Source: Vibrio marisflavi CECT 7928 | GTDB lineage: Bacteria > Pseudomonadota > Gammaproteobacteria > Enterobacterales > Vibrionaceae | Length of the DNA stretch: 64,000 nucleotides | Assembly: GCF_921294215.1 (NCBI RefSeq) | Contig: NZ_CAKLDM010000002.1 | Coordinates: 682,001-746,000, forward strand | Reading direction: 5' to 3' | In this document: one piece after another, positions 1-64,000 of the stretch | Numbering within the stretch: position 1 is the first letter of the stretch | Layout of the letters: each line of letters opens with the position of its first letter | The notes under the pieces: generated by a model | Database searches by the model: none | The model's input: the letters and a program-made list of their open reading frames with translations, nothing else | Told to the model about the DNA's origin: nothing | Translations under genes and position numbers: made by a program

Positions 1-1
1 C

Positions 2-139
2 GACGTTCAGTGCGAATCTCTCCTACTATTAACGAGTATCACAGTGAAAAGAGAAGGCTTTGCCAATGTTATTGATGCCTTGCCTTCGTATATTGATTAC
101 CAAGGGCGCGTAAATCGCGATTGGATAGGTGAGTCATGA
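2..139 (+). CDS. 3' end of an unidentified gene (45 codons visible)
   Basis: An open frame enters from the left edge and ends at a TGA whose last bases overlap the ATG of the next gene (ATGA). The visible tail is about 45 residues and ends in ...RVNRDWIGES. I do not recognise the family: the KREGFANVIDAL stretch faintly recalls the end of a rhodanese-like fold, but no catalytic motif is visible. The tight overlap implies co-translation with the 96-residue protein that follows. The 5' part lies outside the window. Confidence 0.55.
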   Translation, partial: DVQCESLLLLTSITVKREGFANVIDALPSYIDYQGRVNRDWIGES

Positions 140-426
140 TACATAGCGTTACGATAATTGTTCATATATTTGATAGTAAGCAGCAGAAGCACTTAGTAGG
201 TTATCGCGAAATTAATCTACCCTTTGCGCCGTATATTGGTATGTCGGTACAAAGCGGCGGGGTTGACTTTGGTGCTTTCAATACGGTCACTTGGATTGAG
301 TTGGAAGACCGTTTTAGCTGCACAATCAGCTATGATAGGCAGCATAGTGCTGAAGATTTAGAGTTTATTGTCAACGAAGCAAAGTCAGTAGGTTATCAGT
401 GGACAGAGGAAGAAAGTCCCACATAG
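136..426 (+). CDS. hypothetical protein, 96 residues
   Basis: Small soluble protein without signal peptide or membrane segment. It is predicted mostly beta in its first 65 residues and acidic at the C terminus (EEESPT). The start codon overlaps the stop of the preceding gene (ATGA), so translational coupling is likely and the two probably act together. The stop codon lies inside a 10-bp hairpin that also serves the convergent transporter gene. No family recognised, so no function is assigned. Confidence 0.6.
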   Translation: MIHSVTIIVHIFDSKQQKHLVGYREINLPFAPYIGMSVQSGGVDFGAFNTVTWIELEDRFSCTISYDRQHSAEDLEFIVNEAKSVGYQWTEEESPT

Positions 427-446
427 GCCGTATAGACCTATGTGGG
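418..446. terminator. bidirectional hairpin between convergent genes
   Basis: CCCACATAGG (418-427) and CCTATGTGGG (437-446) form a perfect 10-bp stem with a 9-nt loop, between the rightward 96-residue gene and the leftward metS-like gene. A T-rich stretch follows only on the minus strand, so it is a better terminator for the transporter operon. Confidence 0.55.
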
Positions 447-453
447 TTAAGAC

Positions 454-546
454 CTATTTGTTCATGGCTCTTTTAAGGCAGTAAGCAGCACCTCCCCATG
501 TAATCCCCAAGCCTAGAATCATCATAATAATTGCGCCAGTCGTCAT
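454..546 (-). CDS. MetS-type small subunit of NSS transporter, 30 residues
   Basis: A 30-residue hydrophobic peptide: short polar start (MTTG), one membrane helix rich in Ile, Met and Gly, then a basic tail (LKRAMNK). Its ATG directly abuts the TAA of the transporter gene and an AGGAG ribosome-binding site lies inside the end of that gene. Established precedent: Corynebacterium MetP, an NSS-family methionine/alanine importer, needs a tiny partner, MetS, encoded next to it, and such small subunits accompany many bacterial NSS genes. Size, position and single helix all fit. The substrate is not evident. Confidence 0.75.
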   Translation of the reverse strand: MTTGAIIMMILGLGITWGGAAYCLKRAMNK

Positions 547-2007
547 TTATTGGAACTCCTTATTACTCATTGCATTGATAAGAAGGCTGACCACAAGCAA
601 TACTGCAATAAGCATCCAGCCTAATGTTAAGTTGTAACCGCCATAGCCTGATGTAAATAGCGTGAAGAATTTAGTTGCGACAATAATCGCCAAGATAACA
701 GGGGTAATAAAGCGTAAGCATACGTCAAACCAAGTGCTGATTCTGAAGTCAGAAATGCCATTGACATAGTCGCGAACATCCGCAATTTTAAACAGCCAGG
801 TCATCAAAATAATTTCAACTAAACAGCTAGTAATGATGCCGACATTGTTAGCAAAGTGATCAACAAGGTCGAGTAGCAAGAGACCACCGTTGGTAGCGAA
901 AGCCATAGATATTATAAAGCCTAAGCCAATGGCAATATTTGCCGCCTTTTTACGGCTCCAGCCCAACTTATCCATGATTGAACTCGTGACCGCTTCCATA
1001 ATGGAAATGTGCGAACTAAGTCCTGCGACAACTAGTGCAAGGAAGAATAGCGGTCCCAATATATAAGGTGCAGGAAGTAGGTTGATCGCGGCTGGCAATG
1101 TAACGAATGCTAAGCCGACTCCCGAAGTTACAACGTCAGTAATCGATTTATCTTGTGCATGTGCCATGTAGCCAAGTACAGAAAAAATCATGATACCAGC
1201 GAGGATTGAGAATCCGCAATTGATTAACACAGTCATGAAGGCATTGTTGCTAATGTCTGACTTAGCCGGTAAATAGCTGGAGTAAGCGATCATGATGGCG
1301 AAACCAATACTGAGGGTAAAGAAGATTTGACCATACGCTGCCGCCCAAACCTTCACATCCCAAATCTTGCTAAAATCAGGTTTGAACATGTAGTTTACGC
1401 CTTCCAATGCTCCCGGAAGGACAATCATACGGCCTATCAACACGATCACCATAATGAATAAAATAGGCATCATTACTTTCGACGCTTTTTCTATTCCAGC
1501 TTTCACACCACCAACAATAGCAGCATACGTGATAGCCCAAGCGATCAACATGGAAAAGGCGATTTCCCACTGAATGGAACCAAGGTTGGTAGGAGAATTG
1601 TCGCCCAATGCCAAATATTCTTTAAAGAAGAAAGTATTGGTGTCTTGCCCCCAACTTTGGGTAAATGACATGCCAAAATAAGAGATAGCCCAACCGATGA
1701 CCGCAACGTAGTAAACTGCAATAGTCGCCGCGATTCCAACTTGGAACCAACCTAACCACTGAAACTTTGAATGAATATTTGCTAACGTTTTCGGTGCTGA
1801 GCCTCTATATTTATGCCCCATGCTAAACTCAAGGATCATAAAAGGGATCCCGGCAGTGATCATGGCAAATAAGTAAGGGATGAAAAATGCACCACCGCCA
1901 TTTTCGTATGCCATATAAGGAAACCGCCATATATTCCCTAACCCAATAGCGGAACCTACTGCGGCGAGTATAAACCCAGCTCTAGATCCCCATTGTTCGC
2001 GACCCAT
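547..2007 (-). CDS. sodium-dependent transporter, NSS/SNF family (MetP-like)
   Basis: Inner-membrane Na+-coupled importer of the LeuT fold, 486 residues with about 11-12 hydrophobic segments. The first helix carries the family hallmark GSAIGLGNIWRFPY (about residues 18-31), where LeuT-type proteins bind sodium and substrate, followed by NGGGAFFIPY. It starts with ATG after a weak GGAGTTAG ribosome-binding site. The gene is immediately followed by a 30-residue MetS-type partner, which points to a two-component NSS system for an amino acid such as methionine or alanine; this substrate is inference. A 464-bp AT-rich leader precedes it. Confidence 0.9.
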   Translation of the reverse strand: MGREQWGSRAGFILAAVGSAIGLGNIWRFPYMAYENGGGAFFIPYLFAMITAGIPFMILEFSMGHKYRGSAPKTLANIHSKFQWLGWFQVGIAATIAVYYVAVIGWAISYFGMSFTQSWGQDTNTFFFKEYLALGDNSPTNLGSIQWEIAFSMLIAWAITYAAIVGGVKAGIEKASKVMMPILFIMVIVLIGRMIVLPGALEGVNYMFKPDFSKIWDVKVWAAAYGQIFFTLSIGFAIMIAYSSYLPAKSDISNNAFMTVLINCGFSILAGIMIFSVLGYMAHAQDKSITDVVTSGVGLAFVTLPAAINLLPAPYILGPLFFLALVVAGLSSHISIMEAVTSSIMDKLGWSRKKAANIAIGLGFIISMAFATNGGLLLLDLVDHFANNVGIITSCLVEIILMTWLFKIADVRDYVNGISDFRISTWFDVCLRFITPVILAIIVATKFFTLFTSGYGGYNLTLGWMLIAVLLVVSLLINAMSNKEFQ

Positions 2008-2471
2008 AAACTAACTCCTATCAATCCTTTAGAAACGAAGTGTTGTTAGCGAAAATAGGGAGAGAATATTAATTTAAACGGTAAATTGACCTGCTGAACA
2101 CGCTGTAGCTCATATTTTATTCAGCATTAATTCGATTTGTTAAAATAATAACCTATTAAGCACAACAAAACGTAGTGTATTATTCTTATTTAATTTGTGT
2201 GTGTTTGCATTTACTGAAATATTCAGCTGTTAGCTAGGTCAAGATACCGATTAATATTGGTTAAATCAATGATGATTATTTGTTTGGATTTGGTTAACTT
2301 AATGGTCGTTTGTTGCTGCTTGTAATTATTTTAGCAGTTAATAATATGGCTATTGATAAATTCAGGTGGTTATCCTCCCTCATGAATTAGCTGTAACATA
2401 AAGGTCTAAATACTAAAGAATTAGTTAACTCGTTATATAGATAAAGGTTGGTTATTTTTTGTGCGTATTGG
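2008..2471. other. AT-rich intergenic region upstream of the NSS transporter
   Basis: 464 bp between the transporter start and the stop of the outer-membrane protein gene, both leftward. It must hold the transporter promoter. I see no riboswitch-like structure, in particular no glycine aptamer, and no convincing gene; a 29-codon frame at 2294-2383 on the minus strand has no ribosome-binding site. Confidence 0.6.
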
Positions 2472-3050
2472 CTAAAAAACAATGGTAATACCAAAGTTTG
2501 CAGAGTATTGGTTGATCCAATCAGTTTTAAATTGCACTACACAGCTACTCGATGAAGAAGTGCAAGCTCCTGTTGTTTCGCCGTCTACACTAGTGCCTAA
2601 CCAACGCATTTGGCCATTGAGGTACAAATGGCTAAACATTCGATACTCAAATCCAGTGAAAATACTGGCGGAAAATCCGTAGTCGGTCATCCAGTCGGTA
2701 TCTACGTATGAACCGCCTATACCGGCACCAAGATAGCCATAGGTGTCTTTAGCAATTTCATAGTGCAAACTACTTTGGAACAGTAAATAGTTCATTGTTG
2801 TGTCGACACTCAATTGCTTTACTTTGCTCTTTTGGTAGGCATAAAAAAGGCCAATGCGGCCATCGTCAAAGTCACTTTCTAAGCTAACGGCGCCACTTTC
2901 AGAACCACGAATACGGTATTCTGTCCCATCTTGATCTTTCACCTCTCCACCACCGGTATAACCCACCCAAGGGGTGACGTAAAAGTCAGCGTTAGCAGCA
3001 AAACTTGTGAAAATGGTGCTGAGCAAAATTAGCCTAACTTTTTGCTTCAT
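2472..3050 (-). CDS. outer-membrane beta-barrel protein
   Basis: 192 residues with a signal peptide (MKQKVRLILLSTIFTSFAANA, cleavage near residue 21) and then alternating short beta strands with aromatic girdles. The chain ends in Phe (ITIVF), the usual outer-membrane insertion signal. A Cys-flanked Ser-rich loop (TGACTSSSSSCVVQ) sits in a late extracellular loop and probably forms a disulfide. This is the general form of small OmpW/OmpX-like barrels, but I cannot assign a named family. It is leftward and stands alone between the NSS leader and the divergent small-peptide/patatin genes. Confidence 0.7.
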   Translation of the reverse strand: MKQKVRLILLSTIFTSFAANADFYVTPWVGYTGGGEVKDQDGTEYRIRGSESGAVSLESDFDDGRIGLFYAYQKSKVKQLSVDTTMNYLLFQSSLHYEIAKDTYGYLGAGIGGSYVDTDWMTDYGFSASIFTGFEYRMFSHLYLNGQMRWLGTSVDGETTGACTSSSSSCVVQFKTDWINQYSANFGITIVF

Positions 3051-3225
3051 ATTCAGATTCCAAAAAATTAGTTTGTTAAAAACTATTTACCTAATTGTGA
3101 TAGCAACGCCAGAATCTGGCCGAAAAAAAGGGCAATAATTGAAGATAACTCACACAGGTGTTATTAATTTGTTATGGGTTGTTAACTTTGTTCGATTTAG
3201 AGTCCCACTCAAGAAGGAGGAACAC

Positions 3226-3318
3226 ATGGAGAACGATTTAAAATACGCAATTATCATCGCAGCTGTCACATTGATGTACTTATTAGGATTTGGCATCGTG
3301 GCAATTACAACCAATTAG
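3226..3318 (+). CDS. small membrane peptide, 30 residues
   Basis: ATG at 3226 preceded by a near-perfect AAGGAGG ribosome-binding site 6 nt upstream. The product is 30 residues: a charged start (MENDLKYA), one 20-residue hydrophobic helix with Gly-Phe-Gly, and a short TTN tail. Its stop lies 12 nt before the patatin gene. The strong ribosome site is the main evidence that it is translated. Function unknown; it may be co-expressed with the phospholipase. Confidence 0.65.
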   Translation: MENDLKYAIIIAAVTLMYLLGFGIVAITTN

Positions 3319-3330
3319 CACTGTTTTTTT

Positions 3331-4482
3331 ATGGACAATAGCGGAATCATTACCAGTGCTGCTTCCGCTGTCGACATTGATCGACTAGGGAAATTCACCG
3401 GAGGTAAAATTGCTCTTGTTGCTCAAGGTGGCGGACAAAGAGGCATTTTTACTTCCGGTGTACTTGATGCTTTCATTCTCTCTAATTTTGACCCCTTTCA
3501 TGAGTTCTATGGTACTTCGGCTGGTGCACTGAATTTATGTGCTTTTCTATCTCGCCAACATGGTTTAGGCCGCTCCTTTATTCTCGATCTCACAACATCG
3601 TCTAACTTTTTCAATTTGTTTCGTTACATTAGAAAGAAACAGTTTCTTGGTCTAGATTGGGCGCTTGATACGATTTGCGAGTTTCCTTATCAATTGGATA
3701 TTGATTTGGGCAGGGAAAAACTAGGTAGTCGCAAAGCGTTTGCAGCGGTGACTCATGCCCATTCTTATCACGATCACTACTTTCCTATCTATCAGGGCAA
3801 TTGGTACGATATTTTGATTGCCACGTGCGCGATTCCAAGGCTGTACCACAAAACCATTGAGTTAAGTGGGGAAGAGTTTGTTGATGGTGGTGTATCGGCG
3901 TCTATTCCTGTTCAGCAAGCATGGCGACAAAATGCTAGGTGCATTGTTGTTATTCGAACGGAGGGAAAAGATCTAGAAGATGACACTGCAATTGACGAGA
4001 TCCCTGTCCCTAGCTCTGAAATAGAGTGGTTTCGAGATTCTTTCAATAGTATCCAAGAGCAGTGGGGACAAAAGCTAGAGCAATGGAAGTCAGACTGGAA
4101 TAACTTTTTTTATCAGCAAGTCGAGCGATCAAAGCAACAGAAAAAAGATCACGCTCATTTGGAATCGCTGAACGGAGGGCGCTGGCTGTTTGGTGCTGAT
4201 GATGTTTATCGAGTTAGCCATTTACTTGGTGAAAAGTTTGATTCAGGATTAGCCGATATGCTGATGGTTCATTATCAGACTTATTCTTTGACGCAAAACT
4301 TTCTCAACTCTCCACCTGACGATTGTTTTATTGTGCAAATCAAACCGGAAGGTCCATTACGCTCAAGCTCTTTAATGAGTAAAGAAGAGCATCTCTTACA
4401 TGACTATGAAATGGGCTTTGTGGCTGGGAAAAGGCTAGTAGAGTCGTTTAATAAGGCTTATAAAGGGGAGCACTTTAAGTGA
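3331..4482 (+). CDS. patatin-like phospholipase (YjjU-like)
   Basis: 383 residues; a lipid acyl hydrolase using a Ser-Asp dyad. Visible motifs are the oxyanion loop GGGQRG (residues 33-38), the nucleophile elbow GTSAG with Ser63, and the catalytic Asp in VDGG (Asp185). The N-terminal half matches the E. coli YjjU type of patatin, which shares the GGGQRGIFT.GVLD pattern. No signal peptide, so it is cytoplasmic or membrane-peripheral. The ATG at 3331 has only a poor ribosome site, which fits coupling to the small membrane peptide ending 12 nt upstream. A hairpin follows the stop. Confidence 0.88.
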   Translation: MDNSGIITSAASAVDIDRLGKFTGGKIALVAQGGGQRGIFTSGVLDAFILSNFDPFHEFYGTSAGALNLCAFLSRQHGLGRSFILDLTTSSNFFNLFRYIRKKQFLGLDWALDTICEFPYQLDIDLGREKLGSRKAFAAVTHAHSYHDHYFPIYQGNWYDILIATCAIPRLYHKTIELSGEEFVDGGVSASIPVQQAWRQNARCIVVIRTEGKDLEDDTAIDEIPVPSSEIEWFRDSFNSIQEQWGQKLEQWKSDWNNFFYQQVERSKQQKKDHAHLESLNGGRWLFGADDVYRVSHLLGEKFDSGLADMLMVHYQTYSLTQNFLNSPPDDCFIVQIKPEGPLRSSSLMSKEEHLLHDYEMGFVAGKRLVESFNKAYKGEHFK

Positions 4483-4491
4483 TCCCCTATA

Positions 4492-4525
4492 TATACCCCA
4501 AGCACCTTGAGGTTACTTGGGTATA
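4492..4525. terminator. hairpin between convergent patatin and pykA genes
   Basis: TATACCC (4492-4498) pairs with GGGTATA (4519-4525); inside it AAG pairs with CTT and ACC with GGT around a TTGA loop. It resembles a short ACCTTGAGGT-centred palindrome that I recall as common between Vibrio genes (recollection, not searched). Confidence 0.55.
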
Positions 4526-4530
4526 CTGAA

Positions 4531-5973
4531 TTAAGCTGATAAGACTCTCATACAGTTGGTTGAACCCACTACATCCATAACATCACCTTGAGTGATAATG
4601 ACAAGATCTCCTGTATCCAAGAAACCTTTATCTTTTAACGCTTCAACAGCGGCTTTAGCTGTGGGCAAGCCAGCATCGCCAGTGTAATGAAAGTACACAG
4701 GAAATACGCCGCGAAAGAGGGTGGCAAGCTCTAACGTACTTTCGTTTCTTGATAGGGCGAAAATCGGCAGACCTGAGCTCAAGCGTGACATCATTAACGC
4801 CGTTCTCCCTGACTCAGTCAGTGTGATGACAGCTTTGACTCCTTTCATGTGGTTGGCTGCAAACATGGTGGACATTGCGATAGTCTCCTCTCCACTATAG
4901 AAAGTTCTATCCACTCGATATGTGGAGCGGTTGAGTGACGACATTTTTTCTGCACCCAAACAAACTTCGGCCATAGACTTTACGGTTTCTACCGGATACT
5001 CACCAGCCGCAGTTTCACCCGACAGCATCACTGCATCCGTACCATCAAGAACAGCGTTGGCTACATCCATAACTTCTGCTCGTGTTGGCACTGGGTTTTC
5101 TATCATCGACTCCATCATCTGCGTAGCAGTGATAACTGTTCGGTTTAGGCTGCGGGCGCGGCGAATAAGTTGCTTTTGTACCCCGATGAGCTCTGGGTCT
5201 CCGATCTCGACCCCTAAGTCTCCACGCGCTACCATGACGGCATCCGAAGCCATGATGATCTCATCGATATTTTCTGCGCACTCTACGGTTTCAGCGCGTT
5301 CAACTTTCGCGACTAATTTTGCTTCTAGGCCAGCATCTCTCGCAAGTCGTCTTGCGTATTTCATGTCTTCTCCGTTTCGCGGGAAAGAAACGGCGAGATA
5401 GTTCACTTTAATCTCTGCTGCTGTAAGGATGTCTTGCTTATCTTTTTCAGTTAGAGCATCAGCAGAGAGGCCGCCACCCTTTTTGTTTATGCCTTTATTG
5501 TTCGACAGCACACCACCCATAGTGACTTTGGTGTGAACCTTGTTACCTTCAACAGAGGTTACTTTTAGCTGTACTCGACCGTCATCGAGTAGAAGCAGGT
5601 CATTTGGCATTACATCTTTAGGAAGCTCTTTATAATCGATACCGACCGCTTCTTGGTGCCCCATTCCAACGTCCAAGTCAGCATCTAGCGTGAAGCTATC
5701 GCCTACGCAAAGGTGTATCTTGCCTTCTTTGAAAGTTGAGACTCGAATCTTTGGCCCTTGTAAATCACCAAGGATGGCGACGTGTGTGCCTAGTTGGGCT
5801 GCGATAGTTTTGACTTTTTCGGCTCTGATCTTGTGGTCTTCTGGACTGCCATGTGAAAAGTTAAGTCTGACTACATTGGCACCTGCAGCGATGATTTGTT
5901 CTAAGTGATCGTCCTTGTCTGTTGAAGGACCTAGAGTTGTGACAATTTTGGTGCGTCTTAAGGTCGAGGTCAT
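4531..5973 (-). CDS. pykA: pyruvate kinase II
   Basis: Converts phosphoenolpyruvate and ADP to pyruvate and ATP, the last step of glycolysis. The 480-residue length and the start [15 protein letters not shown] match E. coli PykA (480 residues) rather than PykF (470). Visible landmarks are [21 protein letters not shown], the catalytic lysine segment VAKVERAE, the metal/substrate loop [12 protein letters not shown] and [10 protein letters not shown]. PykA-type enzymes are usually activated by AMP and sugar phosphates. The gene is divergent from mlc, so the 318-bp space between them carries both promoters. Confidence 0.97.
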
Positions 5974-6291
5974 GATAACGTCCTAGTATCTTGAGTAACA
6001 ATGAGGCAATGGGCTTATGATAAGTATAAGCACTGTATAGGATTTTAATGACTACAGTTTGATATTTTAGTCGGGTTTTTACATTGCTTGTTAGAAGCAG
6101 GCTGGGTATTACAATATGTATAATATTGTGAATGGTATATAAAATAAATGTAACGGCGTTTTGTGCCTTTCTCTATTTTTTAGAAATATATCGGATTATC
6201 CGTGACCCTTGTCACGATGGGATATTAAAGAGCTTCACAATTAGTTCGCAAAGTAAAAAAATTACCGAGTTGTATAAAGTTGGAGTACACA
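5974..6291. promoter_or_regulatory. divergent pykA/mlc control region
   Basis: 318 bp of AT-rich DNA. It contains an inverted repeat ACAATAT-N5-ATATTGT (6111-6129), an AT-rich imperfect palindrome TATTTTTTAGAAATATA (6174-6190) that resembles NagC/Mlc-type operators, and a CRP-like site at 6201-6216. Nothing codes here. The assignment of individual regulators is inference. Confidence 0.5.
6201..6216. promoter_or_regulatory. CRP-like site upstream of mlc
   Basis: CGTGACCCTTGTCACG has the GTGA-N6-TCAC core of the CRP consensus in perfect dyad symmetry, centred about 83 bp before the mlc start codon. E. coli mlc is under CRP control, so the placement is sensible. It departs from the full consensus only at the outer bases. 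Confidence 0.55.
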
Positions 6292-7509
6292 ATGTACATG
6301 GCTCACCCTGGCCATATTGATCATATCAAACAGGTCAATGCTGGTCGTGTATATAAGCTCATAGATCAAAAAGGTCCCATTTCTCGAATCGATCTCTCGA
6401 AACAAAGTGATCTTGCCCCGGCGAGTATCACTAAAATAACGAGAGAGCTCATCGAAGCTCACCTTATTCACGAGACGGTAGTGCAAGAGGCGGTTAGTCG
6501 TGGGCGCCCGGCTGTTGGTTTACAGGTCAATAATTCCGGTTGGCAGTTTCTCTCTTTGCGTCTTGGGCGAGGGTATCTCACCATCGCACTTCATGAGCTT
6601 GGTGGAGAAGTACTGATCGATACCAAGATTGATATACATGAACTCGATCAAGAGGATGTATTAGCGCGCTTATTACATGAAATTGATGAGTTTTTCCAAA
6701 CATATGCAGACCAGTTAGAGCGTGTTACTAGTATTGCTATTACCTTGCCAGGCTTAGTTAACTCCGAGCAAGGCACTGTTTTGCAGATGCCGCACTACAA
6801 CGTAGAAAATTTGGCTCTTGGTCCTGAAATTTTCAAAGCAACCGGTCTGCCTGTTTTTGTCGCGAACGATACCCGGGCGTGGGCTTTGGCTGAAAAGCTC
6901 TATGGTCACTCGCAAGATACCGATAACTCTATTTTGATTTCCATTCACCACGGGGTGGGGGCTGGGATCATTTTAGATGGTCAGGTGCTGCAAGGTCGTT
7001 ATGGAAACATCGGGGAGTTGGGGCACGTTCAAATCGATCCTAACGGGAAACGTTGTCACTGTGGCAATATTGGCTGCCTTGAAACAGTCGCGAGCTCTCA
7101 AGCGATACGTGAAGAGGTAGCGGATCGCATTGAAAGAGGGGAAGAATCCGTTTTAAGAGATTCTGGAGAAATTACTATTGAAGGCATCTGTGAGGCTGCA
7201 GACGGCGGCGATCCTCTTGCCGTTGATGTGATTATGGAACTAGGCCAGTACCTTGGTTCAGCGATTTCCATTGTCGTGAACTTATTCAATCCAGATAAAA
7301 TTCTGATTGGCGGAGTGGTCAACCAAGCAAAAGAAGTCATTTACCCTCAAGTTTTGAAAGCAATTAAAGCTCAAACTCAGGCTTCTTATCATCAAAATTT
7401 GGATATTGTAGAGTCGCGGTTTTATAAACAAGCCACAATGCCAGGTGCTGCCCTTATCAAGCAGGCACTTTTTGATGGTCGTTTGTTGATGAGAGTTGTT
7501 GAAGGCTAG
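6292..7509 (+). CDS. mlc: ROK-family transcriptional repressor Mlc
   Basis: Represses sugar-uptake (PTS) genes and in E. coli is inactivated by binding unphosphorylated PtsG. It has 405 residues: a winged helix-turn-helix (about 12-80, containing LAPASITKITRELI) and a ROK domain. Zinc ligands are His245 and CHCGNIGC (Cys255, Cys257, Cys262), at almost the same positions as in E. coli Mlc. The start at 6292 is chosen over an ATG at 6280 because TTGGAG lies 8 nt upstream and MYMA...GHIDHIKQ is the usual Mlc beginning. It is flanked by pykA and cheV. Confidence 0.93.
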   Translation: MYMAHPGHIDHIKQVNAGRVYKLIDQKGPISRIDLSKQSDLAPASITKITRELIEAHLIHETVVQEAVSRGRPAVGLQVNNSGWQFLSLRLGRGYLTIALHELGGEVLIDTKIDIHELDQEDVLARLLHEIDEFFQTYADQLERVTSIAITLPGLVNSEQGTVLQMPHYNVENLALGPEIFKATGLPVFVANDTRAWALAEKLYGHSQDTDNSILISIHHGVGAGIILDGQVLQGRYGNIGELGHVQIDPNGKRCHCGNIGCLETVASSQAIREEVADRIERGEESVLRDSGEITIEGICEAADGGDPLAVDVIMELGQYLGSAISIVVNLFNPDKILIGGVVNQAKEVIYPQVLKAIKAQTQASYHQNLDIVESRFYKQATMPGAALIKQALFDGRLLMRVVEG

Positions 7510-7661
7510 GTGCGAATTCTTTTTTAGACTACTGAAATCACCCAAAAAGCTCAGCGAAGGCAAGTTTGAGATAGAATTATGTCATCTATTCAACTATTTT
7601 TTTGTCTTAGCAGCCAGCTATAGACTATTTTAGATATAGATAAGATTTTGTGAGAGCCCCT

Positions 7662-8606
7662 ATGTCTGGAGTATTAAATACTGTTGATCAGCGTACTAAT
7701 CTGGTTGGTGAAAACCGATTAGAGCTATTGCTTTTTAGTCTCAATAGCATGCAGATTTTTGCTATTAACGTATTTAAAGTTAAAGAAGTCATAAAGTTAC
7801 CGCCTCTTACAAAAATGCCAGGCTCCCATCACCATATCACTGGCGTTGCTTCATTGCGTGGCAATCCAGTTCCTGTGATTGATCTAAGAAGTGCGATTGG
7901 CTTTCCTCCATCAAGGTTAGAGAACCAAGAAGAGAACCTGATTATTACTGAATACAACCGATCTGTTCAGGGCTTTTTAGTTGGACAAGTGCGTAATATT
8001 GTTAATACCGCATGGACAGAAATTCAGCCACCACCTAAAACGACGGGACGCTCTAACTATTTGACTGCTATTACTCAAATTAACGAAGACGACAGTGTAC
8101 AGATAGTTGAAATCATTGATGTTGAGAAAGTTTTAGCTGAAATAGTGGATTACGATGTATCCATTTCTGAAGGCGTATTAGATGAAGAACTTTCACACCA
8201 AATGGTGGGCAGAAACGTGTTGATTGTTGATGACTCTTCAACTGCTCGCGCGCAGGTTAAAGGTACGTTGTCACAACTTGGCTTGAATATCATCGAATGC
8301 TGCGACGGGTTAGAAGCGCTAACGCTCTTGAAGTCTTGGTGTGATGAAGGCAAAACCATCACAGACGAACTGCTTTTAATGATCACTGATGCGGAAATGC
8401 CAGAAATGGACGGATATAAACTTACTTACGAGATCCGCAACGATGCACGGATGAAAGATCTACACATTGTGTTGAATACCTCTTTAAGTGGTAGCTTCAA
8501 TGAGGCCATGGTTGAAAAAGTCGGCTGTAACGACTTCATTTCTAAGTTCCAGCCAGACCTTCTGGTTGGTGCTGTTCAAGGTCGCTTGCGTAAACAACTC
8601 TCATAG
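7662..8606 (+). CDS. cheV: chemotaxis coupling protein CheV
   Basis: Couples chemoreceptors to CheA and adapts through phosphorylation. 314 residues: an N-terminal CheW domain (about 15-165) and a C-terminal receiver domain starting at NVLIVDDSS, with the phosphoacceptor Asp243 in MITDAEMPEMDG. The ATG at 7662 is preferred to a GTG at 7650 because MSGVLNTVDQRTNL is the natural CheW-domain lead-in. It is monocistronic and convergent with dnaE2, with only 2 bp between the stop codons and no visible terminator. Confidence 0.94.
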   Translation: MSGVLNTVDQRTNLVGENRLELLLFSLNSMQIFAINVFKVKEVIKLPPLTKMPGSHHHITGVASLRGNPVPVIDLRSAIGFPPSRLENQEENLIITEYNRSVQGFLVGQVRNIVNTAWTEIQPPPKTTGRSNYLTAITQINEDDSVQIVEIIDVEKVLAEIVDYDVSISEGVLDEELSHQMVGRNVLIVDDSSTARAQVKGTLSQLGLNIIECCDGLEALTLLKSWCDEGKTITDELLLMITDAEMPEMDGYKLTYEIRNDARMKDLHIVLNTSLSGSFNEAMVEKVGCNDFISKFQPDLLVGAVQGRLRKQLS

Positions 8607-8608
8607 TT

Positions 8609-11600
8609 CTAGTGGAAGTCTCGCGAGCGACTTACTAACTTATCTAGGTAGTGGGTCAGGTCTGTTAGCTTACCAGCGATGATATGTGTGACTTCTCCTT
8701 CTCTTTCTAAAATACCTTGAACTTTTAAAATTTTAGCCGCCATATAAGCTTGTTTTTGAGCTCTGGCAGTCGCTTTCCAAACTACAACATTCATATTCCC
8801 TGTGTCGTCTTCTAACGTAAAAAATGTTACGCCTGCTGCGGTACCTGGAGATTGCTTTCCTGTCACAACGCCTATTATTGTCACGAGTGAGCGGTGCCTT
8901 TTTTCAATTAGCTGTTTCATTCGAGTGAAGCGCCCAAGTTGATAGGTTTCATCCAGAAGCTGTATTGGGTGTTTTTCTAGTGACAAGCCAATGGTTGCGT
9001 AATCTTCAAGCAAGTTATCGATTTCAGAAGGCGTATGTAAAAAAGGAGAGTTGCTCGTCTCTTGAGCCTGAAAAAGAGGTAACTCAGAAACAGAGTCCAT
9101 CATGGACCAGCGAGCTTGGTAGCGATCTAGATTAAAGCAACGCATCGCTCCGGCGGAAGCTAGACGCTCAATATCCAATTTAGTCAATCCTATATGTTTA
9201 AGCTCGCTCGGGTTTTGGTAGCCACTCTTCGGGCGAGAACGTAATAGAAACTGGCTTGATGTATGATTGAAGCCTTTAACTTGCCTTAGCCCAAGTTGAA
9301 TAGCGAAGCCTTGGTTGTGTGGCACGACATGATGATCGTATTGAGACCGATTAACACAAACCGGAAAAATGCTGATCTTGTGTCTGCGAGCATCTTGAAC
9401 CAGTTGAGAAGCGCTATAAAACCCCATAGGTAAGCTGTTGATCAGTGAGGTATAAAAAGCATGGGGATAGTAATATTTGAGCCATGAAGAGCAGTACGCA
9501 AGCACGGCAAAAGATGCTGAATGGCTTTCAGGAAATCCGTATTCCCCAAACCCACAAATTTGGTCGTAAATACGTTCCGCAAAATCCTGCTGATAGCCAC
9601 GCTCTAACATGCCATTAATCAGTTTGTGTTTGAATTTAGTGAGATCGCCCGTTTTCTTCCAAGCCGCCATCGCTCGACGTAGCTTGTCTGCCTCTCCGCC
9701 ACTAAAGCCTGCAGCAACCATAGCTAACTTAATCACTTGCTCTTGAAAGATCGGGACTCCCAATGTTTTGGCTAGCACCTCTTTGACTTCTTCAGAGGGA
9801 TATGTGACGAGCTCTTGTTTATTACGTCTTTTAAGAAAAGGGTGAACCATATCGCCTTGAATAGGGCCGGGACGGACAATCGCTATTTGTATCACTAGGT
9901 CATAATAGCAAGCAGGTTTGAGGCGAGGCAGCATACTCATTTGCGCTCTAGACTCAATCTGAAACACGCCGATAGTGTCGGCTTTTTGAATCATCCGATA
10001 AACATTTGGATCATCTTGTCTTCGGGTAATTTCCGCTATGGAGAGTTGCTCGCCATGATGCTTTTCTATTAATGAAAAGCACTTGCGAATAGCCGTCAAC
10101 ATACCCAAAGCAAGTACGTCCACTTTGAGTAAAGAGAGGCTTTCTAAGTCGTCTTTGTCCCATTGAATCACGGTTCTCTCTGCCATAGAGGCATTTTCAA
10201 CAGGCACCAATTCATACAGAGGACCTGCTGAAATCACAAACCCGCCTACATGCTGTGAAAGGTGGCGGGGAAACCCCATGATCTCGCCAACCAAGCGTAT
10301 AAATTGCTGCCCCTTTAACGAATCTGGTTGAATGCCAAGATCGACTAGTTGTTTTGTCCAGCTGTATTCTCTGTCTCGACGATTTACGTTCTTGATAAAA
10401 AAGTTAAGCTGTTCTTCAGCAATGCCGAGTGCTTTACCTACTTCTCTTAAAGCACTTTTAAAGCGGTAAGTAATAACAGTTGCAGCCAATGCTGCTCGCT
10501 CTCGGCCATATTTTTGATAGATGTACTGGATGACTTCTTCACGTCTTTCGTGCTCGAAGTCGACGTCGATATCGGGCGGTTCATCGCGTTCTTCACTGAT
10601 GAAACGTTCAAAAAGTACCGAGATCTGTCTTGGGTCAACTGAAGTGATTTCTAGGCAATAGCAGACGATAGAGTTGGCCGCTGAACCTCTTCCTTGATAG
10701 AGAATACCTTTCTTTTTGGCAAACATTACAATGTCGTGGATGGTCAAAAAATAAAACGGATAGTTAAGTTTTTCGATTAATACCAGTTCTTTCTCTATCG
10801 TTTGCAGAATATCCTTAGGAACTCCCTGTGGGAATCGCAACTGTTTGCCTTGCTCTACTAACTGCCGCAAATATTCCATGGGTGTTTTACCATCGGGAAT
10901 TAACTCGCTTGGGTATTCATATCGCAGTGCACCTAAATTGAACTCACAAAGATTAGCAATGTAGAGTGTTTCCTTGATCCACTCATCAGGAAATAGTTTG
11001 TTTAATTTGTTGATTGGTCGAAGGCTACGTTCGGAGTTACTTAATAGCTCTTGGCCGATATGTTCGACATTTTTACCCGCTTTAATTGCAGTGAGTACAT
11101 GTTGTAAAGGTAAGCGCTCTGGAGAGTGCATCAACACGCCACCGCAAGCACATATCGGTAGAGAGAGCTCATTTGCCAGTGTTTGGCAATGCTGAATATA
11201 GTCATGTTCTGAGCCAGTGAGGTGACGTTGAATACCTAGCCATAGCCGACTTCGATGGTATTGAGCGAGCCAGCTTCCCCACTTATTATCAAACTTCTGA
11301 TAACAGGGAAGCCAGATAACCAAGCAATGTTGCACAGACATGAGATCCCACTCTGATAACTGGTACTGTCCTTTGTCGGCACGCCTTCGCGCATTAGTAA
11401 TAATCCGGCACAACTCGGCATAAGCAACTCGGTTTGGGCATAGCAAAACTACTTGGCACTCTTGGTTTAGCCAAAACATACTGCCGATAATTTGTTTGAT
11501 TGAAAGCTGGTGCTGTTCGATTGCAGTATGAGCTCGAACAACACCTGCTAGTGAGCACTCATCGGTGATGGCAATGGCCGAATAATTTAGGCAATCTGCT

Positions 11601-11707
11601 TGGGTAACCAGCTCTTCTGCATGGGAAGCACCGGTAAGAAAAGAGAAATTACTTTGGCAAAACAGCTCGGCATACAAGCCTTGTTTTTGCTTAACTGAAG
11701 TAGCCAT
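8609..11707 (-). CDS. dnaE2: error-prone DNA polymerase III alpha subunit DnaE2 (ImuC)
   Basis: Second C-family polymerase of the SOS mutasome, which extends past lesions with ImuA and ImuB. 1032 residues: N-terminal PHP domain (about 10-215), a polymerase core with the catalytic aspartates in PPDIDVDFEHER (about 375-385), a helix-hairpin-helix region, and a C-terminal OB fold near TIIGVVTGKQSPG. The length fits the family and is shorter than replicative DnaE, as expected without the tau-binding end. The start overlaps the end of imuB by 17 nt, so the genes are translationally linked. Expression should follow the LexA box before imuA. Confidence 0.95.
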   Translation of the reverse strand: MATSVKQKQGLYAELFCQSNFSFLTGASHAEELVTQADCLNYSAIAITDECSLAGVVRAHTAIEQHQLSIKQIIGSMFWLNQECQVVLLCPNRVAYAELCRIITNARRRADKGQYQLSEWDLMSVQHCLVIWLPCYQKFDNKWGSWLAQYHRSRLWLGIQRHLTGSEHDYIQHCQTLANELSLPICACGGVLMHSPERLPLQHVLTAIKAGKNVEHIGQELLSNSERSLRPINKLNKLFPDEWIKETLYIANLCEFNLGALRYEYPSELIPDGKTPMEYLRQLVEQGKQLRFPQGVPKDILQTIEKELVLIEKLNYPFYFLTIHDIVMFAKKKGILYQGRGSAANSIVCYCLEITSVDPRQISVLFERFISEERDEPPDIDVDFEHERREEVIQYIYQKYGRERAALAATVITYRFKSALREVGKALGIAEEQLNFFIKNVNRRDREYSWTKQLVDLGIQPDSLKGQQFIRLVGEIMGFPRHLSQHVGGFVISAGPLYELVPVENASMAERTVIQWDKDDLESLSLLKVDVLALGMLTAIRKCFSLIEKHHGEQLSIAEITRRQDDPNVYRMIQKADTIGVFQIESRAQMSMLPRLKPACYYDLVIQIAIVRPGPIQGDMVHPFLKRRNKQELVTYPSEEVKEVLAKTLGVPIFQEQVIKLAMVAAGFSGGEADKLRRAMAAWKKTGDLTKFKHKLINGMLERGYQQDFAERIYDQICGFGEYGFPESHSASFAVLAYCSSWLKYYYPHAFYTSLINSLPMGFYSASQLVQDARRHKISIFPVCVNRSQYDHHVVPHNQGFAIQLGLRQVKGFNHTSSQFLLRSRPKSGYQNPSELKHIGLTKLDIERLASAGAMRCFNLDRYQARWSMMDSVSELPLFQAQETSNSPFLHTPSEIDNLLEDYATIGLSLEKHPIQLLDETYQLGRFTRMKQLIEKRHRSLVTIIGVVTGKQSPGTAAGVTFFTLEDDTGNMNVVVWKATARAQKQAYMAAKILKVQGILEREGEVTHIIAGKLTDLTHYLDKLVSRSRDFH

Positions 11708-13109
11708 GTAAATACCACTGCTGTTTTAGATTGCGAAATACCCAAAGCCATTGACCTGAAGCATTACGCGCGACAAAGTAGTCACGAACTATCTCATTAC
11801 CATCCCACCAGCCAGTGACCAGTCTCTCTGGACCATAAATAATTCGAGCTTTTTGGTGCAGCCTTTTGGGGGTGGGCAATAGAAAGCTAGGACGTAAGCG
11901 ATTTATATTACTGGACTTTCCTAAGGGTAATACGGGAGTCTGCAAGGAAGCTGGGTTGTATAGATATGTTGCGTGCTCAGGCCTAGGATCGCCGCTGAGA
12001 GCAACTTTTTGTACTTTATCTGCCCCTAACTTTGCTTGTAGATAAGAAACTAACTCAAGTTCATTTTGCTGCTCGTGCCGTTTCGAGAACAAGTCAGAAT
12101 TGGTCGCTTGCATTTCTCCCGTTCGGGATGTTTCTAACGTTAGGCCTTGTACAGGGCTCTTCAAGGTCAGTGATTCCAGTGATAATTGGCAAAGAGTCTG
12201 CCATTTGGCGGCTTTATCATAACCACAAGCAGAAGTGAAGGTGATAGCATTTGGGGGCGAATCTCTTAAGTGCAGTGAGAGCTGCAACTCATACGCGACT
12301 CGATTTCTAGGCCTAAGAAAATGTTCTAAACGAGTGAGTAGGATGGCTAGGGGCTTTTCTAGCCATTGCACATTATTAATATCAAACAGCAGCTCTAAAT
12401 CGCTTTCAAAGTGTTCAGGTGGAGTGTAAAAGTCGATAACGTGTTTAAATTGCCCTGTTAGCTTTCCAATGTAGTTAACCAGTTCTATATCGAATCGGCG
12501 AGCGATATCGGGTAGAGGAATAGCAAGTAGATCACCAACGGTTTTGACTCCTAGGCGTTGCAAAAGCTCTAAGTGTTTTTGTGTTATATCGGCCTCTGAT
12601 ATCGGCTGATGTTTGATCTGCTCTAAAATACTGCTTCTTTCATGTAGCAATTGATTATTCGCAGCTTGAGCAAGCAGTTGAGCGGAAAGTGGTGAAAAGC
12701 CTGTAGCAAAGTGATAGGCCATATTCAGCCCATCCAGGGAATGAGTTAGAACTTGCCAATAGCTTTCTAGTCCTTGGTAAAGAGTCAACATATCAGTGGC
12801 TTTCAGCAATATACCTTGTGGTGGAGATAGCATGATATCGGCAGTAATCAAATACAGCTTTTGAGCTATTTCCTGTAGGGCTTTTATTTCTACTTGATGA
12901 TCATAAGGGTGGACCTTAAGGTTTGAGCAAAGCGTAGCCGCACTACCTAGCCCCATATCCAGTAGAATACCTTGCTCTAAAGCAACTGAATTTGCTTGCA
13001 CAATACGGTGTGTTTTGTCATCCACTATCGCGATAGGTTGCCCGCCATGTTCAGCAAACAAACTATCTAATTGCAAGGTTGGAAAGTGTAAATAGAGCCA
13101 CAACTGCAT
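11691..13109 (-). CDS. imuB: ImuB, inactive Y-family polymerase-like mutasome subunit
   Basis: 472 residues with the Y-family (DinB/UmuC) fold beginning MQLWLYLHFPTLQLD. The usual metal-binding acidic residues of an active Y polymerase are missing from the N-terminal palm, as is typical for ImuB, which acts as a hub binding the beta clamp and recruiting DnaE2. A short polar segment then leads to a C-terminal part of about 100 residues (RLRPSFLLPTPKRLH onward) ending in GQWLWVFRNLKQQWYLHG. It begins 2 nt after imuA ends and overlaps dnaE2. Confidence 0.92.
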   Translation of the reverse strand: MQLWLYLHFPTLQLDSLFAEHGGQPIAIVDDKTHRIVQANSVALEQGILLDMGLGSAATLCSNLKVHPYDHQVEIKALQEIAQKLYLITADIMLSPPQGILLKATDMLTLYQGLESYWQVLTHSLDGLNMAYHFATGFSPLSAQLLAQAANNQLLHERSSILEQIKHQPISEADITQKHLELLQRLGVKTVGDLLAIPLPDIARRFDIELVNYIGKLTGQFKHVIDFYTPPEHFESDLELLFDINNVQWLEKPLAILLTRLEHFLRPRNRVAYELQLSLHLRDSPPNAITFTSACGYDKAAKWQTLCQLSLESLTLKSPVQGLTLETSRTGEMQATNSDLFSKRHEQQNELELVSYLQAKLGADKVQKVALSGDPRPEHATYLYNPASLQTPVLPLGKSSNINRLRPSFLLPTPKRLHQKARIIYGPERLVTGWWDGNEIVRDYFVARNASGQWLWVFRNLKQQWYLHGYFS

Positions 13110-13111
13110 CG

Positions 13112-13774
13112 TTACCCCAGCTTTCTAAATTCTGATAATTCATTTTGGGGCAACTGTGATAATGAGAATGTATTCATACCAAGAAGAAATCGGCCTTGTG
13201 GCCAGCCGCCTTTACGTTTTGTAATCTCAACTTCTAGCCCTGTGATATGTGGCTGTAATGTCATGCTTAAGCTGACAGGTAAAGATAGAGTGTTACTAGC
13301 ATTGCCTTTAAATATGAACTGTAAACATTCTCCTTGTTCGCTGGCTATTTGGAGCCGCCTTATATGATGGATACTCAGGTTCTTTTGCCATAACAAAACA
13401 TGACTGCACGCTCCGCTTTTTAAACATTTTTCGGCCGCCCACAGTGCGTCATTGGTGTGTTTTGGCGAAACAATCAGAATATTGTCTAAGTTGAGATCTT
13501 CAGAGAGAAGTTGTTCTGCACATGGCTTGCCTGGTGGTTGTATAAATACAACCATTCTATTGCTTCTGTGTGTTTTGATATGAGGCCACAGTAAGCGCAA
13601 TTCACCAATACTAGGGGATGATTTTATCTCGATGACACCGGACGAAGGAAACCCACCGCCTAGCTGCTCATCTAGAGTATGGAACCCTGTTGATTGCAGC
13701 TTCATGGGGTCTGGAGTATAAGATCCTTGCCAGATCAATTGCTTAGTTCTGAGTCGGTTTATAAGTTCATGCAT
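13112..13774 (-). CDS. imuA: ImuA, RecA/SulA-like mutasome protein
   Basis: First gene of the imuA-imuB-dnaE2 operon. 220 residues: after an N-terminal lead (MHELINRLRTK) comes a RecA-like core starting STGFHTLDEQLGGGFPSSGVIEI. The Walker-type P-loop is degenerate (SSPSIGELRLLWP), which is usual for ImuA. The family interacts with RecA and ImuB during SOS mutagenesis. The ATG lies 10 nt from a perfect LexA palindrome. Confidence 0.9.
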   Translation of the reverse strand: MHELINRLRTKQLIWQGSYTPDPMKLQSTGFHTLDEQLGGGFPSSGVIEIKSSPSIGELRLLWPHIKTHRSNRMVVFIQPPGKPCAEQLLSEDLNLDNILIVSPKHTNDALWAAEKCLKSGACSHVLLWQKNLSIHHIRRLQIASEQGECLQFIFKGNASNTLSLPVSLSMTLQPHITGLEVEITKRKGGWPQGRFLLGMNTFSLSQLPQNELSEFRKLG

Positions 13775-13784
13775 AAAAAATTAC

Positions 13785-13800
13785 CTGTATATATATACAG
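13785..13800. promoter_or_regulatory. LexA box (SOS operator) of imuA-imuB-dnaE2
   Basis: CTGTATATATATACAG is a fully symmetric match to the gammaproteobacterial LexA consensus CTGT-N8-ACAG. It lies 10 bp before the imuA start codon, so bound LexA should block both promoter and initiation region. Confidence 0.95.
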
Positions 13801-13847
13801 TATAATAAACACAAAAAAGGTTGCAATAGGGAGTTGCGATCGAGGTG

Positions 13848-14624
13848 TTAGGAAATGAGTGAGCCGGTTAAATTGAAAGGAATCGCCACATTGAGTAATT
13901 TGGGAGTGGGTAATGACTCATCTCTCTTCTGCCGAGCAAGAACATAATCATGCTCAGAGATACGATTGTTCAGCATGATGTTGTCGGACTTTTGTATCTG
14001 TACAGTTGAGCATATCTCAGGTTCTTCATGTTCATTTGGATAGTCGTGACACAAATAAACCTTTGTAGTATCACCTAGACGGAATAGAGCCATGATGGAG
14101 TTATATTGTGATTCTGCGCTACCTTCTGGGAAATCTGCTCTACCAGTCCCTCGCTTTGGTGAGAATAAAGTGTCACCGACAAAAATATTGTTGCCAATTT
14201 TATATGTGATATCTGTTGGGGTATGACCCGGAGTTTCTATAATTTCAATTTCTTCGTTGCCAAATTTAAGCGTCATATTTTGGTTTAACAATATATCAAA
14301 TGACATGATAGGCTTTCCTTTGCACAAGCCTTCCCATTGGCGATAAACATCATTGATACGTTCACTAATACCGATTTGCCCACCAACTTCTGCTTGTAAC
14401 GATTTAGCGCCAGATAGATGATCGGCGTGAATATGTGTTTCGAGAATGTATTTGACGTTGAGGGACTGGTGTTGGATAGACTGAATAATTTGTTTTAAAT
14501 ACGCATCATCAATCGAGCCATCAGAATAGCCTAAAACAGGATCAATCACGGCAGCTTGAGTACTGCTAGAAACTAGATAAGTTAACGTACCAGTCGGCCG
14601 ATGAAAAAATGGTTGAACCTTCAT
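13848..14624 (-). CDS. MBL-fold hydrolase, persulfide-dioxygenase (ETHE1/Blh)-like
   Basis: 258 residues of metallo-beta-lactamase fold. Metal-binding motifs are THIHADHL (about residues 63-70), the GHTP histidine, the GDTLF aspartate and the late CHDYP histidine. The ETHE1/Blh-type signature GTGRADFP and the early SSTQAAVIDPVLGY point to the persulfide dioxygenase branch, which oxidises glutathione persulfide to sulfite, rather than glyoxalase II. No BigR-type regulator or rhodanese is adjacent. It is leftward with only 73 bp and no hairpin before imuA, so some read-through into the SOS operon is possible. Confidence 0.78.
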   Translation of the reverse strand: MKVQPFFHRPTGTLTYLVSSSTQAAVIDPVLGYSDGSIDDAYLKQIIQSIQHQSLNVKYILETHIHADHLSGAKSLQAEVGGQIGISERINDVYRQWEGLCKGKPIMSFDILLNQNMTLKFGNEEIEIIETPGHTPTDITYKIGNNIFVGDTLFSPKRGTGRADFPEGSAESQYNSIMALFRLGDTTKVYLCHDYPNEHEEPEICSTVQIQKSDNIMLNNRISEHDYVLARQKRDESLPTPKLLNVAIPFNLTGSLIS

Positions 14625-15005
14625 CTACATTCCTTTTTTACACTTGGAATAGTAATAGAATAGTCATTAATCCTCTGTATATACCACTCTTAGTATCGAG
14701 ACTGTGGCGATGCTTAAAGTTATACAAAACCAGCTGATATTAAGAATGCGTGACTGTAAACGTATGGTTATTTGGCGGGAGCTTACCTATAGGCGCATGA
14801 TTATGTGCTTGAGATCACTAATGCTTTCTTCACTACGCACAGTTTTACTAAAAAATTTGAGTGTTATGCTTCGATATGCGTATTTTTAACTACACTTACC
14901 GTTGGCTGACCACAGAGTGTCTCAGTGATAGCATCATTGGCAATGTGGAGGCTTTTAATCGAGGGTAAGAGTATTATTTACTAAAAGTGCTGCGAGGGTT
15001 ATGTA
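14625..15005. other. intergenic region between divergent MBL and binding-protein genes
   Basis: 381 bp. The MBL gene promoter should lie near 14640-14700 and the binding-protein promoter near 14900-14990. A half-good CRP-like match TGTGCTTGAGATCACT is at 14804-14819. A 61-codon frame at 14704-14889 lacks a ribosome site and recognisable content and is not called as a gene. Confidence 0.4.
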
Positions 15006-15719
15006 GTGAAAAACTTCATACTGGCTGTATTCTTTTTGTTCTCTATTAGTGCTATTGCTCAAGAGCTCACCCTTGTTACCGCTGAAATTCCACCCTACTC
15101 AATGGTTGAGAATGGCGTTCAAACGGGAGTGACTGTTGATGTAGTAAAAGAGATGGCTCGCAGGGTTGGTCAAAGTGACGAGTTTCAATTTCTTCCGTGG
15201 GCAAGAGCCCAAAATAAAGCCTCACAAAACAATGCCTACGGTATCACACCATTATCCCGAACCCCGCACAGAGAAGACAAATATACTTGGGTTGCCCCCA
15301 TACCCGAAATCAATAACGACTATGTTCTTGTTTCCTTAGATAAAAATCTCAACATTAACAAGCTGGAAGATATCATTGGCCTTTCTGTTGGTGTGCAACG
15401 TGGAACGCCAGCGCAGCGTTTACTTGAAAAAGCCGGATTTGACGATATTCAGACCGTTACTTATGAAGAGCAGAATGTAGAAAAACTTCGTAAAGGGCGG
15501 ATTAAACTTTGGGCTATTCCACGGTTAGTCGGCAAGTATGTATACAAAAACAATGGGTACAATCCAGATGAGCTGATTTTTGGTTACGTGTTGTCTAGGC
15601 CAATTATCTACTTCGCAGCATCGAAAGATATTTCAGATCTTGAGATTAAAAGGTGGAAACAAGCTCTAAACTCAATGCGTGACGATGGGACATTCGAAAA
15701 AATCATTTCCAAATACTGA
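15006..15719 (+). CDS. periplasmic amino-acid-type solute-binding protein (orphan)
   Basis: 237 residues with a signal peptide (MKNFILAVFFLFSISAIAQ, cleavage after IAQ or nearby), then the type-II periplasmic binding fold of the SBP_bac_3 family: LTLVTAEIPPYSMVENG and GVTVDVVKEMARRVG form lobe I, and SVGVQRGTPAQRLLE begins the ligand-clamping segment. It starts with GTG after GAGGG. No ABC permease or ATPase is next to it, so it may be an orphan binding or sensor-like protein, as is frequent in Vibrio; substrate unknown. A hairpin follows. Confidence 0.82.
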   Translation: MKNFILAVFFLFSISAIAQELTLVTAEIPPYSMVENGVQTGVTVDVVKEMARRVGQSDEFQFLPWARAQNKASQNNAYGITPLSRTPHREDKYTWVAPIPEINNDYVLVSLDKNLNINKLEDIIGLSVGVQRGTPAQRLLEKAGFDDIQTVTYEEQNVEKLRKGRIKLWAIPRLVGKYVYKNNGYNPDELIFGYVLSRPIIYFAASKDISDLEIKRWKQALNSMRDDGTFEKIISKY

Positions 15720-15748
15720 GAAACTTACTCAGCATATTTCAAAATCAA

Positions 15749-15776
15749 TAAGGTGCTACATTTTTGCAGCACCTTA
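15749..15776. terminator. hairpin between convergent binding-protein and yciK genes
   Basis: TAAGGTGCT (15749-15757) pairs with AGCACCTTA (15768-15776) across a 10-nt loop between two convergent stop codons. No long T run on either side, so termination strength is uncertain. Confidence 0.6.
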
Positions 15777-15803
15777 AATGACCTTTCAAATAAGTAAACT
15801 CAA

Positions 15804-16547
15804 TTACTTTTTCGGTTGAGCATCAATGCATTGACCATTGACCTCTTTACCTTCAGGTGCCATTAAATAGACATAAAGTGGAATGATGTCTTGAGGTGTT
15901 TTTAATGTGTTCGAATCTTCTGCGGGGTAAGCTTGCGCTCGCATACTTGTACGAGTCGCTCCCGGGTTGATGGCATTAACACGAATAGGTGTATCACTCA
16001 ATTCATCGGCTAATACTTGCATCATTCCTTCGGTGGCAAACTTAGAGATAGAGTAGCTACCCCAGAAAGCTCGACCTTGGTGGCCAACGCTAGATGATGT
16101 AAAGATAATTCGTGAGTCTTCAGATTTACGCATCAATGGAATGAGTGCTTGTGTCATCAAAAACTGAGATTTAACGTTGATTTGCATGACGTCATCAAAT
16201 GTAGCTTCATCGATTTGATCAAAAGGGCTTAAAACGCCAAGCATACCAGCATTATGTAATACACCATCAAGGCGACCGAATTGCCCTTCAATGGTTTCGA
16301 CCATATCTACATAATTTTGCTTGCTGGCTCCCTTCATATCCAAAGGGACAATGGCAGGAGTAGGGTAACCTGCGGCCTCTATTTCATCATAGGTTTGTTC
16401 GAGCTTTTTCACCGTGCGGCCAAGAAGAATCACAGTTGCACCATGCTCGGCATAACTAAGAGCGGCTTGTTTTCCAATGCCAGCGCCAGCGCCAGTTATC
16501 AAAATAATTTTGTCTTTAAGTGCATTTTCAGATACTGAGTAGTTCAA
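15804..16547 (-). CDS. yciK: YciK-family short-chain dehydrogenase/reductase
   Basis: 247-residue NAD(P)-dependent SDR oxidoreductase with the cofactor loop TGAGAGIGK (about residues 20-28), HNAGMLG, and catalytic Ser/Tyr/Lys in SSSVGHQGRAFWGSYSISK. The sequence matches E. coli YciK, whose substrate is not firmly known. I place the start at a TTG (16547): AAGGA sits about 8 nt upstream, and the result begins MNYSVSENALKDKIIL, aligning residue for residue with YciK's MHYQPKQDLLNDRIIL. An ATG three codons earlier overlaps that ribosome site. It is divergent from sohB, also a TTG start. Confidence 0.9.
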   Translation of the reverse strand: MNYSVSENALKDKIILITGAGAGIGKQAALSYAEHGATVILLGRTVKKLEQTYDEIEAAGYPTPAIVPLDMKGASKQNYVDMVETIEGQFGRLDGVLHNAGMLGVLSPFDQIDEATFDDVMQINVKSQFLMTQALIPLMRKSEDSRIIFTSSSVGHQGRAFWGSYSISKFATEGMMQVLADELSDTPIRVNAINPGATRTSMRAQAYPAEDSNTLKTPQDIIPLYVYLMAPEGKEVNGQCIDAQPKK

Positions 16548-16736
16548 TGTAAGCATCCTTAGAAGTAGAATAAGAGCTTTTAGATATAAAGAGTGCGAGT
16601 GGAGCAGTATTAAGCTCACCGCATTTCCGTTCTCTTCAATCTAAAGGCTTAACAAATCACGAGTGGAATTTAAATTGAGCAAGATAATTTCACTTGGGTG
16701 TACAATACACTAAATCATTCTATTGGGGATATTACA

Positions 16737-17798
16737 TTGGAATTTTTGTTGGATTACGGGCTATTTTTGGCCAAAATCGCGACTGTTGTAATCGCGATTA
16801 TTGCGATTTTAGTAATTGTTAAAGGATTAGGTGGAAGAAGTGGTGCAGCAAAAGGTGAGTTGGAAGTTACAAACCTTACCGAACAACACAAACAAACCGT
16901 TGAGCAGTTAGAACATCATTTGCACGATGAAGCTTTCATTAAAGCTCGTGACAAAGCTGAGAAGAAAAGCGAGAAAGAGAAAAATAAGACTCGCGAAAAA
17001 GAAGTTAAGAAAGCCGCGAAAGAGGGGGCATTAGATACCAAACGGGAACCGCATCTGTTTGTGCTTGATTTCAACGGCAGTATAGACGCGAAAGAAGTGT
17101 CTTCATTACGTGAAGAAGTGACTGCTATATTAGCAGTAGCCCGAGACGGTGATGAAGTATTGCTTCGCCTTGAGTCTGGCGGTGGCATGGTTCATGGCTA
17201 TGGATTGGCGTCATCCCAATTAGATCGATTAAAAAATGCAAACTTACCGCTAACGATTGCTGTCGATAAAGTGGCTGCAAGCGGTGGCTATATGATGGCT
17301 TGTATCGCAGATAAAATAGTTTCAGCTCCTTTTGCTATTGTGGGCTCCATCGGTGTTATCGCGCAGATTCCAAACTTTAATAAGCTTTTGAAAAAACATG
17401 ATATTGAATTCGAGCAACTGACTGCGGGTGAATATAAGCGTACGTTGACGATGTTTGGTGAAAACAGCGATAAGGCTCGCGATAAATTCAAGCAAGAACT
17501 CGAAGAAACTCATGGCTTGTTCAAAAACTTTATCCGTGACCATCGCCCAGATCTAGAATTAGACAAAGTCGCGACAGGTGAGCACTGGTACGGTACGCAG
17601 GCTAAAGATCTAGGTCTAGTTGATGATATCAAAACATCAGATGATATCGTCGTGGAAGCATGTAAAGATAAAACAGTATTGTCCGTTCGCTACGTTCGTA
17701 AGAAAAAGCTGGCTGATAAATTGGTTGGCACGGCAAGCAATGTTGCCGATGGGGTTCTGCTTAAACTCGCAAGCAGAGGTCAAAGGCCTATCGTTTAA
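16737..17798 (+). CDS. sohB: SohB inner-membrane S49-family peptidase
   Basis: 353 residues, close to E. coli SohB (349). One N-terminal membrane helix (about 5-35), a basic coiled-coil-like segment rich in Lys and Glu (about 75-105), then the S49 serine peptidase domain with the nucleophile Ser in KVAASGGYMMA (near residue 180) and the Lys base near residue 233 in EYKRTLTMFGE. Multicopy sohB suppresses htrA loss in E. coli, hence a role in envelope protein quality control. The TTG start at 16737 gives MEFLLDYGLFLAKI, matching E. coli MELLSEYGLFLAKI, with GGGG upstream; an ATG at 16698 would add 13 unrelated residues. Confidence 0.95.
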   Translation: MEFLLDYGLFLAKIATVVIAIIAILVIVKGLGGRSGAAKGELEVTNLTEQHKQTVEQLEHHLHDEAFIKARDKAEKKSEKEKNKTREKEVKKAAKEGALDTKREPHLFVLDFNGSIDAKEVSSLREEVTAILAVARDGDEVLLRLESGGGMVHGYGLASSQLDRLKNANLPLTIAVDKVAASGGYMMACIADKIVSAPFAIVGSIGVIAQIPNFNKLLKKHDIEFEQLTAGEYKRTLTMFGENSDKARDKFKQELEETHGLFKNFIRDHRPDLELDKVATGEHWYGTQAKDLGLVDDIKTSDDIVVEACKDKTVLSVRYVRKKKLADKLVGTASNVADGVLLKLASRGQRPIV

Positions 17799-18231
17799 GT
17801 GCTCAACTCTTAGGGGTATTGACACTCAATGCCCCTAAACCTCAATTCCCCTAAATATTGTAACCTAGCCGAACGGAGTAATTTTAGCCCGGATTTTGCT
17901 GACATTCCTGCCCATGCCTACCAGCTATATCTAACTCTCATTTCTTTCTCTAAAACTGGTAACAGCCAGTACCAGCGAGTACTATGCCAGCAAATGCCTC
18001 ATGCTGCAGAGGCACAATAAGGCCAACGGTTTACTGTAAGAGTGAGTTGGTGATTAGGCTCTAAACTCTAAGAAAAGCCCGCTAGATAAGACTATCCTAA
18101 TACAAAAGTGGTATGAGACTTGGATGCTTTTCTGGTGTCATTAACATTGCTGGAACATCGTATATACGAGAGTTTATCGTAGCGGAGCGCTGTAAACTGG
18201 CGCCACAAAGAATAATTTCACATGGAGCTAG
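17799..18231. other. 433-bp intergenic region downstream of sohB
   Basis: Begins with a 12-bp hairpin (17810-17838) that probably ends sohB transcription. The remainder, up to the chemoreceptor gene, holds no frame I trust; a 63-codon frame at 17829-18020 starts inside the hairpin and has no ribosome site. The chemoreceptor promoter should lie at about 18130-18210. The stretch 17880-18060 is not explained. Confidence 0.5.
17810..17838 (+). terminator. sohB terminator hairpin
   Basis: TTAGGGGTATTG (17810-17821) pairs over 12 bp with CAATGCCCCTAA (one G-T pair) around a 5-nt loop. There is no T run after it, so it may work with Rho or as an RNA end-protecting structure. Confidence 0.6.
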
Positions 18232-19827
18232 GTGATTTTGAAAAGTCTAATCGAAAGGTTTAGTAACTTGAGCAACATGCAGTCACTCTTGATTTTAGGA
18301 GTATTCGCACTGCCTATAGCCTCGTATTTAATCGTCAGCCAAGCTTGGTTATGGCTCGCTATATTTTTAGTCTACCAAGTCGTCATTTTGTCGCTATTTT
18401 CGGCTTTAAACTCAGTCTTCAAACATATTAGGCGAGCTTCTCTGGAGCTTTCGGAAGGCGATTTGACAGTGCGAATAAAAGAGAGTCATTCGGTAGGAGA
18501 GCCTCTATACAAGTTGTTCAATCGAATCGGAGAAGATATTTCTAGAACGGTCAGTGCACTTCGGCGTTCGACAGCAAGGCTTGTTGAAGTAGCGAATACC
18601 GTTCAAGAGGATTCCGTCCAGTCGAAGGAAGGTGCCATTGGCCAAAAGAATGACGTTGATAGAGCAAAATTTATTCTAGATAACTTAGCTGAGATCACGC
18701 AGGAAGTTTCTAGCTATTGTGAGTCGACCGCGTCGTTAGCTGCTCAAGCGAAAGCAAAAGCAGACCAAGGCAGCAATGACATGGTGAACTTGGAAAATGC
18801 ACTGTCTAACGCCAATCAACATATAGATAATACCAATGAACACTTTCAATCCTTAATGGAAGAAACGGCGCAAATTAGCCAAGTCATGGAGACAATTAGC
18901 GGCATTGCAGAGCAAACTAACCTACTGGCTTTGAATGCTGCGATTGAGAGTGCGAGGGCTGGAGAGCAGGGACGAGGTTTTGCTGTCGTGGCCGATGAAG
19001 TTCGCTCTTTAGCAATGAGAACACAAGAGGCTACCGAAGAAATCAGAAAGAAAATTACCAGCCTCCAATCGAAAACAGATGACGTTCTAGAAACTATGCG
19101 TGAAAACAAGTCCAGTATGGATGCATCTTTATCGATTGCCTCTACCGCAGAAATTTCATTTAAAGAGTTGAATACTCAAATAGAAGAATTAAGTGAATAT
19201 GGAGCGAGAATTTCTCAGTCTTCTGAGAACCAACTAGCGCAAACGGGTGAACTTGAAAGCTGTCTTCAGCTTGTCGCGACAGAGTCAGAAAACAATGTTC
19301 GTTCAACTCAAGAGACTTTGATTGCCAGCATTACAGTTAGAAATGTTTCAGGAGAAATTGACTCTCTTCTCAATCGTTTTTCATTCGATCAGCGACAAGT
19401 CAGCCAGGAAGAATCACAGCGTGAAAAGCTGATGGAATGGAACAGCAGCCTTGATCTTGGGCTTGAAGAAATTAACCGACAACACAAGATTCTGGTTCAC
19501 TTAGTCAACGAGCTCTATTATCTGCTGAGACATAACTATGGATTGGCGTCGATAAAGCGCGTTGTGCAAGGTTTAATCGACTATACCGCCAATCATTTCA
19601 CCTATGAAGAAACGCTGTTTGAACAGTTTAATTACTCTGAGCAAAAGCAACATACAGAGAAACATCGTCAGCTTGTTTTAAAAGTGCTCGATTTTCAAAA
19701 GCGTGTAGAAAGTGGTGAAGACATCGGTGAAGAGCTGTTCACTTTTCTGAAAGATTGGTTAAGCGGCCATATCATGCGTGAAGATAGGGCCTATGCCGAG
19801 AGCTTTAAAAAGTTTGGTTTGAACTAA
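18232..19827 (+). CDS. methyl-accepting chemotaxis protein with C-terminal hemerythrin domain
   Basis: 531 residues. Two closely spaced membrane helices near residues 18-60 with almost no periplasmic loop, a HAMP-like linker (about 65-110), and a chemoreceptor signalling coil whose hairpin tip reads [20 protein letters not shown] (about 225-244). From about residue 401 follows a bacteriohemerythrin domain: [25 protein letters not shown] and HIMRED supply the His/Glu/Asp ligands of a di-iron O2 site. The arrangement indicates cytoplasmic sensing of O2, redox state or NO feeding CheA. GTG start with GGAG close upstream. Precedent for hemerythrin receptors exists in Desulfovibrio DcrH. Confidence 0.9.
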
Positions 19828-19839
19828 CGAAATTTTTAG

Positions 19840-19865
19840 GGCGATAGAGACTTTATCCTATCGCC
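19840..19865. terminator. hairpin between convergent chemoreceptor and rhombosortase genes
   Basis: GGCGATAG (19840-19847) and CTATCGCC (19858-19865) form an 8-bp GC-rich stem that includes the last codons of the rhombosortase gene. A T-rich stretch lies on the minus-strand side. Confidence 0.6.
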
Positions 19866-20410
19866 TTGTTAACGGCATGATATCGATGACATAGACCCGC
19901 GAGCGCGAGCCCACCTAATGTCCCAGCTAAATGTGCTTGAATAGCGATTGAGGCATGTATCCACTCACTTGTTGTCGTTGATGGACCGAAAATATGCTCC
20001 CAAACAACCTTTCCCACCACACCTGCCACCAATAGCCAACTGGAGCGTCTTCCGCTGAGTGCTTCCATAAGTGCGTAGTAAGCAAATAGACCATGTAAAA
20101 TCCCGGACAGACCAAGATAGGTGGTAATATTTGTAAAAAGCAAGCTAACGCCGACCACAATAGACAGATAGAAAAACACCAGCACAAAAGATTTTGTTTT
20201 GGGTTGGAACAGAAAGCAAATGATCCACAAACCTGCTAAGTCCATGGCAAGGTGAGCGTAGTTGGTGTGAGTCAGGTTTCCTGTTACGATGCGCCACCAC
20301 TGCCCATCGTGAATGGCATAAATGTTCCAAACGGCATAACTACTAGCAGGTTCAAATTGAAGAGCCAAACAAACTAAACTAATAACAGCTAAAGCAAGGT
20401 ATAGAATCAC
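19853..20410 (-). CDS. rrtA: rhombosortase, rhomboid-family intramembrane serine protease
   Basis: 185 residues with about six hydrophobic helices. Rhomboid landmarks are WWRIVTGNLTHTNYAHLAMDL, the nucleophile in GLSGILHGLFAYYAL and the catalytic His in QAHLAGTLGGLAL. The short length and the GLSG.LHG motif fit the rhombosortase subfamily, which cleaves the GlyGly-CTERM tail of proteins secreted by the type II system in Vibrio. No GlyGly-CTERM substrate is encoded in this window. Its start lies only 3 bp from the divergent DTW gene, so each promoter must lie inside the other's coding sequence. Confidence 0.85.
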   Translation of the reverse strand: MILYLALAVISLVCLALQFEPASSYAVWNIYAIHDGQWWRIVTGNLTHTNYAHLAMDLAGLWIICFLFQPKTKSFVLVFFYLSIVVGVSLLFTNITTYLGLSGILHGLFAYYALMEALSGRRSSWLLVAGVVGKVVWEHIFGPSTTTSEWIHASIAIQAHLAGTLGGLALAGLCHRYHAVNKAIG

Positions 20411-20413
20411 GAT

Positions 20414-21019
20414 ATGTCTCGGTATTGTTCAAAGTGTGGTAAAGCAAATAAAGCCTGTATATGTCAATGGATACAAAACTTAGCGTCGAATGTTGAGTTG
20501 ATCATCTTGCAGCACCCTAACGAACAAAATCGGCCATTGGGTACAGCTCGGATATTGCAGCTTTCCCTAGCGAATAGCCAAGTGTTTGTAGGTGAAAACT
20601 TTTCCAATCATCAGCAACTCAACTCATTACTGAATGAATCAGACACCGTCCACTACGTCTTGTTCCCGAATGATGATTCAAAGCTATTGGCCCAAGAAGC
20701 CTTGCCGAGTTGCGCGAAAAAAGTGCGTGTTATCTTAATTGATGGTACCTGGCGTAAAGCCTATAAAATCTGGCAGCTTTCAAGCAACTTACATACTTTA
20801 CCAAGTATACACCTGCCTGAAGGCTTAAAGGGGCAATATTTGATTCGCAAAGCGCCGTCAGAGAATAGTTTATCGACGGTAGAAGCGGGCTACCATATGC
20901 TATCGATACTTGAACCTGAGAGGGACTTTTCTCCATTGCTCACAGCATTTGAGAAGATGATTCAGTTTCAAATCGATCAGATGCCAAAAGAGGTGTTTGA
21001 AAAAAATTACCGAGAATGA
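20414..21019 (+). CDS. DTW-domain tRNA-uridine aminocarboxypropyltransferase
   Basis: 201 residues. Enzymes of this family (E. coli TapT/YfiP) transfer the 3-amino-3-carboxypropyl group of S-adenosylmethionine to a tRNA uridine, forming acp3U. Visible are an N-terminal zinc-type cluster CSKCGKANKACIC (residues 5-17), the QHPNE motif, and the DTW core ILIDGTWRKAYK (about 111-122), followed by LIRKAPSENSLSTVEA. It is divergent from the rhombosortase with a 3-bp gap. Which paralogue it represents is uncertain. Confidence 0.85.
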   Translation: MSRYCSKCGKANKACICQWIQNLASNVELIILQHPNEQNRPLGTARILQLSLANSQVFVGENFSNHQQLNSLLNESDTVHYVLFPNDDSKLLAQEALPSCAKKVRVILIDGTWRKAYKIWQLSSNLHTLPSIHLPEGLKGQYLIRKAPSENSLSTVEAGYHMLSILEPERDFSPLLTAFEKMIQFQIDQMPKEVFEKNYRE

Positions 21020-21058
21020 GACAACATCCTTGTATCTCTATGTAGGGATAAATCTATC

Positions 21059-22267
21059 TTAGCAAGGCAGCTTAAGTGTTTGCTTGATTCTTATGCCACT
21101 TGATTTCAACTCATTCAGAGCTTTGATTTCTGAAACCGACGTGTGGAATTTGTTAGCAATGCCAGATAATGTATCGCCAGATTTTACTGTGTAGTCAAAG
21201 CCTGATGGGTAGTTAGATTGGCGTACTTTAAGCACTTCGCCGAGTCTAATCACATTACTCTTCAAGTGGTTGTCGGCTTTTAAGCGATCAACAGACACTG
21301 AATATTTATGAGCAATTTTAAGCAAGCTATCACCAGATTTCACAGTATGCTCTAGCCAGCTGTAGCGTAGGAAGCAGGCGTGAATATGACCTTTTCGGTA
21401 AGCTTCACCTTGTCTGTCGGCAAGCATCTTGGCTTGGTCGGCTGCTTTTTTCTGTGCAGCTTCATGAGCTTTTTCTCTTCTCAGTGCAGCAGCTTGGGCA
21501 GCTTCTTCTCGTCTTTCTTTCTCAATTCTTGCAACTACAAGGCGGTTTACTTCAGCATTGATTTTCTTAGTGCGAGTTTGCAGTGCTTGCTTGAGATCTT
21601 CGATAACTTCATCGTTTGGCACAACTCGGCGAGCTTGCCAATAATCTCTAACCCAATAAGGGTGCTCAAGGCTACTCATTGCAACACCGCGGCTGCTGGT
21701 TGAGCTAATAAATTGGTGATTGCCTAGGTAAATACCAACATGGCGCTCATTAACACCTGTTTTGAAGAAGACTAAGTCACCAACTTGTATGTCATCTTTT
21801 GGTATTTCTCTGCCTAATTTAACTTGTTCCAGAGTTGTTCTTGGTAGGTAGACTCCCAGTGCGCCTATATAAACTTGACGAATAAAGGCAGAACAGTCGA
21901 TGCCTTTTGAGCTATTACCACTATATTCATACGGTGTGCCCGCCCAGTTTTGATAGCTATTGATTAGAGTGATCTTATAGGCCATCTGCTCAGCTGGGGT
22001 TAGGTTTTGAGGCTCGGAGCTTTTCTTTTTTTGATCGGTTTTGACCACTAGTTTCGGGTCATTTTTTGGAGAATCTTTTGTTTCACTCACAACAGAAGCC
22101 TGAGGCGCTTGGGTTGTGTGGTCTGCGACTTGATGTACTGGATGCATTTGGCTGCTCTCGTTCGATTTCGCGGCGTGGGCAGAATCAGAAGAAGTTGGTA
22201 AGCTGGCACAACCCGCAAGCAAAAGTGCAGGTAAAGGCAGCAGCATTGGGTAGCGACAAACAGACAT
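21059..22267 (-). CDS. NlpC/P60 peptidoglycan hydrolase lipoprotein with two LysM domains
   Basis: 402 residues. Lipoprotein signal peptide with lipobox LLLAGC (Cys20), a Ser/Lys/Gln-rich linker (21-90), an NlpC/P60 domain (about 98-215) with catalytic Cys125 in GIDCSAF and His176 in RHVGIYL, a long charged, Ala-rich coiled-coil segment (about 225-290), and two C-terminal LysM repeats beginning HTVKSGDSLLKIA and YTVKSGDTLSGIA. It should cut stem peptides of peptidoglycan while anchored to the outer membrane. Both N-lipidation and C-terminal LysMs suggest it bridges membrane and wall. AGGAG lies about 7 nt before the ATG. Confidence 0.9.
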   Translation of the reverse strand: MSVCRYPMLLPLPALLLAGCASLPTSSDSAHAAKSNESSQMHPVHQVADHTTQAPQASVVSETKDSPKNDPKLVVKTDQKKKSSEPQNLTPAEQMAYKITLINSYQNWAGTPYEYSGNSSKGIDCSAFIRQVYIGALGVYLPRTTLEQVKLGREIPKDDIQVGDLVFFKTGVNERHVGIYLGNHQFISSTSSRGVAMSSLEHPYWVRDYWQARRVVPNDEVIEDLKQALQTRTKKINAEVNRLVVARIEKERREEAAQAAALRREKAHEAAQKKAADQAKMLADRQGEAYRKGHIHACFLRYSWLEHTVKSGDSLLKIAHKYSVSVDRLKADNHLKSNVIRLGEVLKVRQSNYPSGFDYTVKSGDTLSGIANKFHTSVSEIKALNELKSSGIRIKQTLKLPC

Positions 22268-22714
22268 TAAAACTCCTAAATTCAGGAAACGATTAAAAAG
22301 GGGTTCACTAGCTAGTGAAAATTAAAAGTGTGATTTCGTTTCTTGGTTAAAAAATATTATGCAGCATCGTTATCTATGTGTGCGAAAAGAGCGATCTGAC
22401 TCTCTATACAATTGGCTTGCTTGACAAAAAGAGGCTGTTTGGAAGGTTTATCTGGCAACATACGAAAAACAACTATACAACTCGATTAACTAGGCAATAT
22501 CAACGGTATTGCAACATATACAAAAACCTGCATATAAAAATGCAAACTATTTAGATAGCGGATTCTCCTAGAAATTTTTCTGATAATTGTTCGAAAAACG
22601 TCAATTCGTAACAAAAAAATGCTCTAATTGGAGAAATGCGAAATTATACCGTATTGGTTGGCTAAATATCCATTGCAATTTAATGTGAGATTGATGGCAT
22701 AGATAGTGCGTTGA
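22268..22714. other. intergenic region between dgt and the NlpC/P60 gene
   Basis: 447 bp, AT-rich, between two leftward genes. The NlpC-gene promoter must lie in its left half. I see no hairpin with a T run after dgt, no small gene with a ribosome site and no repeat. Confidence 0.5.
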
Positions 22715-24034
22715 TTACACGGGGGAAAATAGTTGGGTGTGCAATCGCAATGCGTGGCCATCGGTCATCGAGGAAATATAATCTGCAATAATCCGATTCT
22801 CAGCGTCGGCGTTCCCAGCCGCTAGTTGCCACTTTTGTTTCTCTAAATTTGGTAGTAATCGGTTTGGCTCAGAGCTCAGTGCTTCGAAAATATTCATAAT
22901 GACCTGCTGACCTTTGTACTCGACAATTTGAACTTCAGGTATCTGGATTACGAAATCGTTGACGAATTTTTTTAGCACATCTAACGCTGCAGCCCTCGAA
23001 GGTGCTAGATAAGCATTGCTACTGAGTAACGGACTTTCAAAACTCTCGGCAGTTGACTGTATGGTAACGCTGGTTAAGAGGGCGTTGACGATTCCTCCTA
23101 TTGCATCTTTGCGCTGGTGATGTTTACCAGAAAATAGCATTTTTCCAAGCGTTACAATGTGCTGGCTGAACCAATCATCGCCAATCTGTTTAAGCTGCGA
23201 TTCAGCTTCGCTACACCACTGCGAATAGCTGACCATACCTAATACAATGGCATCTTCTAAATCGTGAACGCCATAAGCAATATCGTCAGCAAGCTCCATA
23301 ATTGAGCAATCTAAAGATTTGTGTAGGGTTTTATTGTTTTGTTTCCTAGGGCAATTTGTGTCTCTAAGTGCTACAAACTTTTCTTGATCTGACTGTGAGA
23401 GTGGAGATAACACCCAATTAAGTAGTGTATGGTCGCAATCGTAGATGCCTTTCGCTGGCAGCCATTCTTGTGTTTTTAATTTTCTTTGATCGGCTGTGGA
23501 TTTAGGCTTAACTTTCGCCTGTGTCTGGCTAATTAGGGCTGGGTACTTGAGCAAGCCAAGCAAAGAGCGACGGGTGAGGTTCATGCCGCCATTTTCAGTA
23601 TAAGGTTCAAGCTGAGTAACAATTCGGAAAGTTTGAGCATTTCCCTCAAAACCACCATGATCTCGCATCATATAGTTCAAAGCGACTTCTCCACCGTGTC
23701 CGTATGGTGGGTGTCCGATGTCATGTGCTAAGCAAATCGAGTCAATTAGGCTGTCGGAAGGGAGAATTTCACACACTTCTGGTTGTTTAGACTTTATCTG
23801 AGCAACGATGCCAGTTCCAAGTTGAGCCACCTCTAAAGAGTGAGTGAGGCGCGTGCGATGAAAATCATCGGTACTAGAGCAATGCACTTGTGTTTTTGAT
23901 TGCAGGCGTCGAAAAGCCGCTGAGTGGAGAATGCGTGCCCGGTCGCGCTCGAAAGGGCTACGGTGGTCATTTAGACGCAGCTTATTTTCTTGCTTGTTTC
24001 TTTGTCGCCATGCTGAATCAATCGTTTCAGGCAT
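22715..24034 (-). CDS. dgt: deoxyguanosinetriphosphate triphosphohydrolase-like protein (dGTPase)
   Basis: 439-residue HD-domain enzyme that cleaves dNTPs to nucleoside and triphosphate. The N-terminal signature is RSPFERDRARILHSAAFRRL. Metal ligands are His in RTRLTHSLEVAQ, the HD pair in LAHDIGHPPYGHGGE, and a later Asp in MELADDIAYGVHDLED. The start is put at 24034 (MPETIDSAWRQR), 7 nt after AAGGAG; ATG at 24040 would overlap that ribosome site, and a GTG at 24055 lies before it. Vibrio Dgt-type enzymes are commonly annotated as anti-phage dGTPases; whether this one defends is not shown here. Confidence 0.92.
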   Translation of the reverse strand: MPETIDSAWRQRNKQENKLRLNDHRSPFERDRARILHSAAFRRLQSKTQVHCSSTDDFHRTRLTHSLEVAQLGTGIVAQIKSKQPEVCEILPSDSLIDSICLAHDIGHPPYGHGGEVALNYMMRDHGGFEGNAQTFRIVTQLEPYTENGGMNLTRRSLLGLLKYPALISQTQAKVKPKSTADQRKLKTQEWLPAKGIYDCDHTLLNWVLSPLSQSDQEKFVALRDTNCPRKQNNKTLHKSLDCSIMELADDIAYGVHDLEDAIVLGMVSYSQWCSEAESQLKQIGDDWFSQHIVTLGKMLFSGKHHQRKDAIGGIVNALLTSVTIQSTAESFESPLLSSNAYLAPSRAAALDVLKKFVNDFVIQIPEVQIVEYKGQQVIMNIFEALSSEPNRLLPNLEKQKWQLAAGNADAENRIIADYISSMTDGHALRLHTQLFSPV

Positions 24035-24581
24035 TCGCATACTCCTTTCCGCCACAAGAGCTCATATATTGTCGCTGAACCTTTCGTCTCCACTTCTAAT
24101 AGTATGATTCATAAGAGATATGTCAAATAAACCGCAAGCAACAATACCTATGAATATATCAGATGTATGACGAGTGAAATATTTCGGGCCAAAAAGAAGG
24201 TGGCGATATATATGATAACTATTATCTAATTTAATAGATTTTATAGCCAAATAATAATTTTGATACAGCATGAAAAATTGCTATCAAAATAGGTAGATTA
24301 TGTAAATTAAACATTGGTATTTATATATCTCTAGTTCCATTTTTATTGATATTTTTGTAAAGAGTGTTAATTCTAATGGTGATTAAAATCCCACTCGGTT
24401 TGTTCGTTTGTTGTGAATATGTTGTGTTTGAGTGTTTATTGTTGCGCTGGAATTAATCATTGATCGCTTTTTATATTGGTTTGAAGAATTAAATTTTCTA
24501 ATGTTGTTTTAGGGCCGTCAGCATCAATTCCTACTTTAAGTTTTTTTGGAGTTTTAACTACAAAGGAGTGAAATAGTAAAG
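24035..24581. other. AT-rich intergenic region upstream of the secreted-protein pair
   Basis: About 547 bp, strikingly AT-rich, between divergent dgt and the first secreted-protein gene. It holds an inverted repeat ATTTTGATA/TATCAAAAT (24257-24290) and AT-rich promoter-like stretches near 24470-24520. No frame there looks coding. Its composition and length mark the left side of the accessory insert. Confidence 0.55.
24257..24290. repeat. inverted repeat in the leader of the secreted-protein pair
   Basis: ATTTTGATA (24257-24265) and TATCAAAAT (24282-24290) are exact reverse complements separated by 16 nt; an inner GCA/TGC pairing extends the hairpin past a CA bulge. It could end transcription, or be an operator, about 290 bp before the start codon. 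Confidence 0.5.
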
Positions 24582-25793
24582 ATGAAACGACTGATATTCG
24601 GCTTGTGGGCAGCGCTATTTTCGGCCAGCACTTGGGCAGCCAAAGTGGAGATAGATGAGATAAAGCTGCGGCCCGATTATGGGATAGATATTGTCGCTCG
24701 CGTTAATGAAGTGGATAAGAATGACAAAATAGTTGGTGTTGCCTTGAACAAAGTAGAAACATGGACTGTTGACTATACGTTAGGATCTATGATCAGCAGA
24801 GTGGAGAGGTTCAAGGTGGCTGGATACGACGACTACAGTCAATTTCGAAGATCCTGTGATAAATCTGGTGATAGTAAGGACGGCGTTAAAATTAGAGCGT
24901 GCCGAGGTAAAGGCGAGTGGAAAAAGAGAAACAATAGGCTAGATATAAGAATACCAGGTGGCCACTCGCTATTAGGTGGTCAATTCATAAAAGGTAAAAA
25001 TGATCTACAGGCAAATATTGGTGTAGTCGTGACATTAAGCCTTCTAAGGGACAACCCAAAAAAGAAAGTTAGGTTTTTTGGTGAAGTTTTTCAAGCTAGA
25101 CAATTCTATTTTCCAGAAGAATCTTCACCTATTAATACGGATAGCTATTTATTTCCTGGGTATACCCACAACTATAAAACACCTGTTGCTATTACCGTGT
25201 CTAGCGATGGAAAAGTGGGGTGCTTGGCAAAAAGAAAAAATGCCTCTCGCTTCGAGTGTTTGTACAACAAAAAAGATGACAAGCCTGCCCAACAACCAGA
25301 TTACTTTGCGTCTCTAATTTCAAATATAGATGATGACAACCTGAAAATTATGGAGTGCGGGCCTGAATCACAATTCATCGAAAAACAAGGTGTAGTTAAC
25401 TTCCAAGCGAGTGATTTTCAACATGCTGGCCTCACAGGGTATGAGTCCGATTTAAAAGATTATTGGTGCAATAGAATGAACAACTACATTCGTAAGGATG
25501 AAGATGTTTCTAGCATTTATGGCGAAGGGTGGCTTTTAAGTGTCAATCCATTCACAGGAAAAATGGAGTGCTTTTCGGGCAAGTGGAACTGGTGCTTAAA
25601 TAGCAGCTATGCGAATGAAAAGCCGAAGATTACATCTCACAGAGAAAATAAAACAGTTGATCAATATACCCGATACAAACCCATTCATGGCTGCAGATAT
25701 AAAAATGGTCTGGTTCGGCCTTGTCCGGAAAGTATGAAAAATATCCAATCACTCGCGCAATTAATCGAATCAGTTAATGGAGAGGCATTATGA
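24582..25793 (+). CDS. secreted Cys-rich protein of unknown function
   Basis: 403 residues with a clear signal peptide (MKRLIFGLWAALFSASTWAA, cut after AWA or AAK). The mature part is soluble and contains ten cysteines, eight of them in the last 200 residues in short contexts such as MECGP, YWCNRM, MECFSG, NWCLNS and HGCRYK, suggesting a disulfide-stabilised periplasmic or extracellular protein. No domain recognised. The nearest ribosome site, AAAGGAG, is 13-14 nt from the ATG, unusually far. ATA and AGA codons are frequent compared with neighbours. The stop overlaps the next ATG (ATGA), so both products are probably made together. Confidence 0.82.
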   Translation: MKRLIFGLWAALFSASTWAAKVEIDEIKLRPDYGIDIVARVNEVDKNDKIVGVALNKVETWTVDYTLGSMISRVERFKVAGYDDYSQFRRSCDKSGDSKDGVKIRACRGKGEWKKRNNRLDIRIPGGHSLLGGQFIKGKNDLQANIGVVVTLSLLRDNPKKKVRFFGEVFQARQFYFPEESSPINTDSYLFPGYTHNYKTPVAITVSSDGKVGCLAKRKNASRFECLYNKKDDKPAQQPDYFASLISNIDDDNLKIMECGPESQFIEKQGVVNFQASDFQHAGLTGYESDLKDYWCNRMNNYIRKDEDVSSIYGEGWLLSVNPFTGKMECFSGKWNWCLNSSYANEKPKITSHRENKTVDQYTRYKPIHGCRYKNGLVRPCPESMKNIQSLAQLIESVNGEAL

Positions 25794-28504
25794 GAAATGT
25801 TCGTATTTTTATAATTTGTCTCTTGCTATCCCTTTGCTCTACTAATGCAACCGCAAAACCCTTATTCGAGAAGTGGGCTAATAAAGTGGGTAAGCATCTA
25901 GGAGTTGACCATACAATTGAATGGGGGGAGGGTGTTGTTGATGACATATCGAACTGGAATGCTGGCAAAAGTGCGGATCAAGCTGGTAATCGTATTAAGA
26001 ATGGCTGGGAGCAGGAAGTTGAACAGAATTTTGCTCGTTGGATAGTCAATGCTCCTGAGCTAGTAGGTGACCGTATTGTTGATGAAATATACGAGACAAC
26101 CGGTGTAGATATCACAAAAATTGATAAGGAATTGTATGAAAAATATAAGTCTATTAACTTCAAAGCAATAGAAAATGCACTTTTAGACGCCCCGGAGCAA
26201 TTTGCAGACGCTTTGTTAGAAGTCCTAGATGCGTTACGAGTATGTGCTCTCGTGACTGGAAATATGGATAACGACTCAATGAAAGATTGCCTTGAAGAAG
26301 CGTATAACTCAATTATGGGAATATATGCTCAAGCTGAATTTATAATGTTTACGATGAATATGTTTAACTCGATGATGAAGGATAAGAAGAATAATACAAA
26401 TAATACAAATAATACAAATAATACAAATAATACAAATAGTATATATGGCTATAGTTCATATGATGATAGTGCAAATAGCTCATATGGCTATAGCTCATAT
26501 GGTGAAAGTGCAAATAGTACAAATGGGGGCAGTACAACTAGTACCTATAGCAATAGTACGGCGACTTCGGTATTAGGAGGCATGAATTTCAACGCTACGC
26601 GCGATGTTCTGAAGGCAACAAGACAGGCAGATTTAGACTTAAACTTTGATGACAGCGAAACAGAGTTTAAAGCCTTGTCACAGTTTAGCTCTATTGATGA
26701 TATTCGGTTGTCTGAATTGGTGAATAACAATATCTCAGATACGTACAATTTAGATTATGTAAAGAATAAATATGGCTCATGCCGACAAGTGAATTTGGCA
26801 CATGTTTGTTACGACCAAAAAGTTTGGAAAGGTAAGTATCTTGAGAAGTTTAATTATAAAAGGGCGGGGTTAACCGAAGAATGGAAGCAAATTAGAAAGG
26901 CTCGCTTGGTTTCACTGGTAGAGCATGCTTTTGGCAATGCCTATAACATTGTCGGTCAAAAAGAGGTAACGAAAGACGAGATGATTTCAGTGATCTATGA
27001 GCTGATCTTTTCATCTGAATATGCCGATAAAAGAGATCCTTACCTTGTGCCTTCTTCAATACTAGAAGGGCATCCAGCCACGTTTTTATACACCAATGAC
27101 GATAGTATTATTTTGATGAATCAAGACTCGTTCTATTCTATAGATGACTCAGATCAAGCTCGCCGAGACACGCGTTTGTTTGCAAATGAACTCTATTTTG
27201 AAGAACTGGGTCATTTTGTGGAGAAATGGCGCTGCATCAAATTGAATGTTTCTGTGTCCAATTGCGATACCTATGGTGATGCTGGGGCTCGTTTTTCAGA
27301 TGCAGCCCTAATAAATAGTCCAGAGTTGGTAAATGATATTGAAGTATACGATGAAGCCATTGCCAAACTATCAAAAAATGATATGACGTATTCTTCACAC
27401 TTAACGATGAAAAGCGGAGAAAAAGTATACTATGAAACGGCGCCTTCAGAGGCTGCTATTCAGGCAGCACTTAACAAAAAGGGATGGACGCTCAGGTACC
27501 GCTTACGCGGACAAATAGGTTGGGAGCTCAATAATGAATCTGCATTAGCAGGTGGGAACTCAGCCGTGGGAATAGGTAGCAACATAGTATTGGAGTTTCG
27601 TTATACCCCAGCAAGAAGAGTCAAGAATGGTTGGTCTAGCTACTACAATACTCCTTGCCCGAATGGCAATTGCAATATCGATGTTGGAAAAGCCCAGATT
27701 AAGATAGCCTCAGAATCATTTATGGGTTCTGGTGAAGGCGATTCTACTGCAAGCATGTATGGTGAAGTAGGCATTGACAGGGCATACTCTGTGAGTTTTC
27801 CTCTTGTTCGTAAAAGTATAGGGCAAGAATTACCTGACTCTGAACTTGGATATTCCCCACAGATTTATGCCACCCACTTTAATTTCGACCACAATATAAT
27901 GCGTAAAGAAGCTAGGTTTGGTCACGACGCCGGAGGCTATTCATTTATTACATATGATCAAAAGAATGCCAAACTTCCGTTTGCTCGAGTTAAGTCAAAC
28001 TTTAACAACGTTGTCCATGTGATGTGGGGTGGCACCTCCATAAGCTGGCCGATGAGTAGTAAGAAAATTATGCCAGCCTTCCTTGCTGGTGCTTCTCTTG
28101 GCGTTGTAGGTTGCGCGATAGGTGTAAAGGCTGGTGGCCTAATGCAAGAGCGAATGACTGGATGTGATACAGGTTCTTCAATCGGTGAAAGGTTGGGGAT
28201 ACAAGGAGCGGGAATGCTAATGGGAAAAACAATCTATGCGGATGCAGGTCATATAATTTCAGTGCGTACTCAACATCGAAATGCATCAAACACTTTTATT
28301 ACTAAAAATAATCCTACTAAATTATGGAATGATGGCTCAAGAAATGGTCGTGTTGAGCTTAGAATTGAGTTTGTTAAAGTCATGGAAGAGGAAAAAATAA
28401 AGTTTCCTAATAAGCAAATTGAGAAATGGTTGAAAAATGTTTCTCAAGAGGTTTTTGCGTGGTTAGATACTAGAAAGTGGCACAAAGCTATATTTAGTTT
28501 CTAA
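25790..28504 (+). CDS. large secreted protein of unknown function with NNT repeat and EELGH motif
   Basis: 904 residues. Signal peptide (1-22, ending SLCSTNATA); a helical N-terminal region (about 24-195); a low-complexity linker of five NNT units then Ser/Tyr/Gly-rich SSYG.SAN-like repeats (about 200-263); a mixed region with ELYFEELGHFVEKW (about 466-479; E471, E472, H475) and CDTYGDAGARFS (492-503); a beta-rich region; and a Gly-rich hydrophobic stretch, MPAFLAGASLGVVGCAIG (about 761-778). I do not recognise the whole. The EELGH plus DxxGDxGAxFS pair resembles a pattern I recall from cyanobacterial secreted proteins (EEIGH..., GDEGAIFS). It starts inside the preceding gene's stop, after GGAGAGG. 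A strong terminator follows. Confidence 0.85.
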   Translation: MRNVRIFIICLLLSLCSTNATAKPLFEKWANKVGKHLGVDHTIEWGEGVVDDISNWNAGKSADQAGNRIKNGWEQEVEQNFARWIVNAPELVGDRIVDEIYETTGVDITKIDKELYEKYKSINFKAIENALLDAPEQFADALLEVLDALRVCALVTGNMDNDSMKDCLEEAYNSIMGIYAQAEFIMFTMNMFNSMMKDKKNNTNNTNNTNNTNNTNSIYGYSSYDDSANSSYGYSSYGESANSTNGGSTTSTYSNSTATSVLGGMNFNATRDVLKATRQADLDLNFDDSETEFKALSQFSSIDDIRLSELVNNNISDTYNLDYVKNKYGSCRQVNLAHVCYDQKVWKGKYLEKFNYKRAGLTEEWKQIRKARLVSLVEHAFGNAYNIVGQKEVTKDEMISVIYELIFSSEYADKRDPYLVPSSILEGHPATFLYTNDDSIILMNQDSFYSIDDSDQARRDTRLFANELYFEELGHFVEKWRCIKLNVSVSNCDTYGDAGARFSDAALINSPELVNDIEVYDEAIAKLSKNDMTYSSHLTMKSGEKVYYETAPSEAAIQAALNKKGWTLRYRLRGQIGWELNNESALAGGNSAVGIGSNIVLEFRYTPARRVKNGWSSYYNTPCPNGNCNIDVGKAQIKIASESFMGSGEGDSTASMYGEVGIDRAYSVSFPLVRKSIGQELPDSELGYSPQIYATHFNFDHNIMRKEARFGHDAGGYSFITYDQKNAKLPFARVKSNFNNVVHVMWGGTSISWPMSSKKIMPAFLAGASLGVVGCAIGVKAGGLMQERMTGCDTGSSIGERLGIQGAGMLMGKTIYADAGHIISVRTQHRNASNTFITKNNPTKLWNDGSRNGRVELRIEFVKVMEEEKIKFPNKQIEKWLKNVSQEVFAWLDTRKWHKAIFSF
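26390..26434 (+). repeat. 9-bp tandem repeat, five perfect copies
   Basis: AATAATACA is repeated five times without error and encodes Asn-Asn-Thr five times in the linker of the large secreted protein. Because the unit is a multiple of three, copy-number changes would alter linker length without breaking the frame. Confidence 0.95.
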
Positions 28505-28526
28505 ATTCCAACTTTCAGTTAACTGC

Positions 28527-28561
28527 AAAGCTCCCTATAAGGTATATATGGGAGCTTTTTT
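28527..28561 (+). terminator. rho-independent terminator of the secreted-protein operon
   Basis: AAAGCTCCC (28527-28535) pairs with GGGAGCTTT (28550-28558), followed by a run of T to 28561. It lies 22 nt after the stop codon and separates the pair from yfbR. Confidence 0.88.
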
Positions 28562-28656
28562 GATGTTGTAAGATAGCATTTGTGGGTGTATACAAGCAGC
28601 ATATGTTTGAGGATGTTTTACCGTACTCATTTTATTAATATTGCGGAGTAGGATGA

Positions 28657-29262
28657 ATGAAAAAAAACCAAAGTGTTTTCATGGCTTGGATAACAAGGAT
28701 GCCCCTCATCAAGCGCTGGGCATTGATGCATTGTTTCCAAGAAGAGAATGTGTCTGAGCACTGTCACCAAGTTTCTGTTATTGCTCACCTTCTTACCGTG
28801 ATAAGAAATAAGCGCTTCAACGGCAAGCTCAGCCCAGAGAGGGCTGCGACCATTGCCATTTATCACGAGATATCAGAAACGAAACTGCAAGACATTAATT
28901 CTAAAACTAAATATCACAACCCAGAATTTACCGCAGCGTTTAAAAAGTTGGAGAACCTAGCGGAAATTGAATGCCTTGAAACCTTGCCGGAAGACTTAAG
29001 AGAGGAGTTTACTGACATTCTCATTCAAGAAAATGTGGATGAAGAATATAAAGCCATCGTGAAAGCGGCAGACATCTTAGCAGCCTACATCAAAACGATG
29101 AATGAGCTAAGGTTCAACAATGATGAGTTTCGTCATGTCAAAGACGGTTTGGATGAAAGGATTGAATCGCTTGCTAAGCAAATGCCAGAAGTGCAAGTCT
29201 TTATGGATGTATTCTGCGATAGCTGTACAACGACGCTAGATAAGATCTCATCAACAAATTAG
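28657..29262 (+). CDS. yfbR: YfbR-like HD-domain phosphohydrolase (5'-nucleotidase-like) with altered HD motif
   Basis: 201 residues, aligning along its length with E. coli YfbR (199), a metal-dependent 5'-deoxyribonucleotidase. The substrate/metal segment ENVSEHCHQV and the late Asp in VKAADILAAY are present. The central motif, however, reads AIYHEISET where E. coli has a YHDASE sequence: the Asp of the eponymous HD pair is Glu here, and the TGDLPTPVKY segment is LQDINSKTKY. Activity or metal preference may therefore differ. The ATG has GGAG about 10 nt upstream. Convergent with alaA, with a hairpin between. Confidence 0.88.
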   Translation: MKKNQSVFMAWITRMPLIKRWALMHCFQEENVSEHCHQVSVIAHLLTVIRNKRFNGKLSPERAATIAIYHEISETKLQDINSKTKYHNPEFTAAFKKLENLAEIECLETLPEDLREEFTDILIQENVDEEYKAIVKAADILAAYIKTMNELRFNNDEFRHVKDGLDERIESLAKQMPEVQVFMDVFCDSCTTTLDKISSTN

Positions 29263-29277
29263 CCATCTGAAACTGGA

Positions 29278-29301
29278 AAGGGCTTAATGCTTTAAGCCCT
29301 T
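29278..29301. terminator. bidirectional hairpin between yfbR and alaA
   Basis: AAGGGCTTAA (29278-29287) and TTAAGCCCTT (29292-29301) form a perfect 10-bp stem with a TGCT tetraloop between two convergent stop codons. Confidence 0.7.
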
Positions 29302-29327
29302 AGCACAGTGCCAATTGGATTAAGTGG

Positions 29328-30542
29328 CTATTGACGATACGTAGACAAAAACTGACCGAAACGCCCAATCGCCGTTTCTAAATCTTCCACATGAGGCAAA
29401 GTGACAATACGGAAGTGATCCGGCTTAGGCCAGTTGAATCCAGTGCCTTGAACCAGTAGGACTTTCTCTTGGATTAGAAAGTCGAGCACTAACTTCTGAT
29501 CGTCTTTTATGTTGTACATTTTGGTATCAATTTTGGGAAATAAATACATCGCCCCTTTCGGCTTAATACAAGAAATCCCAGGAATGTCATTGATAAGTTC
29601 CCATGCCCGATCACGCTGCTCAAGAAGGCGCCCACCCGGCAGAATCAACTCGTTAATGCTCTGATAACCGCCAAGAGCTGTTTGGATTGCATGCTGCATT
29701 GGAACATTTGCGCATAAACGCATGGAAGCAAGCATTTCTAAACCATCGATGTACGCTTTCGCTAGGTGTTTGGGACCTGTTAAAAACATCCAACCACTTC
29801 TGAAGCCACATACTCGGTATGCTTTTGACAAGCCATTAAACGTCATGACTAAAACATCGTCCGCCAAAGTGGCAACTGATGTATGTGTTGCGCCATCAAA
29901 CAGAACCTTGTCATAAATCTCGTCAGCAAAAATAATTAACTTGTGCTGGCGAGCTATCTCAACCACCTCAAGTAGAAAATCGCGACTGTATACAGCACCT
30001 GTTGGGTTGTTGGGGTTGATCAGCACAATCCCACGAGTTTTCTTGGTGATTTTCTTCTTAATATCATCAAGATCTGGATACCAATCTGCTTCTTCATCAC
30101 AGAGGTAATGAACTGCATTTCCGCCAGATAGAGACACAGACGCGGTCCAAAGAGGATAATCAGGAGCTGGTACAAGCATTTCGTCGCCATCGTTAAGCAA
30201 CGCTTGCATCGCCATGACAATCAACTCAGAAACGCCATTGCCGATAAAGACATCTTCAACATCGAGGCTTCTTAAGCCCTTCTTTTGATAGTGCTGAACA
30301 ACGGCTTTTCTTGCCGAGTAAATACCTTTGGAGTCGCAGTAACCTTGAGAGGTTGGAAGGTTACGAATTACGTCTACTAGAATTTCATCGGGGGCGTCAA
30401 AACCAAATGGGGCCGGATTACCAATGTTGAGCTTTAGAATTTTATGTCCTTCTTCTTCCATTCGCTTAGCATGTTTGAGTACCGGACCGCGTATGTCATA
30501 GCATACGTTATCGAGTTTGGAAGACATCCCGATATTTTGCAT
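29328..30542 (-). CDS. alaA: glutamate-pyruvate (alanine) aminotransferase AlaA
   Basis: PLP-dependent class I/II aminotransferase making alanine from pyruvate and glutamate. 404 residues, nearly the length of E. coli AlaA/YfbQ (405). Visible landmarks are YDIRGPVLKHA at the start, NPNNPTGAVY, FADEIYDKV, and the PLP-binding lysine in NGLSKAYRVCGFRSGW (near residue 240). The yfbR/alaA neighbourhood is retained in E. coli. It is divergent from menF across 245 bp. Confidence 0.95.
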   Translation of the reverse strand: MQNIGMSSKLDNVCYDIRGPVLKHAKRMEEEGHKILKLNIGNPAPFGFDAPDEILVDVIRNLPTSQGYCDSKGIYSARKAVVQHYQKKGLRSLDVEDVFIGNGVSELIVMAMQALLNDGDEMLVPAPDYPLWTASVSLSGGNAVHYLCDEEADWYPDLDDIKKKITKKTRGIVLINPNNPTGAVYSRDFLLEVVEIARQHKLIIFADEIYDKVLFDGATHTSVATLADDVLVMTFNGLSKAYRVCGFRSGWMFLTGPKHLAKAYIDGLEMLASMRLCANVPMQHAIQTALGGYQSINELILPGGRLLEQRDRAWELINDIPGISCIKPKGAMYLFPKIDTKMYNIKDDQKLVLDFLIQEKVLLVQGTGFNWPKPDHFRIVTLPHVEDLETAIGRFGQFLSTYRQ

Positions 30543-30787
30543 TGTTGATTTCCCGAAAATTTATAATTGCTTGGGTATAAATTACATCAATGTGCCTTTT
30601 TTTAGTATAAAAATCTGCAAATTCTTTTACTCCTAGCTGAGTTGAGAAGGATAAGAGTGAGCGCGTGCAAATAAAGTTGTTAATAGCCGACAAAAATTGA
30701 TGTTGTTCTTGATCTGAGTAGGGTCTATAAATAGAGTAGCCGCGGATAATATCTTTTTCTTATAACTCACAGTATTTCGAGGTTGAT

Positions 30788-32095
30788 TTGTCACATTTTT
30801 ATCGAGCCTTAACTCAATTGATCCAAAGAGTAAAACAAGCAAAAGACGACGAGTTTCGTGTGACGCAGCCGCTTGATGAAAAGCCTGAATTTGACTTGAT
30901 AGATTGGCTCGACTCTCAGCCGATTTATCCGAAATTTTACTGGCAATCGAGAAATACACGAGAAGAAGTCGTCGCTTTAGGAACACTGTATTCTTTTTCA
31001 GATATTGCTCCAGCTTATGCCATCTTGGGCGACGATCAGCGAGTATGGGGTGGTCGCTCTTTCGATGGCCACACTGAGAAGAATCAGCGTTGTATGCCAT
31101 CGTTCTTTTTCTTACCGCAGATCGAGCTGATTCGATTTGATAATCAGTGGACGCTGGCAGCGAACTTGAACCGTGAAAGGCATCGTACGTTGGCAAGCCT
31201 GCAGAAAATAAGAAAAGAAGTACGGCAAATTCTGCCAATTTCAGCTCACATTAAGTCTATTGAACATCTCCCAGAGAAAAAAGATTGGGGCAATATGGTT
31301 GAGCGAGTGTTGAACGGTATATCCAACCAAGAGTTTAAGAAGGTTGTATTAGCTCGCCAAACCACGGTGAACTTAGATGTGCCGCTGTCTGCAACCCAGC
31401 TTTTAAAAGCGAGTCACGAAGCTAATCACCACAGCTACCATTTTTTGATGGCTTTGGATAAAAAGCACAGCTTTGTTGGGTCGACTCCAGAATGTTTATA
31501 TTCTCGCTACGATCAAGAGCTTCATACTGAAGCATTAGCGGGCACCATAGGCCGTGGTAGTGATGCTGCTCAAGATATGGAGCTAGCACGATGGCTGTCG
31601 CAAGATGAGAAAAACCTCAACGAAAATCAATACGTCGTTGATGATATTGTCGAACGCCTTTCTCCTCATGTTGAGAGCATTGAAGTTGAAACTGATGCGA
31701 GGCTAGTTCGCTTGCGCCAACTACAGCACTTGAAGCGTGATATTAATGCCAGATTAAATGCTGGTATAAAAGGTGTTGAGTTGTTAGGTGCGCTTCAACC
31801 GACAGCGGCAGTAGCGGGCTTACCGAGAAAAGAAGCTAAGCAGTTTATTGAAAAACATGAGCCATTTGCTCGTGGTTGGTATGCCGGTTCGGTTGGCTTT
31901 GTCAGCCATAAACAGGCGGAATTTTGTGTCGCGATTCGAAGTGCATTGGTTCTGGATAAAGTCGTGAAACTATATGCTGGCGCTGGAATCGTACCGGGTT
32001 CTATAGCTGATGTTGAGTGGCAAGAGCTCAACAAAAAATTATCCACATTACTGTCTTTGATTTCAGAGAACACTCCATTGGGTGTTGCTTCATGA
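30788..32095 (+). CDS. menF: isochorismate synthase MenF
   Basis: Converts chorismate to isochorismate, opening menaquinone synthesis. 435 residues of the chorismate-binding fold with the C-terminal signature segments FVGSTPECLY, HTEALAGTIGRG, AVAGLPRKEA and GWYAGSVGF. The start is a TTG at 30788 with GAGG 5 nt upstream. It heads a six-gene rightward operon; its TGA overlaps the menD start codon (ATGA). Confidence 0.94.
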   Translation: MSHFYRALTQLIQRVKQAKDDEFRVTQPLDEKPEFDLIDWLDSQPIYPKFYWQSRNTREEVVALGTLYSFSDIAPAYAILGDDQRVWGGRSFDGHTEKNQRCMPSFFFLPQIELIRFDNQWTLAANLNRERHRTLASLQKIRKEVRQILPISAHIKSIEHLPEKKDWGNMVERVLNGISNQEFKKVVLARQTTVNLDVPLSATQLLKASHEANHHSYHFLMALDKKHSFVGSTPECLYSRYDQELHTEALAGTIGRGSDAAQDMELARWLSQDEKNLNENQYVVDDIVERLSPHVESIEVETDARLVRLRQLQHLKRDINARLNAGIKGVELLGALQPTAAVAGLPRKEAKQFIEKHEPFARGWYAGSVGFVSHKQAEFCVAIRSALVLDKVVKLYAGAGIVPGSIADVEWQELNKKLSTLLSLISENTPLGVAS

Positions 32096-33798
32096 AACAC
32101 CAAGCCGTATTGAATCGAATCTGGTGTAAGGTCATTTTAGAAGAATTAGCTAGGTTTGGTGTAAAACATGTTTGCATTGCTCCCGGCTCTCGTTCAACGC
32201 CATTGACTCTAGAAGCAGAAGGCAACAAAAAACTAGAACTTCATACGCATTTTGATGAGCGAGGCCTAGGCTATTTTGCTCTAGGTTTAGCAAAAGCAAG
32301 CAAACAGCCTGTCGCTATTATCGTTACTTCAGGTACAGCGGTGGCAAATCTTTTGCCATCGATTGCTGAAGCCAACTTAACCGGAGAAAAGCTGGTCGCA
32401 TTGACTGCGGATAGACCTGTCGAACTGGTTGGCTGCGGGGCGAATCAAGCCATTAATCAAGTCGGTATTTTTGCCCAGCATGTAACAGAGGCAGTGTATC
32501 TGCCTAGCCCAAATACTGAGCATTCTTTGAATTGGCTGCTAACGACGCTTGATGACGTGATGTTTAAACAGACGTTAAATGACGGGCCAGTTCATATAAA
32601 TTGCCCTTTCCCAGAGCCTTTATACAGCCAATCGAGTCAGGGCTTATTTGACCAATACCAGTCTCAGATACAATCTTGGACTGACTCTAGCCAAACCTAT
32701 TGTCAGCGTGTCTATCAACCTTCAATGTATGTCCCGCTTGACTCTAATATTTTGGAGAGAAAAGGCCTTATCGTTCTAGGCCGAGTAACGTTACAGGAAG
32801 CTCAGCAAGCGAAACAATTTGCTGAGCAATTGGGTTGGCCGCTTTTGGCTGATCCTCAATCTGGTGTGAGCAGTGATTGGGCGCACTATGATTTATGGCT
32901 GCAAAATCGAAAGAGTGGACAATCTCTTAGTCAATGTGATCTTGTTATCCAGCTTGGCGCTCAAATCATATCCAAACGGTTTAATGCTTGGCTAGAGCGG
33001 CAGGTTAGTGACGGCTGTGACTATGTTTACGTTTCGCCAAAGGCAACTCGCAACAATCAATCGCACTTACCACAGCTACATTATGTCGCCGATATTTACG
33101 AGTGGCTGTTAGTACAAAGCAACGCGGTTGGGCCACATAAATCTACGTATGCAAATTGGGCTGACTCTGTTAATGCTAATGCAGTCGCGATTGAAGAGTT
33201 GGTGGCATCAAAGATAGCAGAAAGCGCTGCTCCTAGTGAGATAGCCTTAGCTTGTTTACTTGAAAACCTACCTAACAATATCCAACTATTTCTCGGTAAC
33301 AGTTTGTTTGTTCGTTTAGTGGATATGTTCTCTAAAATAGACGAAAAAGAGGTGTATACCAATCGCGGAGCTTCCGGCATTGATGGCAATGTTGCGACCA
33401 TTGCTGGTACACAAAGCGTTACGCAAAAGCCGATGGTGGCATTCATTGGTGATACAACTCTTCTGTATGATTTAAATTCATTGCCGTTATTATCTGAACG
33501 TTTACCTCTTGTACTTGTCGTACTAAATAATGATGGCGGTGCGATTTTCAATTTATTACCAGTGCCAGAAGATAAAAAACGACGCTTATATCAAATGCCT
33601 CACGGCTTTGAGTTTGAGCAATCAGCTAAACAGTTCGGCTTGTCTTATAACAAACCGAAGACGTTATCGGAATATCAGGCGTCGTTAAGGAATCATATCG
33701 ATCACGGAGTAGGCGCAATGATGATAGAAATATCTGTTCCTCCAAATGAGTCAAGTACACAGCTTAGTCAAATTGTCGAAGTGATCCATGCTGGGTAG
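32092..33798 (+). CDS. menD: SEPHCHC synthase MenD
   Basis: Thiamine-diphosphate enzyme adding a succinyl semialdehyde unit from 2-oxoglutarate to isochorismate. 568 residues. N-terminal landmarks are CIAPGSRSTPLTLEA and VTSGTAVANLLPSIAEA; the cofactor-binding domain follows, with NRGASGIDGNVATIAG and NNDGGAIFNLLP. The ATG at 32092, overlapping the menF stop, is chosen over an upstream in-frame start at 32017 that would lie deep inside menF. Overlaps menH by 11 nt. Confidence 0.95.
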   Translation: MKHQAVLNRIWCKVILEELARFGVKHVCIAPGSRSTPLTLEAEGNKKLELHTHFDERGLGYFALGLAKASKQPVAIIVTSGTAVANLLPSIAEANLTGEKLVALTADRPVELVGCGANQAINQVGIFAQHVTEAVYLPSPNTEHSLNWLLTTLDDVMFKQTLNDGPVHINCPFPEPLYSQSSQGLFDQYQSQIQSWTDSSQTYCQRVYQPSMYVPLDSNILERKGLIVLGRVTLQEAQQAKQFAEQLGWPLLADPQSGVSSDWAHYDLWLQNRKSGQSLSQCDLVIQLGAQIISKRFNAWLERQVSDGCDYVYVSPKATRNNQSHLPQLHYVADIYEWLLVQSNAVGPHKSTYANWADSVNANAVAIEELVASKIAESAAPSEIALACLLENLPNNIQLFLGNSLFVRLVDMFSKIDEKEVYTNRGASGIDGNVATIAGTQSVTQKPMVAFIGDTTLLYDLNSLPLLSERLPLVLVVLNNDGGAIFNLLPVPEDKKRRLYQMPHGFEFEQSAKQFGLSYNKPKTLSEYQASLRNHIDHGVGAMMIEISVPPNESSTQLSQIVEVIHAG

Positions 33799-34621
33799 CC
33801 GGGTCTATCGTAAAGGTACAAAAAAATTACCTACATTGGTTTTTCTGCATGGTTTGCTTGGTAGCAGCGAAGACTGGCGCATTTGTATAAAGAAACTTAA
33901 ACCCTTTCAATGTATTGGTATTGATTTGCCGGGCCATGGTGAGAGCCGCTTTGTTTCATGTGAAGATTTTGAGCACTGTGATCAACTGGTTAGATCAACC
34001 TTAGAGCATCACATTCAGGATGATACTCCAGTAGTTCTGATTGGTTATTCCCTTGGTGCAAGAATTGTCATGCACGGTTTAGTTTCTGGCATCTATGATG
34101 CATTCAATTTGCATGCTGCAGTTATCGAGGGGGGAAACTTTGGCCTCATAAACGATGAACAAAAGATGCAGCGACTTAGGAACGATGAACAATGGGCCAG
34201 TCGCTTTGAAAGCGAAAAAATAGAACAAGTTTTGCTCGATTGGTATACGCAACCGGTGTTTAGTTCGCTAAACCATGAGCAAAGACAAAACTTAATACAG
34301 AAACGAAGTGATAATCTAGGCGAGTCTGTAGCACGTATGTTAGTCGCAACATCGTTAGCAAAACAAGAATTCTTGTTGGACAAGCTAAAAGCACTCAGTA
34401 TGCGCGTTCACTATGTCTGTGGTTCTAAAGATACTAAGTTTTCACGCTTAGCAGCACAAAGCCAGTTGTCATATAGTGAAGTGAACGGAGCAGGACACAA
34501 TGTCCATCAAGAGCAACCGGAAATATTTTCGCAAGTGATTAGGTCTATTATATCGGAATCGGATTCGGAACCTAACGCTGGCGACAAGGCAAAATTGGAG
34601 TCTCCATGGCTAAAACAGTAG
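33788..34621 (+). CDS. menH: SHCHC synthase MenH
   Basis: Alpha/beta hydrolase-fold lyase that removes pyruvate from SEPHCHC to give SHCHC. 277 residues; the nucleophile is Ser88 in IGYSLGA (E. coli Ser86), with [12 protein letters not shown] for the oxyanion hole and [11 protein letters not shown] for the catalytic His. It overlaps menD by 11 nt and menB by 16 nt, so the order menF-D-H-B is tightly coupled. The final 20 residues form a polar tail produced by the overlap with menB. Confidence 0.92.
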
Positions 34622-35472
34622 GCATCAGCGAAGAAGAACTATACGCACCAGTAAATTGGCAAGATTGTGGTGCTCAATACGAAGATATTCAATACCATAA
34701 ATCTGAAGATGGCATTGCCAAAATTACTATCGCTAGGCCACAGGTACATAATGCCTTCCGCCCACAAACAGTAAAAGAGATGATTACAGCGTTAGCAGAT
34801 GCTCGTTATGATGAAAAAGTCGGAGTTATCATTCTAACGGGCCTCGGAGAAAAAGCTTTCTGTTCGGGCGGTGATCAAAAAATCCGTGGTGATTACGGCG
34901 GTTACAAAGATGATTCCGGTACGCATCACTTGAACGTCTTAGATTTTCAGCGTCAAATCCGTACCTGTCCTAAGCCAGTGATTGCAGCGGTATCAGGTTG
35001 GGCTGTCGGTGGTGGCCATGTTCTACATATGATGTGTGATCTTACTATTGCCGCTGAAAATGCGCAGTTTGGCCAAACAGGGCCAAAAGTCGGTTCGTTT
35101 GATGGTGGCTGGGGCGCATCTTATATGGCAAGAATTGTTGGTCAAAAGAAAGCGCGTGAAATTTGGTTCTTGTGCCGATTCTACGATGCGCAAGAAGCGT
35201 TGGATATGGGGCTAGTAAACACTGTTGTACCTGTAGACCAACTAGAAAAAGAAACGGTGAGATGGTGCCGAGAAACTCTACAACATAGCCCAATGGCACT
35301 GCGTTGCCTAAAAGCTGCGTTGAACGCAGACTGTGATGGTCAAGCAGGCTTGCAAGAGTTAGCTGGCAACGCCACCATGATGTTTTATATGACTGAAGAA
35401 GGTCAGGAAGGCCGAAACGCGTTTAATGAAAAACGCCGTCCAGACTTTGATAAATTCCCACGTAATCCATAA
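34606..35472 (+). CDS. menB: 1,4-dihydroxy-2-naphthoyl-CoA synthase MenB
   Basis: Crotonase-fold enzyme that cyclises o-succinylbenzoyl-CoA to DHNA-CoA. 288 residues (E. coli 285). Landmarks are [38 protein letters not shown] and [16 protein letters not shown], which holds the bicarbonate-binding Gly and the active-site Asp of type-I MenB. It overlaps menH and is followed by a 77-bp gap before menC, the only gap in the operon. Confidence 0.97.
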
Positions 35473-35549
35473 TTGTTCGCCGAAAGGCGTTATGTTGGAT
35501 GAAAGGATTATCATCGCGCTGAGTAGTATTTGTAAGAAAGGAAAATGAA

Positions 35550-36539
35550 ATGACAAGATCTGCCAAGCTGTATAGGTACAAACTGCCTATGGATAGTGGT
35601 GTCATCTTAAGAAGCCAAAAGCTGTCTGAAAGGGTAGGCTTTATTGCTGAAATTACTGAAGGCGATAAAGTGGGTAGGGGTGAAATTGCCCCACTTAGTT
35701 GCTTTAGTTTGGAGTCGACCGAAGAAGCGGGTGTTCAAGCGCAACACCAATTAGAAATGTGGGTTCGTGGCGGACAGTTTGACTACGACAAGCTTTTTCC
35801 ATCGGTAGCATTTGGTCTTTCTATGGCTGAGCTAGAGCTAAATGACGAGTTGCCAGCTGAAGGTAATTACTTAGCTGCGCCACTATGTACTGGTGACCCA
35901 GATTCGTTGTTGCCGAAGCTAGAAGCTATGGATGGAAAAAAAGTAGCTAAGATAAAAGTTGGCTACCACGAGCCTATTCGTGATGGCATGCTCGTCAACC
36001 TGTTCTTGGAAGCGATTCCAGAGCTTAAGCTGCGTTTAGATGCTAACCGCTCTTGGGATTTAACGCAGGCGATGGAATTTGCAAAACAGATTACGCCATC
36101 TCTGCGTCAGCGCATCTCATATGTCGAAGAGCCATGTAAACAGCCGGGCGACAGCGTTTCTTTTGCTATTGATACCGGAATTGCGATTGCTTGGGATGAG
36201 ACGATCCAACATGAAATCTCACGCAAAGATTTTGCAATTGAAGATCTTCTAGGTGTAAAGACCTTAGTCATCAAACCAACGCTGATTGGTTCGGTTCAGG
36301 CTTGTATCAAGCTGATTGAAAAAGCTCAGGCGCAGAGCATTCAAACCGTATTGAGCTCAAGTATTGAGTCAAGCTTTGGCCTCACTCAATTGGCTCGATT
36401 AGCTAAATGGATACTGCCAGAAACAGTGCCCGGTTTGGATACAGTAAAATTCTTCGAGTGCCAGCTTGAAACAGCTTGGCCGGGTTGCGAACTGCCGGTA
36501 GTACCACTTTCTGAGCAAGAAGTTATGTGGCGTTCGTAG
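35550..36539 (+). CDS. menC: o-succinylbenzoate synthase MenC
   Basis: Enolase-superfamily dehydratase producing o-succinylbenzoate. 329 residues. The catalytic pair Lys134/Lys136 lies in AKIKVG; metal ligands are Asp164 in LDANRSW, Glu in YVEEPCKQP and Asp in IAWDETI; the second lysine is in VIKPTLIG. The ATG has AGGAAAATG upstream. The last 13 nt overlap the menE start chosen here. Confidence 0.95.
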   Translation: MTRSAKLYRYKLPMDSGVILRSQKLSERVGFIAEITEGDKVGRGEIAPLSCFSLESTEEAGVQAQHQLEMWVRGGQFDYDKLFPSVAFGLSMAELELNDELPAEGNYLAAPLCTGDPDSLLPKLEAMDGKKVAKIKVGYHEPIRDGMLVNLFLEAIPELKLRLDANRSWDLTQAMEFAKQITPSLRQRISYVEEPCKQPGDSVSFAIDTGIAIAWDETIQHEISRKDFAIEDLLGVKTLVIKPTLIGSVQACIKLIEKAQAQSIQTVLSSSIESSFGLTQLARLAKWILPETVPGLDTVKFFECQLETAWPGCELPVVPLSEQEVMWRS

Positions 36540-37963
36540 TGGATAACTTTGTCCCTGAATGGAAAAAATGGTCGTCTCGGCGACCATTTTCTATTGCGCT
36601 AAAAACGCCAAATGGCGACTACAATTGGCGAGAGATTAACCGGCTTGTAGACCAACAATCTCGCAGCCTTATATCTCAAGGTGTCAGTGCATCTGATTTA
36701 GTGACATGTGTCAGCAAGAATTGCTTCGAATTGGTAGTAGTTTATCTTGCGTGCATTGAGCTCGGAACGAAATGTTCCATCGTCATGCCTCAGCCGCTTT
36801 CCTTGTTGAAAGATAAGCTCGAAACGCTCTACACGAAAAAACAGACTCGATTTGTTTGGATTAGCCCTGAAGCACAAACACAAATGACTGCAGAAGAGCA
36901 GGCTGAATTAAGCTCTATTGTGACCAGTCTATCTTTGCACTCTATATCAGCATCGCTTTCTTCACTCCATTCTCAATATTCACCCAAAAGAATCTCATCA
37001 TTGATTTTTACCTCGGGTTCTTCAGGAAAAGCCAAAGCGGTTGCACACAATGTCCATCAACACAGAGCGTCAGCTTTGGGTTTACTTGAGAAGATACAAT
37101 TTAAACATGGAGACTCTTGGTTGTTGAGTTTACCTATGTATCATGTTTCTGGTTTGAGCATTGTTCATCGATGGCTAGTTGCTGGTGCATGTATGAAAAT
37201 TGGTAGTGGGAAGTTAGAAGAAGATATTCACGGTGTCACTCACGCTTCTCTTGTTGCAACGCAGCTACAAAGACTACTGACTCAATCTCAGACTCTTAAT
37301 CTTAAATGTGTTTTGTTAGGCGGTAGCCACATCCCAAGCTCTTTGGGGTTGCAAGCAGCCAAACAAAATATCGAAACATGGCTAGGCTATGGGATGACTG
37401 AAGCGGCTTCTACTGTTACGGCTAAGCGAGTGAATGAAGATGATACGGCAGGAACATTGTTGCCGAATCGAGAACTGCGAGTTGAGCAGGGCAAGATTTA
37501 CATCGCAGGCCAGACACTCGCGAGTGGCTATTATTTTCAAGGCAAGCTGAACAGCCTGACTGACGATGAAGGATGGTTCGATACCAAGGATCTTGGAGAG
37601 TGGGTTGGAAATGAAGTTCGTATTCTTGGCAGAGAGGGAAACATGTTTATCTCTGGAGGAGAAAACGTTCACTGTGAGGAAATAGAAGTCGTGATAAATC
37701 GCCATGAACAGGTGAATACTTGTATCGTGGTTGCTGTCGAAGACAGTGAATTTGGAGCGGTATCCATTGCCTTGGTTGCTTCTAATAGTGACTTAGCCAG
37801 TTTAAATATTAATGAGTGGCTGGAAGGCAAAATCGAACGTTTTAAGCGTCCTCGCCAGTATTATATTTTGCCTGATGAATTGCTTACCTCAGGTATAAAA
37901 ATCTCACGTAAAGACGTTAAAGATTACGTCACGTCTCACTTCACCAACTATCGAGTTATTTGA
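36527..37963 (+). CDS. menE: o-succinylbenzoate-CoA ligase MenE
   Basis: AMP-forming ligase activating o-succinylbenzoate with CoA. 478 residues. The ATP/AMP signature is LIFTSGSSGKAKAVAHN (about 157-173), followed by LGYGMTEAASTV, the ribose-binding GWFDTKDLGEW and the C-terminal hinge region GREGNMFISGGENV. Starts at a GTG (36527) within menC; another GTG at 36539, directly overlapping the menC stop, gives MDNFVPEWKKW and is equally possible. Last gene of the men operon. Confidence 0.93.
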   Translation: MAFVVDNFVPEWKKWSSRRPFSIALKTPNGDYNWREINRLVDQQSRSLISQGVSASDLVTCVSKNCFELVVVYLACIELGTKCSIVMPQPLSLLKDKLETLYTKKQTRFVWISPEAQTQMTAEEQAELSSIVTSLSLHSISASLSSLHSQYSPKRISSLIFTSGSSGKAKAVAHNVHQHRASALGLLEKIQFKHGDSWLLSLPMYHVSGLSIVHRWLVAGACMKIGSGKLEEDIHGVTHASLVATQLQRLLTQSQTLNLKCVLLGGSHIPSSLGLQAAKQNIETWLGYGMTEAASTVTAKRVNEDDTAGTLLPNRELRVEQGKIYIAGQTLASGYYFQGKLNSLTDDEGWFDTKDLGEWVGNEVRILGREGNMFISGGENVHCEEIEVVINRHEQVNTCIVVAVEDSEFGAVSIALVASNSDLASLNINEWLEGKIERFKRPRQYYILPDELLTSGIKISRKDVKDYVTSHFTNYRVI

Positions 37964-38048
37964 TAGTCCAAAACAGAATTTAACCTTTTTATAACCAAGA
38001 CTCATAATGACAGTCGTTGTCTATTTATTCCGGCTATAAGGGTTTGGT

Positions 38049-38198
38049 ATGAAATTGTTTCTTCTCGGCGCTGCATTGTTGCAGCTAGTGATTGCAACGC
38101 AAAGCTACGGTTTGTTTAGGTCGATAATCGAAATGACGGCTTTTCTGACCGTGTTCGTTCTATGTATTCACGTGTCGGTACAGAAAAGCCAGAAGTAG
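38049..38198 (+). CDS. small membrane protein, 49 residues
   Basis: ATG at 38049 with AAGGG 6-7 nt upstream, in the gap after menE and in the same direction. The 49-residue product has two hydrophobic stretches (LFLLGAALLQLVIA and MTAFLTVFVLCIHVSV) separated by a short polar turn, so a two-helix inner-membrane hairpin is likely, ending in basic SQKSQK-like residues. It may be the last member of the men transcript. Family not recognised; coding status rests on ribosome site and composition. Confidence 0.5.
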   Translation: MKLFLLGAALLQLVIATQSYGLFRSIIEMTAFLTVFVLCIHVSVQKSQK

Positions 38199-38221
38199 TG
38201 GTTAAGGTTGGCAGTAGAGAA

Positions 38222-39145
38222 TTAGTGCCATAGAAGCCAAGACAATGAAGAGACTGAAATTGATATCCATAACCCGACACCGTACAGCAACGGCTTGGCA
38301 CCTGTTGATCTAAGCTTTTCGATAGTGATTCCACAACCAATTAAGAATAAACATACCACCAAAAGCTTTTTCGAAGCGACAAAGATGCCGTGGTAAATCG
38401 CCTCAAACTGCGGAGTTACATCGCTGATACCTATTGCTATCACATAGAAGAAAATGAAGTATGGAATAGTAATTTTTTTCGAGTGGCTACGGAATAAGAA
38501 AGCGCTTAAGAAGGCAACAGGGATGATCCATAGTGCGCGAGTTAGCTTCAATGTCGTTGCAATTGTTAGCGCTTCGTTGCCATAAGCAGAAGCCGCTCCA
38601 ACGACCGAAGAAGTATCGTGAATAGCGATAGCTGCCCACATTCCAAAAGTTTCTTGGCTAAGGTGCAGCGCATGACCAATGACTGGAAATAGAAATAGAG
38701 CGATAGAATTAAGTACATATATCGTGGCGAGAGCTAGTCCGATTTGTTCATCGTCCGCATTGATTGCAGGGGCAATAGCTGCGATGGCACTACCGCCACA
38801 AATTGCTGTACCTGAAGCGATAAGGTAACCCGTTGTTTTATTTAGTTTGATCGCTTTTGCTACAAACCACCCCAAAATGAGAGTACCTGCAATAGTTGCG
38901 ATAATCAGACCGATGCCATCTGAGGTCACAGTAAGCGCTTCGCGTAAAGGGATCCCAAACCCTAGGCCGACAATCGAATAGGCCAGTAATCTTTTTGTCC
39001 ACTTAGTAAGAGAAATGTTTTGTGGCACGAGACCAAAACTTGCCATAGCAAAGCCAATGATCAATGCAATCGGAGAGTTAACAAACGGAGTTAGCGTAAG
39101 CAGGATGGCTAAGCCGAAAGGAATATAGCTATTTTTTAATACCAT
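38222..39145 (-). CDS. yeiH: YeiH/UPF0324-family putative exporter
   Basis: Integral membrane protein of about ten helices, 307 residues, of the YeiH (putative sulfate exporter) family. The hallmark is [18 protein letters not shown] (about 107-124), with a second signature [11 protein letters not shown]. The family's substrate is not firmly established. The start is placed at 39145 ([13 protein letters not shown]) because this begins the first helix; an upstream frame start adds a hydrophilic stretch not expected in the family, although neither has a strong ribosome site. Confidence 0.85.
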
Positions 39146-39349
39146 GAAAGTGGACCAATTGAAGAAGATATGACAATTGTACACAAGATTTAGGTTCTAT
39201 AAGTATTAATGTTTTTAACATGCGTTCAGATAAATTGAACGAAATTGAAAGGCAGAAGATTGCAACTCTAAACACAAGTAGCCAGTTTTTCTATTTGGAT
39301 ACTTGTGAATAGAGTTAACCGAAAGGGCGGTACACGGCACTTCGTTTTG

Positions 39350-41224
39350 TTAGCGCCAGTCTCCTCTTAATTGAGTGATGACTTCTTTTAGAGAGCTTAA
39401 TGATGTCTCAGTAGAGTGGATTGGGGCTGACGCTTCAATTTCAATTTCTGCTCTAAATCGGGTTGGAACTCCTTTGCAAGCACGGCCTTTATATCGACTA
39501 AAATAGCTTCCCCACATGCCTTTAAGAGCCATAGGTATCACTGGTGATGAGGCTTTTCTCAAAATCAGTTCAACACCGCGACGAAACTCTTGAATCTCTC
39601 CATCAGACGTCAGGTGGCCTTCTGGAAAAATGCAAACTAGCTCGCCATTTTGCAATGCTTCGTCGACAGATTTTAGCGCCGCTCGAATAGAGGACTTGTT
39701 GTTAGCAGAGATAGGTATTACACCTGCTCTTTTGTAAAAACGTTGCAGTGGCTTAAAGTTGGCGTAATCTTCTTCCATCACAAATCGTATCAACCTTGGG
39801 CAAATCGCACTTAACAAAAGAGCATCCATATAGCTGACATGATTGCATACGATCAGCGCGCCACCTTCTTCTGGTAAGTGGTGTAAATTCTTATGTTTCA
39901 CTTTATAAATTGTGTGAGTGAGTATCCACAAGACAAAACGAACCAAAAATATCGGTACTTGATAGCAAAGGAACAAAGTGATCAAGAAGTTGACAACAGC
40001 GATAGCAATAAATAATTGCGGGATGGTGAGTTCTAGAACAGACAAGGCAACGATCGCTAACACTGCGCTTCCCACCATATACAGCGCGTTATATATGTTA
40101 AGTGCGGCGATGATTTGTGCTCGTTGGTTTACTTTGGATCGATGTTGAATCAGAGCATAAAGAGGAACAATGAACACGCCGCCAGAAGCCCCAAGTAGCA
40201 GCAAAAACAGAAAGACAGGCCACAATGAAGTGTAGGAAACAAAATCATACAGCGATGTGAAATGGGGTAGGCTATCAGGAATGGAATAGGCCATTAGAAA
40301 GCCAAATACCGTAATGCCCAAGCTACCAATAGGGACTATTCCGATCTCGATTCGGTGGCCTGATAGTTTGTCACAAACCTGCGAGCCGAGTGCGATGCCG
40401 ATTGAGAATATGGCTAGTAGAAAAGAAACGGCACTTTCTGTCCCATTGAGATAGATTTTTGTAAAGTTAGGAAACTGAGTTAAATAAGTGGCACCGAGAA
40501 ACCAGAACCAGCTAATCGCCATAATTGATTGAAAAATAACTCGATCTTGTTTGGATATAGAAAGCGTCGTCTTAGTGTGTTTGATTGGCTGCCAGCGAAA
40601 CTTGATTTCGGGTGCTGCAGCAGGAGCAACAGGGATGTAGCGGCTGGCGATATAGCCAAATAGGGCAAATAACACTACACAAATACCAGCCAACCACTTT
40701 GCATTTTCTGCTGAAGCGATAAAACCTGCGCCAATGGTACCAATGAGTATCGCTAGAAATGTCCCGGTTTCGACCAATGCATTACCTGGTACCAGCTCAT
40801 TTTGTTTAAGGTGCTGCGGGAGCAAAGCATATTTGACTGGACCAAAAAAAGCAGACTGTGTGCCCATCAAAAATAGCAAGAACAGCAAAATGCCATAGCT
40901 GTTGGTGATAAAACCAATTGCGCCTAATGCCATAATGACGATTTCAAACATTTTAACTTTTCTTATATATGCTGATTTTTCATATTTGTCAGCTAATACA
41001 CCTGCTGAGGCGGAAAAGAGAAAAAATGGCAGGATAAATAGCCCAGCAGCCAGATTGATAAACAAATTACTTGAGATAGGCAGCGCTTGCGCACTAGAAA
41101 ATGCAACAAAAATTAACAGTACGTTTTTAAAAACGTTGTCGTTAAAAGCGCCAAAAAACTGTGTAATAAAATAGGGGAGAAAACGTCGTTCAGAAAGCAA
41201 ACTGCCATTGTCGTCTTTTGGCAT
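39350..41224 (-). CDS. fusion of an LplT-like MFS transporter and a PlsC-type acyltransferase
   Basis: 624 residues. N-terminal MFS unit of about 12 helices (10-420) beginning FLPYFITQFFGAFNDNVFKN, the LplT lysophospholipid-flippase style. It is followed by a PlsC/1-acylglycerophosphate acyltransferase domain (about 430-624) with NHVSYMD (HX4D motif, near residue 460) and FPEGHLTSDG (near 533). In E. coli, LplT and the acyltransferase-acyl-ACP synthetase Aas are separate; in many bacteria all three are fused. Here the AMP-forming synthetase domain is absent. Likely role: import and re-acylation of lysophospholipids (inference). A TetR regulator sits 17 bp upstream. Confidence 0.85.
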   Translation of the reverse strand: MPKDDNGSLLSERRFLPYFITQFFGAFNDNVFKNVLLIFVAFSSAQALPISSNLFINLAAGLFILPFFLFSASAGVLADKYEKSAYIRKVKMFEIVIMALGAIGFITNSYGILLFLLFLMGTQSAFFGPVKYALLPQHLKQNELVPGNALVETGTFLAILIGTIGAGFIASAENAKWLAGICVVLFALFGYIASRYIPVAPAAAPEIKFRWQPIKHTKTTLSISKQDRVIFQSIMAISWFWFLGATYLTQFPNFTKIYLNGTESAVSFLLAIFSIGIALGSQVCDKLSGHRIEIGIVPIGSLGITVFGFLMAYSIPDSLPHFTSLYDFVSYTSLWPVFLFLLLLGASGGVFIVPLYALIQHRSKVNQRAQIIAALNIYNALYMVGSAVLAIVALSVLELTIPQLFIAIAVVNFLITLFLCYQVPIFLVRFVLWILTHTIYKVKHKNLHHLPEEGGALIVCNHVSYMDALLLSAICPRLIRFVMEEDYANFKPLQRFYKRAGVIPISANNKSSIRAALKSVDEALQNGELVCIFPEGHLTSDGEIQEFRRGVELILRKASSPVIPMALKGMWGSYFSRYKGRACKGVPTRFRAEIEIEASAPIHSTETSLSSLKEVITQLRGDWR

Positions 41225-41241
41225 GTGGGGTCCTTTAAGTG

Positions 41242-41832
41242 TTACCAGTCAATTAGATAGCGTGACATCAAGTTCGATATTAGTTTTTTACCATCAATAG
41301 GCTCAGCGGCAAAGAACTTGTCGTCAACACTGAGCAGCGTGACTCCATGGACTCCGGCCCACAATACTCGACTCGCTTCCAAGATTTCAGATTTTTCTCT
41401 GTTTGGAGAGAGTTGCTTAAGTAGCCCTTCAAGCATTCCAGTCATATTATCGATACGTTGCGCTTGCCATTTAGGAAGGTCTTCGCCATTCATATTGTGA
41501 TCAAAGATTAATTGCCAGCGATAGCGATTGGCATGGGCGAAGTCATGATAGCAGTAGGCGAGTTTATACAGCGCTTCTTTTGCTTCTGTTTCATTCGCTA
41601 AGATATCTTTGGCTTGCTCTGCAAGCTCATCCAGAGTTTCGGCGATAACATGCAAAAGCAAAAGGTTGTAGTTACCAAATATGTTAACCAAGGTGCTTGG
41701 CACATAGCCGACAAGGTTTGCAATCTTTCTCAAACTGAGCTCGTGGTGAGGTTTGTCAGCTAAAAACTTTTTCACTTCTGACAATGTGAGCTCTGTTAAC
41801 TCTTCTCGGGTATGATCGTTTCTGCGCGCCAT
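41242..41832 (-). CDS. TetR/AcrR-family transcriptional regulator
   Basis: 196 residues. The N-terminal helix-turn-helix (about 10-60) includes LSLRKIANLVGYVPSTLVNIFGN; the C-terminal all-helical ligand domain contains RVLWAGVHGVTLL, the WHG-type pattern of many TetR proteins. It lies 17 bp upstream of the transporter-acyltransferase gene on the same strand, so it probably controls its own operon in response to a fatty acyl or phospholipid-derived ligand (inference). Divergent from the Tim44-like gene. Confidence 0.88.
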   Translation of the reverse strand: MARRNDHTREELTELTLSEVKKFLADKPHHELSLRKIANLVGYVPSTLVNIFGNYNLLLLHVIAETLDELAEQAKDILANETEAKEALYKLAYCYHDFAHANRYRWQLIFDHNMNGEDLPKWQAQRIDNMTGMLEGLLKQLSPNREKSEILEASRVLWAGVHGVTLLSVDDKFFAAEPIDGKKLISNLMSRYLIDW

Positions 41833-42012
41833 TCTAATTAATCAGTAAAAATACAATGTTCAATATTTTAGTTACGTATCTATACCAGCGTCAACAAACC
41901 TCTTTTCGTTTTGCAATATTCTGATACATCAATTCAGAGTACAGGTGTTTTCACGTGCTAGTTGAAAAGCTATGATTGTTCAGGAATAGGTTAGAATACG
42001 TTAAGGAAAAAC

Positions 42013-42891
42013 ATGAAACGGTTTTTATCCCTTGTAGCGATCCTTATGGTGACAGTCGTTACAGCTCAAGTTGCGGAAGCTAAAAAGTTTGGCGGAGGTC
42101 GTTCTTTCGGCAAAAGTTTTAAAACAGCGCCTGCTCCGAAACAACAGAATTTGAATACCAATAGTGTCGGTAAAAACCAGGCGGGAGCTGCAAAAAGCTC
42201 AAGCAAAAAAGGTTTAATGGGCGGCTTGCTTGGTGGTTTGCTGGCTGGTGGCCTTTTAGCTGCAATGTTTGGCGGTGCTTTTGATGGTATCCAGTTCATG
42301 GATATTCTTATTTTTGGTTTGATTGCTTTCATAATCTTCAAGCTAGTGCGCGGTATGCTTGGAGCTAAGCAGGGCAGTATTAATCAGCATCGACAGCAGC
42401 CAGCCTTCGGTGGAGCGCCAGAACCAAAGTTTGAGCCTGCAAATGAGAGAAACTTCGAGCAAGGCTCAGGTAGCTCAACGACTAGTGGTGGTTTTGGCGC
42501 AGCAACAGATGTTCCGCATAACTTTGCACCGGGTTTTGATCAGGTTGCATTTGTTGATGGTGCAAGAGAGCACTATCGCATCCTGCAAGGTGCGTGGAAC
42601 TTTAACCAGCTTGAGAAGATTGAAGAGTATGTCTCTCCAAGCTTGTTTGAAGACCTAAAAGCAGAGCGAGCAAAACTGCAAGGTGAGCAGCATACGGATG
42701 TGATGTACGTAGATGCTGAAATTGTACGTGCAGATTACGACTCAGAAAAAGCGCAAATCAGTTTGCAATTCAGCGGTCGTTATAAAGATGCGGCAGAGAA
42801 TATCGAAGAAGATATTGAAGACTTGTGGCACCTTGAAAGAGATTTAACTAAGCCAAATGCACCTTGGTTGATTGTTGGAATCCAAGGCTAA
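42013..42891 (+). CDS. Tim44-like domain membrane protein
   Basis: 292 residues. Signal-like N-terminal helix (MKRFLSLVAILMVTVVTAQVAEA), a basic Gly/Ser-rich segment, a Gly-rich hydrophobic stretch (GLMGGLLGGLLAGGLLAAMFGG) and a second helix (ILIFGLIAFIIFKLV), then a Gly/Ser linker and a C-terminal Tim44-like domain (about 175-290) from FVDGAREHYRILQGAWN to PWLIVGIQG. Bacterial Tim44-domain proteins of this type have no settled function; they resemble the membrane-associated domain of the mitochondrial import motor. Ends at a strong terminator. Confidence 0.85.
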   Translation: MKRFLSLVAILMVTVVTAQVAEAKKFGGGRSFGKSFKTAPAPKQQNLNTNSVGKNQAGAAKSSSKKGLMGGLLGGLLAGGLLAAMFGGAFDGIQFMDILIFGLIAFIIFKLVRGMLGAKQGSINQHRQQPAFGGAPEPKFEPANERNFEQGSGSSTTSGGFGAATDVPHNFAPGFDQVAFVDGAREHYRILQGAWNFNQLEKIEEYVSPSLFEDLKAERAKLQGEQHTDVMYVDAEIVRADYDSEKAQISLQFSGRYKDAAENIEEDIEDLWHLERDLTKPNAPWLIVGIQG

Positions 42892-42914
42892 CAGATTGCT
42901 CTAGGTGAATACTT

Positions 42915-42944
42915 AAAGCCAGAACATTGAGTTCTGGCTTTTTT
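42915..42944 (+). terminator. rho-independent terminator of the Tim44-like gene
   Basis: AAAGCCAGAAC (42915-42925) pairs perfectly over 11 bp with GTTCTGGCTTT (42931-42941), followed by TTT. It is 23 nt after the stop codon. Confidence 0.92.
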
Positions 42945-42985
42945 GATCGTGTATGTGAATCGGTTTTATTTTTAGGCTGCCAGTG

Positions 42986-44056
42986 CTATGCGGTCAGCAA
43001 CCCAGAAACTTCAAACTCTTGGAGTTTCTTAGGGTAGCCTTCTAAGTTGCCGATGTTCTGTTTTATCCACTCTGAATTGTAATAAGTATCTAAGTAGCGT
43101 TCACCGCTATCACAAAGCAAGGTAACAATAGAACCGCGCTGGCCTTTCGTTTTCATTTCGCTAGCAAGTTGTAGAGCACCATACAGGTTTGTCCCCGTAG
43201 AGGCTCCGACTTTGCGACCAATGATATTCTTGAGCCAATGAATAGTAGCGATACTCGCTGCATCGGGTATGCTGCGCATTTCGTCAATGACACCGGGAAT
43301 AAAGCTAGGCTCGACTCTCGGACGGCCAATGCCCTCGATTTTACTGCCAACGTTTGAAGTAATTGCTGTATCACCTGTTTGATAAAATTGATGGAAAACA
43401 GAGTTTTCAGGGTCTACAACGCAGAGTTGAGTATTGTGTTGCTGGTAACGAATGAAGCGGCCGATTGTAGCTGAAGTACCGCCAGTACCTGCGCTCATTA
43501 CTATCCAACTTGGTATCTTGTGCTCTTCCATTGCCATTTGCTCAAATATTGAGTTAGCAATGTTGTTGTTGCCGCGCCAGTCTGTCGCTTTTTCAGCATA
43601 GGTAAACTGATCCATGTAATGGCCGTTCAGCTCTTTGGCAAGTCTTTTCGACTCAGCGTAAATTTGGTCTGAATGTTCGACAAAGTGTGCTTTTCCGCCA
43701 TAAAATTCTATTTGTTCAATTTTTTTTGCAGCAGTACGTTTTGGCACCACAGCGATGAACGGTAGGTTGAGCAATCTTGCAAAGTAGGCTTCAGACACGG
43801 CAGTGCTGCCGGATGAAGATTCGATAATGGTGGTTTCAGGTCCAACCCATCCATTACAAATGGAGTATAAAAATAGCGAACGAGCTAATCTGTGCTTCAA
43901 TGAGCCGGTTGGATGTGTGCTCTCATCTTTGAGGTAAATATCGATGCCGCTGATAGACGGGAGTTCCAGCTTAATTAAATGTGTATCTGCCGAGCGTTGA
44001 AAGTCTGCTGCTATTTTACTTATGGCATGGTTAGTCCAATTCTTACTGGTAGTCAT
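42986..44056 (-). CDS. PLP-dependent cysteine-synthase-family enzyme, probable cysteine desulfhydrase
   Basis: 356 residues of fold-type II PLP enzyme. The cofactor lysine is in [13 protein letters not shown] (near residue 54), the substrate loop [13 protein letters not shown] replaces the usual cysteine-synthase SGNTG, and [15 protein letters not shown] binds the phosphate. Cds1 of Mycobacterium, an L-cysteine desulfhydrase of this fold with similar length and loop, is the closest type I can name. It is divergent from a DecR-like regulator, which in E. coli controls cysteine degradation, so a role in breaking down cysteine to sulfide is a reasonable inference. Confidence 0.78.
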
Positions 44057-44183
44057 AGTTACCTCCGTTACATAAGATATTAGTAAATGTTATATACAAT
44101 TGCTAAAAATAGCTTTATTTTTATCCTACTAATTAGGATAATATGTAGAAAAATTTTCTAAAATGTTAACTGAGGGTAGAAAA

Positions 44184-44642
44184 GTGGAGCTAGATAAAGT
44201 CGATCGCACCATATTGTCACTTTTACAAAAAGACGGCACGTTGTCACTGAATGACTTAGCAGAGGCTGTAAATCTTACCACAACTCCCTGCTGGAAGAGA
44301 TTAAAAAAATTAGAAGATTCAGGTGTTATTGATAAGCGTGTCGCGTTATTGAATCCAGATCAGTTAGATCTTTCCTTTACGGCATTTGTATTAGTGAAAA
44401 CTCGTGACCACTCCCATGAATGGTATACAGGGTTTGTCGATAAGGTGTCAGAGTTTCCTGAAGTTATGGAGTTTTACCGTATGGCTGGTGAGTACGACTA
44501 CATGATGAAAGTTCAGGTGAAAGACATTAAAAAATTCGACGAGTTCTATAAGAAACTCGTTAATAGTGTCGATGGTATTACTAATGTCACGTCGACATTT
44601 GCGATGGAGCCGCTGAAGTACACCACCGCTCTGCCAATTTGA
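44184..44642 (+). CDS. decR: Lrp/AsnC-family regulator DecR (CyuR)
   Basis: 152 residues, the same length as E. coli DecR/YbaO, and similar throughout: [40 protein letters not shown] (helix-turn-helix, about 20-50), [16 protein letters not shown] and KYTTALPI. DecR activates cysteine-detoxifying genes in response to cysteine. The start is a GTG at 44184, 7 nt after GAGGG; the ATG at 44163 has no ribosome site and adds seven residues absent from the E. coli protein. Faces the cysteine-synthase-like gene across about 127 bp. Confidence 0.85.
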
Positions 44643-44644
44643 TT

Positions 44645-45511
44645 CTATTTGCTCTTACTAAAGCGCATGACGCCTTCTTGAACTGCAGTCGCGACTAACT
44701 CACCGTTGCGATTGTATATTTCACCTCTTACAAGCCCACGTGTTGCCGATGCATTTGGGCTTTCAATTGCATATAAAAGCCAGTCATTCATCTTAAAAGG
44801 TCTGTGATACCACATGGAGTGATCTATTGTTGCTATCTGAAACTTCGGAGTGAGTAGTGACACTTTGTGCGGGTGAAGTGCAGTAACTAGAAAGCCCCAA
44901 TCAGAAGCATAGGCGAGCAAATATTGATGGACGAGTAGGTCATCTGGCATAGAGCCGTTTGAGCGAATCCACAAATATTGTTTCGGCTGTTCTTCATGAG
45001 GCTTTAATGGATTAACTACTACCACAGGGCGAATTTCAATCGGTTTTTCACCGCAGAATATCTTTTGCACTTGTGGCGGCAATTTATCGGCAATCTTTGC
45101 CGCAAGATCGGTTTCTGAGGCAAAGTTTTCCGGCCCTGGCACATTTGGCATTGAGTTTTGGTGCTCAAATCCTTTTTCGTGAATGTGGTAGGAAGCAGTT
45201 AGGTAAAATATCGGCTTTCCATACTGAATGGCTTTGACACGGCGAGTGCTAAAGCTTGTGCCGTCTCTTAGGTTATCGACGTCGTATATAATCGGTTTAT
45301 TGGGATCGCCTTTGTAAAGAAAGTAGCTATGAAACGAATGAACAGCTCGGTCTGACGGTACAGTGTAACGTGCAGCTGATAGGGCTTGACCAATCACTTG
45401 CCCCCCGTAAACTTGAGGTAACCCTAAGTTTTCACTCTGGCCTCTGAATAGCTCTTCTTCTAGCTGTTCAAGTTGCAAAAGATCTAATAGTTCATCCAAT
45501 GGTCGGCTCAT
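44645..45511 (-). CDS. tesB: acyl-CoA thioesterase II
   Basis: 288 residues of double hot-dog fold, hydrolysing medium- and long-chain acyl-CoAs. Landmarks typical of TesB are [23 protein letters not shown] at the N terminus, [31 protein letters not shown] and the late [14 protein letters not shown], with the catalytic Asp in the C-terminal half. Convergent with decR, 2 bp between stops and no terminator visible. Confidence 0.93.
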
Positions 45512-45594
45512 GCACTTTCTCTATATATTATTAAGCTATTTGTAGATATTACGATGATTTGAGCCAATTTGCGCTGCCAGTGAGTGATTTATTT

Positions 45595-45642
45595 GAGGCA
45601 AGAAAAAGAGCTTGTTAACGAATACTGCCTTATTAACAAGCT
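45595..45642 (-). terminator. terminator of the unknown 121-residue gene
   Basis: Read on the minus strand, AGCTTGTTAA and TTAACAAGCT (45642-45633 and 45618-45609) form a perfect 10-bp stem followed by a CTTTTTCTT tract. Confidence 0.7.
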
Positions 45643-45703
45643 GGACTTATTCTTCAAAATTTCGAAACGATATTGCTATGCAACGTGTTAGTGGATGCCC
45701 ACA

Positions 45704-46069
45704 CTACACTAGAGCCAAAATTATGCCGCCTATCGTTGCCGCTGTGGAAAGAATTTTCCCTGCATCATAAGAGTCATCTGGAACTTCTTCTTCCACTTTA
45801 TCTGGGCGCTCTAAGCCTAAAGCACCACGAGTAAACGAATTGACGTTGTCGCCAATAGATTTATCCTCCCCTTGAGCTTCAGCCATTTTTTGTTCTTTTT
45901 CAATCTGTTGTAAAGTGGCAAGCAGTGCCTTACCTTCCTCAGAAAGTGTCACTTTGTTTTGCTCAACCTTAAGTGGTGCGGGATCTTGGGCAACACTAGT
46001 GGAGTTCGTTTGAGGCTTAACCTGTTGGTTTGGAGTCAGCTTTGTTGGCTCCATGCCTACTGGTGTCAT
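45704..46069 (-). CDS. unknown protein, 121 residues, with C-terminal membrane helix
   Basis: Polar, Gln/Pro/Thr-rich N terminus (1-35), a short helical segment VTLSEEGKALLATLQQIEKEQ (about 40-60), an acidic middle (KVEEEVPDD), and a hydrophobic stretch LSTAATIGGIILALV that ends the chain. The helix at the extreme C terminus gives it the form of a tail-anchored protein facing the cytoplasm. GGAG lies about 8 nt before the ATG. It stands alone with its own terminator. No family recognised. Confidence 0.7.
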   Translation of the reverse strand: MTPVGMEPTKLTPNQQVKPQTNSTSVAQDPAPLKVEQNKVTLSEEGKALLATLQQIEKEQKMAEAQGEDKSIGDNVNSFTRGALGLERPDKVEEEVPDDSYDAGKILSTAATIGGIILALV

Positions 46070-46261
46070 ATTGCTCTCCTTACTACATGCTCTTCAACTA
46101 TATCGACAGTGATTAATAAAACTTGTGTAAAAACTGTGCGGTTTGAACAATTAATCTTCTAGCAAAAAGTGAGCCTACTTGGAGGAAAGGAAAGGGCTTT
46201 GTCGAAACTAAAGTGGTGATTTGAATCTTTATTTAATAAAAACAAAAGGATAGCTTCGGTC

Positions 46262-46291
46262 ACGAAACTGCTTATTAACAAGCAGTTTCGT
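46262..46291. terminator. strong hairpin downstream of rlmA
   Basis: ACGAAACTGCTT (46262-46273) pairs perfectly over 12 bp with AAGCAGTTTCGT (46280-46291), loop ATTAAC, 15 nt after the rlmA stop. It lacks a T run in the rlmA direction. Confidence 0.65.
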
Positions 46292-46306
46292 ATTTTGGTA
46301 TGACAG

Positions 46307-47125
46307 CTATCGTTTTCTATATACTCGAACTGTGAAGTCGGCTTCACAATCAAAGGTTGAAGCGGATTTAAGCTCTTGCTTCAATTCGTCACCTGCTTTC
46401 CATGCAAATGGTGTCATCTGCAGTAGGTCAAATGCATCGCCTTGCTCAAGAGACATTGTGTAGCTGATGCTTTCTTCAGACTCTAGCTCAAAATCCTCGA
46501 TAAGTTCTGGTTGACTATCATGAAGGCGGACGTCTTGATAGATTCTTTCTCTCAATTGATAGAGATGACGTGCTGCAGGGGTAACAGTGATTAGAGCTCC
46601 ATTAGGTGCGATGCAGCGATATAGCTCACTATCTTTGCAAGGAGCATAAATACGTAACACAGCACCTAGTGAGTTGTCTGGAAATGGCAGCTTATGGCTT
46701 GAGGCCACAGAAAAAAAACAGTTCGGGTAGCGCTTCGCTGCATAACGAATCGCGACCTTTGAGACATCTAGGCCGTAGGTGGTTGAGGTTTTGTCCTTTT
46801 GGCGAAGTTTACTGCTCACTTGAGCGGTGTAATAGCCCTCACCACAGCCGATATCTAGCAGGGAAGGGGTGTCCGTCCTGATGACATCAGAACAAATAGA
46901 AGCGATGCGGTTACTAAGAGGCGAATAATGTCCTAGCTCCAAGAAACGCCGTCTTGCTTGCATCATTTCAGCATTGTCACCAGGAGCTTTCGAGCGTTTT
47001 TGGTTCGCTGGCGTTAGATTGACATAACCTTCTTTGGCAATATCGAACTGATGGTTGTTTTCACATCTAAAGTAAGATTCACTTTTGCTTAAGCTTTGTT
47101 GGCAAATGGGGCACTGATAGGTCAT
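46307..47125 (-). CDS. rlmA: 23S rRNA (guanine-N1)-methyltransferase RlmA
   Basis: Methylates G745 of 23S rRNA using S-adenosylmethionine. 272 residues. The N-terminal zinc finger is CPICQQSLSKS...RCENNHQFD (Cys5, Cys8, Cys21, His25), followed by DIAKEGYVNLTPANQKRS, a clear RlmA signature, and the SAM-binding motif LLDIGCGEGYYT (about residues 89-100). Leftward, probably in its own unit downstream of the mutarotase promoter region. Confidence 0.94.
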   Translation of the reverse strand: MTYQCPICQQSLSKSESYFRCENNHQFDIAKEGYVNLTPANQKRSKAPGDNAEMMQARRRFLELGHYSPLSNRIASICSDVIRTDTPSLLDIGCGEGYYTAQVSSKLRQKDKTSTTYGLDVSKVAIRYAAKRYPNCFFSVASSHKLPFPDNSLGAVLRIYAPCKDSELYRCIAPNGALITVTPAARHLYQLRERIYQDVRLHDSQPELIEDFELESEESISYTMSLEQGDAFDLLQMTPFAWKAGDELKQELKSASTFDCEADFTVRVYRKR

Positions 47126-47204
47126 GGTCTTTTAAATTCTGTAATACGAAGAGCGAGAGTGTATATGCTTTGGAAACAGTGCTCAACTGAGATAAGTGTT
47201 TAAT

Positions 47205-47230
47205 TCGGAGCAGTTGATATGCTGCTCCGA
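47205..47230. terminator. hairpin downstream of the mutarotase gene
   Basis: TCGGAGCAG (47205-47213) pairs over 9 bp with CTGCTCCGA (47222-47230), just past the mutarotase stop and before rlmA. Confidence 0.6.
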
Positions 47231-47237
47231 TATCCTT

Positions 47238-48122
47238 TTAACGAGCAGATATTTCTGTAGTTAGTATATAGCGCTCATTTGGCTCAAGAGAGTAGCCAGT
47301 TTCTAGTGAGTCTGCATGTAACGTTGACTCGATACATAGCATGGTTTTATAGCTGTCATCGGCCATATCTGCCATGCTTTCAGAGTTTGCTTGCCACGGG
47401 TTCCAGATGACTGCTGAGTTATGGCCTGTATTGGTGATCGAAATAGTGCGGTTAAGCTTTTCGTCTTTCAACAAAACGGTTTTTTCTGGTTGGTTGTAGA
47501 CTCGGTCTACTTCTTGATCGATCTTCAATGTATCGCCACCTTCGCATACTTTGTCACCCAGTAGTGAATCTATGTATGTTGGGCCCATTTGAGTAACTTG
47601 TGATGATAGAATATCGCCAACATTGAGATAGCTGTGCAGAGCTCCAGAGAAACACCATGCTTTAGTGTCTGTGTTCGATACACCCAGCGATACTTTCAAT
47701 GTGTCGGAAACTTCAATTGTTAGCGTTGCGTCGAATTGGTTTGGCCACATAGTCAGTGTCGTTTCATTGGTCGATAGACCTAACTGAACAATCACACCTT
47801 GATCATTTTCTCTGTGTTCCACAATTTTCCACTCTTGGATTCGTGAGAATCCGTGGCTTGGTGACGCGAGTTTACCAAACCATGGCCAACATAGTGGAAT
47901 GCCGCCGCGAATGGCTGTTTGCCCATCAAAAATTGCGTTCTTGCTTACCCAAATTAAGTCTTCCTCACCCTGAGGCTTATAGGAAAGGACATGAGCGCCG
48001 AATAGAGAAACGGCAGCAGATGCTTTTGGGTGATCAATGCAGGCGATTTTTATGTCGTTTTTTTGTTTTATCGTGATGCAATCGGAAAGGGTACTGACAA
48101 CAGGTAAAATGGAAAAGTCCAT
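47238..48122 (-). CDS. yeaD: D-hexose-6-phosphate mutarotase (YeaD-like)
   Basis: 294 residues of galactose-mutarotase fold; interconverts alpha and beta anomers of glucose 6-phosphate. Catalytic candidates are His in SPSHGFSRI and ALHSYLNV and the base Glu in LCIESTLH; AIRGGIPLCWPWFG binds the sugar phosphate. It lies downstream of gapA on the same strand, as yeaD does in E. coli, but a terminator (48217-48245) separates them, so expression is partly or wholly independent. Confidence 0.93.
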   Translation of the reverse strand: MDFSILPVVSTLSDCITIKQKNDIKIACIDHPKASAAVSLFGAHVLSYKPQGEEDLIWVSKNAIFDGQTAIRGGIPLCWPWFGKLASPSHGFSRIQEWKIVEHRENDQGVIVQLGLSTNETTLTMWPNQFDATLTIEVSDTLKVSLGVSNTDTKAWCFSGALHSYLNVGDILSSQVTQMGPTYIDSLLGDKVCEGGDTLKIDQEVDRVYNQPEKTVLLKDEKLNRTISITNTGHNSAVIWNPWQANSESMADMADDSYKTMLCIESTLHADSLETGYSLEPNERYILTTEISAR

Positions 48123-48216
48123 GAGCGTTTCCTTATAGAGTTCTAACAGGTTGCTAATAACGTAGTATTTTGATCAAAATGGCAATCAGCAGTGTATCTT
48201 TGACTGTAATAGATAC

Positions 48217-48245
48217 AAAAAAGGCGACTAAAAAGCCGCCTTTTT
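48217..48245 (-). terminator. gapA rho-independent terminator
   Basis: On the minus strand AAAAAGGCGGC pairs with GTCGCCTTTTT (one G-T pair) and ends in six T, 20 nt after the gapA stop. Confidence 0.9.
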
Positions 48246-48264
48246 CTCAACAATGTTGACTTAA

Positions 48265-49599
<1,335 letters not shown>

Positions 49600-50013
49600 G
49601 TGGAACAATCAGTCAGTAAAGTCGAGAAAACTGAAGAAGAGTGGCGTGAAGAGCTCACAGAAGAACAATATCAAGTATGTCGACTGCATGGCACAGAAAA
49701 ACCATTTTCGGGTAAGTTGTTGTATCAAAACAGTACGGGTGTGTATTTGTGCACCTGTTGCCAGTCGCCGTTGTTTGTATCAGATAATAAATACGAGTCT
49801 GGCTGCGGCTGGCCAAGCTTTGATGCGCCGATAAACGACAATGCGATTCGATACATAGAAGATAGAAGTCATGGCATGGTTCGTACAGAAATTCGCTGCG
49901 CAAACTGCGATAGCCATTTAGGTCATGTGTTTCCTGATGGCCCACCGACGACAGGCGAGAGGTTCTGTGTGAATTCAGTGTCGTTAATTTTCAACAAAAG
50001 CTCATCAAGTTAA
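49600..50013 (+). CDS. msrB: peptide-methionine (R)-S-oxide reductase
   Basis: Reduces methionine-R-sulfoxide in proteins. 137 residues, E. coli-like in length. Zinc is held by two CxxC pairs, CTCC and CANC; GCGWPSF and the catalytic Cys in [11 protein letters not shown] are present. GTG start with AAGGGG 9 nt upstream. The stop overlaps the convergent DUF2989 gene by 4 bp. Confidence 0.96.
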
Positions 50014-50828
50014 AAACTACTTGGCATAAGCTGCCGTCGATATTTTCCTGAGTTTATAGCGGATTCTATGTTATCCGCTATCTTGTCTAACTTTTCGTAT
50101 TTAGTGTTATCAAAACCATAGAGCAGTTGTAATTCACGGCCTGTTGCAACGGCGATTTCGTGTTGTTCAGCTATCTTCGTCCAAATATACGCTTTCTCTT
50201 TTTCTTTGCGCTTGTAATGAATGCTGGCTAATGATTCAAAAACCTCAGGTTTAACGTTGCCATCACTTGCAAGTTCTAACGAACGGTTGAGTAGTGAGAG
50301 TGTTTTCTCCACATCTCTCTGGATATAGATAGTGGCTAGGTTGTATTGCATTTCTGATGTTTCTAGAGATCGGGTATCTTCCATGAAGAGAAAGGTTCGC
50401 TTAGCGTCTTCGTCACCTAGTTGAGACCATAGAAAGTAAAGCGTTTCTGGTGTAGCGGATACTTTTAGATCTTCTATAAGCCTTTCTTGTTCTTCCGCGG
50501 AGAAAAGTAGTGCCTCAACCCGCTTTTCAGCTCGTTTGGAACTATCAAACGTTTGTATTTGAGAGGCATTAGCTAAGCACTTACGGTATAAGGTAACGAG
50601 CTGGTATTCTTTGATTCTATTCGCGTCGGTCGGTTCTTTGTAAGTGTCGTATTTGTGCCAGATCAGATCGGTTCGGGGGAGGCGGCATTGACCGTCATGA
50701 GTATTTAGCTTGGTACAATTGAGTTCTGGGTAGCTATCACAAAGTTTGTCAGTGTTGTTTTTGTTTTCAAAACAGCCCATGAGAACTAAAGGTAATATGA
50801 CGATAAGTGTTAGTTTTAGTAGACTCAT
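50010..50828 (-). CDS. DUF2989-type lipoprotein with TPR-like helices
   Basis: 272 residues with a lipoprotein signal and lipobox LVLMGC (Cys near 19). The mature part begins Cys-rich ([13 protein letters not shown]...[16 protein letters not shown]), then is all-helical with TPR-like features in the last 120 residues ([41 protein letters not shown]). I associate this pattern with DUF2989; function unknown. The ATG at 50828 is preferred (AAGGA 5 nt upstream) over a GTG at 50849. Confidence 0.75.
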
Positions 50829-50936
50829 AGTATCCTTACTTGTGATCACTTCCAGCGATTTATAACTAGTTACTTGACTCGTTTTGGTTGCAAGTTATGT
50901 TCAAACAAATTTTTTACCCTATGTTAAGGATACACC

Positions 50937-51221
50937 ATGGATACAGAGCGTTTACTAGATGCTATGACACCAGAAGCTTACGAAAAACTCACTTACGCAG
51001 TTGAAACTGGTCGTTGGCCTGATGGCACTAAGTTGTCTAAAGAACAACGAGATTCTTGTATGCAAGCTGTAATGCTGTATCAATCTAAGCATAATGTAGA
51101 AGCGCAACATATGACAGTTGCTGCCGGGGGAGAAATCAGCTTTAAGTCAAAATCTGAACTAAAAAGACAGTTTCAGATGTCAGAAAATGACATTGTTAAA
51201 GTGAAGCTAAGCGATCAGTAG
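50937..51221 (+). CDS. yeaC: YeaC family protein (DUF1315)
   Basis: 94 residues, soluble, aligning with E. coli YeaC: LLDAMTPEAYEKLTYAVETG, RWPDGTKLSKEQRDSCMQAVMLYQ and AQHMTV are all conserved features. It sits near msrB as in E. coli. The family's role is not known. GGATACACC precedes the ATG; a hairpin follows. Confidence 0.9.
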   Translation: MDTERLLDAMTPEAYEKLTYAVETGRWPDGTKLSKEQRDSCMQAVMLYQSKHNVEAQHMTVAAGGEISFKSKSELKRQFQMSENDIVKVKLSDQ

Positions 51222-51244
51222 CGTCGAAAGGCTGTATTGATAAA

Positions 51245-51287
51245 TGTGCCCAACATAACTACTTGTTAAACAGGGCACATTATTTTT
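51245..51287 (+). terminator. yeaC terminator
   Basis: TGTGCCC (51245-51251) pairs with GGGCACA (51273-51279), followed by TTATTTTT; possibly bidirectional with convergent ansA. Confidence 0.65.
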
Positions 51288-51289
51288 AG

Positions 51290-52303
51290 CTAAAGCGACA
51301 TTTCGCCTCTTAATATTTGTTGCATTTGTTCTTTCACTTCTTGGTATGAAAGTTTCTTACTCAGCAGGTAGTGGAGTTTTGCAAGAGCCGCTTCAGGTGT
51401 CATATCGTAGCCACTAATAACTCCCGCTTCTGCAAGAGCGCACCCAGTCGCGTAGCCCCCCATATTGACCTTACCTGCTAAACATTGTGTTAAGTTGACG
51501 ACGATAACTCCTCTGTCGGATGCATCTTTTAGTTGAGCTAGCAATTCAGGATTTTGAGGTGCGTTGCCTACTCCAAATGTAAGTAGAATCATCGCATTCA
51601 CAGGTTGTAGCAGGGTATTTCGGATCACCTCAGCTGAGATCCCCGGATACATAGTGATAACTCCGATCGGTTGCGGCGTTATATTGTGAACACAAAAATC
51701 ACCTTCTATACCATCATCTAAAAGAAGGCTCGCATTCGTTTGAATATTGATACCTGCTTCCAACAGAGGTGGTAAGTTAGGTGAAGTAAATGCGTTAAAG
51801 CCATCAGCATGCGACTTAGTGCTGCGGTTACCACGCATTAACTTATTGTTGAAGAACAAAGTCACTTCGTTGATTGGATAATATGCAGCTATGTGCAATG
51901 CGTTCAGCAAGTTCGCTTGACCATCAGAGCGCAGTTCGGCTAATGGAATTTGAGAGCCAGTAACGATCACCGGTTTGGCGAGGTTTTCTAGCATGAATGA
52001 AAGAGCCGACGCGGTATAAGCCATGGTATCTGTGCCATGCAGAATCACGAAACCATCATATTTGTCGTAGTTGTCGCGGATATCGTCAGCGATTTGCTGC
52101 CAATCCTTTGGCGCCATGTTCGAAGAGTCAATTAATGGCGCATACTCATGGATGGTGTACTCAGGCATTTCTGGTCGATGAAACTCAGGCATGCTTGCTA
52201 ATTGCTTTTCCATAAACCCAACGGCAGGAATGTAACCCTGATTGGATTTTTGCATACCTATCGTGCCGCCAGTATAGGCGATGTAAATGTGTTTTCTTTC
52301 CAT
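51290..52303 (-). CDS. ansA: cytoplasmic L-asparaginase I
   Basis: Hydrolyses asparagine to aspartate and ammonia. 337 residues. The two nucleophilic threonines are in YTGGTIGM and ILHGTDTMAYTA; VTGSQIPLAELRSDG follows, and no signal peptide is present, so this is the cytoplasmic type. The start at 52303 (MERKHIYIAYTGG) aligns with E. coli MQKKSIYVAYTGG; an in-frame ATG four codons earlier is possible. Downstream of sppA on the same strand; sppA/ansA adjacency is also seen in E. coli. Confidence 0.95.
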   Translation of the reverse strand: MERKHIYIAYTGGTIGMQKSNQGYIPAVGFMEKQLASMPEFHRPEMPEYTIHEYAPLIDSSNMAPKDWQQIADDIRDNYDKYDGFVILHGTDTMAYTASALSFMLENLAKPVIVTGSQIPLAELRSDGQANLLNALHIAAYYPINEVTLFFNNKLMRGNRSTKSHADGFNAFTSPNLPPLLEAGINIQTNASLLLDDGIEGDFCVHNITPQPIGVITMYPGISAEVIRNTLLQPVNAMILLTFGVGNAPQNPELLAQLKDASDRGVIVVNLTQCLAGKVNMGGYATGCALAEAGVISGYDMTPEAALAKLHYLLSKKLSYQEVKEQMQQILRGEMSL

Positions 52304-52363
52304 AGCTAAAGCCATAATCTCATGGAGAAATAGAGCGGGGATTATAGCGAACTATTTGTGAAT

Positions 52364-52398
52364 AAAAAAAGGGGCCACACACGCAGAATGCAGCCCCT
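52364..52398 (-). terminator. sppA rho-independent terminator
   Basis: On the minus strand AGGGGC and GCCCCT flank a 20-nt loop and are followed by seven T. It separates sppA from ansA. Confidence 0.8.
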
Positions 52399-52416
52399 GA
52401 TGGCATTACTTAGAAT

Positions 52417-54279
52417 TTATTGCGAACTCACACCGCAAGTTAAACACATAGCATATTGGCCTTTAGGGTCATTGAGGTTGTTCAATAGGCTTGTGCTTTC
52501 TTGAATTTGTCCTAAAACAGGTGCTAGAGATTCAGGAATCAAGCTTGAAGGTTTTAGCCCTAAATGCACGTTCACTTGTTTCATTAGATCTTGAAGAATT
52601 TGCTGTGCTGGGGTTAGCCGTTTCTTCATCCAGTCTAAGTTGTATGTTTTAAGCTTCGCTAGTTTAGCAGCTTCGGCTATCGCATCGTCGAAATCGCCGA
52701 GCTGATCCACAAGGCCAAATTTTTGCGCATCTCGCCCAGTCCAGACGCGCCCTTGAGCAATTTTGTCGACCTTGGCTAAAGGAATATCTCTGTTCTTACT
52801 GACTAAGCCAATAAAGCGGTTGTAACCATGCTCAATACCCATTTGCATAGCGGCAGAAACCCCTTTATTTAGGCCAGTGGTGATACCCGTACCAGAGAAT
52901 GGCGTTGTGCCTACACCATCTGTGTAAACGCCTATTTTATTCAGGCCTTTCTCAAATGTGGTGATGACGCTGAAGATGCCGATAGAACCGGTCAATGTTG
53001 TCGGTTGAGCAATTATTTTGCTCGCTCCCATAGAAATCCAATAGCCGCCAGAAGCTGCAAGGCTAGACATCGACACTACCACTGGCTTACCCGCAGCTTC
53101 GACTGCTTTTATTTCGTTTAGGATAACGTCTGATGCAAAAGCACTACCTCCTGGGCTATCCACACGAAGAACAACGGCCTTAATTTTGTCGTTGTTTTGC
53201 GCTTCTCTAAGTAGTCTGGCAACTGTGTCCCCACCAACAGCGCCGCGTTTCTGTTTTCCATCAACAATCGCGCCACTTGCGACAATTACGGCAATATCCT
53301 CAGACGCTTTTAGTGGTTTCGTCGGAATTTGGCTTAAATATTTGTAGTAGCTGATAGCGTTGTAGCTATCTTTTCCATCACTACCAAAAGCCTTAGCTAG
53401 ATCAGCACGAATTTTTTGTCGTGTTGCAAGCTCATCGACAAGGCCAATATTTTTTGCGAGAGCAGCTAAGTCGCCTTTGTTCTTTTTCATCAATGCTAAG
53501 AACTGCTTCATTGTTGGTGTTAAAGTGCTAGGTTTTATGTCTCTATTCTTAGCCACATCATGCACATAAGCTCCCCACAATTGTCCTAACCAATCGGATG
53601 CATCTTGCTTGGCAGCTTTAGACATATTGTCACGGATGAAGGGTTCAACGGCTGCTTTGTATGTACCTACGCGGAAGACGTGTGTGTTGACGTCAAGTTT
53701 CTCTAGCAGCGTTTTGTAATAGAGAGCATAAGCACTATAGCCTTTAATCAGTACCGCACCGTCTGGAGAGAGAAAGACTTTGTTGGCGTAGCTTGCTAGA
53801 TAGTATTGGCTTTGATTGTAGAAACTACCAATGGCATAGATAGGCTTTCCAGACTCTTTGAACTCGTTCAAAGCCTTAGCAATATAGCGCAGCTTTGTTA
53901 AGTTCGTCTCAGGCATTTTGCCTAGAGAAAGTACGAGCCCGCTTATATTCGGGTCATCTTTTGCGTGTCGAATGGTACTGACTATCTGGTACAGAACATT
54001 CTCTTTGGGTAAGTCTTTTCCTAATAGTGACTCAGTGAACGAATCCATCGGGTTTACGTAAGAATTTTGCTCGACAATAGGGCCCGACAGATTGAGCACT
54101 AATGCGGATTTTTTCTCAGACTCACTTTTGGTAGAAGGGGAATCAGAATGTATGAAACTGAAAAAGAGAACCGCCACAAAGGCGAAAAAAATAAGGTTGA
54201 TAATGGCAAGACGAATGAAAGTGATGAGCTTCCATATACCTTTGAAAATCATGCCAATAAATTTAAATATTTGTTTCAT
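52417..54279 (-). CDS. sppA: signal peptide peptidase SppA (protease IV)
   Basis: 620 residues (E. coli 618). One N-terminal membrane helix (about 20-45), then two tandem S49 domains in the periplasm. The Lys base is in the first repeat (VGTYKAAVEPF, near 210), and the Ser nucleophile in the second (SLAASGGYWISMGA, near 410). Digests cleaved signal peptides in the membrane. Starts at 54279 with AGGGA 5 nt upstream; the frame is open nine codons further without a better site. Confidence 0.95.
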   Translation of the reverse strand: MKQIFKFIGMIFKGIWKLITFIRLAIINLIFFAFVAVLFFSFIHSDSPSTKSESEKKSALVLNLSGPIVEQNSYVNPMDSFTESLLGKDLPKENVLYQIVSTIRHAKDDPNISGLVLSLGKMPETNLTKLRYIAKALNEFKESGKPIYAIGSFYNQSQYYLASYANKVFLSPDGAVLIKGYSAYALYYKTLLEKLDVNTHVFRVGTYKAAVEPFIRDNMSKAAKQDASDWLGQLWGAYVHDVAKNRDIKPSTLTPTMKQFLALMKKNKGDLAALAKNIGLVDELATRQKIRADLAKAFGSDGKDSYNAISYYKYLSQIPTKPLKASEDIAVIVASGAIVDGKQKRGAVGGDTVARLLREAQNNDKIKAVVLRVDSPGGSAFASDVILNEIKAVEAAGKPVVVSMSSLAASGGYWISMGASKIIAQPTTLTGSIGIFSVITTFEKGLNKIGVYTDGVGTTPFSGTGITTGLNKGVSAAMQMGIEHGYNRFIGLVSKNRDIPLAKVDKIAQGRVWTGRDAQKFGLVDQLGDFDDAIAEAAKLAKLKTYNLDWMKKRLTPAQQILQDLMKQVNVHLGLKPSSLIPESLAPVLGQIQESTSLLNNLNDPKGQYAMCLTCGVSSQ

Positions 54280-56634
<2,355 letters not shown>

Positions 56635-56643
56635 TGGGAAGTA

Positions 56644-56677
56644 GGGCCTGAAAACATACGATCCAGGCCCGTTTTGT
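56644..56677 (+). terminator. fadH terminator
   Basis: GGGCCTG (56644-56650) pairs with CAGGCCC (56664-56670), followed by GTTTTGTT. Lies between convergent fadH and purU. Confidence 0.7.
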
Positions 56678-56678
56678 T

Positions 56679-57512
56679 CTATAAGATCACGGTTTTGTTT
56701 TCATAAACGAACACATGATCGTTGACTACTTTATTCAATGCTCGGCTTAGTACGTTTTTTTCTACATCTCGACCGGCTTTTGCCATATCTTCAGCACTAA
56801 AGTTGTGATCAACCGGAATAACGTCTTGCTTGATGATTGGCCCTTCGTCTAAATCGTTAGTAACGAAGTGCGCCGTCGCTCCTATAATTTTTACACCGCG
56901 ATCATAAGCTTGCTGATATGGCTTAGCACCGATAAAAGCGGGTAAGAAGCTATGATGGATATTGATGATCTTATGCCTATAACTTTCAACAAACTCTGGC
57001 GTTAAAACTCTCATGTATTTAGCAAGTACAATATAGTCGGCGTTATATTGCTCAATAGTTTCAAGAATTCGTTGTTCGTGTTCTTGTCTAGATAAATCTT
57101 GATGAGAAACATGATGATATGGAATATCGAACTTTTCTGTCAGGTTTTGTAGGTGGTCATAATTGCCAACAACAGCTGCAATATCAATATTCAAGCTACC
57201 ATCAAAAGCTTTCATCAAAATATCGCCAAGGCAGTGAGCTTCTTTAGTCACCATAATGACAACGCGTTTTTTCGAAGAGCTAAGTAGCCTGCGGGATGTA
57301 CCTGCTGGAAGCGCTTGGTCTAAGTCGTGCAGAAGCGTTTCATCGTTAAAGATACCCTCTAACTCAGTGCGCATAAAAAAGTGGCCGCAAGTATTATCCA
57401 CAAACTCATTGTTGTGAATAATATTGAGCTGGTGCTTGTAACAGATATTAGTGATTTTTGATATCAAACCAGGTTCATCTGTACAATGAGTGAGTAGAGT
57501 TTTCTTTTCCAT
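56679..57512 (-). CDS. purU: formyltetrahydrofolate deformylase
   Basis: Releases formate from 10-formyl-THF, balancing one-carbon pools and supplying formate to PurT. 277 residues: an N-terminal ACT domain (about 5-80; TDEPGLISKITNICYKHQLN) and a formyltransferase-fold domain with LAKYMRVLTPEFV, NIHHSFLPAFIGAKPY and the active-site Asp in DEGPIIKQDV. Start at 57512 (MEKKTLL) by comparison with E. coli; the frame upstream is open for 13 codons. Confidence 0.96.
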   Translation of the reverse strand: MEKKTLLTHCTDEPGLISKITNICYKHQLNIIHNNEFVDNTCGHFFMRTELEGIFNDETLLHDLDQALPAGTSRRLLSSSKKRVVIMVTKEAHCLGDILMKAFDGSLNIDIAAVVGNYDHLQNLTEKFDIPYHHVSHQDLSRQEHEQRILETIEQYNADYIVLAKYMRVLTPEFVESYRHKIINIHHSFLPAFIGAKPYQQAYDRGVKIIGATAHFVTNDLDEGPIIKQDVIPVDHNFSAEDMAKAGRDVEKNVLSRALNKVVNDHVFVYENKTVIL

Positions 57513-57735
57513 TTTATGAATATTCCGCTGTATTATTTTTTTCGTGGTCAAAACTAATTGGTTGAGGATTGAACGGCATTTTTGAATGAAGTATAACCAC
57601 AGTGAAGAGCTATAATTAATCTATTATGGGCTTGGTTTCAACAAAAAATCTTACGTACAGAAAGACCGTACGATTTTGGTTGCTGTGATTTGTTGAAGAT
57701 TCTTCCATCATTCTAATACTTGATAAGGTGTCGGT

Positions 57736-57936
57736 ATGGATAAAGAACTTCTCGCTAAAAAACTGTATTCTGAAAGAGTAAATGAGCTGCTTGGTGAACA
57801 TGAACTTGACGAAGAGTTGCTGAGCGAAATGTGGGAAAACAAAGCTTCTCCTACAGAGGCGGCTAAAGCTATGATTACGGATGAAAGCAACTTTGAAGGC
57901 CCTGCTTGGCTTTCTCGATATTTGAACCGAAAGTAA
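57736..57936 (+). CDS. hypothetical protein, 66 residues
   Basis: Small acidic helical protein with no membrane segment. The sequence alternates Leu and Glu (VNELLGEHELDEELLSEMWENK) and ends GPAWLSRYLNRK. AAGG lies about 9 nt before the ATG, and a good terminator follows, so it is a stand-alone gene. No family recognised. Confidence 0.7.
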   Translation: MDKELLAKKLYSERVNELLGEHELDEELLSEMWENKASPTEAAKAMITDESNFEGPAWLSRYLNRK

Positions 57937-57952
57937 TAACCAATAGATAGCT

Positions 57953-57984
57953 AAAAGCGTGAGTAAATAGACTCGCGCTTTTTT
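57953..57984 (+). terminator. terminator of the 66-residue protein gene
   Basis: AAAAGCGTGAGT (57953-57964) pairs over 12 bp with ACTCGCGCTTTT (one G-T pair), followed by further T. Confidence 0.88.
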
Positions 57985-58178
57985 GTGCCTGCTATCTCGA
58001 GTTTAGGTTTAAATGCCGCATGTTTGTTGATAGTTGAGTCAAGGTTTTTACCTGTTAAAGTAACTCGAGTTTAAGGCTGTAAAATGATGTTTTAGACAAT
58101 CTAGTGCTTTCAGTACAGAGACTAAGAACTTACAATTGATAAGCATCCACCTCAATATTTCCACTGCTCCGAGTTTGT

Positions 58179-60089
58179 ATGATTTCAAAAACTTTTTCTT
58201 CTGATGGTGCATTAGGTAAAGCCATTGAAGGTTTTCAGCCTAGACAGGCACAAAGTGATATGGCTGAGGCTGTATTAACCGCAATTGAAGAACAAACCCA
58301 GTTGGTCATTGAGGCAGGAACAGGAACTGGCAAAACCTTTGCTTATTTGGTGCCAGTGTTACTAAGCGGAAAAAAGGCAATCATCAGTACTGGTTCGAAA
58401 AACCTTCAGGAGCAGCTGTTTCACCGAGATTTGCCGTTGATAGCAAATGCTTTGGGCTACTATGGCAGTATTTCTCTTTTGAAAGGTCGTTCAAACTACC
58501 TTTGTTTAGAAAGGCTGAGTAAGCAAATGGTGGAAAGCCATAGTGTTGATGCCGATCCGGGTCTGTTATCTCAATTGGTGAAGGTCCGTAGCTGGTCTAG
58601 TTCAACTAGGTCGGGCGATTTAGGTGAATGTGAAGACCTAGCCGAAGACAGTAATGTTATTCCGACAATTACTTCTACAAATGATAATTGCCTAGGTAAA
58701 GAGTGTCCGAGTTATTCTGATTGCTTCGTGCTGAAAGCTCGTAAAAAAGCGATGGATGCTGATTTAGTGGTGGTTAACCATCATTTGTTTTTGGCTGATT
58801 TAGCTATCAAGGAGACAGGATTCGGAGAGCTAATACCTGAAGCGGAGGTGTTTGTTTTTGATGAAGCCCATCAGTTGCCAGATATAGCCAGCCACTACTT
58901 TGGGCAATCTGTATCTAGTCGTCAAGTGCATGAGTTGGCCAAAGATATAGAGCTTGCTTATCGAACCGAAGCTAAAGATATGCGTCAATTGCAGAAGGTT
59001 GCTGCTAAGCTCATTCAAGCAGCTTCTGATCTTCGAATCGTACTAGGTGACTCAGGATTCAGAGGCAATTGGCGTGAAGCAATTCAATCGATAGCAATAA
59101 AAAATGAAGTTGAAAGACTGAATGAGGCTCTCGACTTCGCGATAGAAGTGCTCAAGCTAACGTTGGGACGCAGCCAGCTAATCGATGCAGCATTTGAAAG
59201 AGCGAATCTTATAAAAGGCCGAATTGCTCGTGTGTGTGATGTCTCGATTACAGGCTACTCATATTGGTTTGACACAACAGTTAGGCATTTTGCTTTGCAC
59301 GTAACGCCACTTTCGGTAGCCGATAAATTTCACGATCAGATAGAGCTTAAGGGTGGGGCATGGGTGTTTACCTCGGCAACACTCTCTGTAAACGAAGATT
59401 TTGGCCACTTTACCTCTCGATTAGGTATTCAACCTAAACAGCAGATGCAGCTGCTAAGCCCTTTTGACTATCAATCTCAAGCGATGCTTTGTGTGCCCCG
59501 TTACCTTCCCGAGCCAAATAGCCCAGGTCTTGCTGATCACTTGGTAAATATTCTGGCTCCAGTAATTGAGCGCAATCAAGGGCGGTGTTTTTTTCTGTGC
59601 ACATCTCATAGCATGATGAGAGAGCTGTCCGAGCGTTTTAGGCAAACTCTGGATCTTCCTGTGTTAGTGCAAGGAGAGACAAGCAAACAGAAGACACTGG
59701 CCGAATTTATGGAACTCGGTAACGCCTTGCTTGTGGCAACGGGTGCATTCTGGGAAGGGATCGATGTTCGTGGTGATGCGTTAAGTTGCGTTATTATCGA
59801 TAAGCTACCATTCACAGCGCCAGATGACCCATTGCTAAAAGCCCGAATCGAAGATTGCCGACTTCAAGGAGGCGATCCATTTCAACAAGTCCAGCTGCCT
59901 GATGCTGTTATCGCTTTAAAACAAGGAGTTGGGCGTCTTATTCGAGATGCTAACGACAAGGGAGCGTTAATTATTTGCGACAATCGTTTGGTAACTCGCA
60001 ATTATGGCGGTATATTTCTCGGCAGTTTACCTCCGATCCCGCGAACGCGAGATCTGGAGAAAGTGCAGAATTTCCTAAAAGAGTGTTGA
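58179..60089 (+). CDS. yoaA: DinG/XPD-family ATP-dependent helicase YoaA
   Basis: 636-residue superfamily-2, 5'-3' DNA helicase with an Fe-S cluster. Walker A EAGTGTGKT (Lys52), cluster cysteines Cys109, Cys171, Cys176 and Cys182, DEAH box at 228-231, and the C-terminal motif GVGRLIRD. In E. coli YoaA works with the clamp-loader protein chi in replication repair. It is followed at 53 bp by tsaB, the same order as in E. coli. No LexA-like site was seen upstream. Confidence 0.95.
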   Translation: MISKTFSSDGALGKAIEGFQPRQAQSDMAEAVLTAIEEQTQLVIEAGTGTGKTFAYLVPVLLSGKKAIISTGSKNLQEQLFHRDLPLIANALGYYGSISLLKGRSNYLCLERLSKQMVESHSVDADPGLLSQLVKVRSWSSSTRSGDLGECEDLAEDSNVIPTITSTNDNCLGKECPSYSDCFVLKARKKAMDADLVVVNHHLFLADLAIKETGFGELIPEAEVFVFDEAHQLPDIASHYFGQSVSSRQVHELAKDIELAYRTEAKDMRQLQKVAAKLIQAASDLRIVLGDSGFRGNWREAIQSIAIKNEVERLNEALDFAIEVLKLTLGRSQLIDAAFERANLIKGRIARVCDVSITGYSYWFDTTVRHFALHVTPLSVADKFHDQIELKGGAWVFTSATLSVNEDFGHFTSRLGIQPKQQMQLLSPFDYQSQAMLCVPRYLPEPNSPGLADHLVNILAPVIERNQGRCFFLCTSHSMMRELSERFRQTLDLPVLVQGETSKQKTLAEFMELGNALLVATGAFWEGIDVRGDALSCVIIDKLPFTAPDDPLLKARIEDCRLQGGDPFQQVQLPDAVIALKQGVGRLIRDANDKGALIICDNRLVTRNYGGIFLGSLPPIPRTRDLEKVQNFLKEC

Positions 60090-60142
60090 GCTAGTCAGTA
60101 AATACACTCTTTGAACACATTGATTATTTATTAGAGATAGTA

Positions 60143-60844
60143 ATGAGTACAAAAATCCTAGCGTTAGATACAGCAACTGAAAACTGCTCGGTTGCTTTGC
60201 TAGTCGGAGAGACAATTTATAGCCGCAGTGAAGTCGTACCAAGAGACCACACAAAAAAGATTCTTCCTATGGTTGAAGCTGTGCTGAAGGAAGCGGGTTT
60301 GAAGCTATCCGAACTGGATGCGTTAGCATTTGGAAGGGGGCCGGGCAGCTTTACCGGAGTACGTATTGGCATTGGAATTGCACAAGGTTTAGCATTTGGT
60401 GCAGAGCTACCTATGATTGGCGTTTCCACTTTAGCCGCGTTGGCTCAAGGTAGCTATCGCAAAACGAAGTCAGAGCATATTGCTTGTGCGATAGATGCGC
60501 GAATGCAAGAGGTGTACTGGGCAAGAATGAGCCGCCAAAATAATGGCGAATGGTTAGCAACAGATAAAGAGTGTGTGATACCACCTTCTGTGTTAGTCGA
60601 AAAAACAGAAAACGATGAAGTGGTTTGGACAAAGTCTGGAACTGGCTGGAAAGCTTATTCTGAAGACTTGTCTGATTTGTCTATTTCAGTCAGTGAAGGC
60701 GGTGTTGAGTTACCTGAAGCGCAGGATATCGTAGTGCTTGCACAGTTTGAGTGGCAAAAAGGCAATACGGTAGATGCGGAAAACGCTAGCCCAGTCTATT
60801 TGCGTGACAACGTCGCATGGAAGAAAATGCCGGGTCGGGAATAG
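60143..60844 (+). CDS. tsaB: tRNA threonylcarbamoyladenosine biosynthesis protein TsaB
   Basis: 233-residue ASKHA-fold partner of TsaD and TsaE in making t6A37 of tRNA. N terminus [16 protein letters not shown] and the dimer motif [21 protein letters not shown] (about 65-85) are diagnostic. ATG with GAGATAG upstream. Lies between yoaA and a Vibrio-type hypothetical gene; in E. coli the slp-like yeaY gene is next. Confidence 0.96.
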
Positions 60845-60930
60845 AGCAAATTTGCATCGAAGAAAGTGTATGAGTAGCGGTTATTGGAGCGCTGAAGCGG
60901 TGCGATTAACATAAGGATGTGAGTCGAGAT

Positions 60931-61239
60931 ATGGTTTCGATTAATGGTTTACCACCCACACTGATTTCGAGTCCCAATAAGACTCAAAAAGCATATAAGA
61001 AAAGGGCGCAGGAAGCTAGCGCCCCAGATGATTCGACAGTTAGTAAACCAACCAAAGTGGCCAATGCAGTGGCCCAATCCATTCGAAATGTCGCTGAGTC
61101 TGAAATAGATTACTCGAACCTCCAATACGATTACCCTCCTGGTGAAAACAGAAAAGCCATGTCTTACTATTTGGATGTGCTGAATCAAAGTAAGCGTGAT
61201 GAGTTAGCCAGACTAATTGGTGTAGATATTTATATTTAA
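60931..61239 (+). CDS. hypothetical protein, 102 residues
   Basis: Basic, Lys/Ala/Pro-rich first half (about residues 10-45, likely disordered), then a short ordered end NRKAMSYYLDVLNQSKRDELARLIGVDIYI. No signal or membrane segment. The start is uncertain: GTG at 60919 is only 2 nt past AAGG, so ATG at 60931 is preferred. It follows tsaB by 86 bp and ends 6 bp from the convergent PAP2 gene. Similar small genes occur here in other vibrios as I recall; no known function. Confidence 0.65.
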   Translation: MVSINGLPPTLISSPNKTQKAYKKRAQEASAPDDSTVSKPTKVANAVAQSIRNVAESEIDYSNLQYDYPPGENRKAMSYYLDVLNQSKRDELARLIGVDIYI

Positions 61240-61245
61240 CACTAG

Positions 61246-61899
61246 TCAAACCGCTCGATTTGGTAACTTCTCAAGCACAGTAAAGCGCCTAGCAATCACC
61301 ACGACTCCCATACCAAACACAAATCCTAAATAGGCACCACCAATCAGATCACTAACAAAGTGATAATACATGCCCAGTTGCCCTATACATGTCAAAGCAA
61401 TCAGTAGGACAGATAATATACGCAATCTTGGATAGAAGAGTGCGAGCACAATCATGGACGCAAATATTGCGGTGGCGTGGCCAGATGGAAAAGATTGGTA
61501 CCAAACACCTGAATGAAATGGGTGAAAGCCATACTCTTGATTATTTATCCAAGAAGGGTTTCCTTCTTTCCATGTAGCTGGCCAATAACGACCAAAGACA
61601 AATTTGAGTAAGTTTTTGGCTAGTGAAGAAACGTATAAGCTAATTGCAACGAGAAATGAGCATACCATCCATTTTTCTAGCTTACGTTTGTAGATTAGCC
61701 TAGCGATAGCTGATACGCAGGCAACCGCCGAGAGATAAATAACATAGACTGGGATGCTAGAGAAAAAGTCGAGGAGTTGATATTGACGAAGGTTTAGCTC
61801 GGCAGCATATTCCGTAACGGCTCTATCGAGGTAGAAGTAACATAGAATAATAGCGATAAAGGTGGAAATACTTATAAAAAGGAATTTTTTGAGTGACAT
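61246..61899 (-). CDS. PAP2-superfamily membrane phosphatase
   Basis: 217 residues, six hydrophobic segments. The three PAP2 motifs are visible: KFVFGRYWP, FPSGHAT and YYHFVSDLIGG, giving the Arg, two His and Asp of the catalytic site on the periplasmic face. Such enzymes dephosphorylate phosphatidic acid, phosphatidylglycerophosphate or undecaprenyl pyrophosphate; which is not clear. Start placed at ATG 61899 (GGGA upstream) instead of a TTG at 61911. Confidence 0.88.
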   Translation of the reverse strand: MSLKKFLFISISTFIAIILCYFYLDRAVTEYAAELNLRQYQLLDFFSSIPVYVIYLSAVACVSAIARLIYKRKLEKWMVCSFLVAISLYVSSLAKNLLKFVFGRYWPATWKEGNPSWINNQEYGFHPFHSGVWYQSFPSGHATAIFASMIVLALFYPRLRILSVLLIALTCIGQLGMYYHFVSDLIGGAYLGFVFGMGVVVIARRFTVLEKLPNRAV

Positions 61900-62026
61900 T
61901 ATTTTTCCCAAAATCGTCTAAAATTTTATAGCAAAATGATGCTGTTATACGTCTGGTGAATGTTATTTTAATCTGCATGCTTGTACTGCTATTATCGCCG
62001 AGATCCGACAAACGAGAAACAATGCT

Positions 62027-62578
62027 ATGAAGATCAAGTTGAAGAAAGTTCTAATTTTGGTAGTAAGTTCACTGTTGCTAGGCGCTTGCAGTTCGTTACC
62101 CAAAAACTTAGAGGCCAATTCTCACGACGTCATTACCAACTATAGTGCTTGGAAAGAGGCTGATACCGACATTGGTAAACAAGTACGCTTAGGTGGTGTG
62201 ATCGCAAAAGTTACCAACCTCAAGGATAGTACACGTATCGAAATTGTAGATTTACCTATTAACTCAGCAGGTCAGCCAGATATACATTCTGAAGCGAAAG
62301 GGCGTTTTATTGTCTATGTGAAGGGCTTTTTAGACCCAGTTACATTTGCAAAAGGTCGTTTGATGACAGCCCTTGGTACTACCCAAAAGCCTGAAATAAG
62401 TAAAGTTGGTGCGTACGAATACCACTTCCCAGTCATGCAGGCGACAGGTTATCACTTATGGAGAATCCAAAAGCGAGTTGTGGTCGATGGTCCACTGTAT
62501 ACTTATCCGTGTCTAGGCTTATATTGCCATCAATATTATGGCCCAAGAGAAGGCCGAGTGGTCACTGAAGTACAATGA
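62027..62578 (+). CDS. Slp-family outer-membrane lipoprotein (YeaY-like)
   Basis: 183 residues with a lipoprotein signal and lipobox LLLGAC (Cys about 21). The mature domain of the Slp type begins NYSAWKEADTDIGKQVRLGGVIA and contains VYVKGFLDPVTFAKGRLMTALG. In E. coli the homologue yeaY lies between tsaB and fadD, which is the neighbourhood here. The Slp family is linked to starvation and envelope stress; precise role unknown. Its stop overlaps the hydrolase start (ATGA). Confidence 0.9.
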   Translation: MKIKLKKVLILVVSSLLLGACSSLPKNLEANSHDVITNYSAWKEADTDIGKQVRLGGVIAKVTNLKDSTRIEIVDLPINSAGQPDIHSEAKGRFIVYVKGFLDPVTFAKGRLMTALGTTQKPEISKVGAYEYHFPVMQATGYHLWRIQKRVVVDGPLYTYPCLGLYCHQYYGPREGRVVTEVQ

Positions 62579-63438
62579 AGTTTCAAGAAAACAGATATCC
62601 ATTGGCTGGTGGCAACATAGCAGCTAAAGAGTTCGGTGATACAAAATCGTCAGCAGTGACATTGATGTTTCTCCACGGCTGGCTAGATAATGCTGCAAGT
62701 TTTGATAGCACGATAGAGGCACTCTCTCGCTCCAACTTTGATTTACATTATTGTGCTATTGACTTACCAGGTCATGGACTATCTTTCCATAAACCAGAAG
62801 GAAATTTTTACCCCTTCCATGATTATGTAGATGATCTATACCAGCTGCTGACGAATCATTTTTCTACTCAAAAGATCATATTCGTTGGGCACTCTCTTGG
62901 TGCATTGATAGCGAGCTGCTTTAGTGCTGCGTTTCCTGAATTAGTGCAGGGGCTTGTGCAAATTGAAGGTGTAGGCCCCCTACCGGAGTTGGAACACAAT
63001 ACAGTTGAACGCCTGCGAGAAGGTGTGATCAGCCGGAAGAGAATACTGAGTAAACCGACTCGTTCATTTAAAGGATTAGAACCCGTAATCCAGCGCAGAG
63101 CTAAATTGAATCAACTTGATGGAAAGCTTATTGAGCCTGTGATCATCCGGGGGACCCAAAAAAAGCAAGGAGAGTATTTTTGGCGCCATGACATTAAGTT
63201 GCAATGTCATTCTGTTTATCGAATGTCTTTTCGCCATGCAGACGAAGTTCTTAAACAAATCACCTGTCCACATGTAGTAGTGCTTGGTGAATCTGGCTAT
63301 CCAGAATTAAAAAGCAGGATTAAACAACTAGATACCCAACAGTTTCACCTTAAAACAGTGAAGGGTGGGCATCACTGTCACCTCGAAAATCCTATCGATG
63401 TTTCTGAAGCAATTCTAGGGTTAGTTAACAAAACTTAA
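62575..63438 (+). CDS. alpha/beta hydrolase
   Basis: 287 residues. Oxyanion region FLHGWLDNAASFD, nucleophile Ser in VGHSLGALIAS (near residue 104), catalytic His in GGHHCHLENP (near 265). No signal peptide. The 4-nt overlap with the Slp gene means co-translation, and fadD lies 147 bp downstream; a lipid or acyl-ester substrate would fit the surroundings, but this is inference. Confidence 0.87.
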   Translation: MKFQENRYPLAGGNIAAKEFGDTKSSAVTLMFLHGWLDNAASFDSTIEALSRSNFDLHYCAIDLPGHGLSFHKPEGNFYPFHDYVDDLYQLLTNHFSTQKIIFVGHSLGALIASCFSAAFPELVQGLVQIEGVGPLPELEHNTVERLREGVISRKRILSKPTRSFKGLEPVIQRRAKLNQLDGKLIEPVIIRGTQKKQGEYFWRHDIKLQCHSVYRMSFRHADEVLKQITCPHVVVLGESGYPELKSRIKQLDTQQFHLKTVKGGHHCHLENPIDVSEAILGLVNKT

Positions 63439-63455
63439 ACAACTGTTTGAATATT

Positions 63456-63481
63456 GACTCTACCAGTGGTTGGATAGAGTC
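63456..63481 (+). terminator. hairpin downstream of the alpha/beta hydrolase gene
   Basis: GACTCTACCA (63456-63465) pairs with TGGATAGAGTC (63471-63481) with a single bulged A and a 5-nt loop. No T run follows. Confidence 0.5.
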
Positions 63482-63585
63482 TAATTCTAATAAAGTCCCT
63501 CCAAGCTAACTCTTTTGACGACAGATGGTCGTTAAAAAATACTTTTATCTTGAGTAAGTGGACAAACGACAAAAGGAGAAATAGC

Positions 63586-64000
63586 GTGCATAAGCCTTGG
63601 TTATCCCGTTACCCACAAGATGTACCTGAAGTGATTGACCCAGAGCAGTATACGTCACTGGTTGAGATGTTTGAGCACTCTATTACTAAGTTCGCTGATC
63701 AGCCAGGCTTTGAAAACATGGGTACGGTGATGACCTTCCGTAAGTTGGAAGAGCGAAGTCGCGCGTTCGCCGCTTATTTGCAGCATGAGCTAAAGCTAAA
63801 GAAGGGCGATAGAGTTGCCTTAATGATGCCTAACTTATTGCAATACCCTATAGCTCTTTTTGGTATTTTGAGAGCAGGCCTCATAGCAGTTAATGTGAAT
63901 CCTCTATATACCGCTCGTGAGTTAGAGCACCAACTTAATGATGCAGATGTATCAACAATTGTCATTGTTTCAAACTTTGCTAAAACATTAGAAGAAGTGG
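63586..64000 (+). CDS. fadD: long-chain fatty-acid-CoA ligase FadD, 5' part
   Basis: 138 codons before the window ends. The start is GTG at 63586, 7 nt after AAAAGGAG. The visible part, [52 protein letters not shown] and [18 protein letters not shown], matches E. coli FadD almost throughout. Activates exogenous fatty acids to acyl-CoA for beta-oxidation. The AMP-binding core lies beyond the right edge. Confidence 0.95.

Follow-up and report, generated by a model that had tools for sequence, protein, structure and literature searches.

Profile comparisons indicate that two overlapping genes, gene 1 (24582..25793) and gene 2 (25790..28504), both on the forward strand, are a split, extremely diverged version of a family of large secreted proteins whose relatives are encoded by one gene each. 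The window, i.e., the whole stretch of DNA that was analysed, comprises 64,000 nt of Vibrio marisflavi CECT 7928 (NZ_CAKLDM010000002.1, positions 682,001 to 746,000, forward strand). A puzzling two-gene insert is now tied to a wider family of such proteins, and the pair gives access to this family, in which sugar binding is frequent and a toxin-like nature possible, and to its unusual motif resembling a metal site.

Both genes run in the same direction and share an ATGA overlap at 25790-25793. Gene 1 encodes an apparently exported protein of 403 aa, proposed here as the binding or targeting subunit, with exactly 10 Cys, every one downstream of the leader; gene 2 encodes the proposed effector subunit, a likewise exported protein of 904 aa with 12 Cys, two of them inside the leader. 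The leader peptides (gene 1: aa 1-20, 24582..24641; gene 2: aa 1-22, 25790..25855; both forward strand) were called by eye from the translations for their typical Sec leader look, without a signal-peptide predictor, and hydropathy peaks at aa 4-22 in both proteins. In gene 1 this N-terminal stretch is the sole strongly hydrophobic one and would fit a cleavable leader as well as an uncleaved anchor. An A+T-rich region lies upstream of gene 1, between dgt and gene 1 (24056..24581, forward strand, 526 bp; 29% G+C vs. 42% for the window), and a terminator-like hairpin followed by a T run lies downstream of gene 2 (28527..28558, forward strand, −15.3 kcal/mol, z −2.9; equalled by 2 of 200 shuffles). 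An earlier note, made from the sequence alone, had proposed the two open reading frames with their ATGA overlap, signal peptides on both products, an AT-rich leader, a terminator and a secreted partner with 10 Cys, and all of these were recovered at the positions given above. The hairpin is absent from the listing of the stock terminator scan. Promoter-like sites show no excess in 24050-28700 (9 vs. 14.9 in shuffles), and an Rfam scan of 22000-30000 gave no match.

Regarding composition, both genes had been described as AT-rich with frequent ATA and AGA codons, which holds in part, the composition being shifted, not strongly. The G+C content is 0.407 for gene 1 (z −1.7) and 0.394 for gene 2 (z −2.4), as compared to a mean of 0.435 (sd 0.017) for the 41 other window genes, two of which are lower than gene 1 and one lower than gene 2. 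The ATA share is raised to a similar degree in both (z 1.7 and 1.9, respectively), whereas the AGA/AGG share of Arg codons stands out in gene 1 (z 2.9) but not in gene 2 (z 0.8).

Homology to a family of one-gene secreted proteins

Neither gene gave an above-cut-off match in Pfam, NCBIfam or PHROGs, gene 1 remaining without a family at E ≤ 1. The earlier view that neither product belongs to a known family therefore stands for these three collections, but not beyond them, as both genes match parts of one large secreted family. A protein search with gene 1 returned only gene 1 itself and P0003, a near-identical partial copy of 236 aa which continues into another frame; by sequence, the best match of gene 1 in the PDB has an E-value of 0.21. 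The search with gene 2 was probably weakened by its Asn-Thr repeat and yielded at least one relative (P0001). Starting from the relative of V. thalassae (P0004), at least 34 proteins of 845 to 1,738 aa were found, at least two of them partial, including members from Vibrio, Shewanella, Veronia and Rathayibacter; genome contigs added members from Algicola and an uncultured gammaproteobacterium. These relatives are large secreted proteins encoded by a single gene, some with lectin or StcE-type domains, and are annotated as "beta-prism lectin domain-containing protein" or "Metalloprotease StcE beta-sandwich domain-containing protein". V. lentus WP_192854036.1 and V. crassostreae WP_162200895.1 belong to the family, two named members of which are located on conjugative plasmids of these species, and the relative of V. 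sagamiensis adjoins an RHS-repeat gene. Weak matches of window proteins to NCBIfam TrbJ (E 0.035) and PHROG 646 (E 0.093) were disregarded.

A profile of 35 relatives (the 34 proteins and the Algicola protein, with the window genes left out) was searched against gene 1, gene 2, 400 shuffles of both and the open frames of the window of at least 100 aa. It matched gene 2 at aa 368-565 (26891..27484, forward strand) with an E-value of 1.3e-35 and gene 1 at aa 243-361 (25308..25664, forward strand) with 1.3e-7, while the best of the 400 shuffles reached 0.035 and the best unrelated window frame 6.3. In the one-gene relatives, the counterpart of the gene 1 segment is an N-terminal domain that contains Cys, and C259, C330 and C338 of gene 1 are invariant in 19 rows. 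In a search of the whole genome with a profile that included gene 2 but left out gene 1, gene 1 was found at positions 78-176 (E 6.2e-4) with gene 2 (positions 317-1195) just downstream, matching the order in the relatives; this search detected no second copy in the genome. The sequence profiles thus show homology of the C-terminal part of gene 1 to the N-terminal Cys domain of the relatives and of the gene 2 core to their conserved core, with the order retained.

The Cys domain, the core and the export leader are shared between the pair and the family, whose members are one polypeptide, whereas here two overlapping frames each carry a leader. Unlike these relatives, the pair has no StcE sandwich, beta-prism or PAN domain recognised by Pfam, and at E ≤ 1 neither the StcE-type sandwich PF20944 nor the beta-prism domain PF16458 is found in gene 1 or gene 2. 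The gene 2 core is 28-37% identical to those of seven relatives. Its branch in the core tree amounts to 6.6 changes per column, as compared to 1.29 on the branch leading to the four Rathayibacter proteins, a length at which, as the tree program warns, placement is unsure. The core has no family model in Pfam, NCBIfam or PHROGs, and no description of the family was found in the open-licence papers searched.

The gene 2 chain and its EELGH core

Downstream of the leader, a low-confidence model predicts an all-helical region at aa 23-207 (25856..26410, forward strand), followed by a low-complexity linker of in-frame repeats (26382..26530, forward strand) built from 9-bp units encoding Asn-Asn-Thr and two 39-bp units. 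Between leader and core, the match to the profile of the relatives amounts to 3.8 bits, a score which 8 of 1000 shuffles equalled. The core itself is modelled with pLDDT values of mostly 60-88 and features two motifs on the forward strand, namely EELGH at aa 471-475 (27200..27214), invariant in 36 rows, and GDAGARFSDA at aa 496-505 (27275..27304), of which the D, GARF and DA are invariant, so that EELGH and DxGARFxDA are kept in 36 of 36 rows. The most conserved core residues are polar (E, E, H, R, D, R and D).

These motifs may recall the zincin metallopeptidases (Peptidase_M78 and M56). A strand-then-helix register would place EELGH, with weak support, on the zincin HExxH/HELGH; the difference is that Glu takes the place of the first His (EExxH) in 36 of 36 rows and that HExxH with both His is absent. 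A weak fold match to BlaR1 was obtained as well. Comparison of the core with M48/M56 profiles was no better than the control; the M48/M56 profile was built from 26 of 30 loci and the M78 profile from 12 of 29, i.e., those with the HExxH pattern. Pfam holds no peptidase or glycosidase model that matches the core. The glycoproteases StcE and CpaA, which we take to be M66 and M72 peptidases, have HExxH where the pair has EELGH, and no similarity of the core to their protease domains appeared among the matches listed. The EExGH pattern presumably resembles that of secreted cyanobacterial proteins. The invariant EELGH/DxGARF site leads to a precise, testable prediction on metal binding.

Towards its C-terminus, gene 2 is predicted to form six long strands (aa 572-755, 27503..28054, forward strand; low-confidence model) and a helical hairpin (aa 758-811, 28061..28222, forward strand), the first arm of which is Gly-rich and hydrophobic according to model and hydropathy. 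The order of elements in a better model of a relative matches that of the strand region, and aa 762-859 match the profile of the relatives with 9.6 bits, above the best of 1000 shuffles (6.7 bits; 0 of 1000 as high), which lends modest support to homology of the C-terminal strands and hairpin. By Foldseek, the gene 2 model had no PDB match at E ≤ 0.001, and neither did the model of a relative in the viral fold library.

Proposed function and competing explanations

Tentatively, and with somewhat less than even confidence, we favour a two-subunit version of the large secreted family, in which gene 1 would provide a surface binder and gene 2 a zincin-like effector with a possibly membrane-active tail. 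Both proteins would be exported by Sec and then probably leave the cell through the type II secretion system; the genome features a secretin frame of 674 aa, which we take to be the size of EpsD. Gene 1 would stand in for the N-terminal binding part of the relatives (Cys domain, beta-prism lectin, StcE-type sandwich or PAN) and tether the complex to a glycan or a cell surface. The products probably bind each other, because the same parts form one chain in the relatives. Gene 2 would then act as effector: its core, with a putative zincin-like fold, EExxH and a downstream Asp, and Glu for the first metal-binding His, could cleave or bind something on the target, while the C-terminal strands and the hydrophobic hairpin may act at a membrane. 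If the products do bind, the natural split offers a simple handle, since each of the two parts, binding and active, could be produced and tested on its own.

The combination of variable binding domains with a constant module that carries an enzyme-like site as well as a membrane-like tail suggests a delivered effector. The toxin/partner reading put forward earlier is a fair guess. A bolder form of it, which we regard as unlikely, would be a two-component secreted toxin with a binding and an active part, the latter belonging to a zincin-like class of its own, marked by a metal site of the form EExxH...D. It would be split in a marine Vibrio, form a single giant protein whose binding domains can be exchanged in marine bacteria other than Vibrio as well as in Rathayibacter, and have been transferred en bloc along with its own yfbR allele.

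Other readings draw on the same features. An extracellular feeding enzyme in the manner of StcE and CpaA, which digests algal or animal glycoproteins or polysaccharides and poisons nothing, would fit the StcE-type sandwich, which the family alignment shows in 20 of 36 rows, the metallophore genes adjoining two relatives and the type II secretion of these two glycoproteases (PMC7542363). It appears possible but rather unlikely, given that the core lacks HExxH and any match to a peptidase or glycosidase model, that an EELGH site would be unusual in a protease, and that a hydrophobic hairpin and long strands, as predicted here, are unexpected in a plain exoenzyme. The absence of the first zincin His in 36 of 36 rows could alternatively point to a pseudo-enzyme, i.e., an adhesin or matrix protein with a dead structural core like RbmC/Bap1 of the V. 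cholerae biofilm matrix, and beta-prism and StcE-like domains also build RbmC (PMC3161981). The polar nature of the most conserved residues, however, is nearer to an active or metal site than to a scaffold and gene 2 itself has no lectin domain, which makes this explanation improbable.

Adjacent genes also raise the option that gene 1 is a dedicated secretion chaperone of gene 2, as CpaB, which is encoded beside CpaA and required for CpaA stability and secretion (PMC7542363). The single strongly hydrophobic stretch of gene 1, N-terminal as it is, could serve as an uncleaved anchor for such a role, but by eye the leader looks cleavable. Furthermore, gene 1 shows homology, over part of its length, to a domain which in the relatives sits on one chain with the core, and gene 1 would therefore rather be a piece of the secreted product; a chaperone is possible, yet quite improbable and not favoured. 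Finally, the very long gene 2 branch and the continuation of P0003 into another frame might reflect a decaying locus, in which an old family member was broken in two and is drifting. With both window frames intact, including their starts, the ATGA overlap and the terminator, and with gene 2 retaining the invariant residues and featuring its own leader, we consider decay very improbable. The two-subunit reading remains the one that we prefer.

Distribution and the yfbR block

In the family Vibrionaceae, gene 2 matched 4 of 246 other genomes, each time as the core of a larger frame. With the profile, 13 of 227 genomes of the genus matched, six of them in the sandwich part only; after removal of the latter, the genome of the window and six others were left. 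Two of 368 other genomes of the class matched, one with a broken remnant, and none of 397 others of the phylum had a clear core, the single match below 1e-3 being situated in a stretch with six stops. The genome sets of these searches overlap and the counts are not additive; none of them contained another split pair. In line with the cargo reading of the earlier note, the unit is atypical for its site, and the pair was absent from the other genomes searched. No relative was found in viral contigs, no phage record contained gene 2, and a plasmid search gave no match to gene 1. The nearest published two-gene analogue that we found, by description only, is R5.7/R5.8, which is reported to be restricted to the Vibrio Splendidus clade and of which R5.7 contributes to oyster mortality (PMC6246604). 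In contrast, gene 1 matched 0 of 246 other genomes of the family, and gene 2 matched only one-gene relatives there.

Directly downstream, at 28657..29262 on the forward strand and in the same direction as both genes, lies a rare allele of yfbR (Pfam match, identity and locus comparison). Its product is 58-83% identical to those of four genomes and 37-47% identical to the best matches in 43 others, among 47 other yfbR-bearing genomes, as compared to 85-95% identity for alaA among loci of the genus. In this gene neighbourhood, alaA adjoins yfbR on the same strand in 29 of 29 other fetched loci, and dgt follows yfbR at 23-279 bp, again on the same strand, in 22 of 29, in agreement with the earlier note, which places the three side by side in vibrios; two other loci (L081 and L082) carry different genes between yfbR and dgt. 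In the window, yfbR and the two genes point the other way from both dgt and alaA, and yfbR and gene 1 have the top two AGA/AGG shares among 43 genes. Because of its rare allele, its strand opposite to alaA and dgt and its high AGA/AGG share, yfbR likely lies inside the changed block, and it is more likely that a foreign or rearranged block runs from gene 1 through yfbR. The idea of cargo inserted between dgt and yfbR is supported by the direct adjacency of these genes in the 22 loci, but its boundary shifts to include yfbR itself. No long inverted repeats flank the block. At the dgt-alaA junction, the Vibrio chromosome seems to have undergone exchange of a housekeeping gene.

A rare yfbR allele beside the gene pair

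Based on identity and locus comparison, the yfbR gene of the window (28657-29262) represents a rare allele, as its identity reached at least 58% to only four of the 47 other yfbR-bearing genomes and lay between 37 and 47% for the remaining ones. It is furthermore encoded on the strand opposite to alaA, in contrast to all of the 29 other loci.

Repeats in gene 2 and a second record of gene 1

Within gene 2, in-frame tandem repeats with 9-bp and 39-bp units (26382-26530) encode a low-complexity linker, whose length could vary from strain to strain. For gene 1, a second, near-identical record exists (P0003, 236 aa; compared against 24582-25317), whose reading continues into another frame.

Neighborhood, domains and distribution of the one-gene relatives

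The one-gene relatives in Vibrio lentus plasmid p1 and V. qingdaonensis adjoin a metallophore cluster (loci L011, 1-4588, and L015, 50-5081), comprising synthesis of an opine (staphylopine-type) metallophore and ABC transport. In a further relative of about 1,740 aa (P0032, locus L018), the lectin or sandwich domains are replaced by PAN domains. Far removed from the marine gammaproteobacteria, relatives were also found in the Gram-positive genus Rathayibacter, where the protein search listed four matches (P0033-P0036) with 34-36% identity across 98-100% of the 621-aa query region. Moreover, a small gammaproteobacterial genome of 1.4 Mb (G355) harbors a broken remnant of a one-gene relative with internal stops (locus L040, about 7772-8462; E 3.4e-94).
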